A DNA stretch of 64,000 nucleotides, from contig BCHH01000006.1 of the NCBI GenBank assembly GCA_001599595.1, positions 150,846-214,845 on the forward strand, read 5' to 3'. The notes under the pieces are model-generated. The model saw only the letters and a program-made list of their open reading frames with translations. It was not told where the DNA came from and searched no databases. The DNA comes from Beverwykella pulmonaria. Lineage: Eukaryota > Ascomycota > Dothideomycetes > Pleosporales > Melanommataceae. The position numbers were made by a program, and so were the translations under genes. Shown piece after piece: positions 1-64,000 of the stretch (its first letter is position 1; the number at the start of each line of letters is the position of its first letter).

Positions 1-552
1 CCCCCCTCCTGTCTGATTCGACTTGGCATCTGCGAGCGCGGTTGTTGTGCCTTGCGCTACTCCTCCGCCTCCTCCTACAGTAACGGTGACGAATTGTGGG
101 GCGCCAGAGACGGAGACGAAGACTGTTTGCTTTGGACTTAGTTCGCCTTTTTCTTTGGGGGAGCGGAGAGTTTGCGTAATGATTTGCGTTATGAAGGATT
201 GTTTGGTTTGGGAAAGAGATTGGAATTGTGGGATTGTTGTGGCGGATGGACGAAATGTGGGTGAGGACGAGAGGGGCCGCTGGGAGGATGTAATTGCTGT
301 TGGGCCCGTTTTAGTGGTTGGTGAGGAGAGTTTTGTTGCGGCTTTTGTGGGTACAGTGGTTGTTGTTGTTGCTGGAAAGGGCCCCAGGGCTGGGATTGCA
401 TCTTTCAATGGGGAGGTTGGCAATGCTGAGGATATGGTTGGAGTGGCAACCTGGCGACGCTCGTCACGGCCATCTTCCCTTGCTATGAGTCCGGGAATGC
501 GGATTAATAGTGGCGGTGGAGGAGGAGCTCTTCGTTTCGATCTCCCAAGCAT
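1..552 (-). CDS. Ser/Thr/Pro-rich protein, 3' end beyond window
   Basis: An open frame on the minus strand starts at ATG 552-550 and runs without a stop to the window edge (184 codons). It begins MLGRSKRRAPPPPP. A long stretch rich in Thr, Ser, Pro and Ala follows, then a more ordered segment containing SGAPQFVTVTVGGGGG near residue 155. I do not recognise the family. The composition looks like a linker or a glycosylated extracellular region, but no signal peptide is evident at this start, so an upstream exon may be missing. The strong Ser/Thr bias creates long shadow frames on both strands. Confidence 0.5.
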   Translation of the reverse strand, partial: MLGRSKRRAPPPPPLLIRIPGLIAREDGRDERRQVATPTISSALPTSPLKDAIPALGPFPATTTTTVPTKAATKLSSPTTKTGPTAITSSQRPLSSSPTFRPSATTIPQFQSLSQTKQSFITQIITQTLRSPKEKGELSPKQTVFVSVSGAPQFVTVTVGGGGGVAQGTTTALADAKSNQTGGG

Positions 553-1344
553 TGTGAAAAAGTGTTTAGGGAAAATAGAGGAAGACTTCTAGGGTTGAGC
601 AGAGCAGATGACCTAGACGTCAAAAGGGTTGCACCGTATGGGGTGGGAGACCATGAGATTGACAGCGGGCGCGGGTGGACCAAAACCCGATGGAGAATGG
701 GGAGTTTAATGTTGAAACTCAGGGATTTGAGGCTCCGGGATGTGAGGCTCCGAGATGTGAGGCTCTTGGATGAAACGTCATGGAGACGTCGCGGGATGGA
801 TGAAACAATCGGCGAGGCAAAACTCAGTTGCCCCTCTGAACGTGCACACTGCTTGATCAGGACATTTTGGCCAAGCCACAATTACGCGTACGGAAGAAGA
901 TTTGCTCAACAGTTTGAGTTCAGGTTATGTGGTTTGGATTAATTGGAAGGGCGGATGTGGGATGTCTCAAATAGGCGCATTGATGCTAAGCCTAAGTGGG
1001 CCCCGCTAGAAATGTTTATTGACGTCCAGCCATTGGTATGAGGCTTGATTACACAGACCAATCAGAGAGCTGCTATTGAGATGACGCGGCCTAATAGGAA
1101 TTAGTCTGGCTTCCTTTTCCAGACATAGAAAACATTACGCGTTTCTTCTAGTTCTAGCATGGCAACAATGGTGCGCTGTGCACGCTTCATCTATTTCCAG
1201 CATCTGCAACCATGATCCCTTCTTGATAGCCGTGGCCGATATTCCAAATCCTATGGGAACGACGTTCGCTTCATCTGAGAATCTCGTCTTCGAATTTCAT
1301 TGCAACAACCTCATTCTTCTTCTTCTATCTTCATCAATATTACC
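553..1344. other. Intergenic, divergent promoter region
   Basis: This gap lies between the partial minus-strand gene and the plus-strand MFS gene, so it should hold both promoters. Around 715-775 there is a short imperfect tandem repeat built on a GAGGCTCC/GATGTGAGGCTC core. No convincing gene or RNA was seen. Confidence 0.5.
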
Positions 1345-3302
1345 ATGTCGTCCACATATTCTTGGGCAGCCCAGACGCGACGAATATCCCGCCGTTTCAC
1401 CACGCTTGAGGGATGGCGCGAACTTGGATCTGGAGTCTATGTTTCTGGAACCAGCTTGCGAACCTTTGCAGTCGCGAATCAATACGACCCAGACAGCTAC
1501 AATGATGATCGGACGTCATGGACACGGCCAAGCAGATCGCAGGGTGGCAGTGTGAGAGAGCCTTCGTGGGTTCAAGGAGAGCCGTGGACGGACGGTCCGA
1601 TCACTGAAAACGGAGTGAAGGTGGAAGAGGAAGTGTATCATGTTTTTGAGAAGAGGGAGAAATGGAGTGTTGTTGCTATGATTGGGGTAGCGGGGCTGTT
1701 CTCGGGGCTGTCGTCAAATATATACTTTCCTGCTCTGGATGCTATTGCTAAAGTAGGGCTTTATTCCTGAACTATGAAGACTTTTCTAACCGAAAACAGA
1801 ACTTGAACGTCAGCCTGAACGCAGTCTCTTTGACCATTACGTCGTATCTCATTATCCAAGGAATATCACCACTCTTCTGGGGATCATTGTCAGATACAGT
1901 GGGGAGAAGACCGATATACATCTACTCTTTTCTGGTGTATATCATTGCCAATATTGGGCTTAGTTTTTCTCCAAACTTCGCTGTTTTGTTGGTGTTTAGA
2001 GGTCTGCAAGCTGCGGGTAGTGCGTCAACTGTCAGTATCGGTATGTGACAATCTTGGAAAAAAGGCAAGTGTACATGAATAGGTAACTGACCCTTCTACA
2101 GGAAATGGTGTCATTCAAGATATCACACCTCCCGCGGAGCGAGGCGGATTTATAAGCTTTTACCAAGCAAGTAAGGATACCTATTTACCTCTGTTCATAA
2201 AAATACTGACCCAATATAGTAAGAAACTTCAGTATAGCGATTGGTCCCGTTCTAGGCGGAATCCTGGCGAACTTTCTCGGGTTCAGGTATGCCGTTGTTT
2301 GTTATGCGAAGAAGTTGTGCTTACACAAGTCGTAGATCGATATTTATCTTCCTCCTGATTCTCTCGACCCTCACGATCATAGCAATCATCGTCTTTCTCC
2401 CCGAAACTCTCCGCAGTATCGCTGGAAATGGCTCTCTCCGCCTTACCGGCATCCACCAGCCCTTGATTCGTAGAATACGAAAAGAACCATCATACATGGA
2501 AGATCGCGACGACAGCTTCAGCGCACCCAAAGTCACACTAAAAACCTTCATCGAGCCCCTTCTTTTACTGAAAGAGAAAGACATCTTACTCAGTCTCATC
2601 TTCGGTGGCACAATCTACGCCATTTGGAGCATGGTGACGTCTAGTACAACAGGCCTCTTCAAGGACGCCTTCAAACTCAATGAACTTACCCTCGGTCTCG
2701 CATTCCTCCCTAACGGTCTCGGCACGATTGTTGGATCGACCATCATCGGCAACCTGATGAACAAGTCCTACGTGGAGGCAGAATTGAAATACAAAGAGAC
2801 TCACAACCTACCCGCCGACTACAAACTTCCCAAGAAGGCTATCCCAGCAGATTTTCCCATAGAACATGCGCGTCTTTGCCACACGAAATGGATAATTGTG
2901 ATCTTTACTACGAGTACCTGTCTCTACGGCTTGTCGTTATCTTTCCCTCTCCTCGTATCACGGCCAGGCTGGATCGCACTGCCCCTTACCTTTCAATTCT
3001 TCATCGCCGCGACGTCAAATGCGATATTTGCTGTCAACCAAACTATGGTGTCAGATCTGTGTCCTGGGAAGGGCGCTTCAAGTACCGCAATCAACAATTT
3101 GGTGAGGTGTTCTATGGGGGCCGTTGGCGTCGCTTTCATCGAGCAGATGATCGCTGGGATGGGGGTTGGGTCCGCGTTTTTGGGCCTTGGGATGGTAACG
3201 GTTGCAGTAGTGCCGCTGGCGGTGGTGCAGTGGTATTGGGGTCCGGGATGGAGGAAAGAGAGGATGGAGAGAAAGGCTATGGAAAAGGGCGCTGGGATGT
3301 AG
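1345..3302 (+). CDS. MFS drug:H+ antiporter (DHA1, Qdr/Dtr type)
   Basis: Five exons: 1345-1752, 1800-2040, 2102-2170, 2220-2286 and 2336-3302. All splice phases agree and give 583 residues. The start ATG 1345 has ACC before it; an in-frame codon at 1300 only adds a low-complexity leader. A hydrophilic N-terminus of about 110 residues comes first. The first membrane segment includes GLFSGLSSNIYFPALD. The MFS motif A form GSLSDTVGRRP lies near residue 164 and RGLQAAGSAS follows. A charged central loop and six C-terminal membrane segments complete the fold. Polytopic DHA1 proteins of this type export drugs, polyamines or monocarboxylates at the plasma membrane. The substrate cannot be read from sequence. 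No damage is seen. Confidence 0.92.
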
Positions 3303-3711
3303 ATACCATATCCACGTTTGCTTCGCTAAGCGTGGACAGAGGGAGAGAATACATAGATATATATTCCATGTTATAGAATTTTTACCTTCAGTATTGTGTG
3401 CCTCACATTCCCTAGGCTACAATACTCGGCAGCTCCACCCGTAAACGCACTTATCATTTGGGGGTGTTGGGCCGGAAATCGACAGAAGCAAGGTACAACC
3501 TTGCCAAACACTGGACTTTGAACGTATTTAGCAAATCGGAGATCGCCACAAAGCACTGAAACATATCACGCGCGATGATGGCCTCTTCTTTTTTAAGGCG
3601 AAACGGTAACGCTTCGCAGGACAACTTGATGAGCTTCCATCGTAGAGTGCTACTGTTCTACTCTTGTTCAACCTTTGTATAATCCCATGAAGCCGAGCTG
3701 GAATCGTCGCC
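3303..3711. other. Intergenic, no gene seen
   Basis: About 400 bp separate two plus-strand genes. It should contain the MFS 3' UTR and the hydrolase promoter. The short minus-strand frames here lack any recognisable domain. Confidence 0.5.
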
Positions 3712-5387
3712 ATGATTGTTGGGAAATCGACGGCCGAATACGTATTCATACAAGTCCTCATATACACATTCTCTTATCTCGGGCTGGCATGTCTCATCTA
3801 CTTTTACCTTGCGCTTTCTATCGGCGGTGTCGCGGCGATATCTCACCCAGTTTCCATCGCCATTGAAGCCGTTGGTGCAATCGAGATTTCGTTCTACCTC
3901 TTCTGGTACTTACCTTACCGACATTACCTGCACAAGCAACGACCTTCTTATCCTCCACCGCTTGGTCGGGAACAGCGACAACAGCTGTGGTCTAAGAGTC
4001 TATCAGTAACCTCAGATCTTGAGCTCTTTATTAGCAAATGGATGTGCGGGGCGCATATAGAAGAGTTGAGACGAGAAAATGTAAAGGAGTGGATTCTCTG
4101 GACACTATTTGATCGCGATGGTCCTCCTGGGGATGATGAAGAAGAGTTGGAAGAATATCTAGAGACAATCGAAGAGGCGCTAGGGAGGAATATTAAGCCG
4201 GGCTGGGGACCAGTGAAGAGTTTGAGGTTGAACTTTGATCGTTTTACGATTCGGCATAAGTCATTACTCTTCTATATGGTTAGCTGTCTTTCATTCAGGG
4301 CCTTTGCGTCTCATACTGACCGCGTACGCAGATCGTTGGATTTGCAGACTTCGTCACCTCGATAACACTTCTGATTATGGGGTTCTCATTCTATCGGCAA
4401 CCTCGAGCGAGGTTTTTCAAGTCATTTCCCCTACGGCCCATGACGCTTTTATCTCCCACGCAGTCTGCTGCTCCGAATTTAAGCTACTTCTATCGCCCAC
4501 ATAAGTCTACTACGCATCGCCCCGTTTTCCTCATCCACGGCGTCGGAATCGGACTGGCTCCATACATTCCTATGATCGCGAAGCTTCCCAAGGATGTTGG
4601 CATCCTCGCTATAGAGTTGCTCCCCGTATCCAGCCGTATCACAACAGCTCTTCCACTCGGAGTTGACTTGGCGCGAGAATGCGGGGACATTATCTCACAA
4701 CAAGAGTTTAAAGACTTTGTCTTCATCGGCAACTCCTACGGCACACTCTTCATAAAGCTGTTCCTCGACTCGACTTATCTGTCTAACAGAATGCATTCCA
4801 TCATCATGCTCGATCCGGTCTCCGTGCTCCTCCATTTCCCAGACCTAACCTACAATTTCACAACCCGAGTCCCCGTCGAGGCGAACGAGTGGCAACTTTG
4901 GTGGGCGGCACAAACAGATCCAGATATCGGATTCACGCTCGGACGTCGGTTCTGCTGGCACGACCACGTTCTTTGGCGCGAGAACTTGTTATCTCGCCCC
5001 ACGACGCTGATCATAGGCTCGGAAGATTCATTCGTGAACTCGGAAGCTATTGCGACGTACATCACGGAGGGTACTCCGGAGCCGAGCCCAACTCTAGTAG
5101 GTGGGAAGCCCGAGTTGCAGTGGACGTGGCAGGACCGCGAGAAGTGGAAGACTGAGTTTGGCTTTGATCAGTGGAGGGGCGAGGGGTTGGAGTTGGTTTG
5201 GCTGGAGGGCTATGATCATGGCTCTGGTTTTTTAAGTCCGAAGATGCTTCCGAAAATTGTCGACTGCATTGTGAGGTATTGCCAGAAAGAAAAGAACGAA
5301 ACGAAGGATGTGGCTGGAGAGGGCGACGATGAAGAGGTCGAGCTGGCCTCGAAGCCAAAATCAGGCCATGGAGAGAGTAGCGATTAA
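3712..5387 (+). CDS. Membrane-anchored alpha/beta-hydrolase
   Basis: Two exons, 3712-4278 and 4332-5387, encode 540 residues; the 53 bp intron is in phase 0. The N-terminus has two hydrophobic segments (about 10-60) and a third lies across the splice junction (about 185-210). The rest is an alpha/beta-hydrolase domain: an HG oxyanion motif near 258, a nucleophile elbow GNSYG with Ser near 324, an acid in GSEDS near Asp421 and a His in GYDHGSG near 485. The C-terminal 45 residues are acidic and Lys-rich. The enzyme is probably a membrane-tethered esterase, lipase or peptidase of a fungal family of about 500-560 residues. The substrate is unknown. The triad residues are assigned by position in the fold. 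Confidence 0.88.
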
Positions 5388-5624
5388 GCTGGTAAATAGG
5401 TATGAGGATAGAGCTTTATATGTTTCTAAAGGATAATGATAATGGTTGCATGAGCGATGCAATGAGATAAATGCAAGGTAGGCAATGTGGGGCCGAGACT
5501 AACCAAATGCAGCGAAGCGTGAACTGTGACTTAAAGTAGTTACCACTCAGAACGAACACCACCTCTCTGCTCTCCACTACCACCACCATAACTCCTATTT
5601 CTTCCTCCAATCACAACATCCATC

Positions 5625-6338
5625 ATGTCCAAATCTCGCCCCTTTCCCGCCGTCACTGGAGGCTGTTGCTGTGGTGCCGTCCGCTATCGCATGGAGACGG
5701 CTCCTTTGTATTGCTTCGCCTGTCACTGTACCGACTGTCAAAGACAAACTGGATCAGTCTTCGCTGCATTCGCGAGTATCGAGGCAGACCGTGTCAAATC
5801 GATCGGGCAAATTCCTCCTCAGACCGTGACCGTTACCAGGCCATCGGGAGCCCCGAAAAAGGTCTTTGCCTGCCCGAACTGCAAAACTATCGTCTGGGAT
5901 GCGAGTGGTACTTTCTCTGAAGCAGTCATCAGCGTCAAGATCGGAACGCTGGATATTCCCAGTTTGATGGAGCCGGACATGCATATGTATATCGAGAGCA
6001 AGGTCTCTTGGCTACCGCTGCCGAAGGACGCGAAGATTTGTAGGGGGATGTTTAAAGACACGAAAGTTTGGCCGAAGAGCAGTATTGCAAGGCTGGAGGC
6101 GTGCAAGGCTAAGTTTGAGGAGGAAAAGAAGAATGCATTGCAGGAGGCTATCAAGGAGGAGGATACGGCGCAGGATGAAGCGGAGAGCCAGGCAGATAAG
6201 ACACCAACTGCAGAGTCGCCGGACGAGAAGGACGTGGATGAGGAGGATGCGGAAAAAGAATTTGAAAAGAGACAGAAAGCATTGGAAGAGAGGTTGGAGA
6301 AGTTGACGTTAAAAATAAGCGAGCAGGAAAGGACATGA
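5625..6338 (+). CDS. GFA/CENP-V domain protein with acidic coiled-coil tail
   Basis: A single-exon gene of 237 residues. Residues 1-160 match the glutathione-dependent formaldehyde-activating (GFA, Mss4-like) zinc fold: GGCCCGAVRY (Cys14-16), CFACHCTDC (Cys30, 33, 35, 38), QTGS and CPNC (Cys83, 86). Family members bind zinc, and some handle S-hydroxymethylglutathione or other small thiols. Many fungal paralogues have no known substrate. Residues 160-237 form a Glu/Lys/Asp-rich segment, likely a coiled coil, that most single-domain GFA proteins lack. The start sits in CATCATG after a pyrimidine-rich leader. The GFA assignment is firm; the activity is not. Confidence 0.9.
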   Translation: MSKSRPFPAVTGGCCCGAVRYRMETAPLYCFACHCTDCQRQTGSVFAAFASIEADRVKSIGQIPPQTVTVTRPSGAPKKVFACPNCKTIVWDASGTFSEAVISVKIGTLDIPSLMEPDMHMYIESKVSWLPLPKDAKICRGMFKDTKVWPKSSIARLEACKAKFEEEKKNALQEAIKEEDTAQDEAESQADKTPTAESPDEKDVDEEDAEKEFEKRQKALEERLEKLTLKISEQERT

Positions 6339-9300
6339 CGCTCCAACCTCCATCATCAAGGTCATGTGATATCTGTTATTTCCGAGGAGGGTAAATGAGC
6401 GACATCGACCACGTGGTAGATGTAATGACCCTACTGGCATATACAGTCATTTTTTGTAAGGCAAAATTAACCCTCTTGCCCTATCTCTAAATCCTAATAC
6501 CCCTCTCAATTTTGTGGTGCGCAGAGCGTGTATATAACATACTATCCTGCCTCTTTGTAGCTCTAATCAAGTCTGCACACGCTCCACTTAGTTTTTTCAA
6601 TTATCAAGCGTCTATTGGGATTCGCTTTTGCTTTCCGAAGGGTACGGAAAAGAGCTACTTCCGTTATTAAAGTGATTTCCATACCTTTGAAACCTTCGAA
6701 GCCCCTGAAATGTACATCTCTGCAGTGCGAGAGTACTAGCAAGCCAGAAGAAGCACTTTCACTGAGGATTTGGTTCACTCGTTTATGCTTCTAAAGCAAT
6801 AAGGTAGTATAGACTACGAGGCGTAAGTTCGTGGCTCAAATGGAAAGACTTTAATATTTTGATAGAAATAGTCTCTTCTGTCGATACCAAGTTGCTATAA
6901 TCTCCAGTCGTTATCGATGGGCAGAACAAGATAACCCGGTTTATAGTGAATGACCAGTCAAACTTCGAACAATGGGGATGTTACTGCTTACCACTCCAAC
7001 TCTAATGGGATCTGAAATTGGCACGATGAGAAGGGGCAGTCAATCGTCTGATGGGTAAAAGTGTATATAAGGAGTGTGAAAGCCGTACAGAGCTGACTGC
7101 TCGCACGACGACTTTATATACCCATGAAGGGCAGCTAGCTAGAATAGGACTGATGGTAGAACACGTGCAACACGTGACAGAAATCTTACTAGATCACCTC
7201 AATGGCCCATGCCCGGCACTGGAAGGTTACGGTCATTATGACAACAGGTCTCAAAACCAAACAAACTGCTACCCAAAAAAAGACCACCCTGGTACCTTTG
7301 GCAACTTTGCACCCAAAGAACTCCCAAAAGTTTGGACATCCCACGAGATATCTTCCACCGATCTCCGTTAAGAAGCTCATCTGGTATTTATACCTACAAA
7401 TCCCCAGCGTTCTATTAGCTTTGGCCAAGTGGATTGCTGCAAAGATGTTAAAACACTATACCATATTTCACATGCCCTACGTGTTCTACCACTGCCTATT
7501 CTAGTTAGTTCCCCTTGCATATGTATGTATAGTTCTCGTGGGTGTTATCAGCTCGATACGGGTTCCGCAGTCCTTGTATAAATATCGATCCTTCAGACGA
7601 TTGATTGTCTCTACCATACGTGGCAAGGCTGACCCTTCAAAGTAGCGACTGGAAATGTAGAGCTAGAGAACCTTCTTTGCCTCTCACTAAAATACACCAA
7701 CCGTCTTGAAATGCGCAACAACACTCGCCCTAATTTAGAGGAACTTGGCTTATCTTCAATTAAAAAAAAAAAAGACATCCAATTGATCGGGAATGTACTC
7801 AGAGCGAACACCTCCATCCTGACGACGGCCGTAGTATCATCTATTTCCATTATTTGTTACTGCCAGGAGCGGGGATCTGCACCACTGCGCCACTGCAGCC
7901 AAAAGGTACGGATTATCAACACCAAGCTGATTCGCGTGAAGAATAGTATATATACCCTTACAGATACCATTGCCGCAAGTCTTACAGAGAGCATAAAAAT
8001 ATTCACATATCTCGGTGGGCTCTCCGGAAGCGGAGTGCAGTGAGAAACGCTAAATATCCTTGCCCTCCTATTCAATGGGTGAACGATATGAATATCAAGT
8101 TAAAGTATACGAAAGATGATGAGAAGGAAACTAGAAAGACAACAAGTGGAGGGGTAAGATGGGAGGTGAGGCTCAAACCCAGAGCAAAAAATACCCAGCG
8201 ATCGCAGACTTGGTTGCCGTCTTGTCAACCGCGCATTTACGCGCGCCTACGGATAGAGTCTTGAAGAATAAGACTATTAGTTAGTCAGTCATTAATTAGT
8301 CATGAACACCGAAGAAGATACAGAAGCCCCTCTCCCATCCCTCTATGCCACTTGATACAGCTCACTAAATCCTTCACATCTCAACTTTTCAATCTTCCCT
8401 CCAGCTTACGGTCCCATACACCCCATATCTTGAGACCTGCCTTCATCCCCCAAACTCTTAGCTCAGACCAAAGCCCAACCAGATCATCAAACCGCTCTTC
8501 CTTTCCCTCACCTCCTCCTCTGCCTTCTCGTTTCAGCACCAATCCAGTAAATCTACAGTATGTATTCCCCTCAACCGGCATCTTCCGCTCAGCTCTTATT
8601 GCTGTTCTAGGAAAAGTGTAACGAGCAGGCTTGCCCTAAGGAAGCTGGGCGCACGCTACGAGTCCTGACAGGTGCCAGGATGTGTAGCGCCGGGAATTTG
8701 GTGGTTCTCCTACTCTTGCTCTCTCCTCTACCTGCGTGCGGTCTCGCCTTTGAGATTTTTCTTTTCCCAAAGTTCAGCTGCGCTGACTGTGTACGTTGTG
8801 GAAGAATCACGCGGGATGTGGAGCGAAAACAAGATTAGGGGTTGCTACATTTGACTCGGCGCAAGTTTTGTGCACCGTAAGCTCTAGCCAGGTGTCCAGC
8901 GGGGGTAAAGATTAGGGTAGCTGGATTGTGCAGGGGTAGCATACACTTGTGACAGTGAGGGCTGAGTAACCGGCCAAGAGGCTGACTTGATGAACAGGGT
9001 AGGCATGCATCAACAAGCTTTACCAGTGGATGCATCGATACGAAAGAATTCCTGTACAAGCGTTTGTCTATCTCCGATCGAAGGATTTGTGGCGCGAAGA
9101 ATTTGGTTCGTGGTTCAGCAGCCAGCTCGTTGTCCACTCCCGCCTAGCCTCCATGTCAGCACCTCAAACACCTCACCAATCCCACTCCTCTTCGCTTTTC
9201 CAGCTTTCGCTTCCCGGCGAAGATCGTCATTTGGCCCCCAAGTGCACATATTATGGAGCCAAGGTGCTCGCATATCCTGCACAGCGAACTGGTGATTGGA

Positions 9301-9516
9301 GTCGCTTCTTCGCCCAGCCCTTTAGCGGTGAGAATGCAGATAACGCCAAGCACGAGCGAGCTGTCGGGAACGAGGACGGGAATGGTAGGTGGAACAAGGC
9401 TTATGCTGACAGGCAAGTCGCCTGGTCCGGTGTGATTAAAACGGCCTGCCGGCCCACAGCCGGCTCTCCCCTCTGGTCTCTCAGTTACGACTCACGACTC
9501 ACGACAATTTTCAAAA
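6339..9516. other. 3.2 kb stretch with no supported gene
   Basis: No open frame here shows a domain, a signal peptide or spliceable continuity. It contains poly-A tracts (for example 7769-7781) and pyrimidine-rich patches (8390-8540). The best frames (7051-7371, 7711-8043, 9030-9614) look like chance frames. It may be long regulatory DNA, unrecognised transposon relics or non-coding transcripts. I see no inverted repeats bounding it. Confidence 0.45.
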
Positions 9517-10475
9517 ATGGCTGCTCGCCTCCGGCTTTTGGTGGCGCTCTTCGCACTCTTCACGTTTGCATCCGCGACGTGCTACTGGCCAACTGGGAAC
9601 GCGACCTACGATAGGGATCTGTATGAGCATCAGCCATGCTCCAACGACACAACCAGCCCGCTGAACACAATTTGCTGCGCGCTGAACCGGACGAACTACT
9701 CGGGAGGAGACAAGCTGAACGGCCGAACGAATGATGAGTGCTTGCCCAACGGAATCTGCCGAAACCGTGTGCTCGATCATGGAACGATGCAGATCTCGTA
9801 TTGGAGGGAAACATGCACGTCACAAAACTGGAAGACAGGATTGTGTTTGGATGTCTGTGCCGATAACTGGACGTCAGGAAACGTGCGTGAGATGGGGTTG
9901 ATGTTGCCAGAGCTCATATACTGACTGCATGATAGGGAACGACTGGTGCTATCATGACGCCCTGCGACGGCACTGCTGGGTCCTTGAAATGGTGTTGTGG
10001 GGTGGATACATCTTGTTGTAATGACCCCAAACAAGTCAAAGTCCTTCCATTTGAGTTCCGCGGCGCGATACCAAACACCTCGCAGGGTGTAATAGTTCCT
10101 TTTTCCACGCCTGCCGCTTCATCAACTGCCTCATCTGCTCTATCAACCACTACCGCCGCGTCCACACCTTCCACCTCAGTGTCGAACGCGGATGCCAAAT
10201 CGACTGGCCTCTCAACCGGAGCCAAAGCCGGCATTGGAGTCGCGGCTGCTGTCGGAGGCTTGTTCCTTCTGGGACTGGGGTTCTTCATTGCGCGTCGTAC
10301 AGGAAAGAAAAATGAATCACCGGAACCATACCCTCCCCCTCCACCCCCGGAAAAGGAACAACGCCGGTATGAGCTTGACCACAATATGAGGACTGAGCTT
10401 CCTTACTCGCCTGTACCGCAATCATCACCAGAAGCGGGAACTCGAAAAATGACGCAGTCGTACGAGATGCCATAG
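9517..10475 (+). CDS. Cys-rich type I membrane protein
   Basis: Two exons, 9517-9882 and 9936-10475, give 301 residues. A signal peptide (about 1-21, ending ASAT) precedes a Cys-rich ectodomain that begins CYWPTGN and carries several N-glycosylation sequons and CC pairs. A Ser/Thr/Ala-rich stalk of about 40 residues follows, then one membrane helix (GIGVAAAVGGLFLLGLGFF) and a cytosolic tail with PPPPPP. The layout resembles Mid2/Wsc-like surface sensors, but the ectodomain is not a WSC domain. It belongs to a broadly distributed group of uncharacterised fungal surface proteins. The receptor or sensor role is inferred from topology only. Confidence 0.85.
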
Positions 10476-10761
10476 ATTGTAATGCACTGTTGGAGTTCAG
10501 AGTACGGGAACCATGCCGCAATGATGGGAGCGATGAGATGCATCTACACTTTTTGGCGTTTTAGCGTTGCCGCATTTGAGCGTTTTAGATAGATCTGACG
10601 ATGCAAAATCCCAAACGATTATGTATTTGCGCACAAGGTCGCACCCAAGACTGTTCTGTATTGCGATGACATGCTGGAAGGGCATAATAGCACCTCTTTT
10701 GTCCGGTTCCTATGACCAAGTAACCTATTTTGGGAGCAGAAAGTTGACTGAATCGAAAGCC

Positions 10762-11856
10762 CTACTCGCCATATTTCTTTACCAAGCTCTTCATAATGCT
10801 CACGGCCCCCGATCTATAACCGCCGCCAAACATGGCATAATGATTCAGATGGTGGTAGCTGAGCACTGTCAGCCTCTCCCTATTAGCATCAGTGTAAGAC
10901 TTACAGCTCATACAGCTTCACCCTATCCTCGTACTCGCTTACGGGCTCCGTTTTTGGGCAAAGCTCATGGTACTCCTTGAAGAAGCTTCCTCCAAACCCA
11001 CCGAACATCTTCATGATGCCGAGCTCATACTCACTGTGGGCATAGCAGGCACTAGGGTCGTATACCACATCCTCTGCACCCCTGTCCATGGCCCCAATGA
11101 CACCCACACTTGCGTTGCCGCTCCAGAGGTCGCCGTGCACGACTACTGGGGTAATGCCTTTACCATCATTCAGATGTTCTTCGCCAAGTAGACGTGGAAC
11201 CACTTTCGAGGCCGTCGTTTCGACGAGGTTGTGGAGCTCCTTGTCGGAGCCGTTGGACTTCTTGGATCGTTGCAGGATGAAGCGCAGTCTGTTCTCGGCA
11301 TAGAAGTCGGCCCATGAACTTTTGTACCCGTTTTCCTGCGGCGTATCTCCACAGCACGTAGTCACTGGGAAGCCGAACATGGGCTTGTCGTATCCCTCTG
11401 GTATCGGTGCGGGCGTGGTGTGCAGTTTTGCGAGCTTGGCCGCTAGTGAGGGGGTGCCCGACTTTGCGGCAGAGCGCGATGTGAGGTTCAGGAAGTCGGT
11501 TACGAGGAACGATGTGGATGATTGGGAGGAGAATTGGCCATGGCCAAAGGACTGGGGGCATAAAGAGGGAACGACTTCATTGATTGCATTGAGGGAGGCG
11601 TGTTCGCCTGTCGCCATCTTATAAGTAGCGGTATGCACGGAACTTTGGCTGAGGACCTCTACCAACCTTCAAACATGATCTCGGCCTCCTTCCCCCTCCC
11701 TGTCTTCATAAAGAAATACTTCTCTGTCCCATCAGAGAGTTTCGATGTGATCTTCGACGTTGACGCGGAGCTGCAGCCCCCGCCGCCTGCAGACGACACA
11801 GTCGTGTTCTCAGGATCGAGGTGAAGCAACTCGATGACAGCAGGATCGAGCTTCAT
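10762..11856 (-). CDS. Ketosamine/fructosamine-3-kinase
   Basis: Three exons on the minus strand: 11856-11667, 11607-10905 and 10858-10762, with introns of 59 and 46 bp, give 329 residues. The start MKLDPAVIELLHLD is preferred to an ATG 13 codons upstream. Kinase-fold signatures are KTGRGKEAEIMFEGE (N-lobe Glu), VVVHGDLWSGN (catalytic loop) and DPSACYAHSEYELGIMKMFGG (metal-binding Asp and helix). The family phosphorylates sugar adducts on protein lysines so that they fall off, which is protein deglycation in the cytosol. The length is close to the usual 290-330. The gene diverges from the dienelactone hydrolase across 205 bp. Confidence 0.92.
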
Positions 11857-12061
11857 GGCAGATCGGATTGGCTGCTTGCTGAGAGTATGGAGCATACGAA
11901 GGATGGAAGCACAGGCGATGCATGACGTCGGAGGAACACACCACCTCAGGGCGGAGGAAGGTCGAGCCGAGACAAGCTACGATTGGAGTTGCCCCTCCAC
12001 CCCACCTCAACTTTGGTTTCTCGACGGTCAGTTACCTGTCAAGCTACACAAACAATACACG

Positions 12062-13223
12062 ATGCTGATTACCGAGTCGCACGTAGATGTAGCCACCCAG
12101 GCGGGTGGTGACATGAGTATGAGAAGATTCCTTGCAGATCATGACAAGGTGTGACTGATTTCTGGCCCAGGAATCCACATCTTCCATCCAAGCATCCCGG
12201 CATACCCCAAAGCAAAGTTTCCTGGCGTCGTGGTCTTCAGCGAAATTTACCAAGGTGCTTTCTTTCCATCTCATGCTAATTTCATGCCCCCAATATATAT
12301 ATATTCGCGTTCTCGTCTCTTATCCATGACAGACATGTGCATGGATTGGGATCCCATTATGCCGTCGGACATCTTGAGAAGATACCCCATCAACTCATTT
12401 TAAGCTTCAACCCCCAATCAATTTTGGTTCAGATTTCTCTTGCTCCTTTTTCCTTGTCCATACCCTAACACAACCCACTCATACTAACTCCCCCTAGTGA
12501 CCGGCCCCGTAGCCCGCTTCGCCCGCCAAATCTGCTCCCAAGGCTATATCGTCGCGGCGCCCTCCTCCTACCACGAATTCACCGGCCCTGAGCCCCTCGC
12601 CTACGATGGGCCCGGCACCGACAAGGGGAACGAATGGAAAGTGGCAAAGAAGGTATCCGCCTATGACGAAGACGCCACCCTCTCCATCGACCACCTGCTC
12701 TCCCTGCCAACATGCACCGGCAAAATTGGGGCTACAGGAATGTGTCTTGGTGGGCATCTGGCATACCGCTGTGCGCTCGACCCCCGTGTATCAGCGGCAG
12801 TGTGCTATTTCGCAACCGACATCCATAGCGCTACCTTGGGAGAGGGCAAGAACGACGATAGTCTGAAGCGCGCAAAAGATATCAGGGGGGAGCTGGTCAT
12901 GATATTTGGGAAGATGGATAACCATGTTCCGCCTGAGGGGAGGGATTTGATTAGGAAAACGCTGCACGAGGCGGGTGTCACGTTCTCGTTTTATGAACAG
13001 GCGTGGGCCCAGCGTACGCGCCTCTCTTCCTTCCCATTCAGTACATTGGCTGACCATATACAACGCAGATGCATTCATCCGGGACGAGCTCAGCAAAGGC
13101 CGCTACGACCCGGCCATCTCAGGGATATGTTTCTCAATGCTAACTGAGCTCTTCAACCGAACGCTGCGGTCTGATCTAGGCCCGCGCAGCGGAGAAGAGG
13201 TCGAAATTGAAGACGTGTGTTGA
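12062..13223 (+). CDS. Dienelactone hydrolase family protein
   Basis: Four exons: 12062-12116, 12171-12254, 12498-13013 and 13069-13223, giving 269 residues with consistent phases. It starts MLITESHVDVAT. The nucleophile elbow GMCLGGH places Cys near 129, as in dienelactone hydrolases. The acid is probably the Asp of GKMDNH, and the His arises at the last splice junction (AQ-H-AF). The family opens lactones or related esters in aromatic catabolism, but most fungal members are uncharacterised. Intron 2 is 243 bp, about five times its neighbours, and has a tactaac branch site just before its acceptor. No defect is seen. Confidence 0.9.
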
Positions 13224-13667
13224 TGAGCGAGCTGTGCAGGCCAAGCCTTTGAAGTAGATGGATCAGGAAGCGGCCAACAGATCAATGTGTACACAAATCA
13301 CAATGCAAGGTCATCACTGGTACCATTCAAGTAAAGGGCGGATTATCATCATTATCCTCCACTCCACCACCGCGATAAACAGCCGCCCTACCAAGGGCCG
13401 TCATCCCTTACACTCTTCCACGCTTGCTCTCGCCCCTCCTCTCTTATGCCGATAACCACTAACATACGATACATGCAATCAGTCTTCCATCCCACCAAAT
13501 GCACATATTCCGTCGCCACACCATGCTTACCGCAAATGCCTAAAAGAACTTTTATAGCCGCCGATGATCAATCGGAGCGTAATATCGTGAATACTTACCT
13601 ACTACATGTCTTCTTCTTGACGCGGCTCCGTTGAAGTTTTGTATCTCTCCGCTACGAGAAACCATTT
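13224..13667. other. Convergent intergenic, 3' UTRs
   Basis: The dienelactone hydrolase (+) and the UBP3-like gene (-) end facing each other across 444 bp. No gene or repeat was seen; it probably holds both 3' UTRs and terminators. Confidence 0.5.
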
Positions 13668-16485
13668 TCAAACTTCGATGCGCTGGTAAAACAGTATGTA
13701 GGCAACCTTGTTATCCCTAGCGCCCTCTTTCGGCAGCGGAGTCCGCTTGCCAGTTGTGCTTGGAGTAGCAGCCCCGTTGACTACTCCACTCCACTTTTTC
13801 ACTCCCAGCTCTTTTCCTGACTTGTCAGCGCCGTTAACCTGGCTCCAGCCACCCTCATCTGACCTCTCATCTTCGCCATCCAAACCGACCTGCTCGTAGA
13901 AGTTCTTATTGCGGCCATCGTCCTTCTTGTGCTGCTCGAGAGCGGCAGCCAACACCTTGGGATCTTCTTCCGCTCCACCTTCTGCAACGTCGTCTGCACG
14001 GATACGTCGGATTATGGTGTCATCCATGCGAATCCATTCGCGACCTTCTTGGCGGCGAAGATCCACCGTGTAATGACCACCGCTGGCATTCTTGCCATGG
14101 TGGTAGACGACGGCAGTGAGCCTGTAGCGTGGGAGACCACCCTGTGCTGCGAAGACACCCCGCTTATTTGGTGGGAAGACTTCTTTGGGGATCTCCAGCT
14201 CCAGTGGGTACCCGATCTTTTTCCATATCTTTTGAGGTCCGCTTCCATCATAGTAAAATCGTTTCAGATGGAGAATGAGGACCGGTGGGAGGGTTTCAAT
14301 GAAGACTTGTTTCGTAGACGCCTTAGTACCACGCGTGGTGTTATCCAACGTTTCTAGGTGAGTCAAGCCCTTGAGAGCATCCGAGATGTTGTGGATGTTG
14401 GGTGAGCCGATATCCAGTTGGAGAGGTTGGTAAGGTTCAAGAGTGACGGAGGTCTTCTCCCCGGGCTTGCGGTACTCTGATCGAATCTTCCCACCAAAGA
14501 TCTTGGTCAAGGGGCTCTCGATCTCAATCGCCCCAGATGATTGGGTAATGGAAGACTTCTGCTTGGGCCCAACCTCGAGCCAAGCATTGTCCGCGGATCC
14601 CGCGCGATCGCTGTTAGGCGATGTGACGGTCTCTGGGCCGCTGGCAGACCTTCCGCTCTTGATGACATGCGCGCATTCCTCGTGAAGCCCAGCAAGGAGG
14701 AAACCCAAAAACTCCTCGGCGTCCTCTTGTTGACCTCGCTTCATGTTATCGAAGCGAGGAAGTCGCTTGATTACATCGTATACATACTCTGGAGTCAGCG
14801 GGTCACCGTACTGCTCCAGTTCGTTGTCCTTCAAACGAAGGCGAAGTTTCTCAGCCGATTCAGCCGAGTCAATAGTCTTAAAGTCGCGCATGAACATAAT
14901 CCTTTTGAAGGTTAGTCACTGACTTGAAAGAGTGAAGGGCAGAAACTTACATAGCATCAACGAGGGGAGTCTCGCTCTTGAAGCTATGCGCCGCGCGCTT
15001 TGCAACCTGATCCAAGAAATCGTAAAATGGTACGCAGAAAAGAAGAGCTTGAAGAACCTGCTTCTGTTAGTATCACGTGCGTGGCGTGTGCGTGTCTCAC
15101 GGGTTACTTACAGAATTCATATAACAAATATTACCCGAATTTACAAGGCCACGAGGCTCGAGAAAGGAAACTTTTTTATCAGCATCTACCGTGAAAGACG
15201 CAAGTACATCACCAAGGGAATTGCCTTTTGGTGCAGTTGACCCATTTCCGTTTGTGGGTGTAACGCCGTTGGAAACTGGCGCTGCGGTTTGCGCCGCGAC
15301 AGGCGTGGCCTTCGCCCTGAGAAGCTCGGCCCACGACTTGGGTGCTACCTTTGGAGGTGGGGAAGCCTTGGGAGTCTCCTCGGCGCTACCGCTCGTCTCA
15401 GTCGTTACGTGTGTAACATCCTCTGCCTTCTTGGATTCCTCGTCCGCTGGGACTGCCTTGGCCGACTTTTGTGTTGTGGAGGTCACGCTCGGGGCCTTCG
15501 CAGACTTGATCGGGATCAGTGGTACAGCGGGCTTGGTCGCAGTTCGTCCATGTGAATGAGTGGGGCCTGCTGGTCGAGGGGGTGGATGAGCCATCGCAGA
15601 TGACGGAGTAGTCGGGTGAGTCGAGTCGGCCTCTGAGGGAGGGTGTGAAGTGGACGGGGTTTCGATCTCGATCTCTGAAGGAGCTGCCATCGTCGATGCT
15701 TGTGACTCTTCAGGTCCCTCGGTGGATGTTGTGGGTGCCCGCTCTTGCTCCTCCATTTGCTCTTCCTTGAGCTCCTCCTCGTCTTCTACAACCTGGTCAC
15801 GGATAGGGAACGCCAATCCCTCGTCGCTCGCCAACACCGGCCCTCTCCTCCGCTTCTTCTTTTGTGAGGCTCTAGGCGGAAATTGCGCATCGGGGACCGA
15901 GAGCCAGGGCAAGGGAGGGTGAAAGGGCTTGTGTGCACTGGGCGTCGGCTGCAGCGGCGGGGCAGACGCGGCGAAGGAGGATCTCGAAGGGGTTCTCGAT
16001 GGCGGCAGGGTCGGCGTGGTCATGCTTGTCGAGGGTGTTGGGGAATTGACAAGCGTCTGCGAGGACACCGATGGCGTCGAGGGCACAGGCTGGGGCGTTG
16101 GGTTGCGCATCACGGGTGGTGTTCGTGAGTGGACAATGGGCGGCGTTTGAGCGAGCGGGCGGTTGACAGGAGGCAGGTGGGCCATGTGCGGGTGTGACGA
16201 CACAACCACGGGCGAGCTGTGCGGTTGAAACTGGCGTGGAGGCATGTATTGGGGCTGCGGAGGCAGCTGCGGCTGCTGGTAGGGGTTGTACCATTGCGGC
16301 ATGTGCTGTTGCGGATAGGGCGACGCGTGCGGAGGCACATAGTGCTGAGGGTGGTGGTACTGCGTGTAGGGGTTGTGGACGGGCGAATGCGTCTGTGGGG
16401 GGAGGTAGTGGTAGTGAGGCTCACCCTGCCGCCGTCCCTGATGGACTGGCCCAGGGGCCTGCGGTATGTGAGGGCCGGGCATCAT
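13668..16485 (-). CDS. UBP3: Ubiquitin carboxyl-terminal hydrolase, Ubp3/USP10 type
   Basis: Three exons: 16485-15112, 15057-14951 and 14901-13668, giving 904 residues. An in-frame TGA lies upstream of the starting ATG. Residues 1-430 are a low-complexity Pro/Gln/His/Tyr-rich then Ser/Thr-rich region, as in Ubp3. The USP domain starts near 440: the Cys box NSGNICYMNS has Cys454 and is cut by intron 1, GQQEDAEEFLGFLL follows, and the His box is GGHYTVDL with His770. In yeast Ubp3 works with Bre5 in ribophagy and stress granules; animal USP10 removes ubiquitin from stalled 40S subunits. It diverges from the RNF10-type ligase gene. The domain assignment is secure; orthology rests on layout. Confidence 0.93.
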
Positions 16486-17624
16486 TGCCGGCAGGCGTCG
16501 ATGATGCCTTCACAGTCAGCGCTGGCCAGAGACCGAGCGACCAACGTGTGAGGCGGGGGATCTGAGCGGCGGCAAGATGGGTACAGATACGTCTCCGCGG
16601 TCTTGGGAAGGCGGGCGCGATGGCTGATGGACGTGGGTGTTGGCGTGAACGGCGCGGTGTTTGCGCTCAGAATTGTTGCTGGGATGGTCGCGCGGCGAGG
16701 CGGCCAAGGTTCGGGGGAGGAGCAGGCGGGTGGGGGCTGCAGAGCGCGGGGTCATGGCATCAACACGACATGGCGGACAGGGAGGGACTGCCCGTCTGGA
16801 GGGAGGTGCTGATCGGGGGTGGAGGAGGACGAGGCGTGGTGATGTGGTGGTGAAGGGGGCGCCGTTGGGGGAGGCAGACTTGAGGCAATCAATGGAAGGA
16901 GTTCGAATGTAAGTAAACCCTAAACCCTGCGAGGCCTGTGCACGCGCAATGACTGTTCAGCGGTCCGAACGCGGGGGGCAATGGGCGCAGGGCAAACAGT
17001 GCAATTGAGGCGCCGCAAAGAAACGAAGAAGCATGCGGTTTAGGGTGGTGTCTTGGGATGTTTTAGAAGGGCGTGGCCGAGAGACAGCAGGCCGACATCA
17101 AGCGGAGTCGTCGCAGCAGCCACAGCCGGAAACATCATCGGCGCATTGACTTGTCCGACCCATAAACTATATGCCTTTGCTCTGCAAGAGGACTGTACTG
17201 AAGAACCATTCCTAGTAACTATATAGAGAGGATGCCTCTCTAAGACCAATACAGTAGGATTAGCGTACGCAGAATAAATAATATGTGTTCGTTTGAGGTG
17301 TTACTGCCTACATAAAGTCCATGTTGGGTGGATGCATTCGACTGCCGAAATGCCACGCACGTGACGCGACCCGCCCCGTCCAGACCCGTCATCCGTCAAC
17401 CGTGCTGTGACTCTTCTCTCCGCAAGTCCATCCCATCCGGGGGACCCAAACACCTGCCACCCGCACTCAATTCACGCCACATCTCGCATACCCTCACCCT
17501 CTCTTCCTGCCCTTTGGCGTCCTCACCCTCTCTTGGTCACGTCTTCTCGGTGCTGACGTGCTAGCATCTGTCCCTCGGCCTCAGCGTCATCGTCTTCGCC
17601 GCCCGCAACTCGTCGAGAGTGGAA
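16486..17624. promoter_or_regulatory. Shared 5' region of the UBP3 and RNF10-type genes
   Basis: 1139 bp separate the divergent starts. It is GC-rich near the UBP3 start (16560-16900). A pyrimidine-rich leader with several CCCTC/CACCCTC runs lies at 17380-17600 before the RNF10-type start. The open frames here have no recognisable content. It should contain both promoters and 5' UTRs. Confidence 0.5.
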
Positions 17625-19961
17625 ATGTCGTCCAACCCGCCGTCCATTTCCACCTCTTCCAAGGCGACCGCACCGTCAGGACAACTCTCTCCTGCGCAAG
17701 CTCCCGGCTCCACCGCGACTGGTGACAGCTACGGCCAGCGGCGAAGTGGGGGCAGCAGTTTCGGAGCGGGGGCAACCACGAGATCCTCACCCACGCCACG
17801 CAACAGCCAGCAGAAGAAGAAGCAGCACAAGGGCTCCAAGCGCTTTCCCCAGGTGGAGGACGATGCCATTGCCGAGTCGGTGCGTTACGCTTCAAAGTAA
17901 CTGAGGAAAAAGCCACTAATACGAATGCAGCTCGCCATGCGTCCCTTTACCAGCAGAAAGGGCCAGACGTCCATCACCCACCTCATGAACTTCAGCCTTC
18001 CCCCTCGCCCGCAGAACTACAACCCTTCGCATAGACATGGAAGGAATAACCGCAGGCATCCGACGTGGGGTTTGGGATCGGGCTACCATGCCAGCGACAA
18101 GGCGAGGTGGGCGTCCTGATGATGGTATCGTGTTGAAGCACTGCTAATGCGTGGTAGATATGTGCACGCTAACTATCGCTTCATTGTAGACCCGCGTGGA
18201 GACTACCGTGCTCAGAGCGTCGACGCCGATATCCATCTAGACTGGAATACTGTCCTACAAATATTGGCGTCCTCACAGTCCCAGGACGCTTCTTGCCCGA
18301 TCTGCCTAGGGACTCCGGTAGCCCCGAGGATGGCAAAGTGCGGCCATATCTTCTGTTTACCCTGTTTGATACGCTACATGCAATCCGAGGATGAGGGAAA
18401 GGCCCCGGAGAAGAAGGCGCGGTCAAAGAAATGCCCTCTGTGCTGGGATAGCATCTACATTTCTGAGACGAGGCCTGTACGCTGGTACATGGGACAGGAG
18501 AACGAGCCCCCACGCGAAGGGGGAGACGTCGTGCTGCGCTTGGTCATGCGGTCGGCTGGAAGCACGCTGGCGATGCCCCGGGACGGGGCCGATGCTCTTG
18601 GCAACGACGAGGACATTCCGTGGCACTACGCCGCCGAGGTCATGGACTATGCTCGAGTCATGCGAGGAGGAGAAGACTATATGATAGATCAGTTTAATAG
18701 CGAGATCCAAGAGTTGGAACAGCAAGAGAAGGAAGACGAACTCATGTTTGGGGAAGACAATGTAGAGTGGGTGCGAAAGGCGGTACGCGTAATCCGCGAG
18801 GCAAAGGAGAAGGTCAAGGGCATAGGAAATCCGCCAGAGATGCCCACCAAACCAACGGAACCAAAACCCAAGAAGGCACCCATTGTATTTCACGAGAACC
18901 AGGAAGATACTCCAGAAATGTATAGGATCATGAACGCGACCAAGTCGGGCCAGAGTCTGCCAGCAACGCCACATACACAAGCGCTCATCCCAGAATCAAC
19001 CCCCTCTGTGCCGGTGGATGTGTCTAATGCGTCACCGTCTAGGAAAATGTCGGTTTCCTCCCATTCGTCGAGGACGAGCCATGGCGGCGGCATTGGATCA
19101 ACCCTGGCCGAGATCCGCAATCGCCAACAACACGACCACAGCCACACCCCATCCGAGTATTACTTTTACCAAGCCCTATTGCATTACTACTTATCGCCGT
19201 TGGATATCCGCATTCTGAAAGTCGCATTTGGCAATTTTGCCTCCTTCCCGTCCACAATTCTTCCCCGCGTCGAGCGTGTGTCAACCGGCCATGTCGTTGA
19301 TGATGAGCTACGGAGACGTACAAAATACCTTGCCCATCTTCCTTATGGATGCGAGGTCAGCTTTTTGGAATGTGATTGGACTGACACTGTGGCCCCTGAA
19401 GTATTGGAGCAATTCAAGCCCGAGATAGAGAAGAGGAGAAAGAAGAATTCCGACAAGGAGAGCCGAGAAGAGAAGGCCCGCATAAAGGCGGAAAAAGAAG
19501 AATATTCCCAATTCGCCTCGGCGAGGAAGAAGAGGCCGAGCACCTCGGAGAAGTTCTCCGCGGACGACTTCCAACCTCTGGCGCCCAGTAGCCTTCCGGA
19601 CACTGCTGTCATGACGGATGCGGAGAGCGCATCAACATCACCACCCTGGCCTTCACGACGGGGTCACGGCTTTGCTTCACTAGCATCGCCGTCCACTAGC
19701 CCATCGGCGCCGCGCACTGTCTGGGGCACCACCGCTATCGTGTCGTCGACATCGCCCATCATGGTACCCCAGGATCATGACGCACATGACGATGGCTGGC
19801 TTCTAGGCTGGGAGAAGGACCTTCTTCATGAGGACGATGTGGTCGCACAAGTACAGGCCATGTCACTTGGAGAAGGCGAGTCAAAGAAGCAGCCTGGTGG
19901 GAAGAAGAAGAAGGCAAAGAAGATTACACTCATGAGCACAAATGTACGTAGGGGAGCGTGA
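17625..19961 (+). CDS. RING E3 ubiquitin ligase, RNF10/Mag2 type
   Basis: Three exons: 17625-17879, 17931-18106 and 18158-19961, giving 744 residues. A Ser/Thr-rich N-terminus leads into a conserved block with MNFSLPPRP and RYVHANYRFIVDPRGDY. A C3HC4 RING (CPIC, CGHIFC, CPLC) spans about 190-239. A Glu-rich helix and a conserved region (YYFYQALLHYYLSPLDIRILK) follow, then a charged helical stretch and a basic C-terminus ending in a KKKKAKK-type tail. RNF10 monoubiquitinates small-subunit proteins uS3 and uS5 on stalled ribosomes. The block before the RING separates this family from generic RING proteins. Cytosolic action is expected. Confidence 0.92.
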
Positions 19962-20292
19962 TACGGTTAGGTCACTCGGATGGGTTCATGATACTATGGT
20001 AATACGCATCTGCAATGAATAGTATTTTGATTGCCAATACTCTCAGTCTCTCATATTTTTCAATCTTCCTGTCTCGATTCCACCCAATTCAACATACCAT
20101 CTACCCATATCCCGTCAGACCAGCTGGCACCGCACTTTCGATACACAAAATGCTCAGTTCGTCCATCCACACAACTCACAATCCCACGCTCGCTAACCCT
20201 CCTTCTCCTCCCTAACCCACCAACCCACTCAATACCCTCTGCATTCCCCCTTCCGTCCTGTCACAGCCTTCTCCGAGCTCACAAACACGGTA

Positions 20293-20990
20293 CAGTAACG
20301 CGTCAAAAGTCTTAAACCCCAACCCCGCAACGCGAAAATCAGTGCGCCTACACCTAACTTTCAACCCACCTCTACAACGCCTCCACGTCGTCAATTTGGT
20401 ACTGAACTCTCTGGAAATACTCGCCGCGACCGAAATTTATTGCTAGATGAACGGATACAAATTATCGCGCTGCGGGCGCGCGGTGTTCCTGTCAATGAGC
20501 TAATGGAGGAGTTTGGCTGTTCCAAGAGCGCGATCAAGTACACCACAAGGGCCTACTCCACATACACCAATGCGCATGATAAACCTCGATCTGGGCGTCC
20601 TCCTATACTATTAGGACGTACAAAGAAATTGATATATCGCAAAGCACGCTCTACTCCTAAATTTGAGTACTCAGAGCTCGCCAAAGTTGCTCAAGTCTAT
20701 GCCCCAGATGGCACCCCTTCAAGGCCCCCTAGCACCTCTACACTATACAGGGCACTCAAGAGGTGTGGGTTAACCGATTACTACTGTAAAAAAGACCTAG
20801 GTTGACGCGTGCGCGTGCAGTACTACGCGTCAGGTTCTGCAAGAAGTATCAACACTATAACTAGAGGCGGAGGCTGATCAAGTTCTTAGACGAATGATCG
20901 TGTTCACCCCCCTCGGTGTCCTCTTCGTGTGTGCGTTGTTGGTGGAGTGAGGTAGCAAGCAGCTGAAAAAGAGCCCAAGACCTCTTCCTT
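20293..20990 (+). pseudogene. Truncated Tc1/mariner-type transposon relic
   Basis: A TA at 20291-20292 is followed by CAGTAACGCGTCAAAAGTC, which looks like a Tc1-type terminal repeat; no matching right end was found within 1.5 kb. From about 20440 a transposase frame runs 121 codons (DERIQIIALRARGVPVNEL, a paired-like helix-turn-helix, then KPRSGRPP) and stops at 20805. Past that, a shifted frame still reads like the catalytic region (FCKKYQHYN, RRRLIKFLDE) but with stops, some at sites where Trp codons are expected. So it is broken by frame loss and nonsense mutations and lacks the rest of the DDE domain. It cannot encode a working transposase. Confidence 0.8.
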
Positions 20991-21186
20991 GTACCATGCA
21001 TCCAAGCGTTCAACTATCACCTAAGGTGGATTCGGGCAAAGTAGCTCTTCGCTACGGTGCAATAGAATAGCTGCTTATAATTAGTATGTATTCCGCTCTG
21101 GTCTGCATCAACTTACGCTGCTACTATCTCACTAGATGAATGTCCAATAACTGTCTGCAGCGTTACCTAACACTTTCTAACCAGTC
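20991..21186. other. AT-rich spacer, transposon debris likely
   Basis: It sits between the Tc1 relic and the minus-oriented solo LTR. No reading frame or repeat border could be defined. Confidence 0.35.
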
Positions 21187-21311
21187 TGTAAGTAGGGTGA
21201 GGGTATATAAAGATGAGTATTGTCTGTGTAATATACAGCTGATATATATAAGCAGGACTTGATTAGTAACTAACATATCTACGTGACTGGTAGTAGTTTC
21301 CTAGGCTTACA
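21187..21311 (-). mobile_element. Solo LTR, copy 3, mutated
   Basis: The reverse complement aligns by eye along its length with the solo LTRs at 29167 and 58549: CAGCTGATATATATA, then GATTAGT, an ACGTGAC block, and GGCTTACA at the end. The opposite end reads TGTAAGT, one base off the family terminus. Several family GG positions are AA here. No clean 5 bp target duplication is visible. It is probably the oldest of the three copies. Confidence 0.7.
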
Positions 21312-21775
21312 GATAGGCTTACATAACAGTGAGCCGTTGAATGCTTACAAGGGCTGAGGCAATCACGTATGCTTGTTTAGCTAACATGGTGTAAGCGTTG
21401 GAAAAGTTTTGTTTCAATAAGATTACACAGCACTTAACTGATTAGGTCCGCAGGCAGATGAAACGAGAAATAGTGGCAGAAGAGTAGCTAAGAAATTGTT
21501 CACTAGTTAGATACTTCGAAAACGCTCGGGCAGTGGGGGAAGCTCCTGCGATTCTTCTCCCTTCAATGTGGGTCTTCCGTCCAAAATGAAGACGTAATAG
21601 CTGCCGGAGGTGCCCCAAATACTTTTTTAACAATCATATCAGATAGTTCAATTTTACTATATCTCCCTGTCCCTTTATCTCCTCCACTCACTCCCCATCT
21701 GTAATCCAGACAAGAAGCATTTCCCAATGACCGCATATATCCTATTCAATCTACCCATAGATCTCAATTAGGTGA
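21312..21775. other. Intergenic, no gene seen
   Basis: This AT-rich DNA lies downstream of the HET gene. A second GCTTACA sits at 21317-21323 and a TGTAAGC near 21391, which may be further debris of the LTR family. No reading frame is convincing. Confidence 0.4.
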
Positions 21776-23813
21776 TCAGATGAGCCACATGTCTTCACAT
21801 GCCCCAGGGGAGAAGGCCTCTCCGCGCATGATCCCATGAACATACGCCTCACCTACGAGCTCCCAGAGCGGCCCTCGAGGGCGTATGATTAATGGAAGAT
21901 CTCCTCCACGAGTGAGAACGATCTTGTCTCCGGGCCATGTCAATCCTGGTACCAATGCTAACCGCCCACAAGCTGTAGTGCTCAAGCGGCGGTTGCGCAC
22001 AGTTTTGGTAATTGAGGACCAATCTGCCCTGCCTCGATCCTCGCCACGGCTCTCGCATGCCTTACGCCGCAGTTGCTCTGTTATTCCTAACCCTAAAAGA
22101 CTCAGACGTGGTGTCATTTTGTCAAGGTTAGTTCTTGTTAGTAAACGGAGCTTCCTCATATCATTGTTGTAATTGCAGAATGCGAGCTGGGATTCGGCTT
22201 GGTCGTACAACACATCATGACTTGCGCATATTGTCTTCCAGTAGGCCATGAGTATTGGCTCCTCCGTTTCACGGTATATGGATTCAGATCTTGCGCCTGC
22301 TAGCCGCTCACATTCGTCGAAGTACCGCACTTGACTAAAAACTAGCTCAGAGTTGGCACGTAAATCGAGCGAGCTAGGATAGTGCTCCGGAAGAGGGACG
22401 ACGCGCGAAACAAAGCGAATAGTGTCGACGATATGGCCTTGCAGCATGATCATATCTCCAGTTTTGGAGGTGATGAGGTCATAAAGTGTGCCGCTTGATG
22501 CACGAAAACCCAGGCGAGATCTTCCGGGTGCATTTAAATCGCTATACTCCTTATCAGTTAAAAGTCTGCTGTAGAAGGGAAAGATATATTTGTTGGATAA
22601 ACACGTACTAATTGCCGTAATCTCGTAAGAAATGGTAAGCGCAATTATTAAAGTCACCTGGGATACTGGAATAAGGAAACTTACTAAATGAATTCGCCTC
22701 GTTGTTCTCAAACTCATATCCATTAAGCGTTATGAAAGGAATGAGCTCAGACTGGCTCCAGTCAGGGACCCATGATGGTAAATCTCTCCGTAAAATTCCG
22801 TTCAAAGAACGTGTAGCGGCAAATATGTCCAACTTGCGATCCTGTTCCAGACATTTTAAGGCAAAGGCCTTGTAGAATTCTGTCATGGGCAAAGGATAAT
22901 CCGAATCTAACCCCATTCGTTCTCCATCACCAGATATGCCGACTAGTCCTATGATCTTGTCCTTCTCCTCGGTAGCATGTCGGTGCTGATGTCTGAGAAG
23001 GAGAGAAAGTAACTTGGGCCGCCGGTTCGCAAGGAACGCCCGGCGTGCATTACATTGTTGAAAGGCTTCCCACACATTGGGAGTCCATCCATTGGGGAAT
23101 TGTTGGATGCATCGCACTCCCATGAGGAAGTCATCCCAGTCCACAGTAGAATACCCGCACATCACAATCGCCTTGCTGCACACTGCCGCTTCCTGCACTG
23201 TCCAAATGCGAGTGAACCATTCTCGGTTCATGATGTTCTGGAAGTCCTTATAGACTTGCTCGTACTCCCGAGGAAGACCTAGCTGCTCCCATTGTGAGGG
23301 ATGGAGCTTGTGTATGTTGACTGGACAGCCAAGGATCTGGGATGCCCTGACGAGCTTAGGAACGAGCTCAAAAGCCTTTGTAGTCCGATAATCATCTTTG
23401 CCTAACCAAATAACAACCTGCCTACATTCTTGGTATATCCTGGTCATCAGGCCAATTTGAACGAGCTTCTCCTTATCATCTCTCTGATTAATACATATGG
23501 CGTCCACCCATAGAATCCGGGACAGGAAAGGGTACCTCAGGTAAACCAGCGCGGTATGAAGATTCGGCCTCGCCAGAAAAGTGGTGTCCAAGGGGGATGT
23601 CTGATCTGCCGAGTTGCAGGTGATGGCAATCTCACCGCCCGCGCAGCCCCAGCAATATGACAGAGCCTCGTAGTTTACAGTACTTCGATTCAGATCAACT
23701 GTATGAAGCACTGTGCGTATTGGGGCAGAGCCTCGTCCAGGGAGCAGTTCTAGGAGGCGAATCTGCGTTCGCCACGTATCGTTTACTAGCCATCCATATC
23801 TTAGCGTTGACAT
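21776..23813 (-). CDS. HET-domain (heterokaryon incompatibility) protein
   Basis: Two exons on the minus strand with all three HET signatures: YEALSYCWG near residue 50, LWVDAICINQ and IWTVQEAAV. A C-terminal helical region ends DMWLI. HET proteins trigger cell death or growth arrest when unlike fungal cells fuse. The start ATG 23813 (MSTLRYGW) puts the domain near the N-terminus; an open frame runs on to ATG 24107. The intron ends at 22569. Its strong donor GTAAGT at 22684 leaves the frames one base out of phase; donor GTTTGA at 22713 restores phase. So the junction is uncertain, or the gene carries a one-base defect. Splicing decides whether about 280 C-terminal residues are made. Confidence 0.8.
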
Positions 23814-24380
23814 AATGTGTAGGACTGCTGGCAAACACTCAGCCAAAGGAATTGATACAACAATAGAATAGCTCGTAAGAGTAAGAAAGCAGAAAGACAA
23901 AGCAGCTTTGCATTTATCAAGCGAGCCATGATCCCAGTTATATTGGGCAGTAGAGTGTAGTACGATCATCATGAGATACTTCGCTTTTGGTAGCCCAGCT
24001 TCAGCCGCAACAAGAAACCACTCTTTCAACCCACGCCAAGCATGTTCACAGCCTTCGGAGGAAGTGACCATTGATATGCGACGGGCTCCGAGCGCCAAAT
24101 TCTGCATCGCGTGATTTTTTTAGGGTCTGAGAGAACGAGGGATAATTTTGTGAGAAGAGCGGATCGACTCAACGAATGGCCATTCAACGAAAATGCAGGG
24201 TGCCACATTGGAAAGAGTGTAGATCAAAGCCACTGCGAGTAGAGATAAAGGTTTAAATGGTGTCTTATAAAAGATTACGCTCCAGAGAATCTTTAAGTTA
24301 TAGGAAGGGAATCATAGAACAATCGTAATATTCATAACTATTCTATACTATGCCCCCAGAAATCAAATCAATGAAGGCCC
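23814..24380. other. HET upstream region, possible 5' extension
   Basis: From 24107 to 23814 the HET frame stays open for 98 codons without a recognised domain, so it is either 5' UTR or an N-terminal extension. The rest is AT-rich, with no other gene seen. Confidence 0.4.
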
Positions 24381-26282
24381 TCACTCCTTCTTACTCAATC
24401 CCCTCTCCTGTGCTACAATCTGCAGCGCCAAAAATCTCGAATAAATCCTCGCCAACGCGAGACTCCCCCCGAAGAACCACAACCCTGGATGCCCACTGGG
24501 CCTCCACATAGCATTGACCTCGCCCTCCTCGTCCAAGTCCCACACATCTTTACACCGATCAGCCGCCGTATCCCCGAGCACCTTCCTGATCATTGTCCGC
24601 ATGTTATCGAAGCCGGTTGCTAGAACGACGATATCGGCGTCGAGTTTACGCCCATCGGTGAGAACAAGACCGTGCTCTTCGAAACCCTTGATGCCGTCGG
24701 GCGACTGCTCGACTTTTATCTTGCCGTCGATGATGAGCTGCGAGCAGCCCACGTCGATGTAATACCCTCCACCGCGCGTAATGTATTTTCTGTAGATCCC
24801 GCTCCCGTCATAGCCAAAATCGAGCTTGAATCCGGCCTTCTTCAAGCCCTCAATGTTCTCTTTCTCTGCCGCGGCAATCTTTTCTGTCCCGCCTACGTTG
24901 AGCGCGAATTGCACAGGAATGGGCAAACTCTGCCCGTATACATCTGCGTCCTCGATTGGTGGGCCCGTCTCATCATATAGACCCTCGCGTAGCATGAAGA
25001 GACCTTTGTCTGCCTGAATCACGTATGTGCCCCGGCGTTGAAGCATAGTCACATTCGCGCCGGCTTCGTAGTAGTTCTGCGAGATGTCGTGCCCGGAGTT
25101 TCCGGTGCCAACGACGACGACCTTTTTGCTTGTAAGATCCCCAGGTTACGTCGATGCGTCGCGGTGCTGCGACCCGTGGTAGACAGTGCCTTTGAATATG
25201 GACTGACCGGGGAAGGACGGGATTTTGGGCTCGCCGGCGTGGCCCGTGCAAAACACGACCTGGTTGGGGTGTAGCGTCCGAGAGGTACTGTCGCCGCGTT
25301 TGACTGTAACGGTCCACTTCTTATCGAAATCGGAGTAAGTGGTGCTGGTCACGGTAGTCGAGAGCCAGATGTTGAGCTCCATGCACGAAGCGTATGCCTC
25401 GAACCAGTCGCCGAGCTTGTCTTTAGGGGTGAAGAGTGGCCAGTTGGACGGGAACGGCATAAAGGACATGTGTGTGTATTGCACGGGGTCATGGGTTACA
25501 AACGTGCGGTACCGGTGCCGCCAGTTGTCGCCGACGCGGGAGTTCTTGTCAATGATGAGTCAGGAGAGGCCCATGGCTTGGAGGCGGGCGGCTACGTTGA
25601 GGCCGGATTGTCCTATCTCATGTTAGCATTCATCCACTGCAGAGAAGGTAGGCAGATGTACCAGCACCAACAATGAACACAGTTGGCTCCTCATCAATAA
25701 ACTCCTTCAACCTCTCCCTCCGGTCAAGCCAATTCCCCTTCCCCACGCCACCAACCAACGAATTATTCCCCCATGCGGCCTCCTCGCCCCGGCAACCTCC
25801 TCAACGCCCTTCAACTCTTGCAAGCTCGTAGAGATAAAATGTGCTTTCCATGCCCCATCGTCGCCTTGCGCCAATCTCAGAAATCCCTTGCCTTTACCTA
25901 CCTTGGTCTCGAAGTGAAACATGGACTCCACCCATTCGAGGCCGTCGATAGGTTGCTGGATGTTCGGAGCGAACTGGCCAGATTCTTGCAGCTTGAGGTT
26001 CGTGAAGCCGACGTCGATGTTTTGGGCCAGGAAATCGGTCATCTTCTGCACGCCGCGTACTGTGCGGAAATCCCATGTCAGGGCTAGGAAGTCGCGCCAC
26101 CAGCTGTCTGCGTGCACGACGGTGCTAAGACGTGAGGCATCGCTGCTGGCGAGTACGGCGGAAAATTTGTTAAGCCATGTTTGGGCGAGTTCGGCGGGGG
26201 AGGACTTTTCTGTTACGGAGATCTTGACTTCGGGCTTGGAGAAGGTGGGGAGGGTGATATCGTAGGGGTGTCGGGTGAGCAT
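24381..26282 (-). pseudogene. Flavin-containing monooxygenase, three lesions
   Basis: It reads as a fungal FMO of about 600 residues: an N-terminal NTF2-like domain (from MLTRHPYDITLPTF), the FAD motif IVGAGQSGLN split by a 49 bp intron (25661-25613), the substrate region MSFMPFPSNWPLF, the NADPH motif VVVVGTGNSGHDI, a VLATGF block and a normal C-terminus. Three lesions break it: a lost G in a G run (C5 at 25768-25772 on the plus strand) between RRPHGG and NNSLVGG; TGA at 25562-25560 in MGLS*LIID; and TAA at 25148-25146 between HRDAST and PGDLTSKK. None is removed by a plausible intron. Intact members oxidise N, S or carbonyl groups of small molecules. Confidence 0.88.
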
Positions 26283-27134
26283 TTTAGCGATTGAGTGAAG
26301 GGAGCTGAATAGGAGATAATTATTGAGAGAAAGGGAAGGCGGGCAAAGTACCCGGTCTATATACCAACACCACCAGCATACTCGGCCCAATACCACCTCT
26401 CGGACATCGATGTGGATGCATTATGAGTGTCACACGCTACGCAACTCATTGCCAAATCGCCAAATAATGGAGCCACGATAGTAATGAGTGGCCGAGAAAT
26501 GGGGAGCAGTCGGCGCGACATGGCCCGAGTCTTTGCCCCCAGAGTTCACTGTGCAGGTTCGAATCGGTGGCGGCAGGGGAATCGAGCAGCGGACTCTACT
26601 CGGTTCTACTTTTCCAGAGATATCGTGGGGTTTCAAGGCTCCCTGGAGTATACATGTTGCTGATGTTGGGGAAGTCGCAGGTCGGTGGTCGGTGGTTGTC
26701 TGTACGGGGGAGGCCTCACTTTTACAAATCAGCCAAGGGTTTGGATACAAGCATTAGAAACCACGCTCGAAATAAGATGTAATTTTATTTTCGATCCTAT
26801 TGGCGTACTTGCATAACACTTTAGTGGTTTAGAGAAAACCGGAAAGATACTACTAATTTAAGGGCTTTGACAAACTGCTCAAGTTTCCTTCAGTGTGGAT
26901 AGTAACATTGTAGTAGCACTATTCAAAGTAAGAATTTAATTGAAGATTAAGAGTTATGCATCAAGTCATGAGAGCAAAATTGAAAGTACGATTTGGCGGC
27001 CTTTCTTCTACTTACGAGGCCTCTGTGAGGATATGGGATAGCAAGCACATGCAAAGGATAAATCACTCTGCGCTGTCTTTGGGGCTAATAGTGACGTAGC
27101 AGGTTCCAGAGTTTTGGTCCACTAAAGAGTATCC
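26283..27134. other. Intergenic, no gene seen
   Basis: It includes the former FMO promoter and the region beyond the 3' end of the sugar transporter. A GGTTCGAATC sequence at about 26555 resembles a tRNA B box, but no cloverleaf forms around it. Confidence 0.45.
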
Positions 27135-27812
27135 TCAAGGCGACAGAACCTCAATATGAGAGGCATAATCCTTACCGCTATCAACATCCTTTCTTCCAGC
27201 AGTTTGGTTCGCAATACGTGACTCCTCTGCTTCGATAGCTTCCACCGGCCGGGTGCTCGACTTGGCGACCTTATCGCCAATTGCGATTATGGTCTTGTGC
27301 CCAGAGTCGATGTCGAAGTAGGCATCCAAGTCCTCGAACGTACGATTGCTATGAATCATTAATGATAGATTTTCTAAGGGGTTGGTAAGTCTTACGCAGT
27401 CTCCGGATAGAGGAAGTATACGACGAAGATAAAGAGGAGATTGAAGCATGTGAATACTGGTCACGTGTTAGTAACTTTACAAGAACGGGAGGCAGCAGTG
27501 TCAACATACTGATATAGAAGCGATACCCGATATCTCGAATACCGACTGGCGTAAATTGAGTGCAAACGAATCCAAGCAGCCAATTCGTCGCCGTAGCAGC
27601 CGCAGCACCTCGAGTCCTCATGGCGAGAGAATTAACCTCAGCCTGATACACCCATGGGACCATTCCCCAGGTGCAGCCGAAAGCCGCGTAATAGAAGAAC
27701 AAGAACGTGATCGCCACGGCGCCCCATTGCGTGGGTGCAGTGGCTAGGAGTGCGACAGAAATAGCGACCATCAAATAGGCAAAGAACTGGAGACTGGCGC
27801 CGCCCATCATAA
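27135..27812 (-). pseudogene. Sugar transporter, C-terminal half
   Basis: This is the 3' part of the transporter whose 5' part lies at 36274-37475. It begins at MMGGASLQFF on the right edge and runs through FFYYAAFGCTWGMVPW, the conserved QAEVNSLAMRTRG block, an intron starting near 27510, the segment FTCFNLLFIFVVYFLYPETA, a second intron (donor GTAAGA, acceptor ATAG) and NRTFEDLDAYFD to the stop at 27137-27135. PETA with a nearby acidic motif is the usual C-terminal sugar porter signature. Nothing in this half is broken; it lacks residues before TM7-8 only because the insertion at 27811 separates it from them. The AA at 27811-27812 supplies two bases of the Leu codon before MMGG. Confidence 0.93.
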
Positions 27813-29469
27813 TGGAGGGTCTTTTTGCTTCGGCCCCTCAGCGAGGAGCCGGAAGCTGGTTTCATTTGCGCCGTGATAGACATCACGGAGATCAAACGAG
27901 CCCAGCTCACGCAAGAGAGGACCGCTCAAGAGGCCCAAGAACGAAAGGAACAGCAGGAACGCTTCATCGACATGGTTTCCCACGAAATAAGGAATCCGCT
28001 TTCAGCCGTATTGCATCTGGCCGAGGAGGTCAAGGATGTAGCAAGAGAGATTGATGCTCATGCAAACAATCACAGTACTATCAAAGAGCAGATTTCTGAT
28101 ATATTGGACGCGGCCGACACGATTCTTCTTTGTGTCTCGCATCAGAATGTCTTGGTGGATGACATCTTATCTTTTTCGAAGCTTGACTCAATGATGCTTA
28201 CCCTTGTACCCAGAGGCAAGGCTCAATCCCCGATCCTCTCCCTCGCGCAGTCGGCTGACAACGGGATAGAGGTCCGTCCCAAATGGGACTTCTCAAAGGC
28301 GCTCAAGGTCTTTCACTCTGAGTTTAAGGGGAAGGAAATCAAGTTCCACTACGCGATGGATGTCTCATATAACGATCAAGAGGTTGACTACGTGGTCGCG
28401 GACCTTAACAGAATGAAACAAGGTATTTCCTCGCCAGCTGGTACACGTCTCCAAGGACTATTTTGTCAAAGAAAGCCCCGCCGATCATGCGCTTTCGGCA
28501 GCATCCCCCCTTGGATTTCATCCATAATCGAAACTAACGGAAACCAGTCCTAGTGAACCTCATCACGAACGCCATCAAGTTCACATCGAAAAAGAAAGGG
28601 GAGCGGAATATAACAGTCTCCATGGGTGCTTCACCAAACCGCCCTTCGTCGTATCCACCCAACGTAATATTTTTCAGCGACGATGATAACGTGTTCCGGA
28701 TCGACTCAACCATGACCGCTGAATGGGGCAACGGGCCTACACTCTATATCATGGTCGCAGTGAAGGACACGGGGATTGGAATCAGTGCTGAAGGTCAAGA
28801 GAAGTTGTTTGAGCGTTTCCGGTACGTACCAATTGTATAGCATCTAGCATCTGGTAGCGGTACGGTAGGAGGGTGGATTACAAGGTGATATTTTCCAACA
28901 TCGGCAGCACGACTGACCTTTCCGCCGGCAAATACTATGTGCTACGGCAGAACCGAGCTCGAGAGACTGACTTTTCCACACAGGCAAGCTACGCCTAAGA
29001 CCCAGGAGAAATACGGTGGATCTGGACTGGGTTTATTCATATCACGTAAATTTGAGTGTTGTCGGAGCCTTTTAGCATTAAGACTATGCTGATGCAGCAT
29101 GTTAGTATGCCAATTGCACGGTGGAGATATTGGCGTCAGTTCGAAAGAGGGCGAAGGCTCTACTTTTGTAAGCAGGACACTATGTCACGTGGATATGCCA
29201 CTGACTAATCACTCCGTCATATATATATCAGCTGTACATATCTCATACCACACACACATCATCACACACATATACACACACAGACATACAATACACATAT
29301 TCATACTCTCTCCCACACACTCTAGCTTACAACTTTTGGATTCTACTTCAAAGTACGGCGCTCTAATGGTTTTAGCGATGGAGGAAGGCCACCATTTGGC
29401 AGTCGCGCCTCTTCTGAGACGTTAAGGAACTTTGCTACAACTGTTAACACTGTTACCACAAATACCTAG
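27813..29469 (+). pseudogene. Hybrid-type histidine kinase, C-terminal half
   Basis: It starts mid-PAS at WRVFLLRPLSEEPEAGF and continues VIDITEIK, a coiled coil, the H box FIDMVSHEIRNPLSAV (phospho-acceptor His), the N box LVNLITNAIKFT, G1 KDTGIGIS and G2 GGSGLGLFIS. Introns lie near 28422-28547, 28820-28982 and 29050-29106. The frame is interrupted after GEGSTF by a solo LTR (29167-29331) and resumes past it as GFYFKVRR, to a stop at 29467-29469. The usual receiver domain, with its phospho-Asp, is absent; unrelated AT-rich DNA follows. Its N-terminal half lies at 35390-36275. Family role: two-component sensing in stress, light or development. Confidence 0.9.
29167..29331 (+). mobile_element. 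Solo LTR, copy 1, with 5 bp target duplication
   Basis: A 165 bp element begins TGTAAGC and ends GCTTACA, so the termini are inverted and have the TG...CA form of LTRs. ACTTT at 29162-29166 is repeated at 29332-29336. Removing the element and one ACTTT restores the kinase frame, so the empty site is known. The interior shares ATGTCACGTGGA, GCCACTGACTAATCA and CAGCTGTACAT with copy 2, plus an expanded CA-rich tract. No internal retrotransposon region remains, so it arose by LTR-LTR recombination or is a very small element. Confidence 0.93.
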
Positions 29470-31006
29470 TCTAATAGACTAGATATAATAAACTAAGCTA
29501 GGAACCTGCAACAGAGATAAAAGACACTAAAGCTGTCTTACTGTTCCACAAGAAATACCCAAGCATACCTAAACCTGCCCTAAACTAGCTCTAAACTACC
29601 CTCGCGATTTGCTTAAATTTAAGACGGGCGTACTGTCATGGTAACCACGGCGACACCAGTCCAAACGACGGTCCCGAACGACAGTTCTGAACGACGGTCC
29701 TGAACGACAGTCCTGAACGACGGCCATGAACGACGGTTCTAAACGACGGTCCTGAACAACGGTCCTGAACAACGGTCCTGAACAACGGTCCCAGCAAGTA
29801 CTGTACTCTGCAGCACAGTACTTCACACACCTGACATCGCGCACAATACCGACTAATACCCATTGCGCACATCACTGTACTCTGACTCACAGTACACCGA
29901 CGGTGACGACCGTCGGCATAGTACTGTTACTCACAGTACTCTCTGAACAACGACCTCGGCAACTAGCCAACCTAACCTAAAATGCTCAACCAAGCCCCAA
30001 CCGAGCCCGCGCACGAACCAGCCCCCTGATGCACGAACCATGCTAAGTATTTATTCAAACGCGAAGGACCTCTGGTCGAGCTCCTTACGCAATGTCTTGC
30101 ATGATAATTCACCGCACCTGAGATTGTATCTGTAGCTCTCCGATATTTAATTAAGTCTTTATCCTCTGCTACCGATAGGCTCTCGTGACAATTCCACAGC
30201 TTCTGAGCAGCCGAAGAAGTCAGCCATAAGGCGGCTAATAATGTGCTCGTTGGTCCTGGCTCTACTCTCTGAACGACTCGGCCAATATGATACTCCCTTC
30301 CACCTCGGCTGTCAGCCTATGGTGGCGCTGGCATTGTCGTTGCTACACGTTTATTGGTTTTAGGTAGCTTGTCATTGGTTAGCAAGCGAGCCGTGCTCCA
30401 AGCGTCCCGAAATTCGTGGCTCGGATCTACTAGGGTGGCAAATGGCCCTGCATATTGCAGACTTGTTCGTGTCAGAGTCTGGAACACAACTTCCACGTTG
30501 CCGTGCCGGGTAAGTTGAGGGGAAGGAGGGAATGCCCAGTAGTTCTTGCTACTTCCACTTCCTTCCCTAGGCCTAGTGAGTATCTCTGGTCGAATTGGTC
30601 ATGCACTCACCCTCTTGGTGTCATCCATCGTGCCATCCATCTTGTCATCGTGTCATCAACGCGGAAGTCGGAGCTCGTCCGCAAGCAATATACAGCCAAA
30701 TTACGCAAGAGCCCAATCCGAGTATTGACCTCGCGGGAAGTGTGTCACTACCGCACGGGCCAAACGAAGGTAACGAGGGGTCAGAGACGGAAACAAGAGC
30801 TCCACAGAGTTTCACCTCTTCGCAAAAGTGTCTCCTTCCCAGCCTTTCTGCCATACTCTTGGCTACTCTTTCACCACACCACACCAAAAGAGAGGATTGC
30901 TGACCCACCGTGCCCCTCGCGAAACCCCCGGTTCGTATAGCCACTTGACCGCAGCGCATTCAGTTTTGCGACAGTTGCCTTCTTGAAGTGCTCGTCAGGT
31001 ATTATA
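29470..31006. other. Repeat-rich spacer inside the insertion
   Basis: It starts where kinase homology ends. Contents: a perfect hairpin CTAGTCT-AAT-AGACTAG at 29466-29482, AT-rich DNA, a 13 bp minisatellite (29664-29792), several AGTACTGT/ACAGTACT inverted repeats (29798-29940) and CCGACGG...CCGTCGG near 29899-29918. After about 30450 it looks like ordinary upstream DNA of the next gene. If the insert came from a circle cut out of a longer locus, the circle-closing join probably lies here. Confidence 0.5.
29664..29792. repeat. 13 bp minisatellite, about 10 copies
   Basis: Tandem units of consensus AACGACGGTCCTG, with single-base variants such as AACGACAGTTCTG and AACAACGGTCCTG. The last three units carry the AACAAC form, suggesting local expansion. 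The period is not a multiple of three; an apparent minus-strand protein across it is an artefact of the repeat. Confidence 0.9.
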
Positions 31007-32042
31007 ATGGCCAAAACCCATCATCATTCAGACCTTGATCGACCTCACGTGGTTGAGTTGGTCAACGAAGCCATATCTCCACTGGCACCTTTCGCCGCTC
31101 TCATTCTCACGATTATATTGGTCTTCTTCTTCTTTTTCCGCTATTACGTCTTCGAGTCGTTCTTGATTCGGAAACTCTACGGTCAAAAGTACCTTGACCT
31201 CAATGAGGTCAATCGACGAGGCTTTGTCAACCACCATATCGCTGGCACTGCCAAAATCGTCATGTTCATCGTTGGCGCATATCCGTTTATCGACGTCGCT
31301 TTCGGGAGGGCAACCGTGCGAACCCCGTACGCAGGCTCAAAAGTCGTGACTCTGGGTGACGGTATGTTTCATGTTTTAATATTGTTGTCTTGGTTGTCCT
31401 TCTGACCTAATGAGATTCAAGTCCTCCTTGTGCTCAACCAACTCTTCGTCGCCATGTACATTTTTGAGCTTATCTTCCGTGCCAAGCTTTCTCCTATTGC
31501 GATTGCCCACCACGTCGGAGCCATTGTCATAGCGCAGAGCGCAGTTGCTATAAGCCTTAATTGGAAACATGAGCAAGACGCCACCATCGAATTTGTACTT
31601 TGTTTTGTCTGGGGTATGTTTTTCCTCCTTCATTTCCAGCTCCCTATGGGCTGATCATATACACCCCACAGGCGCATTTGATGTCGTTGCCGAATTCTGG
31701 CCACATGTTGCTATTGTCTTGTACCGGATATACCCAACAGACCATCATTTCCTTTGCAGGGTTTTCCGTTTTGCCTGCATCAGCACCTTTGCCGGCACGA
31801 TACTGGAGACGATAACTGTCATGTGGCTCTTTGGTTCGCTATGGCAACGTTGGACTCTGCCTTTCAAGATTGCCACCCCTGTTCTGCACGTGGTCTTCAG
31901 CATGGCTCAGCTTTGGGGAGCAAAGAATTTTCGTAGCATGTGGTTAAGGCAGAAGAGATTGTTGAAAGAGCAAGCGGAGCACGCAGAGAGGGGGCCTAGC
32001 GTTGCACAAGTGACTGAGACTATAGCGAAGACTGAAGGCTAA
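31007..32042 (+). CDS. Multi-pass membrane protein, TLC-like
   Basis: Three exons, 31007-31361, 31422-31613 and 31672-32042, join in phase to 305 residues. Start: ATG 31007 (MAKTHHHSD). About six hydrophobic segments follow a short His-rich N-terminus: LILTIILVFFFFF, IVMFIVGAYPFIDV, VLLVLNQLFVAMYIFELIF, HHVGAIVIAQSAVAI and two more, with a basic C-terminal helix. A HH pair at the start of a membrane helix recalls TRAM-LAG1-CLN8 (TLC) proteins, but I am not sure of the family. This is the only gene inside the permuted insertion with no visible damage. Confidence 0.8.
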
Positions 32043-33262
32043 GGTTAAAAGGACTCAGAATGCTAAGGAATTGAGGACATTCAAGAAGACAAAAACCACC
32101 ACGTGGACATAGGCTATGAACTATCCCAAGTCTCCCTTCTGGAGCCCGGATTTTCACTACCTATCTACTTGCTCGCCATGAGTTATTAGTTTCTTCATTT
32201 GGAAGGAACGCCGCAGGATCGCTCCCCAGTCTGTAATCATATTCTCCTACAGCCCTCGATGCTTGAGTATACTGATCGACACAACGAACGAACATGGTTG
32301 TTATTGTTATTCTCTGTAACACCCAAGCTGGAGAGCCCCAAATTGACGAGGATCTTGCTGTAAGCATGCTAGAACCTGGAGACCTCTTTGAACATAAACG
32401 AATGATGTCAGGCGTCGTGTACTGATAGCTTGGAGGACAACGGGCCCTTGCATAAGAATATGTTGCTAGTGCAATATCAGCGGACGTAGACGGCTATGAT
32501 TAGGCAGTTTGCTTCTCCGCAGCCGCGGCCCGCCGTGTTGAATGAGTTAGTAGACGCATGATCAGTGTTGGTTGGGCTAGCGATTACTACGTTATTTGAG
32601 CGGATACTGGATTTCATAGGGACATGGACAATCTTTCGAACCACTAAAGAAAAACTCTATTTGGAAACAACAGCTACGATTGGTGGTGAATTATTTCCTA
32701 CTCCAGAGAGAGCTGCGAGCAGATAAACATTTGATTTAAATGTCAGCTCACCGTCATGTACATCAATGTATGTGTCACAGAGCTGCTTTTCATTTCGGCG
32801 CGTAGGGGTGGTTCGGCCATGCTGCTCGGTGTTTGCTCCTTGAACATGAGCCAAGTTCCATGGGGTGATAGGGAGATGCGACTGAAGACTGGTTCCCCGG
32901 GACTAATTAAACGTCTGAGGGCTTAGCGATTCTGGATAATTGGCGCTGAATATGGGAACTTTGACTTAAAATGCGAATCCCCAGATTACCCAAAGAAGTA
33001 TCCGTGCGAATGAGTCGAAACTCTGGCCAAACACTAGAAAAGGGACCATTCTGGTTGCGTTTGTGTGTGGCATGAATTGGACCTATCGCGTCAGTGCGTA
33101 TAGAATAACTCCAAATATTGTCGGCGGGAAGGGCTAGGAGATGATGGGCACATTTGAAGATGTGGGAGATTGGAGCTACAGAATTGGTATGCCACAGATT
33201 GCAGACCACAGAATGCAGCCCACATAACAGGACTCCTGGCGTGATCATACATGATGGCTGAT
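32043..33262. other. Intergenic inside the insertion
   Basis: It lies between the TLC-like gene (+) and the F-box relic (-), both ending here. No domain-bearing frame was seen. Minus-strand frames at 32907-33422 partly overlap the end of the F-box relic in the wrong phase. Confidence 0.45.
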
Positions 33263-34759
33263 TCACTCCGGAATCGACCAGTAATGGTCGGAACTGCACG
33301 CAGCTTGAGGAAAATAGCAAAATGGCCCGACAGGACCGTGCTCCTCGTGTTCCACATGGCTCCAGAGGCCATATACAGCGCCGGAGCGAATGCCGCCTGG
33401 TTGTACACCCTCTAACTGCCATTGGTCGGCACCCGCGTAACTGAATGAGTCAGCATTGTAAAGAACAAAGTCGGGGTTGACCTGCCTTATGATAAACCTC
33501 TAGCGCACCAGCTTCCCTCCTGGAACCAGTGACGCTACCCCTCACAAGAATCGAAGGGCGCCCAATAGGACGACCATTGGACGAGCCGCCGAAGTAGAGG
33601 GTAGGCAGGTCTTTACACAAGGGCATTGCTGTGCTTAGCCTACGATCGCTCCGCAGATCTTCATCGTCACTTATTTCTAGCTTCAATCGCATCACATCCC
33701 CGCAAGCTTCCTCATAAGCACCTAGATCCATAGGGTACTCGAGGTGGTTAGCGAAATTATAATGAACAAGTGCCCGGTAATCCAGAAATGCATATGTTGC
33801 GATCCAAGATCCAGTGACGCCTGCCCAGTCATGCTTGAAGCAAGGATCGCGAGGCACCAGATATGGTATACTGCTCCCAAAGCGCTTGGGTAACCGCAAA
33901 CCTATGGTATTGAAAATTCGAAGCATGAGAGATGTGATTGCCTCGAGGACTTGCGAATTTACAGTACCACTTTGATCCTGTTTGAAGGCCCATAGTTCAA
34001 AGCAACGCCGGTAACGGACCAATCGTAGACGAGAGCTCTCGCAGACGCTTTGGCTCGGACGGAATCGCCCTCTCGCTTGGTTGATCCATAGAATATCTAG
34101 TAGAGCTGTCAAATGAATAACTTCTCCCGCGAACGACGGGTACGAAGACCTACGTGGAACTTGCTCGCCCAATCGGGTACAAGCGTCCTACGCCAAAGAT
34201 TTGCGCGGGTGAGTGGGCGGGTGGAGTCGGCCATGAAATGCAGAGGTAGGCTTGCAGAATCCAGGTCTCGATGATAGTCGTGAACTATCCTTTCGGGGCG
34301 TGGCGCAATCCGGAAGAGGTGTTGGAGGAAGTCAACATTGAGCGAGGTGTGATGGTCCCGACCAATGGCGGTGGAATAGGAAGCTGTTTCAAGGATGTTG
34401 AGGAGCGTGATGACGACGTTTTCGGGGCCTGCGAGGGCTCGCGTGTCGCCATGGCAAATTGCATTGAGCGCGGCATAGTGACGCTTGAGTTGGCTGTGCC
34501 AATCCCATGCAGACTCACGCGACTGGTTTGCAGCTTGAGCTGTGGGCTGAAGGAGCTCCCAGGCTACTTTGGGATTATTGAAGACGTGCAGAAACGCAGA
34601 CTTCCACAAGAGTTGGTTGCTGGGGCAGATGAAGGCGTAGGCGCCGCGAGAGGTCCTCCCAAAGCGAGTAATGTCCTGGGGCCTGAGGTAAGACAGGACG
34701 AGGTCCAAGATCTCAGGGCTAAGCTCGGTGATTGTGGCCATGGGGCTGGCGTGGGCCAC
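33263..34759 (-). pseudogene. F-box protein gene, broken
   Basis: An N-terminal F-box (ITELSPEILDLVLSYLRPQD) is followed by the conserved tail of a fungal F-box family: VPDWASKFH, ARALVYDW, NYGP, AITSLMLRIFNTIG, SIPYLVPRD, WAGVTGSWIATYAFLDYRAL, SSNGRPIGRPS, ADQWQLEGVQPGGIRSG and HGPVGPFCYFP, ending at 33265-33263. Intron 1 is 34153-34097. Lesions: a one-base loss near 33981-33990 between NYGP and FKQDQSG; a second frame change near 33535 before SLVPGG; and a TAG in LVR*RFIIR where Trp fits. Intact members are SCF ubiquitin-ligase adaptors. The damage is inside the inserted segment, so decay may predate or follow insertion. Confidence 0.82.
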
Positions 34760-35389
34760 TTGGTGAAAGGCGTTTGGAGCAGCCCTGGAGACAAGACGAT
34801 GATAATGGACATGTGAGGCTAACAGTGGCAGGGAACAGAACGAAGGGATGGATCAGAAGTAAACAGGCTTGATTCATCAGAGTTGAGACGAATCCTTGAG
34901 GATGCTCAGAGGATTCGGAGAAACTATATATGTGATGTGTCACGTGACCTGCAGACACACGGCCCGATAGGCCTCCGAAGGGCCTCCGCAGGAGGTCCGC
35001 CGGGAAACAGAAGTATCCCTCACAGGACACGTGCCTGCGGTTGGGGATGGCTGGATTCGGTACGGTCGCGGCTTGGCAGTAGTGCGATGGCTGGCCCCGA
35101 GCCGATTGGGGGCCACGGGAGCCCGATGGATGAAGCGAACCGGAAGTGTGTGACATTCGCAGGCGGCGACCGGTGCCGGCGCGTTGGACATGCTTTTGCG
35201 CCGTCTGCCAGGGCCCCCACGCGCACGCCTCCCAGTAACTACTCTCGGTGCGCGCTGGGCCCGCCTCTACATGCACTGCGCCTCGCTCGCATTAGCCCGC
35301 ATGACGTCGGGCTCTGTTTCTCGCAGCCCTCACCCTCTTAACCACTCCATGGCAGCTGGCGGCGCTGCAGCGCTCTCCCCCGAGCCGCC
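34760..35389. promoter_or_regulatory. F-box/kinase divergent promoter region
   Basis: This 630 bp stretch separates the F-box start (-) from the kinase start (+). It is GC-rich near the kinase start and has a palindromic GTCACGTGAC at about 34939. The kinase ATG sits in a strong GCCGCCATGG context. Confidence 0.5.
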
Positions 35390-36275
35390 ATGGAGAACCT
35401 CGACAGATTGACCGCCACGGGCCTACCCATCTTTGACCTCAACTCGGAAAACCTGGACTGCAAGGACTTCTCGCAGACGCCGCTGGGGCCTCGCGAAAAG
35501 TGGCCGTCGCTCAAATGCCTCGTCGCATCGTGCGTCTTGCCCCACTGCGCCGCCATCTTCTGGGGAAATGACCTTTGCATCATCCACAATCTTGCTTGGG
35601 GGAAGGCGACTGGAAATCTCGACGGCCAGGGCGCGCGCGCCTACGATAGTTACTCGGAGAATGCACTCAGCTCACTGAGGTCTGCGGTCCGTGGCCGCAC
35701 CGTCAAGGTAGGTAAGCGCCGTCGGTCCCATTCGTATGTCTGCTGCCTCAAGCTCATGGCCCTCCCGATTGCCGCTTCTTCCTAGAGAACACCTTGGACC
35801 TGGCACTGATGCTGCCGTCCTGCTGAGCACTGTTCTAGATGATGAGGGGGTTCGCCAGGGCGTCTATGCACAGATGCTTTACACGCCAGTCGTTGACAAA
35901 GAATCACCTCTTGCTGGCCTTGAGTCACGTCTACGCGATCATCCCGTCAGGCAGACCAAGGAAGAAGGCTCCCAGCAGACAAGAGGTAATACCCAGGTTG
36001 ATGCTAAGTAGACTCAACTGTTCCAGCGATTCGCCGAGCTCTTGCCCAACGGCCTGGCAATCCTTGACAGTGACGCTGAAGCTGTCTTCGTCAACGATGG
36101 GTTTTTCAAGCTTACGACGAATCGGACCTCCCAAGAATTCCGCGCCTGGCCCGAGAGCATCCATCCCAAGGATTATGAACGCGTCATGGACGTCTATCGC
36201 ACGGCCTTTTCCTCGCGTCATGAGCTACGCGTCGAGTTTCGATGTACCGGCAGCACCTCAATCGATGATGAGGAA
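35390..36275 (+). pseudogene. Hybrid-type histidine kinase, N-terminal half
   Basis: It starts MENLDRLTATGLPIFDL with the family-typical SQTPLGPREKWPS and IFWGNDLCIIHN (first PAS-like sensor), then an intron after GRTVK (about 35709-35800), a divergent linker (GPGTDAAVLLSTVLDDEG), and a second PAS that begins RFAELLPNGLAILDSDAEAV and reads through SIHPKDYERVMDVYR to STSIDDEE at 36275. The exact splice sites around 35980-36020 do not join cleanly by eye and may be damaged. The next base in the window belongs to the sugar transporter. The remainder of the kinase is at 27813-29469. Alone this half can make no kinase. Confidence 0.9.
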
Positions 36276-37475
36276 GAGTGCGTCTTCCGAATCGCTCGAT
36301 CATCCAGAAGCAGAGCCCCGAGGAAATAGCGTAAGAGGTTGCGTTGCAGCCAGTCAGAATGCGGGCCATGAGCTCGGACATGCCGATGCTTTGTTCGAGA
36401 ATGATTGGAAACTGTCCTAGTGATCAGAAAGGTTCAATGGGGAGGGCTTGAGGCGTACGTAGTAATTCAGCGCGTTGATGCCTCCAAATTACTGCATGAA
36501 CTGCGTTCCACAACCAAGCAGCAGGCGCTTGAGATGCCCAGACCTGTCTTTGCAAAGGATGACTTCCTTGAATGAGATCTGCGACTGCCGCTCCAATTCG
36601 ATGGATCCGGAGATAGACATGAGCTCCTTCATAACAATTGGGTCGTCGAGGCCAAGACCATTGCCTAGGTAGCGTCGTAGTGCCTCATGTGCCTCATCAG
36701 TGCGGTCGTGCATGAGGAGCCACCTAGGCGATTCTGGAGTGAAGAATAATAGGGTCACCTTGGCTATACATGGAACCAACTGATGTCTTCGTTAGCGGGT
36801 TGTCAGTTTTACATGGAAAGTGCCCTTGCCTGCAAAGCCATCGGCAATCGCCACTGAATACCGGTGTCCGTGAAGGAAGTTAGGAGAGTGAGCCATGATC
36901 CCAGCATATAGAAGATGACGTTGTAAAGAACGACGATGACGGAGAGCTTTCCTCGCCGCTCACCTCGGACACTCTCTGCCTGGTACACACCGACTGTATT
37001 GCTGACCATGCCTTGACTCTATCAACAAGGTATTCGGGAGTTATCGTAACGGGAGACTCACCATTTCCAAATCCATTGATCACTCGTCCCAAGATGAGCA
37101 TGGGAAAGTTGACAACAGCGAACTGCAGAATGGCGCCCAAGGCACTGACAGCAGCTGCAGCCCATAGAGTCTTCTTCCGTCCTAAGCGGTCTCCGAAGAG
37201 AGCAGCTATGAGACAGCCGCCGAGATTGCCGAGGGAGAAGCAACTGGCTGTACTGCCTTGGATATCGGCGTGTTTGGTTTGGGGAAAGGTGTTGATGAAG
37301 TCAGAGCTGATCAAGATGCCGCTGGTAATACCCTATTGGACAATTAGGTTAGATGGGTCGAGATTAACGTTTGCAGACACCGTACCTGGTCGTATCCGTA
37401 CCACGCCTGTCCTGCAGAGTTTGCAGCCGTCAGAACGACTTCCAATGCATATCCGTTCAGGTTGCCGACGACCAT
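36274..37475 (-). pseudogene. Sugar transporter, N-terminal half
   Basis: Five exons on the minus strand: 37475-37386, 37332-37062, 37011-36830, 36779-36459 and 36411-36276. Motifs: YGYDQGITSGIL in TM1, GDRLGRKKT and GRVINGFGNG, YQAESVRGERRG, FTPESPRWLL, the loop block ALNYYFPIILEQSIG and WMIERFGRRTL at the insertion edge. The intron at 36829-36780 uses a GC-AG pair (CAG|GCAAGG). Besides truncation there is one nonsense codon, TAA 36491-36489, where the family has Gln (FMQ*FGG), a CAA-to-TAA change. The C-terminal half is at 27135-27812. Intact homologues are plasma-membrane hexose or quinate-like porters. Confidence 0.93.
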
Positions 37476-38190
37476 GGCTGCAGATCGTCAAAATTATCCT
37501 TCTTGAGGTAGGAATGATGGAGATGGCCCGTTGAATGCGGGTCTCTCGTGATTATATATGCTTTTGGCATGGCACGGGCCGAGCATCTGCTAAGCTAGGG
37601 ATGAGGCCCTCTAGGAAAACACATGGCAATGGAGGTTCGAACCGCCTAGCTGGATCCGGGGTGTGTGGTGAGCCCGCCATGCTGTTCCAGGGGTAGTATG
37701 GGGAAGCCATGCGAGCCCCGGAATGAAATGCTCTGCTATCCGGGTCATGCTGAAACTGGGACGATGGAACTACTGGGAGTGAGGCGCGGGAATAAAGTCC
37801 TTTGGAAGGTATGCTGCTAGAGGTTGGAGGCCACATTCGGCCAGACATGGCGCGAGCCCAGCTTTCCTCCGAGTGCCCCGAGTGTGGGGACTCCACTACC
37901 AACCCCACACTTCACTAGTGTGCTAGGATCTCCGTTCTTGGACCGACCCAACAAGATGACGTACACCACCAGACGATGCGGTAAACGCTTTCTATCGTGT
38001 GCCGCGCTCCCTGTCCCTGAATCATGTCGGTGTTAATAGACCACCCGCCCTCGCATTCGGCCCATGTCGCGGCGGCATCCACTACACCACGATCGATCCC
38101 CTCAGTCTAGAGGGCACGCGACGCCGGAACGAAAGCTTGAAAGCCTCGGGCCATGTAGATGTCACCCCAGTTGATTACTTTGAAAACCAA
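37476..38190. other. Divergent region, transporter and Zn2Cys6 relic
   Basis: It separates the dead transporter (-) from the dead Zn2Cys6 regulator (+), so it once held both promoters. No gene is seen. Minus-strand frame 37552-37908 has no recognisable content. Confidence 0.5.
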
Positions 38191-40352
38191 CATGAACGAG
38201 AATCCATCAAAAGGGCGTCGGCTAAGCAAGACTGTGTGGGTTGCCGACGAGATGAGGTGGACGGGTGCTGACTAAGCCAACAGGAGTTTGCTCTGCCGGC
38301 AACGCAAAGTGCGATGTAATCGAAAGCTCCCCAAATGCGATAGGTGTTTGAGGGGAGGAGTAGAGTGCCAGTACAGTATATTAAAAGGTCAACCTGCGCC
38401 ATGTCCTCGTGACTGATAGTGAGCGCAGTTGTGGTGACGAACAAACCCGGGCTAAGAGCAGGTTATGTATCTGAGCTAGAAGAGCGCCTAGGTGCGTACT
38501 GCCTCCATGTTTCTCTCGGGTTCCTACTGACTCTCAACTTAGCCAAGCTTGAGCAGGAGGTCCAGCAGCTGAAAGCAAATCGACCAGGTACGTCAATAGA
38601 GACACATGAGTCTCTGTAGTACTGACAAGATTTGGAGTAGGCACAGCCGTGTCAGTAGACGTAAACAGCCTCGCACCCTCCAGCTCGTCCGACCAATCAC
38701 CCCGTGATACACCTGTTGCTCATATCAGCCCGCGTAGTGTGAGATGTTCGCCTTCTGGCTTTGACCCCTTATCTGCTAGCATACTCGACAAACTCTGCAC
38801 TGCCTAGTTCGACAAGTACCATGCCTGGTTTCCCATTCTTCATCGGCCTTCGCTCCTAGAAATTCTTCAAACTTCTCCGATACTTTCGAGCACCGTCCAC
38901 TACATTGTCTTCAAAGCCATTGCCGCCGTTACCATCCCACACTCGTACTACTCGGACTCATTGACAAATGAGCAACGCAGAATATTATCAGACGATCTGC
39001 GGGGTCAGGTAGTTATGGAGGCAATCAGTCAGCTCTCGCTTCAGTCACTCCAAGCCGTTTTGATCTTGACGATCCGGGACTACGGCGCAGGGCGGCTGAG
39101 CGAGTTTTGGAATCTAATTGCCCTAGCACAACGAATGGGAACCCAACTCGGCCTGCGAGATCTTGTCGCCCACCACTGCGATAACTTCAACTAGGTATCC
39201 AATATTCCGCCGCGTATGCTCCCACTGCCTACCTCCCTCATAAACAGGGAAGAGAAGATCCGAGCGTATTGGATGACCGAAGTGCTCGATGGATCCTCCA
39301 CTGTGGGAGAAGCCTGGAATCTCAACATTTTAAGACCGGAGAACATAGGGCTACTCCCTTGTAGCGACACCATTTGGGCTTTTCCTGAAGCAGTCATAAG
39401 TGGCTGGTCATTTGGTGAGTTCGAAATGTCGTCCGGATATTCTTTATACGTCATGCTGGTCACGAACGAGTTGTATCACGTCCATCGGTTCTTGCAGCAA
39501 TCATTCGACACACAGTCAGCGACGGAGCGTGTCCGATGGCAGAGCGAATGCAAGGCCGTCGACGAAGGGCTTATATCTTGGCGGTCCAAGTTTGCTGCTG
39601 CATCGGTGCGGATGAATGTCGAAAATGGAGGTGTTTATGATCCTAACCTCGTCTTGGCAATTGTGCATTGGACCTGTAAGTTGCCTCGTGCACTCATTTG
39701 ATTTCACCTGCTCATCGTCTTACAGAGCCATCGTATCGCTTTACTAAAGGCTGGCGCCACCGCCGTCCGGACTAGAAGAGGCACAGGGTCCTTGGTACCA
39801 CGCTATTCAGCGCTGTTTAGATGCATGCGACAGTATTACGAATGTACTGAGAGGGATGCACGATACACATCTGGAGAACATCAGTCCATTGATCATTTCC
39901 AGCATCTTCGTTGCATCCAGGTTCTTTCTTGGTACGCACCCCTTTGCTTACCCGAGAGATCTAATGTTGACTCAGTCACAGTCCATGCAAAGCACCTCAA
40001 CGTCGAGATACCCCGCAATCTCAACCTTCTTGTCTACAGTCTGAAGACTTGCGGACTTCGCTGGTCGTATGCTCGCAGACTCGAAAAGGTCATCCGCACC
40101 GCAACTGCGGACCACAAGCTTCCGTCTTCCATGTCGTCTCTTCCGGTGCAGTTTTACGATCTTCAATACTCGTATCTCGATATCGATGAAGCTCTTCGAG
40201 TCTGGGCAGAGGGACTCGAGCCTTGGATGCATCTGGCTGGACTGGAGCACCCAGCTTTGAATCAGACATCGATATTGATGCCCAAAATCAATATCGTCAA
40301 CGCTGATGATGGAACTTTTATGCCCAACGCATCTCAGCTCCAACAGGCTTAG
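38191..40352 (+). pseudogene. Zn2Cys6 transcription factor, broken
   Basis: A binuclear-cluster remnant (CRQRKVRCNRKLPKCDRC...C) lies near 38305-38380; its first Cys position reads Ser. Coiled-coil pieces follow (YVSELEERL, AKLEQEVQQLKAN), then the fungal-specific factor domain: FDKYHAWFPILHRPSLLE, RMGTQLGLRDL, REEKIRAYWMTEVLDGSS, YHAIQRCLDACDSITNVL, NISPLIISSIFVASRFFL, NVEIPRNLNLLVYSLKTCG. Introns recur between blocks. In-frame stops: TAG 38805-38807, TAG 39192-39194 and TAA 39746-39748. It is next to and divergent from the sugar transporter, so it was probably its pathway regulator. The reading across introns was by eye. Confidence 0.85.
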
Positions 40353-40561
40353 AGGTGCGGATCATCAAAGGTTCACACAATCGGCCTACGAGGCAACATC
40401 ATACCAGCCAGTGTCTCGCTCGGACTATGCGGTATCTTCCTGTAATACCTAGATAAGAACGGTACGATGAATTATGCGCAAAATCGAGGTTAGAATGCCT
40501 GCTGATGCCTACTGATGCCTTGTCTCTTCGTCGACATTTGCACTTTCCTAGTTTAGCTGTA

Positions 40562-42674
40562 CCGTGTCCGTGCGCGTGACGCCCGGATTCGCGTGACGCC
40601 CCATCAACCAAAAACTACCCCTATACTGCGACGATCGCAACACCACCATTATGGCTCCTATTGACGATGCAATTGCTGCGATACAGTCGCTGAAGCCCGG
40701 GGAATCTTACTCCTACACAAAAATGGCTGAAAAGTTTGGTGTTGATCGATCAACGCTATCGCGGAGGCACAAGCAGGTTCAAGCACCACACGCCACCAAG
40801 ATTATCAACCAACAGAAGCTTAACCCACAACAAGAGCAGGAGCTTGTCAAGTATATAGAAGGACTCACAGCACGTCACTTACCACCTACGAGAGAGATGA
40901 TACGGAATTTCGCATCGACAATAGCGAAGGAGCCAGTGAGCGAGAGCTGGGTAACCCGCTTTATCAACCGACACAAGATCCACCTCATCTCTCAATGGGC
41001 GACGGGTATGGACGCTAATCGCCACAACGCTGATTCTGGTTATAAGTACAAGCTGTACTTTGACCTGATGCAGTACAAAATCTCTGAGTACAACATTGAC
41101 GCTCGTCACACATACAATATGGATGAGAAGGGCTTCTTAATTGGCATCACTGGCAGGTCAAAACGGATCTTCAGCAGGCGGATGTGGGAGAAAAAGGAGG
41201 TTAGGGCATCACTTCAAGATGGCAACCGCGAGTGGATTACCCTTCTAGCGTGTGTGTGCGCGGATGGATCAGCGCTGCCGCCAAGCCTCATCTATCAAGC
41301 TGCCAATAAAGCTATACAATCAACCTGGGTCGATGCTATTGAAGCAAGAAAACATTCAGTATTTGTCACCTCATCGCCCTCTGGCTGGACAAATAATGAT
41401 ATAGGACTTGCTTGGCTTGAGCAGGTGTTTGATCGCTACACCAAGAAGAAAGCTTGACAAAGTTACCGACTGCTTATTGTTGATGGCCACGGCTCGCATC
41501 TAACAATGGATTTTATTGACTATTGCGACCGTAACAAGATACTCCTGGCTATATATCCTCCTCATTCAACCCACACGCTTCAGCCGCTTGATGTAGTTTG
41601 CTTCAAGCCTCTGTCAACTGCGTACTCTACTGAGCTATCAACACATCTTCACCGAAGCTAGGGACTACTCTCTATTAAGAAGGGTGACTTCTTCCCTCTA
41701 TTCTGGAAGGCCTGGGTGAGCAGCTTTACTAAGGTGACAATACTCAACTCCTTCAAAGCAACGGGTATAGCACCTCTTAACCCTGACATTATACTTAATC
41801 GCTTTACCACCAACGCCTTAGAAGAGCAGGATTCACGTGAGAGCTCTACGTCAGTACTTAGTGGAGAGGATTGGCGCAAAATGGAGAGGCTTGTACGGTC
41901 TGCAGTGAAGGATCAGAGCAGTAAGGACACGCAGAAGCTCCGCCGCTCACTCCACCATATCTCAGTTCAAAATGAGCTACTTCACCTTGAGATTGATGGG
42001 CTCCGAGAGGCTCTATTATTCAAGAAGAAGCACAATAAGAAGGGCAAGCCTCTTGACCTTCAACAGCGCAAGGAGTACCATGGTGGCGCTGTGTTCTGGT
42101 CACCAAGGAAGGTGAGGGAAGCTCGCCATCGTGAGGCAGTGAAGGAGCGTGATAAGAAGGAGCAGCAGCTTCAAAAAGCTGAGACAGCTGAGTTGAAGAA
42201 GGCAGCTAAGCTATACAAGGAGAAAATTGCAGAGGAGAAGCGTGTGGCGAAGGCTAAAGCAGCGAAGGTCAAGGAGAAAGAGAAGGCTGAGAAGGCAGCA
42301 GATCGCGCCCGTCAGAAGGAGGCTCGCGACGCAGCAAAAGCTCTACAATTATCCCAAAAGGGTAAGAGGAAAGCATCACAGCCACCTACACAGAGCAACA
42401 AGCGTCAGAAACGTGTGGTTGATGCTATGGTTGCTGGGGAGGCCTCAGGTGCCCCATCACCTCCCCCATCCGTCACCACGCGCCGCGGCCGCAACGTCAA
42501 GCTTCCAAGTAAATACAAGTAGCACAGGTTGATCGCAAGCATCAATATAGTACTCCACCACAAAATCTCGTGATATTTGCAGTTGAGTGTGGCTCAATAG
42601 CCTCATTTTGGAGGGACCTGCTATGGTGTTGGCGGGGCGTCACGCGAATCCGGGCGTCACGCGCACGGACACGG
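40562..42674 (+). mobile_element. Pogo/Fot1-type DNA transposon, full length
   Basis: Perfect 41 bp terminal inverted repeats occupy 40562-40602 and 42634-42674, flanked on both sides by the TA target duplication (40560-40561 and 42675-42676). Each TIR contains GCGTGACGCCC twice as a direct repeat, the likely transposase-binding subsites. The element is 2113 bp with one transposase gene. Confidence 0.96.
40651..42522 (+). pseudogene. Pogo/Fot1 transposase, two stop codons
   Basis: A single frame of 624 codons. It has an N-terminal Psq-type helix-turn-helix (about 5-45), a CENP-B-type second DNA-binding domain (about 55-115), the DDE catalytic domain with Asp in YNMDEKG (158), IVDGHGSH (278) and QPLDVVCF (313), and a long Lys/Ala/Glu-rich coiled coil before a basic tail. 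Stops: TGA 41456-41458 (KKKA*QSYR) and TAG 41658-41660 (HLHRS*GLLS, where Gln fits). The rest is open. With intact TIRs this copy could be mobilised only by transposase from elsewhere. Confidence 0.93.
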
Positions 42675-42676
42675 TA

Positions 42677-43253
42677 GCGCCCCTATTCGGCTAACCCCGC
42701 ATTCCAACATCCAGACGATCGCCATCCACAAAGCTTGCCTCAACCTTCATGACACTGGAATTAAACGCTGCTGTAGCCGGCTGCCATGGTCTGTTCACTA
42801 CAAGCGTGGCGATCGGCTGCATTGCATGCATACGGCACAACCTAAATCTTCAACAACTCATAGATGCGTCATGACTGTGATGTTGGAATCGTGCTTGCTT
42901 CTGCAGCCTTTTATTATCTGGATATATAAGGATCCACAGCGACCTATATAGCTGCATATAATACAGGCAGATCTCCGATAGTCATCCGTCTGCGCCAATC
43001 TAGTTTAATTACGTTCTGCCAGGTACGGAATGCAACTCGCATCCTTCCCATATCTTACCCATGCTTCCCGCGATGTCACCGCGATGTCACCTCCTGATCC
43101 AGGCATCGCACCTTCCCCGCATGCTCTTGTCTTATCCTTCGCACTGCATCACACGCCGTCAGTCAACTGCGTACCTGCATATCCATCTAAGTATATGTTC
43201 AGGTAGCGCCTCATTCCTGTATCTCACACTCTTGGCTCGTCGAGGTGATCAAC
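42677..43253. other. Intergenic, upstream of GH92 gene
   Basis: It contains a TATATAAGG-like box near 42933 and pyrimidine-rich leader sequence up to the GH92 start. No gene seen. Confidence 0.45.
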
Positions 43254-45983
43254 ATGGCTATCAAAGCCCGCTCGTTGCTATACTTTTCTTCATTATTTTA
43301 CTTCTTCGCATCTGCGCAGAATACTACCGACAATCTGCAATATGTTGATCCGCTAATTGGGAGTGCTAATGGAGGTTTGTACCAAATGCGCAGTCAACAG
43401 ATTGTTCTAACTTTGCAGGCAACGTCTTTGCTGGCGCCACCCTGCCATACGGTATGAATGAACTCTCTTGTTATAGGTTTTTGGCCCACTGACTGTTTCC
43501 AGGTATGGCGAAAGCTGTTGCTGATGTCGACTCGGAAAGTAACCAAGGTGGCTTCACGACTGAAGGCGGAAATGTGACTGGGTTTAGCACCATGCATGAC
43601 AGCGGGACAGGTAACTCTATCTTCACTTTGAACAGGAAACTGAAACCCGGCTCATATTGACAATTGAGCAGGTGGAAACCCATCCCTCGGTAACTTTGCA
43701 TTCTTCCCGTATGCCTCATGCCCAGGGGATGAGCTAAACCGATGCATCTTCCCAAAAAACACGAGAAAAATCCCTTACGACGCAAGCTCCGTAAAATCTA
43801 CGCCTGGATATTTCGCTATCGCATTAGCAAGTGGAGTTGCAACGGACATGACTACCGCGCAGCATACGTCTCTCTTTCGATTCAAGTTCCCTTCTACTAC
43901 AACTGGAACGAGCCCGCTAGTTCTCCTGGATCTCACGGACCTTGCGAATTCTCGTCAGGATAACGCTACTATTTCAGTTGACGGTACAACTGGACGTATG
44001 ACCGGCAGCGCGCGATTCTTGCCCAGCTTTGGCTCTGGAACATGGACTGGGTACTTCTGCGCCGACTTCAAGGGCGGCGATATCCGCGATAACGGTATCT
44101 TCGCCAACAGCCGTGCTAGTGCTGATGTAAAGGATTTGAAGCTGTCTCGTGGCATAAATTCGGGTGCACTTCCTGGAGGCGGTTTTGTTCGCTTCAAGTC
44201 AGCTCCCGCTGATGGCGTTCTTGCAAGGATTGCTGTGAGTCTTATCAGCAGCGATCAGGCTTGTAGAAGCGCGGAGTCAGAAATACCTACTTTTGATTTC
44301 GATGCTATTCATTCGGCTGCGGAAAGCGCTTGGAAGGAAAAGCTTGCTCCAATTACTGTTTCAACAAGTGGAGTCGCCACCTCGCTTATTACAAACTTCT
44401 ATTCTGGAATATATCGAACTATGGTAAACCCGCAGAATTATACCGGAGAGAATCCAAAGTGGCAGAGTAGCGAGCCATATTTCGATTCATTCTACTGTCT
44501 GTGGGATAGTTTTAGATCACAGCTGCCATTCCTCACAATTCTCGACCCTGCCAGTCTTACACAAATGATTCGTTCTCTGATCGACACCTACGAACATGAG
44601 GGGTGGTTACCCGACTGCCGCATGTCTTTGTGCAAAGGCTACACACAAGGTGGATCAAACGCAGATGTCGTGCTTACCGATGGCTACATCAAGGGGCTAA
44701 AAGACGGCATTGACTGGGAGAAAGGTTATCAAGCAGTCGTGAAAGACGCAGAAGTTGAGCCATACGACTGGTCCAACGAAGGTCGTGGCGGTCTCGACAG
44801 TTGGAAATCCCTCGGCTACATTCCTACTCAGGATTTTGACTACAAGGGCTTTGGAACCATGACGCGTAGTGTTTCAAGGACACTAGAGTATGCTTACAAT
44901 GACTTTTGCATTGCGCATATGGGAAAGGGTCTTGGTGGGAAGGATGCCGATGTAGAGAAGTATACGGAGCGGAGCAGTAATTGGAGGAACCTCTATTACA
45001 AGGATCAGAAGTCTTTCCTTTTCAACGGGCAGGACACGGGATTTACTGGGTTCTTCCAGGGGAAGTTCTTGAATGGGACGTGGAACACTCAGAATCCGCT
45101 TTGGTGCTCGACAATCGATCCCAATCCATCGCGTGTTTGCTCACTGCAAAATACCGGACAGGAAACGTTTGAGTCATCGCTGTGGGAATATGGATTGTGA
45201 GTGCTTCGACACACGCATCTCACTTGTTTGAATCTGACATGGTCACCGTAGCTATGTTCCCGGAGACCAAGCCGGTCTCATAGCACTGTATGGCGGACCA
45301 AAAGGCTTCGTCAACCGCCTCAATTACCTTCATGACCAAAACATAACCTACATTGGCAACGAGGTCCTGCGCTATTCTCACATTCTCCAAAATCACCGCT
45401 AACTCCTCATCAGCCTTCCTTCCTGACGGTTTTCCAATACCACTACGCTGGCCGCCCCGCCCTCAGCGCCCTCCGCTCGCACTTCTACATTCCCCGCTTT
45501 TTCTCCCCGACGCACGCCGGACTTCCCGGCAACGATGACAGCGGTGCAATGGGATCCTTTGTCGCCATGTCCATGATGGGTCTGTTCCCTAACCCAGGGC
45601 AGAACGTCTACCTCATTACGCCTCCCTACTTCGAACGCGTCTCTATTAAGTCCCCAATCACTGGTAAGACGGCCGTCATTCGTAACGTCAATTTTGATCC
45701 AACGTATCAGTCGATTTATATTCAGAGTGCGACTCTCGATGGGGAAAGCTACACAAAGAATTGGATCGATCACAGTTTTTTTACCGAGGGAAAAGAGTTG
45801 GTCCTTACGCTGGGTAGAAATGAGAGTGGTTGGGGCACGAGAGTGCAGGATTTGCCGCCGAGTTTGAGTGAGTATGCGGGGTTTGGGGAGGGGACAGGTA
45901 ATGGAACAGTAGAGACGTTGAGAAGAGGGGTGGGGAGGGGTGGACTGGGCAGCGTAGAAAGCGAGGTGGGGCGAGCCTTTTAA
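43254..45983 (+). CDS. Secreted alpha-mannosidase, GH92
   Basis: Six exons: 43254-43374, 43419-43451, 43503-43610, 43672-45196, 45252-45363 and 45414-45983, giving 822 residues with all phases agreeing. The signal peptide ends near ASAQ (residue 22). YVDPLIGS..GGNVFAGATLPYGM is the family opening. The catalytic domain carries FYCLWDSFR, HEGWLPDCRMS, GGSNADVV, a DNDSGAMG-type block (GNDDSGAMG) and MGLFPNPGQNVY. GH92 enzymes are calcium-dependent exo-alpha-mannosidases, often alpha-1,2, that trim mannans or N-glycans outside the cell. Many N-glycosylation sequons are present. No lesion was found; exon 2 is only 33 bp. Confidence 0.94.
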
Positions 45984-46893
45984 GCAGGGCTGATGTAAGG
46001 TCTAGTCCGTACAATATTGTGACTGACAGAGAACTCAACGAGCACATCAGCAATAGCTCTCACGGTTTTTTGCAGTCTGGAGGAAACATAACAAGCAAGA
46101 ATAGCTGCTAGAGTTTGTCTAGGAACAGACTCACATGAAGGAAGTTTGGAAATCTTTTAAATATTTGCCTTCTTTCTATTGACCTGTGTAACTTGTATGT
46201 GCTGCCAGGGATCATTTCAGGGCGGAAATGAGAACAATAGATGCATCGACATGTTGCAGTGGAAGGAAGGGGTGTCGATAGAAAACAGGCAAAACTTGTA
46301 GACAGAATTACTCTTTCAATCCATACGCATCTCCCCACCTCCGAGCCTCATCATAATTGATGTTGCATCGTACTTCATTCGAAGCGACCTCGAATTGAGC
46401 ATCACAGAGCTAGCAGATAAAGAGTTGAAACGAGGCGTTGGGCATGTTCAAATTCCTGATATAATCGCAACCGCGGATGTCTGTCACAGAAACAGGCTTT
46501 GATTTCTTCTAGCAGCCAAATTCTTGATGAAGTGAGGTCGCAAGCCGATATCCTTCATTTATAGGTAAATTGCCAGATGTGGCTGGATAGTGGAGTGGGG
46601 TGCTAGTGCAATAGAATCCAGGAGGGTCAAGTGATGCTTGAAAGTATTCACTGCTAAACACAAGTGTGCAAAGATAAGACTAGGATTATTTGGTAATTTT
46701 ATATTGACTATGTTAAACAAGCCAAACGATGGAATTCAGAAGAGATGATGCCCATCCCACATGCGACGGACATTCCCCTGACCAAAGAGATAGCAAATTT
46801 GCTGCAAACAAATGGCAGTGATGGTACTAAGGGATAACACATTCGATGGTCTGTACCAGATACCAACAAAGCGAAAGAGCTCTCCCTGTCGGC
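45984..46893. other. Intergenic, no gene seen
   Basis: It holds the 3' ends of the GH92 gene (+) and the small secreted protein gene (-). No domain, repeat or RNA gene was identified. Confidence 0.45.
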
Positions 46894-47590
46894 TTACGCC
46901 GTAAAAGCGCGCCCCTCCACGCTCACAGGCTCTGTCTCATTTCCAGCCGTAAGCTTCCCCCCACCATGAATCTGTTGCGCTGTGTAAACAGTCAAACAGC
47001 GAAATTTGCGATATCCAATATCAGTCCGACCGTTGTCAACACGACAATTGTAGGTGAAACCGGGAAACACAATACAATCTCCGTAGATGTTGCCGTCTAA
47101 CCCAACGAGCTGGTACTTTGGATTACGATTCTTATATATGGCTGTCCGTCTAGGTCAGCTACCTCAGCCTCTGTAGGGCACACGCACACGACGTGCCGTG
47201 CCGACTCTTGCATTAAGAACGGGATAACTCACTCCAGTGGTAGAGAGGATGGTTGGTAAAATGCATTTCTAAAACATCAACGTTTCCAGGATCCTAAGAG
47301 TGAAGTTAACTCCAGTGTCTACTCTCAAGGATTTATCTTACATTATTTTGGTTACAACCATCTCCATTGCAGCGCACGCCAAGCGTATTACCACTAACGT
47401 CGCTCTTAGATCCATACCAAGGTGTGTAGTTCACATCTTGGCAACTCGGGTCACTAGCAAAGAGTTGCCAGCCATAATCAGTATCGAAAGGACCAACTGC
47501 ATCGACACGATACAGATCAAAATTTGCCAAGGCAATCTGCGTGAATGCGGCCAGGGTAGCCAAAGCACTTGCAAATGCACAGAGCTTCAT
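46894..47590 (-). CDS. Small secreted Cys-containing protein
   Basis: Three exons on the minus strand, 47590-47342, 47293-47233 and 47141-46894, join in phase to 185 residues. A signal peptide (MKLCAFASALATLAAF...ALA) is followed by NFDLYRVDAVGPFD, GWQLFASDPSCQDV, CNGDGCNQNN, DVLEMHFTNHPLYHW, IYGDCIVFPG and IGYRKFRCLT. It matches the pattern of a fungal family of small secreted proteins with about six mature Cys. Its function is unknown; small, secreted and Cys-rich proteins of this kind are candidates for effectors or surface proteins. Exon 2 is only 61 bp, which hides the gene from simple frame scans. Confidence 0.85.
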
Positions 47591-49119
47591 AGTTCTTCTT
47601 GGACGTATTTCGTTGTGGTCTGATAAGATTTCGTTTAAGGTCAAGCAAGGAAGAAGAATAAATTTCGCGGGAACTAGATGGTAAGAGCGAAGCTGAAGAT
47701 GAGGTTGGCATGAAGAATTCACATTCTATCTTAAAGTATTTATACCAAACGTCTATTGCAACGGAATATCAGAACTTTCCGAACACGTGCACTGCGCACT
47801 ACGCCGCTCAACGGGGTAAATATACTCTTACGAGAGATTACGCCTAGTACCCCCAAACATATCAATATTGTCACGCCACTAACGTCCCTTGCGCCCAATA
47901 CATCGACAAGTCAGAATAGGCAGATTTGCGATTGGCGTCATCTCTCTGTGCAGTATTCTAATTACCCTGAACTTGCACTTATCAATACAATACTTCATCA
48001 TTTTCCTATAAAAGCCTTCATGAATGTCTTCGTGAAACGAGTTACGCCCAAATCCTCGATGTTGGTACTGAGCTTATGATGCCCCCATGATGATTAGGTG
48101 AGATTTGCACATTCTTTTGATCAAAGAAGTAGGTAAATACTTCGTATATGCCGCACACACATTACGAACCCTGAAGTCACTCACTGCCTTATTTCCAACT
48201 TCTTCTTTCACGCGAAAGCCGTGGTCATATTACGGGAATAAGAAATATAATTAAGATCCTTCGTAAGGAGAGTAATAAATATTTTTGCAAGGATTAAACG
48301 ACGTTGGAATCTGCTGCTTTTCTGTTTCCAACTTGATGCACCTGTATCTGAGCTTTCACATCATTGCCAAAACTTATGTTGGGTGAACATGTGTTGCGCG
48401 ATAGTGTTCATTCTATGCGCTGCGATGTTCGAGATTGATTTGGGCGAAATCAAGACCGATACTTTGAAAGATGAAATGGTAAAGCTAAGTAGAGGTAAAC
48501 CTTCGCAGAACTCGGCCTATTCTTTAGATGTGGTGGCTACGATACCTTGCTGCTTACGCCCGTTTCTTGGGTGGTACCTTCCTCGTAAACCATAATGGGC
48601 GCGCACTGGTGAGTCGTGCTTACTAGTAACAAGACGCTAATGCTCTGACAGACAGCAAGGTTATGACGACTGCGATGGAAGCGGCTGCACCTGGATAGAA
48701 GCACACACTCACCCCTGTCTCACTCAGCATACACCTGTCTTAGGTTGCTCCAGTTTGCATTACCAGAACCCGTTATGTAGCTTGAAGAGACCTCTAGACA
48801 TGTTACTCATTAGTACCTACATTACGCAACTCTATTCCAGCTTCTAGTGTTGGTAGTTATGGTGCCACTGACGCAGTAAAGACAAGCAAATTCTGCCTTT
48901 CTGAGCTTCCAACTTTGCTCATTTTCCCCCCACCAAACGCACGTTCCGAGCTGTAGGAGGTAGGCATGTGCCAGCTTGGCGGCATGCGCTGGGGGCGGAA
49001 ACGGCCCCTCAGCCTTCCTGTGGGGCCTATGAGGTGAAGCAAAACACCACGCCTTCTCTCATGGTTTCGGGTCATTGTGCTGTTGCATGCAACCAACATC
49101 ACCGCTGTTCACCCAGACC
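47591..49119. other. 1.5 kb with no supported gene
   Basis: AT-rich overall. Short frames (47756-48079, 48383-48595) have no domain. It probably contains the promoter of the secreted protein gene and old repeat debris. Confidence 0.4.
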
Positions 49120-49600
49120 CACTATGCCTAGCCACGACCTCCGCTTGTTTGCGTTCGATAGCGGCGGTGAGGTGCGCAGCCTATCCGCCTGGATAATCCT
49201 CGAGCAGCTCATGGAGGCTGACAACCTATATGCGCTACTAAAGCCCTGTGACTACTTTGACATGACTGACGGGACAAGCACTAGAGACCGGGGGAGGGGG
49301 GGAAGGGGTAGGCTACTATCTACACCAACCTTAAAGATATGAATCTGACTGGCCAGGCTCATCGCCGTCATGTTTGACCGGCTGAAGATGAGCGTCACCA
49401 ACTGCATCAAAGCCTACCTGTCGCTTTCAGATCAGGTGTTCCGCAAGACACAATATCGGGTGAGGGTCAAAAGCAAGGTCCAGGGACAGTTCGACTCAGA
49501 GGAGCTATCGCGAGTAGTAAGGGGGATCGTAAACGGCAAGACTTGCAAGGGGACGCACTGCTGAAAGATACGCCCGAGACAGGCTATAAAGTGTAGACCA
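49120..49600 (+). pseudogene. Patatin-like phospholipase relic
   Basis: It begins SHDLRLFAFDSGGEVRSLS, where patatins have an intact Gly-rich oxyanion loop (DGGGVRGLS), then WIILEQLMEA, KPCDYFDMTDGTST, an apparent intron (about 49307-49357), MFDRLKMSVTNCIKAYLSLSDQVFR and SKVQGQFDSEEL, with a stop at 49562. The nucleophile motif GTSTG has become GTSTR. Traces (KDTPETGYKV) continue past the stop. Roughly half the domain, including the Asp of the dyad, is missing. It is a decayed fragment, perhaps from a patatin-NACHT type gene. Confidence 0.75.
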
Positions 49601-50992
49601 CTATGCTACATTCCTTCCAGAACTCTAGCGCGAGTACATCCACTAGTATAGCCATATTTCCCAGCCACTTAGTCGCCAAAGATCACCAAGATTTCAAGAG
49701 GCTCTGGGATCTAAATTGGCCTTGACACCGTGAATGATGGTCCCCAAAGCGGAGCGAATTTAATAACTTAATGCAATATCATTACCAGCCTTTCTATCTG
49801 CTGTAGTACCCGAATTCATACAAGGTCCCTAATATAAAACTTTTAGAGAACCACAGAGTGATGAGAAGAGCGGGATCGATAAGTCTAATAATTGGCATGG
49901 CCAGACTATTCTCAGACTAATTCCATGACCTTCACCTCTAGTTTCGCAAGAAAGCCTTTTGATGAGACTTCCCTATTAGTAAAAATAGCGCTTAACCCGA
50001 TCCTTTTATAGACTCTAGACCTAATCGTTGGCTTGAGCATAATATAAGTAATTGTGTCGGAAAGATGAAACGGGACCAGATATGTGATTTCCATCCCATG
50101 GCCAAATTTTTGGACTGCGTCTAAGGCACTGGATAGGCCCTCCGTTGAGACATCGTTATGATCTACAATTGTAAAACTATCTTCATCTCCTCCTTCACCG
50201 GGGTTAAGTTGGGAAGATTTAGATGATATTATTGGTCTTGGCACTTATGTGGCGGTGCGCGTCGACAACATCTGTTGAGATATGACGTTCATTTTTTGAA
50301 GTAGAAGTTATTCAATTGAGGAAATTCAGGCATAACTTGTTTTTATCCGCCATGCATTTCTGAGTCTCATGTCAAGTCCTTCTGGAATCCTATCTACGTG
50401 ATCGGCTTGCTGAGGACCAGGCTTACTGGGGCGGATGGGTTGAGTTCGAGTAGCTGCAAGCTCCTGTCTGTTAAAGTAAGCAAGAAATTTAGAAGTGCCG
50501 TAGAGTACGACGGTGATATCGTAAGCGGTGACGTACATTGCATGATACCATCTTAAGCGCCCCGCGCGGTCTTAAGTACCCCGCGCGGGTATCCTAATTG
50601 GGACTAGGAAGTAGTAGAGGAGCTAAAATTGTACCCTCATCGCCGCTAGCCAGGGTGCAGAGCGCGCAGACCCACAGAGTTAGTAAATGTGCATTCGATC
50701 GCATTCACAAGGTGCTAGTGACAGAGTCAGCAGCTCAAATTGCACCAATGCCATTGTCGCATGGGGAAAAGTCTCAAAGTCTGAGCAATGTTCCAATTAC
50801 GAATCATGGCTTAACCGGCAAAGCCATTGCCAACCGGTAAGACAATTGCTCCGGTGGAGATGGTTGTAGCGCGTATAAGAGCAGCAAAGGCTCCATTGTG
50901 TTGAGAGCCATCACTTGGGCTTCTTCCTCTTCTAATTCTTCTCTTTCTTCACCAGTATATCTACACTCCGAGCCACCTGAAAAAAATACGCA
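49601..50992. other. 1.4 kb with no supported gene
   Basis: The minus-strand frame 49912-50244 (110 codons) has mixed composition but no domain I recognise. Near 50550-50590 a CCCCGCGCGG motif occurs twice in close succession, each next to CTTAAG. The promoter of the NmrA-like gene occupies the right end. Confidence 0.4.
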
Positions 50993-52104
50993 ATGGTTGT
51001 CGTTGCAATCTTTGGAGGAACGGGAAACGTGGGCAAGACTTTGGTTGACGCTTTTAAGGAGAGCGAGAAGCACAGAGTGATTGTTTTCAGTCGGAAGGTA
51101 AGCATTCGCCCCGTGGGTAATCGTGTTTATGATCCTACAACTTACCATCAATGGCAGATTCCAGAAGGAGAAAACGCTGCTCCAGTGTTTGCTGTCGATT
51201 ACAACGACGTCGAGCAGCTTTCTAAGACTCTTGAAGAGAACAATGTTCACACGGTGATCTCCACCATTATTATGATGGATCCAGCAGCAGCGAAGGCAGA
51301 GATCAACTTGGTGGCGGCAGCGGCTAAGTCATCTACCACGAAGCGCTTCGTGGCGAGCGATTGGGGGACTCCCTCGCCAGATGAGGAGTGAGTGATCAAC
51401 GCATAGCTCCGAGAGCTCTCGGCAGATTTCAAGATTGCCGCTAATATCACTATCTGTCAGGTCTCTGCGGATACCACATAATAACTTCCGAGAACAAAGT
51501 GTCGAAGCCCTCTGCAAAACGGACCTCGAATGGACGCGCATCCACAACGCACTCTTCCTCGACTATTACGGCATGCCGCATGTTAAAACTTATCTCACTC
51601 CGCTTGCCTTTGCTGTAGATATAGCCAACAGAACGGCTGCCATTCCTGGTGCCACTGGGGACGAAATAATCTCCTTCACCTACACTGCGGACTTGGCAAA
51701 TTTCGTGGTTGCAGCGCTGGATTTGCCAAAGTGGGACCAGGCAATGCATTGCTACAGTGATAATGCAACGTGGAATGGGGTGATTCAGATCGCCGAGGCG
51801 ATGACTGGTGAGAACCAAGCTCCAACAAAGTGAAGAAAGCTGATAGTGAACAGGTAGCAAGTTCAACATTACCTATGACTCAGTCGAGAAGCTTCAACGT
51901 GGCGAGATCACTGAGCTTCCATCCCACAGAGAATTGTATGAGTACTTTCCAAAGCCACTGATCGCAGCGTTGTTGTCTAAATTTGGCTTATGGACCGTCA
52001 ATGGCATGATGCATGTTCCAAAGAAAGGGTCCTTGAACGAGAAATTTCCAGAGATCAAGACAACAACCGTCAGAGAGGTACTCGGCGCTTGGAAAGGCAA
52101 GTGA
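50993..52104 (+). CDS. NmrA-like / isoflavone reductase-like oxidoreductase
   Basis: Four exons, 50993-51097, 51158-51387, 51461-51807 and 51854-52104, give 310 residues in phase. The Rossmann start MVVVAIFGGTGNVGK binds NAD(P). HTVISTIIMMD and FVASDWGTPSPDE are typical of the atypical SDR group that includes NmrA and plant isoflavone or pinoresinol reductases. It could be a reductase or a redox-sensing regulator; the sequence does not decide. The first intron (60 bp) has no in-frame stop, so retention would only insert 20 residues. It converges with the Zn2Cys6 regulator gene 125 bp away. Confidence 0.88.
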
Positions 52105-52229
52105 ATGGTCTCATCATTAGATGTTCAATTCGAACCCGAGACTGTGGGAAGGCACGAGGATTGGGCTTTGTAGCGAGACAGTGTACCAGACGAAATCGAA
52201 CCTTTTCATTCCTTCACTCAGTGCAGTGT

Positions 52230-54047
52230 TTATACGAGCAGGACTGGAGATCCTAAAATTCTGAAGCACGATGCAAGATTCCAGGTGCTCTCGCGCAGAG
52301 TTGTTCTGGTCTGCCATACCTTCTCCAAAATCTGTCGAGCATCATCCAGTGCCCCAGCTGTGTATACCTTGCCTTGATTTGAGAATAGAGCCAAGAATGA
52401 CGACTCCTCTGATTCCAAAGCTAGACAGCCAGCGACACAGAGTGGCCAGGCGAGAGCACGCAGCTGGTATGCCGGCACTTCTTGAAGCAGTTCGATGATT
52501 TGAGTAACATTCGCCCTAACATCCGTATTAGATAGTTGCCAGCCAGAAACCACGACTGAAAGGTAGAGCTGTGCCGCATATGCCCAGATGAGAGTGGATG
52601 TGAAGGAAGCGGAAGGATTGGGATTCAGATTGAATGGCGTGCAGTAGTTTAGAGATGATGGAGAAGTGCCGGTATGAAAATTCTGGAGTTCGAGGATGCC
52701 GTTTCTTAAGTCATTGGCGATGGCAGAGGCGCGGTCAACCAGTTCCACGACAGAGAGACTGTTGGCTTTGCTTTGTTCCCGTTTCCATGAACCCAAAACG
52801 GATATCTCAGCGATTGACCTAATGACCCAATTGCGGCAGCCAACGACGTTGGAGAGTCGGACTTCAGCATCACTCACTGCAGAGGCCCCTTCATCTATTC
52901 GAGCAAGAATGTCTGGATGATAACTAAGAAGCCTTGGATTTTCTTGAAGGACGGTGCTTGCCACGACATCGATAAAGATCAGGAAGCCCGCAAAGAATCG
53001 AAAACCGGCCTGGTGGGGTGACCAGATGTGGCTGCTATACCCGGGTCTAGTCCATGACGGTTGTCCAATCTCCAGAAGCACCGAGGTGACTCTTGACTGG
53101 CCTTGATCTTGGTGAGATCGACCAGAGTAGGCCATGACTTCCTCAAACAAGGCAAAGGCAGCAACGAGATGGGAATTGCAGGGGGCAGATTTACCCAATG
53201 CAATCTCGAAGATAAGGACTTGGATGACACTCTCCATGATTTCCACCTTTTCCAATGTTGTGGCTGTTGCGACTCGCGAGTTTAGGTTCAACGCTAACAT
53301 GTCTGTCCTGATGCTCTCAAAGCACCTGTCAGTCTGCTGCTCTACTTCCTTCCAGCGCAGTTTTTTACATCCTGCATACTCTTTCCCACTGTCAGCATCG
53401 GTGATGGCCATGGTGAGGAAATAAGATGACAGGCCGACAGTGGAATGGTAAGCAATTCTGCTCTTCCCCAACAATAGCAATAACCAGGTGCGACCTGTCT
53501 CGAATAGGCCTGGACGATAGAATGGGAAAAGGGCGGGGAACACAAAGTCGAGATATTTCATTATGAAATCTGTTTCAATGACAGAAGATTGCTCCATACC
53601 ACTCGAACAGCGATGTTGTTGATGGCCGTAGGGCAGCAAGGGAAATGGCGCAGATCCATGTGAAGCTGATAAATCGCTTTTTGGAGTCAATATCTGGTCG
53701 TCTGGCATAGCATCATCCATAGGCTCAATTGATAATAGATTGTTTGATTCCATCATGTCGGGAATGACGTTGAAATTATGAGTGGTGGCGTCGTGCGCGA
53801 CTGTGCTGGAAGTGTTTACTTGCGCCCTTCGATATGCTGCATTCCGCTTGATATTATTTTTGAGCACTTCAGTCATTTGTCGTTGTTGCCGCCCACCATA
53901 CATCCAAGTTGGCTTTGGTCCATAAGTACAGGCGATCTCCAAGCTGTCGCAGATTCCGCACGTTGGTCGCCGCTCGTCACACTTCTTGCGGCGGAGTTTG
54001 CAGGTCCAACACCCGTCAGTCCGTCCGTAGCTTCTCGTAGCCGACAT
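52230..54047 (-). CDS. Zn2Cys6 transcription factor
   Basis: A single-exon gene of 605 residues starting MSATRSYGRTDGCWTC. The cluster CWTCKLRRKKC...CGIC...C lies at about 14-42. A linker rich in Asn/Ser follows, then a fungal-specific (Fungal_trans_2 type) domain containing IMKYLDFVFPALFPFYRP, LLEIGQPSWTRPG and FRFFAGFLIFIDVVAST. Such factors bind CGG-type sites as nuclear regulators. The convergent NmrA-like gene is a possible target but that is only positional inference. The upstream in-frame codon at 54071 is TTG, so ATG 54047 was chosen. Confidence 0.92.
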   Translation of the reverse strand: MSATRSYGRTDGCWTCKLRRKKCDERRPTCGICDSLEIACTYGPKPTWMYGGRQQRQMTEVLKNNIKRNAAYRRAQVNTSSTVAHDATTHNFNVIPDMMESNNLLSIEPMDDAMPDDQILTPKSDLSASHGSAPFPLLPYGHQQHRCSSGMEQSSVIETDFIMKYLDFVFPALFPFYRPGLFETGRTWLLLLLGKSRIAYHSTVGLSSYFLTMAITDADSGKEYAGCKKLRWKEVEQQTDRCFESIRTDMLALNLNSRVATATTLEKVEIMESVIQVLIFEIALGKSAPCNSHLVAAFALFEEVMAYSGRSHQDQGQSRVTSVLLEIGQPSWTRPGYSSHIWSPHQAGFRFFAGFLIFIDVVASTVLQENPRLLSYHPDILARIDEGASAVSDAEVRLSNVVGCRNWVIRSIAEISVLGSWKREQSKANSLSVVELVDRASAIANDLRNGILELQNFHTGTSPSSLNYCTPFNLNPNPSASFTSTLIWAYAAQLYLSVVVSGWQLSNTDVRANVTQIIELLQEVPAYQLRALAWPLCVAGCLALESEESSFLALFSNQGKVYTAGALDDARQILEKVWQTRTTLRESTWNLASCFRILGSPVLLV

Positions 54048-55528
54048 AGTAGAGATAAGTGATGCTCTCAAGATGATTCGGGGTTGCTGTTATAAGCGTG
54101 TTTTTCTGGATTTGTATAGGGAGGGCTCGTGGATTGCCACGGCAGGGATCGCCGGCTTTATTAATCATCATGCCCCACCTAATTTTAATTCCGAGCTTTT
54201 AGCGCAATGGCGGAATTAGAGGAGCTAAACATTGCTGCTCTATTAGCAAAGCCAGAGAATAGTGAAGATAATTATCATTGAAATCCGCATATTTAACTCT
54301 GGCATTCTTATAGAGCTTGTTTTGAAAAGTAATAGAAAGAGGCGCGGTTGCCGCTAAAGAAGATATCGACATTTGCACCAAATCTGTGCATTCATTCCAC
54401 TTTGGATTTTTTGATACTGTAGACTGTGTCTACCTAAAGGTGCTTCCATTGACACTTGTTGTGTCGTACGTAAGTGCTCGCATAGTGAAGATATGACCAA
54501 AGGTTAGGTCTGACCAGAAAAGGCCACTTAATAAGATATATGAACTCTGGTGGACTACTATCGCCCCACGTGAGATTCCGCCATAGAGCGGTGCTTTGCT
54601 TCGCGCGAAATGAGAAATATTGGAGAGGTCTTGGTTACGGGTGCCTTCAATCAACTCTAGCGTCAATAATCTGATGTCATCTAAGCTCAAAACTCTAATC
54701 TGTCGTCATCGTACGCCATGAGCAAGAGTCTTGACTTATTAGTTTACGTGTGGCCGCCTGTGCCTTTGGGCTACAAGACTGAAGCTAGTGCCGAGGAAGG
54801 AAAGGCCGAAGCATCCTGAGCCTAGGCCTGCACTATCGGGACGATTGGTGCAAATGCGACAGCGATACAGACAAACAGAGTATGGGTCCAGGTGGAGAGA
54901 AAAGCGATGCAGTAATGAATGAGAGGAAGAGACACGTGAGTTCTCGTGATGGCATGGTTTTCGCGAAACGCCTCAGCACGGGCTTCGCGGGACCGCCAGC
55001 CGCCAACGAGACCTCACCTCACATCACATCACGACTCATGCCCTCACAATGTCCACTCTCCCTCGCACCCCGCCCACCAATTTCATCAGACCTGAGGTCA
55101 AGGCAGTGAACTGAGACACGAAGTTTTGAACTAGAATCGTGTTCGACTGCCGGGTGGGCTATGGTGCTGCGCAATGGCAAGGCAGACCTACCTGCAAAGA
55201 TATGCCGCCATACGAGTGTACGATCTGGCGCAAAAATAGCTAGTAAAGCTATTCTACTCACTGATCGATCACAGTACCGAGCGATCTATTGATCCATCCA
55301 TGTCGAGAACGGTGCGATTGCTGGGGAAGTGGGGGTGTGCCTCGCGTTCAGCCTTGCTTGCTCGTTTTGTTTTACACTCATCCTTGCAGTGCCTTGTAAT
55401 ACGACCTGTATATATGACGGCTCGCATGGTTCGACGTGTCGAAAAACACAGTCCCCACTTATCTAAACATTCAATACCCTCACTAACGTCAACGAACGAC
55501 TTCATTTCCCTCGCACGTCTCTTTCAAA
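54048..55528. other. 1.5 kb intergenic, no gene seen
   Basis: It holds the divergent promoters of the Zn2Cys6 factor (-) and the YbjQ-like gene (+). Small frames lack content. No repeat borders were found. Confidence 0.45.
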
Positions 55529-55987
55529 ATGGCCAAAGTCGCCAATACAAGCAAGGAAGCCCAACTCTCTGATGAGCCACGCTGCTTCACCGACACACAC
55601 GGTGTCATCACAACAACCATGATCGATCTCCCTGGCTTCCGAGTGGTCAAAGTCCTCGGCACGGTCTACGGACTCTCGGTCCGGACGCGAAACATTGCTA
55701 CCGGGGTGTGGGCAGGCATGAAAAGCGTTGCTGGTGGAGAAATCAAAGTGACAATTCCTGGCCGTGGAGGCGAAGGGCGACAGAACCAAGATGCTAACCC
55801 GTTACAGGCATTCACACACCTCATGTATACGTCCCGTGACCAAGCCGTGGATAGAATGGTTGGAGAGTGCCTGGCACGAAACGGCAATGCGATTATTGCC
55901 ATGCATTTCGACACAAGCGAGGTCCAAACGTTCATGCAAGTTTGTGCATATGGGACTGCATGTATTGTGGAGAAAATTGAACCGTGA
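55529..55987 (+). CDS. YbjQ/UPF0145 family protein
   Basis: A single-exon gene of 152 residues. The region TTTMIDLPGFRVVKVLGTVYGLSVRTRN and, near the end, EVQTFMQVCAYGTACIVEKI match the YbjQ (putative heavy-metal-binding) fold, usually about 105 residues. The family forms small pentameric or larger rings in bacteria and its role is unsettled. The segment PGRGGEGRQNQDANPLQ around 75-92 is a longer loop than in bacterial members. Eukaryotic members are mainly fungal. The start is set by ATG 55529 in CAAAATGG. Confidence 0.88.
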   Translation: MAKVANTSKEAQLSDEPRCFTDTHGVITTTMIDLPGFRVVKVLGTVYGLSVRTRNIATGVWAGMKSVAGGEIKVTIPGRGGEGRQNQDANPLQAFTHLMYTSRDQAVDRMVGECLARNGNAIIAMHFDTSEVQTFMQVCAYGTACIVEKIEP

Positions 55988-56587
55988 AAATAAGATTGGC
56001 GAAGGTACTGGACTCACGGAAATGATATCCTTTAGAAGATTATTTGCATCTATCAAAGTGTACATCTCCGTTCCACGCGTCATCTCCAAATACCCACGCA
56101 GTTTCCTGGTCGACGTCTTTCGTTCCCTTCCTTAACTGCACAAGCAAGCTACGTAGATCAAAGAAAAAAAACCTTGTCATTCATAGAGTTTCAAAAATTC
56201 GCTCAATGAAAACGTTGTTCATTGTCGCGGATCGCCACAGGGTGGCGTAGGGTATAGGAAGTTCTGGGGAATAGATTGAGGCGTACAGAGAGGGAAAATA
56301 TATGTAGGAGCTGCTTTGGCAGTACCGTCAATATATGATTATACCGCTAGCTTGAAAACACTCCCACCACACACGGTAGGGCTCAGTAGGCGTACCTGTA
56401 TCCCTTCTTTCATGACTCAACATCGCCTCACAGGCCCTCCGATTTTCCTAATAGGCTTTCTCGAATATGGAATCTTGAAATGTGTCATCCAACCCGTCCA
56501 TCGTCAAGAACCTATGTAGCAGCGAGTATTCTGAGCGCAATGTCAATGTTATCAAATTTCTCAGGCATTTCTTTCATTCCCTCATCA
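55988..56587. other. Convergent intergenic
   Basis: It lies between the YbjQ-like gene (+) and the SDR gene (-), both ending here. A poly-A tract sits at 56163-56171. No gene was seen. Confidence 0.45.
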
Positions 56588-57613
56588 CTATAACTTGAAG
56601 TCCGTCCGCCCCGTACTCCCCGTAATCGCTCCATCAACGACCAACTTCGTCCCCGTGATATACTTCGCGCTATTCGAGCTCAGAAACACCACTGCATTCG
56701 CAACGTCCTCACTGCTCCCCATCCTGCCCATTGGGACCTATTTCTGTCAACCTATATTTCTTGAAATCACTCTACAGTTTTCCAAAAGCTATTATGAAAT
56801 GTATTGGGGAAAAGGAAGAAACCCCTGCTCACCTGCCCATTCCGTTGCTTTACAAACGCCTCATAATCCCCACCCGCGTACTTATCAGCTAGCATTTTGA
56901 CAAGCGGGGTATGTATAAGACCTGGCACGACGGTGTTCAGACGGATGTTCTTCGGCGCATATGTAACGGCTGTTACGCGCGCGAAGTTGATGAGGGCTGC
57001 TTTGGTGGCAGCGTAGGCGACCTGGGGTTTGCCAATATACTTTAGACCCGCTGATTTTCATCAGCCCAATCATAAATCTCTCAGCTCCATCACCATAGTT
57101 GTATTTGGGCAAGGAAGAAGGAAGGAGAGGCAACGCACCGATCGAAGAAACATTAACGACGACCCCACCCCCCAGCCGTTCCATAACTGGTTGCACAAAG
57201 TGGCAACACAAATATACACTCTTCAAATTAACGTCGACCTGCGCATCCCATATCTCCTCGTTCATACTCGCTGGATCCCCCTTCTCTGATCTCCCCACGT
57301 TATTCACTAGAACATCTATCCTGCCCCACTTTTTCACACATTTTTCAATCAAATTTTGAACCTGATCGCTCTTTGTGACGTCCGTCTGCACGACTTCAAT
57401 CTCGGCGGAGGGAAACTCGGAGAGGAGACGTGTGCGGGTTGCTTCCGCTGCTGTGAAGTTGATGTCGCCACCGAACACTCTGGACTTATTGCGCAGAAAG
57501 GCGCGTGCTGTTGCTGCGCCGTTTCCCCACATGTCTGGATCGCCAGTTTGGCCGATTCCGGTGAGGAGCATGACTTTGGAGTTAAGGTCAGGGTATGTAG
57601 CATGCTGGGTCAT
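56588..57613 (-). CDS. Short-chain dehydrogenase/reductase (SDR)
   Basis: Three exons on the minus strand, 57613-57139, 57050-56833 and 56737-56588, with introns of 88 and 95 bp, give 280 residues. The cofactor loop TGIGQTGDPDMWGNG is longer than the classical TGxxxGxG. VLVNNVG, NVSSIG and YAATK supply the structural Asn and the catalytic Ser-Tyr-Lys; the C-terminus ends TGSTGRTDFKL. It is a typical NAD(P)-dependent SDR with unknown substrate. Splicing separates SSIG from the catalytic Tyr. No lesion seen. Confidence 0.9.
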
Positions 57614-58548
57614 AGTGGTGCGGTTGGGGTGTGAAATGATGAAGCATGTGACTCGGTTGTAATTTATGTTTAGAAATGTCAGTTGGGCTTTGGTATGGGG
57701 TGCGGACTTGAGATAGGATTGTTGAAAGGATTGCGATGCGATCAATTGATGAAGAAGGAAGATGGGAGATGATGTGGGGAAGGAACTCCTCGGTAAGGCC
57801 CGATGACCCCAAGGGTGTTTTACATCCGGAAATGATGGGCTCCAAGTAACATTCCTTGGCACCAGAACTTATCTCAGTTAGACTCAGACAGGCAGAGCCT
57901 TCTAGCTGATTTGGGTCAAGTGTATAACTCTAGCGCAAGCGCTAAAATTCCAGCTAATAAGCTTCAGAGTTAGTGGGGATTATGGGTGGCTACATTTTAT
58001 AAGACTGACAATTATCATAAATTTTCAACCCTAAACGTTATTCTATTGTCCCCAAATTCTGTTGTAACAACTATAGTGGCTATATCTAAAATTGATTTGA
58101 AATTCGGCATTCTCTGGCCTATCGTCGTGGCTCAACGCGTCGACAAACTGCGAGCTCTCTCCAGCTATCCAACCGACCGCACAGCCCTCCTCGCCACTCT
58201 CTGAACTGTCCCATTCTCGTTGCTACATAGGACCCTCGTCCTCTCTTCCTTCCATATTTTCAGCTTCGTTGGAGCTTGCAACGACGCGTGGTCCTCATCA
58301 GCCTCAGATCCGCGCGTGGAGGAGCACGCTTTGTAAAAGAGCGCACGCAACGCGTTAACATAGAGATCCTAAATTTAAGGGTGGCACAATGTGCAGCGTA
58401 AATATGCATATAAGGCAATACTCTTCCCAAAACTAGTCTTCACTACTAATATAGTATTCCCAGGCCAAACACTATCCACTAAACAGCTCGCACTTGCTCC
58501 TGAAGCGGCTCCCATCCGTCTAATCTCTAAAGCGCATACTAGAGGAAC
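57614..58548. other. Intergenic, no gene seen
   Basis: It contains the SDR promoter and AT-rich DNA up to the solo LTR. No reading frame or repeat was supported. Confidence 0.45.
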
Positions 58549-58682
58549 TGTAAGCCGAGGACACCATAATGTCACGTGGACATGCCACTGACTAATCAGT
58601 CCGTCATATATATATATCAGCTGTACATACATCACACACAATACACATCTGGACACCTCTTTCCTCGATCCACCAGCTTACA
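58549..58682 (+). mobile_element. Solo LTR, copy 2, with 5 bp target duplication
   Basis: A 134 bp element with termini TGTAAGC...GCTTACA, flanked by GGAAC at 58544-58548 and 58683-58687. The interior shares ATGTCACGTGGA, GCCACTGACTAATCA and CAGCTGTACAT with copy 1, but lacks its expanded CA tract. No internal region is present. Confidence 0.92.
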
Positions 58683-59046
58683 GGAACAGCGTCTGATATG
58701 CTGTGGGATGCAAGAGTACACCCATCCTTACTACAATGCACATATATTCTCTTTATTCCCCTAACATCGCTTGTCACCCTAAGCTTTCCGCGCCAATAGC
58801 TTCAACAAGCATGCTACACAACCACGAGCAGTTACGTGTATAAAGATGGCAGGAGGTAACTAAGGCAGCGTGTATGGACTAACTCGCGTAGTTTGACAGT
58901 GCTGTGTTATTTGATAGGCCACATGTCTTCAAATCGCAACGTGTCAAATTTCATTCGGATTGGCCCCATCTGGTTAGGTATATTGGCTAACAGTACGAGC
59001 TCTATCTAACTTTATCGAACTAGGATGTCAAATAAACTAAGTGAAC
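58683..59046. other. Intergenic, no gene seen
   Basis: It runs from the solo LTR to the 3' end of the DUF3433 gene. No feature was recognised. Confidence 0.45.
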
Positions 59047-62000
59047 TCAGAAGCCAAACTGCCCCAATACTTTCTTAGAGGCAGGTTTCCTTCTCTTAAT
59101 CACCCCGGATTTTTCTCCCTGCTTCTTCTTTTCTTCTTCTGGCTCTTCGATCCACTCGACCGCTTCTCCATCTTCACCCACTTTCCCAAACACCTCGACG
59201 CCCCATCTCGCTTTCCCATCACTGTCCTTGAACCAACCCAGATGGATCAAGACATCCTTATTGCGCTTCAACCCCTCCACATCCCGTCGAACAAGCTTTA
59301 TAAGATTATCACTACCAGCGACTAGAGCAAGAACATCAGCAATGCATTCAATCTTGCGTCGGATGGGCTGGGTGTAATGACATCGCAGGACTAGGATAAA
59401 GATGGATGTTATTAGGAGCCAGACCAAAATGCTTATGGAAAGCGCGGCTGCAGTTTCATTCATCTGAAGAACGTAAATCTTGTGAGAGAATGTGGCGTTA
59501 ACGGAGCGGCTAGTGTTTGAAATCGGGTAAGAGGACGGAACCACAATTCCTTCATTCAGCCATGTGGTTTCGATAATGGATTGAGACCCGTTGCTCTGAA
59601 GCATATGGTCTAAGGAGGTGTCGCCAATCTTCTGCCATGCCGAACTTGATTCATTGGCAGACACAAGATTGCTGGCATAGTGCTGGAAGAAGGTAGAGAA
59701 TGTTTTGTTCGCAAGCGTATATAAGGTAGTTGCGTTTAGTAAGGCCTCAGGATCTTTTCCAGCGAGCGAGTACATGGCGAAAGTCATGAAATCTAAGTTG
59801 AGGCCAATCGCACTATCTTTGATACTGAACTGGATTTCATCTATAGGCTCGTCCGTATCAGAAAGGATTCTGTAATGTTGATTCTCTGCCAGCGAGTTGG
59901 CGTCGGAGGATATGAGCAGTGTCATCATGAAGTCAACGCCATGGCTATATCCGAAGTGAGCATGCTTTCCAGTGTCAAACAAAACTGGGAGAGATGAATA
60001 CCTTATTGTGACATTCAGCACTGCAGTACCCTTTTCATGAACTTCTCCAATTTGAACATCGCGGACAATGTAGGCGTCTGACCAGGCTTGCTGAAGTGGC
60101 TTTGGAGAATCTAAAATCTTGAATGAACGCACTTGTCCAGTGATAGGATGTATCGCGACTTCTGCATTTGCACTTTCGATAATAGGCTGGCAGTTGAGAG
60201 CTCGTGCCGCAGGTGGTTCGCCAAAGACAAGATTGCGCTCCTCCACTTGGTTGTTCCAAGTTTGGTAGTACTCGGCCACACCATGAATCCACTTCACTGT
60301 AAAATTGTGAGGCCAAGGAAGTACCCAGTCGGTAGCATCGCCTTGATCAATCGTTGACCAATAACCTAAAACGACCGGAGCGGGATTGGACTCATTAACT
60401 TTCACGCAGCAAGTTGGTCTGAACGCATGGGCCAGAACTGACGTATTGCCCGTACTCCACGCTACTGTTTGTTTTAGCTCGTATCCCATGTGGTGCCCCT
60501 TCAAAGAACTGCTGTTTGTCCAATCAGTTTTGTTTGACTCCTCTACCCAATCACTGATCTGTAATTCTTGACACTCAATCCGGCCTCGGATAGCTTTGGT
60601 CTCAAGTGTGATATTTGCGGTAGCAGTTGATCTGTTTTGTAGATAGTTCGCATCTTCTAATACATCGAAAGGATTGTTGTCGGTAGAGGTGACTGCACTA
60701 GCAAGTAGTACGGGGGCGAAGCTCCTAATGTTTGAGTGCAAAGTTAGCAATATCCTTTAATGCATAAAAATTTAGTGTAACCTCTATAATGTGTTTCGAA
60801 GTGTGTGCAAAAGACTACCCCAGTGGCGGTTTGCGCTAACGTCGAGACACAGCATTGAGCTTTTACGCCGGGTTTTACTTACCAACCTTGGCTGGACCAT
60901 GGAGGCTCTGAGCCATTCAGCGAGAGCTGTACCGCGGCGGTGTGGATCCAATCTGCTTTGAAGGGTAGATAAATGCTTCTTAGCGGCCAACCATAGAACT
61001 GTTTCCTATGCCAGTAGTTCATAAATTCAATAGTAGGCTCATAGGCGAGTGGAAGTTGTCGCATATCTACATGTCGTTGAATGCGTATCGGCTGCGTGGA
61101 GATGCCATCGGCGCGCTGAAATAATGCCGATATTGATATTGTGACTAATTTGACTTTAGCCTGAGCAGGACGCGTCTGAGCGCCAGGACCTTACAGATTT
61201 GACAAAGAATGCTGCCAAAGATTATTGACGCGAGGAGCCAGTGTTTTTTTCGCAGCGCAGTATATGCAGCAGGTATCCATTGGGGGGATTCGTATGACAA
61301 ATCGGCCCCATACTTAGGATCCAACGGACGATTTGCCATTGCTACAAAGGGCTGAAGCTTTCTGAGCGACTCGTCGATGGCACTCCACCACACTCCAACT
61401 CCGACAGCGAGGAATGTGGGGACAATGGAGTATGGAGCGAAGGCCAACTTGGGATTTCTAAAAAGAGGCATCTCGGTGCTATACACGAAGAGTGACTGAT
61501 ACAGTTTAGAAGCACCCGCATACTTCCGGAGAATGAGGATGGCAACTAAAATCCCCAAGAGATAGGTGACAAGACCGAAGAGGCTGATTTTTCTCAAAGC
61601 ACTTGGCTGGGTGTTTAAAGCATTAGACATCGCTGGAGCTGCGAGTAATATTTAGAATGGAATGTTCTTAAGAATCAAGAAGGCGACCTACGTGGGGCAT
61701 GATCCATATTTTCATTGGTATTCGTGTGTTCTAAAAGTTGACTGGAGTCCGTCGAAAATTTGGTATCGTGCAGGGCTATTCCCGTACAATCTTGTGAATA
61801 GTAGTTACGTAGACGATATCTTGCTGGTGAGCTTGCACGGGAGGCAATGAGCGATGCAGCGCCGATCGTCGTGGTGCAATCCATGTTAAGGGCTAGAGGC
61901 CTATGTCGCTCGGATGAGAGAAAGAGAATGAACCCTTGGAGGACCAAGGAAAGAAGAAGTAACGCACCAATCAAAATGGAAACTTCTGCGACTACAACTA

Positions 62001-63694
62001 TCCGTCTCTCAGTGTAAGAGGATGACCCAGAGGTCTTTGCGGTGGTGGTGGCGTTCTCTTGAGCTAGGGATGTGGAAATAAGTTCTCCAAAGAAACGTTG
62101 CATAACCTTAGCGGCTTTCTCGGGCAATGATACATCCTGCATCAGGGTAGTCACATTGAAGTTGAAAAACAAACCAAGAAGACCAGATGGCCCCGCTAGA
62201 TTCGACGATCCAGTATATCCCATCCATTGAGAGTCAACAGATAATTCACGAATTCTAGTGGTGTTTAGGACAGAATCTGACACTCGACTTCGAATCCTTT
62301 GAAACAACTGTTCATCGAACGTGATTTCAGACGTGTCGCTGGACGTGGAAAGAGTTACTGGAAGCTCGGCCATGTAGTAGTTGTGAGTGCACCCCTCAGC
62401 CCGGACGCTAAAGTTCGATGGAAATGGGTCTTCATACTCCGTTTCCCAAGGAGATGTGAGCAGGATAAGGTCGTGCTTCTGGGTGCATTCTTCTGAATAG
62501 TTAGAACGAAAGAAAGGGTTGTTTTGTTTCCATGGAAAACCCCCCATGCCACCAGGGACATAGATCGTGGTCCAATCAACCCAGGTTCCCCAGGAATCAT
62601 ATGCATCCTCCCAAATCCCTCTGCCACCCCCTAACTGTAGCCCAAAAACACAGCCGTCGGGCGATTGCATTTGAATACTTTGCCAACTGTCCACCGAATA
62701 TCCAAATTCCTTCGTGTACTGCGATTCATCCCAAACTTGCTTTCCGAGCAAATGAAATGATGTGCACTCGTACTGGTGCTGAAATACTGTGGAGTTTGCT
62801 TCCCGTATTTGAAGATCATGAGAGAATATCGGGTTTAAGGAACCTAGACTCTCACTCCCGACCGGCCAGAATGGTAGAACAACAAAGTTATCCTTGATCC
62901 AAGGGGACGTGGAAACATTTTGAAACAGGTTGCTCATGGTGCGGAGGTAAGTCTCTCGCAAAGCGACGATGGGTATACCACTTTCCGTTTTCGGCAGCAT
63001 TCGGATCATATCCACTTGCTTAGGGACAACAGTGTCCTCGGATATGAGAAAAGATGAGGAAAGAGGCGATATGGCGAGAAACCCAACGACGTAGAGAATT
63101 GTAGCAGACATGAGAATATAACTCCTGCGACCACCGTTTCTCTGCTTCGAAAAGCTATGTGAGAGTGCAGTCCACCAAGCTCGCGGCGCTTGTAAGATTG
63201 TCGATTCGGGTTCTATTCCTCGAGGAGGAGATGCGGCTAGCAGGGCGTATGGTTCGGTGCGGTTGATTTCTTCATACGCCATTGTTACCAATTGCGTATA
63301 TACCACGGCTATGAGTGTCGGACTAAACCGCCAACCAAAAAGCAGTAGTGATGAATCATTATCTCTGCCCAGTCCATGATTCTTACGGGAATGCCACGAC
63401 AGAACTGATAAAATAACACATAACGAGGAGGAGAGCAGGAGGAGAGCCGCTAAAAATTGCCAGCGGATAGCTAATGGGCGCCATTGATTGGAGACCGAGT
63501 TTTGTGGTTCTAAATACTTTAAATCACACCATTCTTAACGTGTCCAAGCCATACATACTACTTGGTTCTAAATTTGCGCGAAGGTGTGGACCGTCCTCAT
63601 ATGAATTCAGGCTACTATGAGAAACTTCGGCTACCTCAATTGTCGCTTTCGAAAGCGACTGCGGACTGTATTTTGTGCCATTGAGATAATACAT
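59047..63694 (-). CDS. Large DUF3433 membrane protein
   Basis: Five exons on the minus strand, 63694-63559, 63509-61692, 61638-61195, 61144-60883 and 60724-59047, join in phase to 1445 residues. The N-terminus has RWQFLAALLLLSSSLCVIL and FGWRFSPTLIAVVYTQLVT, matching one DUF3433 unit; the second copy is LRKYAGASKLYQSLFVYST ... FAPYSIVPTFLAVGVGVWW. Between them is a large, glycosylation-rich extracellular domain, repeated again after the second unit. The C-terminus has one more membrane helix and a charged cytosolic tail. The family is fungal and uncharacterised. The start ATG 63694 gives the correct phase, but an earlier exon cannot be excluded. Confidence 0.88.
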
Positions 63695-64000
63695 GTGTGG
63701 AATGATGTTTGTAGGCTTTTTCAATGGAAGGACATGGAGATTGGCAAGTTACTGGGAATAATCGGTTCACTTTTGCAAAATATCGAACAAATTCCAGCAC
63801 AGATCCTTATAAGGGGCTGGCGACGGAAAATCAATATCGAGGATAGCGCAGCAATTAATAATGACAGGCTAACTAATTGCAGCGTACGGAGGTGCCTTTC
63901 CAAAGTCCTTGCCTACCTTGGCAAGACAGGGTAGACGCCACATTCCTAATTTGGGAGTTACTCCGAACTGAAGTGGTCTTTGCTCACTTTTCCGCATCGT
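63695..64000. other. Upstream of DUF3433 gene, window edge
   Basis: It is the likely promoter or 5' UTR. No further exon could be joined with confidence; frames on both strands lack content. Confidence 0.4.

Follow-up and report, generated by a model that had tools for sequence, protein, structure and literature searches.

A sugar transporter gene of Beverwykella pulmonaria is split by an 8,463-bp block whose genes stand in circularly permuted order. The best explanation is a foreign circular DNA, joined by end joining into the broken transporter, to which we give a probability of roughly 0.78. The window, by which we mean the whole stretch of 64,000 nt that was analysed, covers positions 150846-214845 of contig 6 (2.9 Mb) in an assembly of 45.6 Mb and 31 contigs; coordinates are those of the window unless a contig is named.

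The split transporter and the permuted block

Along the plus strand the order is transporter C-terminal half (27147..27810), kinase C-terminal half (27811..29424), cargo, kinase N-terminal half (35390..36273), and transporter N-terminal half (36274..37475). The transporter halves lie on the minus strand and both kinase halves on the plus strand, and the right end of the block (27811..36273) reads into its left end. The segment is permuted circularly with one gene split over both of its ends, which is the arrangement expected of an integrated circle. A sequence-only reading had described such an order around a split transporter, and this is borne out to the base.

The junction letters are CAT-AA-TGG and GAGG-AA-GAG. 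Since AA is common to both, the 8,463 bp can be written as 27811-36273 or with a shift of at most 2 bp, up to 27813-36275. The breakpoints lie outside repeats and within the 0-3 shared nucleotides that characterize integrated extrachromosomal circles. Both junctions can be explained by one exchange at the common AA or by simple end joining; by our own estimate, chance alone gives two or more shared bases in about one of six joins, and the AA therefore proves nothing about its own role. Apart from these two letters, the ends of the block possess no element ends, target duplication or terminal repeats. Among 20 of the 34 direct repeat families and 25 of the 27 inverted pairs, none joins both ends of the block, and of the direct repeats listed for 26500-37500, leaving aside a 13-bp tandem array, none is longer than 31 nt (71% identity).

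Compared with the genome, the left junction matches itself and a kinase gene on contig 14, and nothing else. The right junction has no genome match among the matches listed, which are mostly copies of a 213-bp element 1.2 kb away. No second copy of the block occurs among the matches listed, beyond repeats and the kinase and F-box genes of contig 14, and nothing else in the genome matches the stretch 30192-33460.

The interrupted gene encodes a sugar transporter (PF00083). Its C-terminal half, with three inferred exons, is 96% identical to the Pleomassaria siparia protein over 100 residues; the N-terminal half, with inferred exons and short introns, is 91.6% identical to that of the same species and carries one in-frame stop (36489-36491). 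Twenty other genome matches to the C-terminal half are only 26-44% identical, and no further copy of the transporter was found. Near the split gene, at 40597-41454, an ORF encodes a Tc5 DNA-binding domain and a DDE_1 transposase domain. A HET-domain (heterokaryon incompatibility) protein is encoded at 22611-24119, adjoining an FMO-like gene (24384-25145).

Both genes had been predicted to close in frame, RRTL to MMGG in the transporter and DDEE to WRVFLL in the kinase, and both do. One transporter half ends in ERFGRRTL and the other starts with MMGGASLQ, while the P. siparia transporter reads ERFGRRTLMMGGASLQ across the join. At the protein level the halves meet without loss or doubling of a residue in 34 of the 34 homologues compared (the best 34 of 120; in one, P0030, the gap is extrapolated over 11 unaligned residues). 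Relative to its relatives the target gene has thus been opened without loss at the protein level, as is typical of an integrated circle.

The kinase, named HHK12p in several relatives, has an N-terminal half ending in CTGSTSIDDEE and a C-terminal half starting with WRVFLL; the kinase of Clohesyomyces aquaticus reads CTGSTSIEDEEWRLFLL across this join. The gap is 0 in the nearest relatives (C. aquaticus, Lindgomyces, and Zopfia) and, by eye, also in the contig-14 copy. Over 120 homologues it is 0 in 44 and different in 76, of which 74 fall between -5 and +8 and the remaining two are outliers at -75 and -13, because the linker between the PAS and kinase domains varies in length.

The C-terminal half contains HisKA and HATPase_c domains. 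Its 3′-end, including the receiver domain, is missing, the gene stopping at 29424 against the 3′ fragment of an LTR-type repeat, and the half is further broken by a 165-bp element. In the N-terminal half, a stop at 36009-36011 lies in frame and replaces a glutamine of the relatives. The inferred introns are retained, indicating that DNA was moved and not cDNA.

Affinities of the inserted genes

The closest other kinase in the genome lies on contig 14. It is 76-81% identical to the inserted one over two pieces (the next best match reaches 37-39%) and adjoins an F-box gene, the two being divergently arranged as they are in the block. A tree of 43 rows, comprising 41 of 120 homologues and both genome copies, places the inserted kinase as sister to C. 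aquaticus (100/100), with Lindgomyces joining them in one clade (100/99), and the contig-14 kinase as sister to P. siparia (99/98), with Melanomma in the enclosing clade (100/100). All of these are Pleosporales: Clohesyomyces and Lindgomyces belong to the Lindgomycetaceae, Pleomassaria to the Pleomassariaceae, and Melanomma to the Melanommataceae. On a 17-row tree, a single clade of the inserted kinase and the host lineage is rejected (p-AU 9.5e-8), as is a sister relationship of the inserted and contig-14 kinases (p-AU 1e-57). The phylogeny of the kinase is in supported conflict with that of the host, which is the mark of horizontal transfer.

The halves of each gene had been taken as parts of one gene and not of different paralogues, and the separate analyses agree. 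With 21 homologues, the kinase N-terminal half is sister to Clohesyomyces (100/100), its deeper place being without support, and the C-terminal half is sister to Clohesyomyces (100/97) and groups with Lindgomyces (100/98); the identities to Clohesyomyces are 85.4% and 85.2%. In the same sets the contig-14 copy stands with Pleomassaria (N-terminal half 99/95, C-terminal half 88/84). The two transporter halves have one and the same Pleomassaria protein as their closest match: in trees of 15 of 120 homologues the N-terminal half is sister to Pleomassaria (100/99), and the C-terminal half, nearest to Pleomassaria, has no resolved place.

On this evidence at least the kinase arrived horizontally, the donor apparently being a fungus of a different family. 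A donor of or near the Lindgomycetaceae is indicated by one gene, the kinase. The host would be Pleomassaria-like, a placement drawn from two genes, the transporter and the contig-14 kinase, of which the C-terminal halves support it more weakly than the N-terminal halves. Our literature search found no paper joining Pleomassaria siparia, Clohesyomyces, and horizontal transfer.

The cargo includes an F-box protein gene (33296..34747, minus strand), divergent from the kinase as on contig 14. Relative to the copy on that contig, its reading frame is shifted near 33986 and again near 33535, and a stop occurs near 33501. The homology shared with the contig-14 locus extends inward to about 29424 from the left and to about 33296 from the right. 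Comparison of the block with this locus did not disclose the closing junction of the circle itself, which should lie within 29425-33295.

Within that interval is an open TLC-domain-like membrane protein gene (31007..32042, plus strand; three inferred exons), named from its homologues; no Pfam family reaches the cut-off, and no other copy was found in the genome. Among the best 120 of 495 homologues the nearest are those of Paraphaeosphaeria and Lophiostoma (75-76%), Lindgomyces reaches 60%, and there is no named Clohesyomyces protein. In a tree of 25 of these 120, no supported set holds the gene, nor is it grouped with Lindgomyces. The TLC-like and kinase genes are found on sequence records of unequal size in 12 of the 12 species listed for both, a comparison that carries little weight for Boeremia, whose strain identity is unsure, and for Glonium, whose contigs measure about 20 kb, and that omits Paraphoma and Paraphaeosphaeria sporulosa, whose two matches seem to come from different assemblies. 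This suggests that the TLC-like gene is not a usual neighbour of the kinase. It may already have stood next to the kinase in the donor, two pieces may have been combined in the circle, or the gene may be a later arrival. As it does not have a Lindgomycetaceous look, the circle may be composite, its two loci perhaps being the F-box/kinase locus and the TLC-gene locus.

Three repeat families of the genome are present in the block, two of them as whole elements with clean 5-bp duplications. The 165-bp element inside the kinase (29167..29331, plus strand) has the inverted ends TGTAAGC...GCTTACA and the duplication ACTTT. The 213-bp element between the F-box gene and the kinase (34812..35024, plus strand) has the inverted ends TGTGAGG...CCTCACA and the duplication GGACA. 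A copy on contig 20 matches the latter at 100% identity and one on contig 4 at 99.5%; this element has at least 41 other matching pieces and looks recently mobile in this genome. The third is the multi-copy 3′ fragment of the LTR-type repeat (29420..30190, plus strand; inferred LTR about 29634-30190), within which a 13-bp tandem array occupies 29660-29790. By its dinucleotides (TA/AT 1.68; CA+TG over AC+GT 0.76) this fragment alone among the pieces measured looks RIP-like by the customary index thresholds. For it and for the 165-bp element alike, the genome contains at least 47 other matching pieces. The genome's own repeats inside the block imply that the block has lived in this genome, unless the same families were present in the donor.

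Proposed course of the insertion and competing explanations

We propose that a donor segment from or near the Lindgomycetaceae, carrying the divergent F-box/histidine-kinase pair, would have entered a Pleomassaria-like ancestor, a single donor presumably supplying the whole block. The DNA would have been circular on entry or circularised afterwards. Opened inside the kinase, the circle would have been ligated, with nothing lost, into the broken transporter gene, presumably in a single event of end joining with 0-2 bp shared, and this joining would have interrupted the transporter. The kinase and F-box copies may then have decayed, and the genome's repeats would have landed in the block. The sequence-only reading had likewise put forward a circle that was opened within the kinase gene and integrated into the transporter, and the gene order together with the exact closure supports this as the simplest account.

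The strongest competitor dispenses with a closed circle: a linear donor fragment would have broken in the kinase and its two pieces would have been ligated at a single break with their order exchanged, or a tandem array would have been inserted and then trimmed. End joining can capture several pieces, which such a scheme fits, and the mixed affinity of the cargo, with its TLC-like gene, suits it as well. However, the kinase ends are complementary to the residue, where separate pieces would often lose bases, and a tandem array could leave duplicated sequence, of which the 31-nt repeat mentioned above is the longest listed candidate besides the 13-bp array. We regard this alternative as unlikely, though it deserves the first place among the competitors.

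The inserted kinase could also be an old paralogue of the host that was circularised and re-inserted with no horizontal transfer, and the second F-box/kinase pair in the genome, in the same divergent order, is what such an origin would draw upon. The two copies are nevertheless not sisters, as the p-AU of 1e-57 attests, and the inserted one falls in the clade of Clohesyomyces and Lindgomyces. Among the best 120 of 5425 matches, each of the genera Pleomassaria, Melanomma, Clohesyomyces, and Lindgomyces is named once, so that paralogy would need several losses; this origin is disfavoured and in our judgement very improbable.

An assembly error, or contamination by DNA of another fungus, has in its favour that the junctions are known here from assembled sequence alone. 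Against this, chance would have had to produce two joins that match to the residue, one for each gene; the block contains three repeat families of the genome, two of them with clean 5-bp duplications, which speaks against contamination; and the contig is 2.9 Mb long, with no N in the window. We hold either artefact to be highly doubtful. Block interchange, in which a circle released by an exchange between a transporter and a kinase gene lying close together was re-inserted nearby on the same chromosome, yields the same two junctions on paper, but the foreign kinase must first sit near the transporter, and with more steps required it is scarcely credible.

Transposon-borne insertion was considered and rejected, the block ends sharing only AA and having neither target duplication nor, among the repeat pairs listed, terminal repeats. 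A Starship origin of the block is likewise unsupported: no DUF3435 captain was found in the 17 ORFs scanned in the block or anywhere in the window, and there are no element ends. The genome has 11 DUF3435 matches, all outside the window. The nearest of these is degraded and lies on the minus strand of contig 6 at 272126-273464, approximately 85 kb to the right of the block and 57 kb to the right of the window. By the rule of captain orientation, an element there would extend toward the window.

Returning to the integrated foreign circle, we think it on balance probable that the block represents natural transfer between families of filamentous fungi, by means of a gene-bearing circle, perhaps of two loci, that was end-joined without transposon machinery.

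Comparison with known systems

The routes by which DNA passes from one filamentous fungus to another are largely an open question, and this case points to circles as one route of gene movement among them. With junctions readable to the base and a donor family indicated, a transposon-free route by way of a circle and end joining becomes directly testable. In cattle, Durkin et al. reportedly described in 2012 how colour-sidedness arose from permuted segments translocated through circular intermediates; that case is said to lie within one species and to involve larger segments than here.

The Starships of fungi are implicated in horizontal transfer between fungi, and a circular intermediate has been proposed for them that, in the portions available of two accounts, had not been shown (PMC12506042, PMC11623301). 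They resemble the present case in these two respects, as far as those portions go, and differ from it in that no captain gene was found in the block here, nor a target duplication or terminal repeats at its ends.

Gene-bearing circles are also described from Magnaporthe oryzae, where a search of 306 genomes gave no circle-mediated translocation in the sections of the paper available, its authors noting limits of the method (Joubert and Krasileva 2022, PMC9694575). The likeness to our case is that of gene-bearing DNA in a filamentous ascomycete; the difference, according to those sections, is that no integrated circle was found there.

In the accessible parts of the fungal literature searched, wine yeast offers the only comparable insertion of a foreign circle. 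The region B circle of Zygosaccharomyces bailii, as presented in the available text of Galeote et al. (2011, PMC3053389), has permuted genes, some divided into two parts, has 2-3 nucleotides in common at four junctions, and leaves its target sites mostly unchanged; it resides in a Saccharomyces host, spans 17 kb, takes eight forms in 28 strains, and has a tested replication origin. To judge from that text it is the closest precedent, being likewise foreign and permuted, with split genes, few shared nucleotides, and mostly intact targets. The present case differs in concerning filamentous Pleosporales and one 8.5-kb insertion in one genome, known from its sequence alone, and in that the insertion lies inside a gene and the kinase and F-box copies it brought have decayed.
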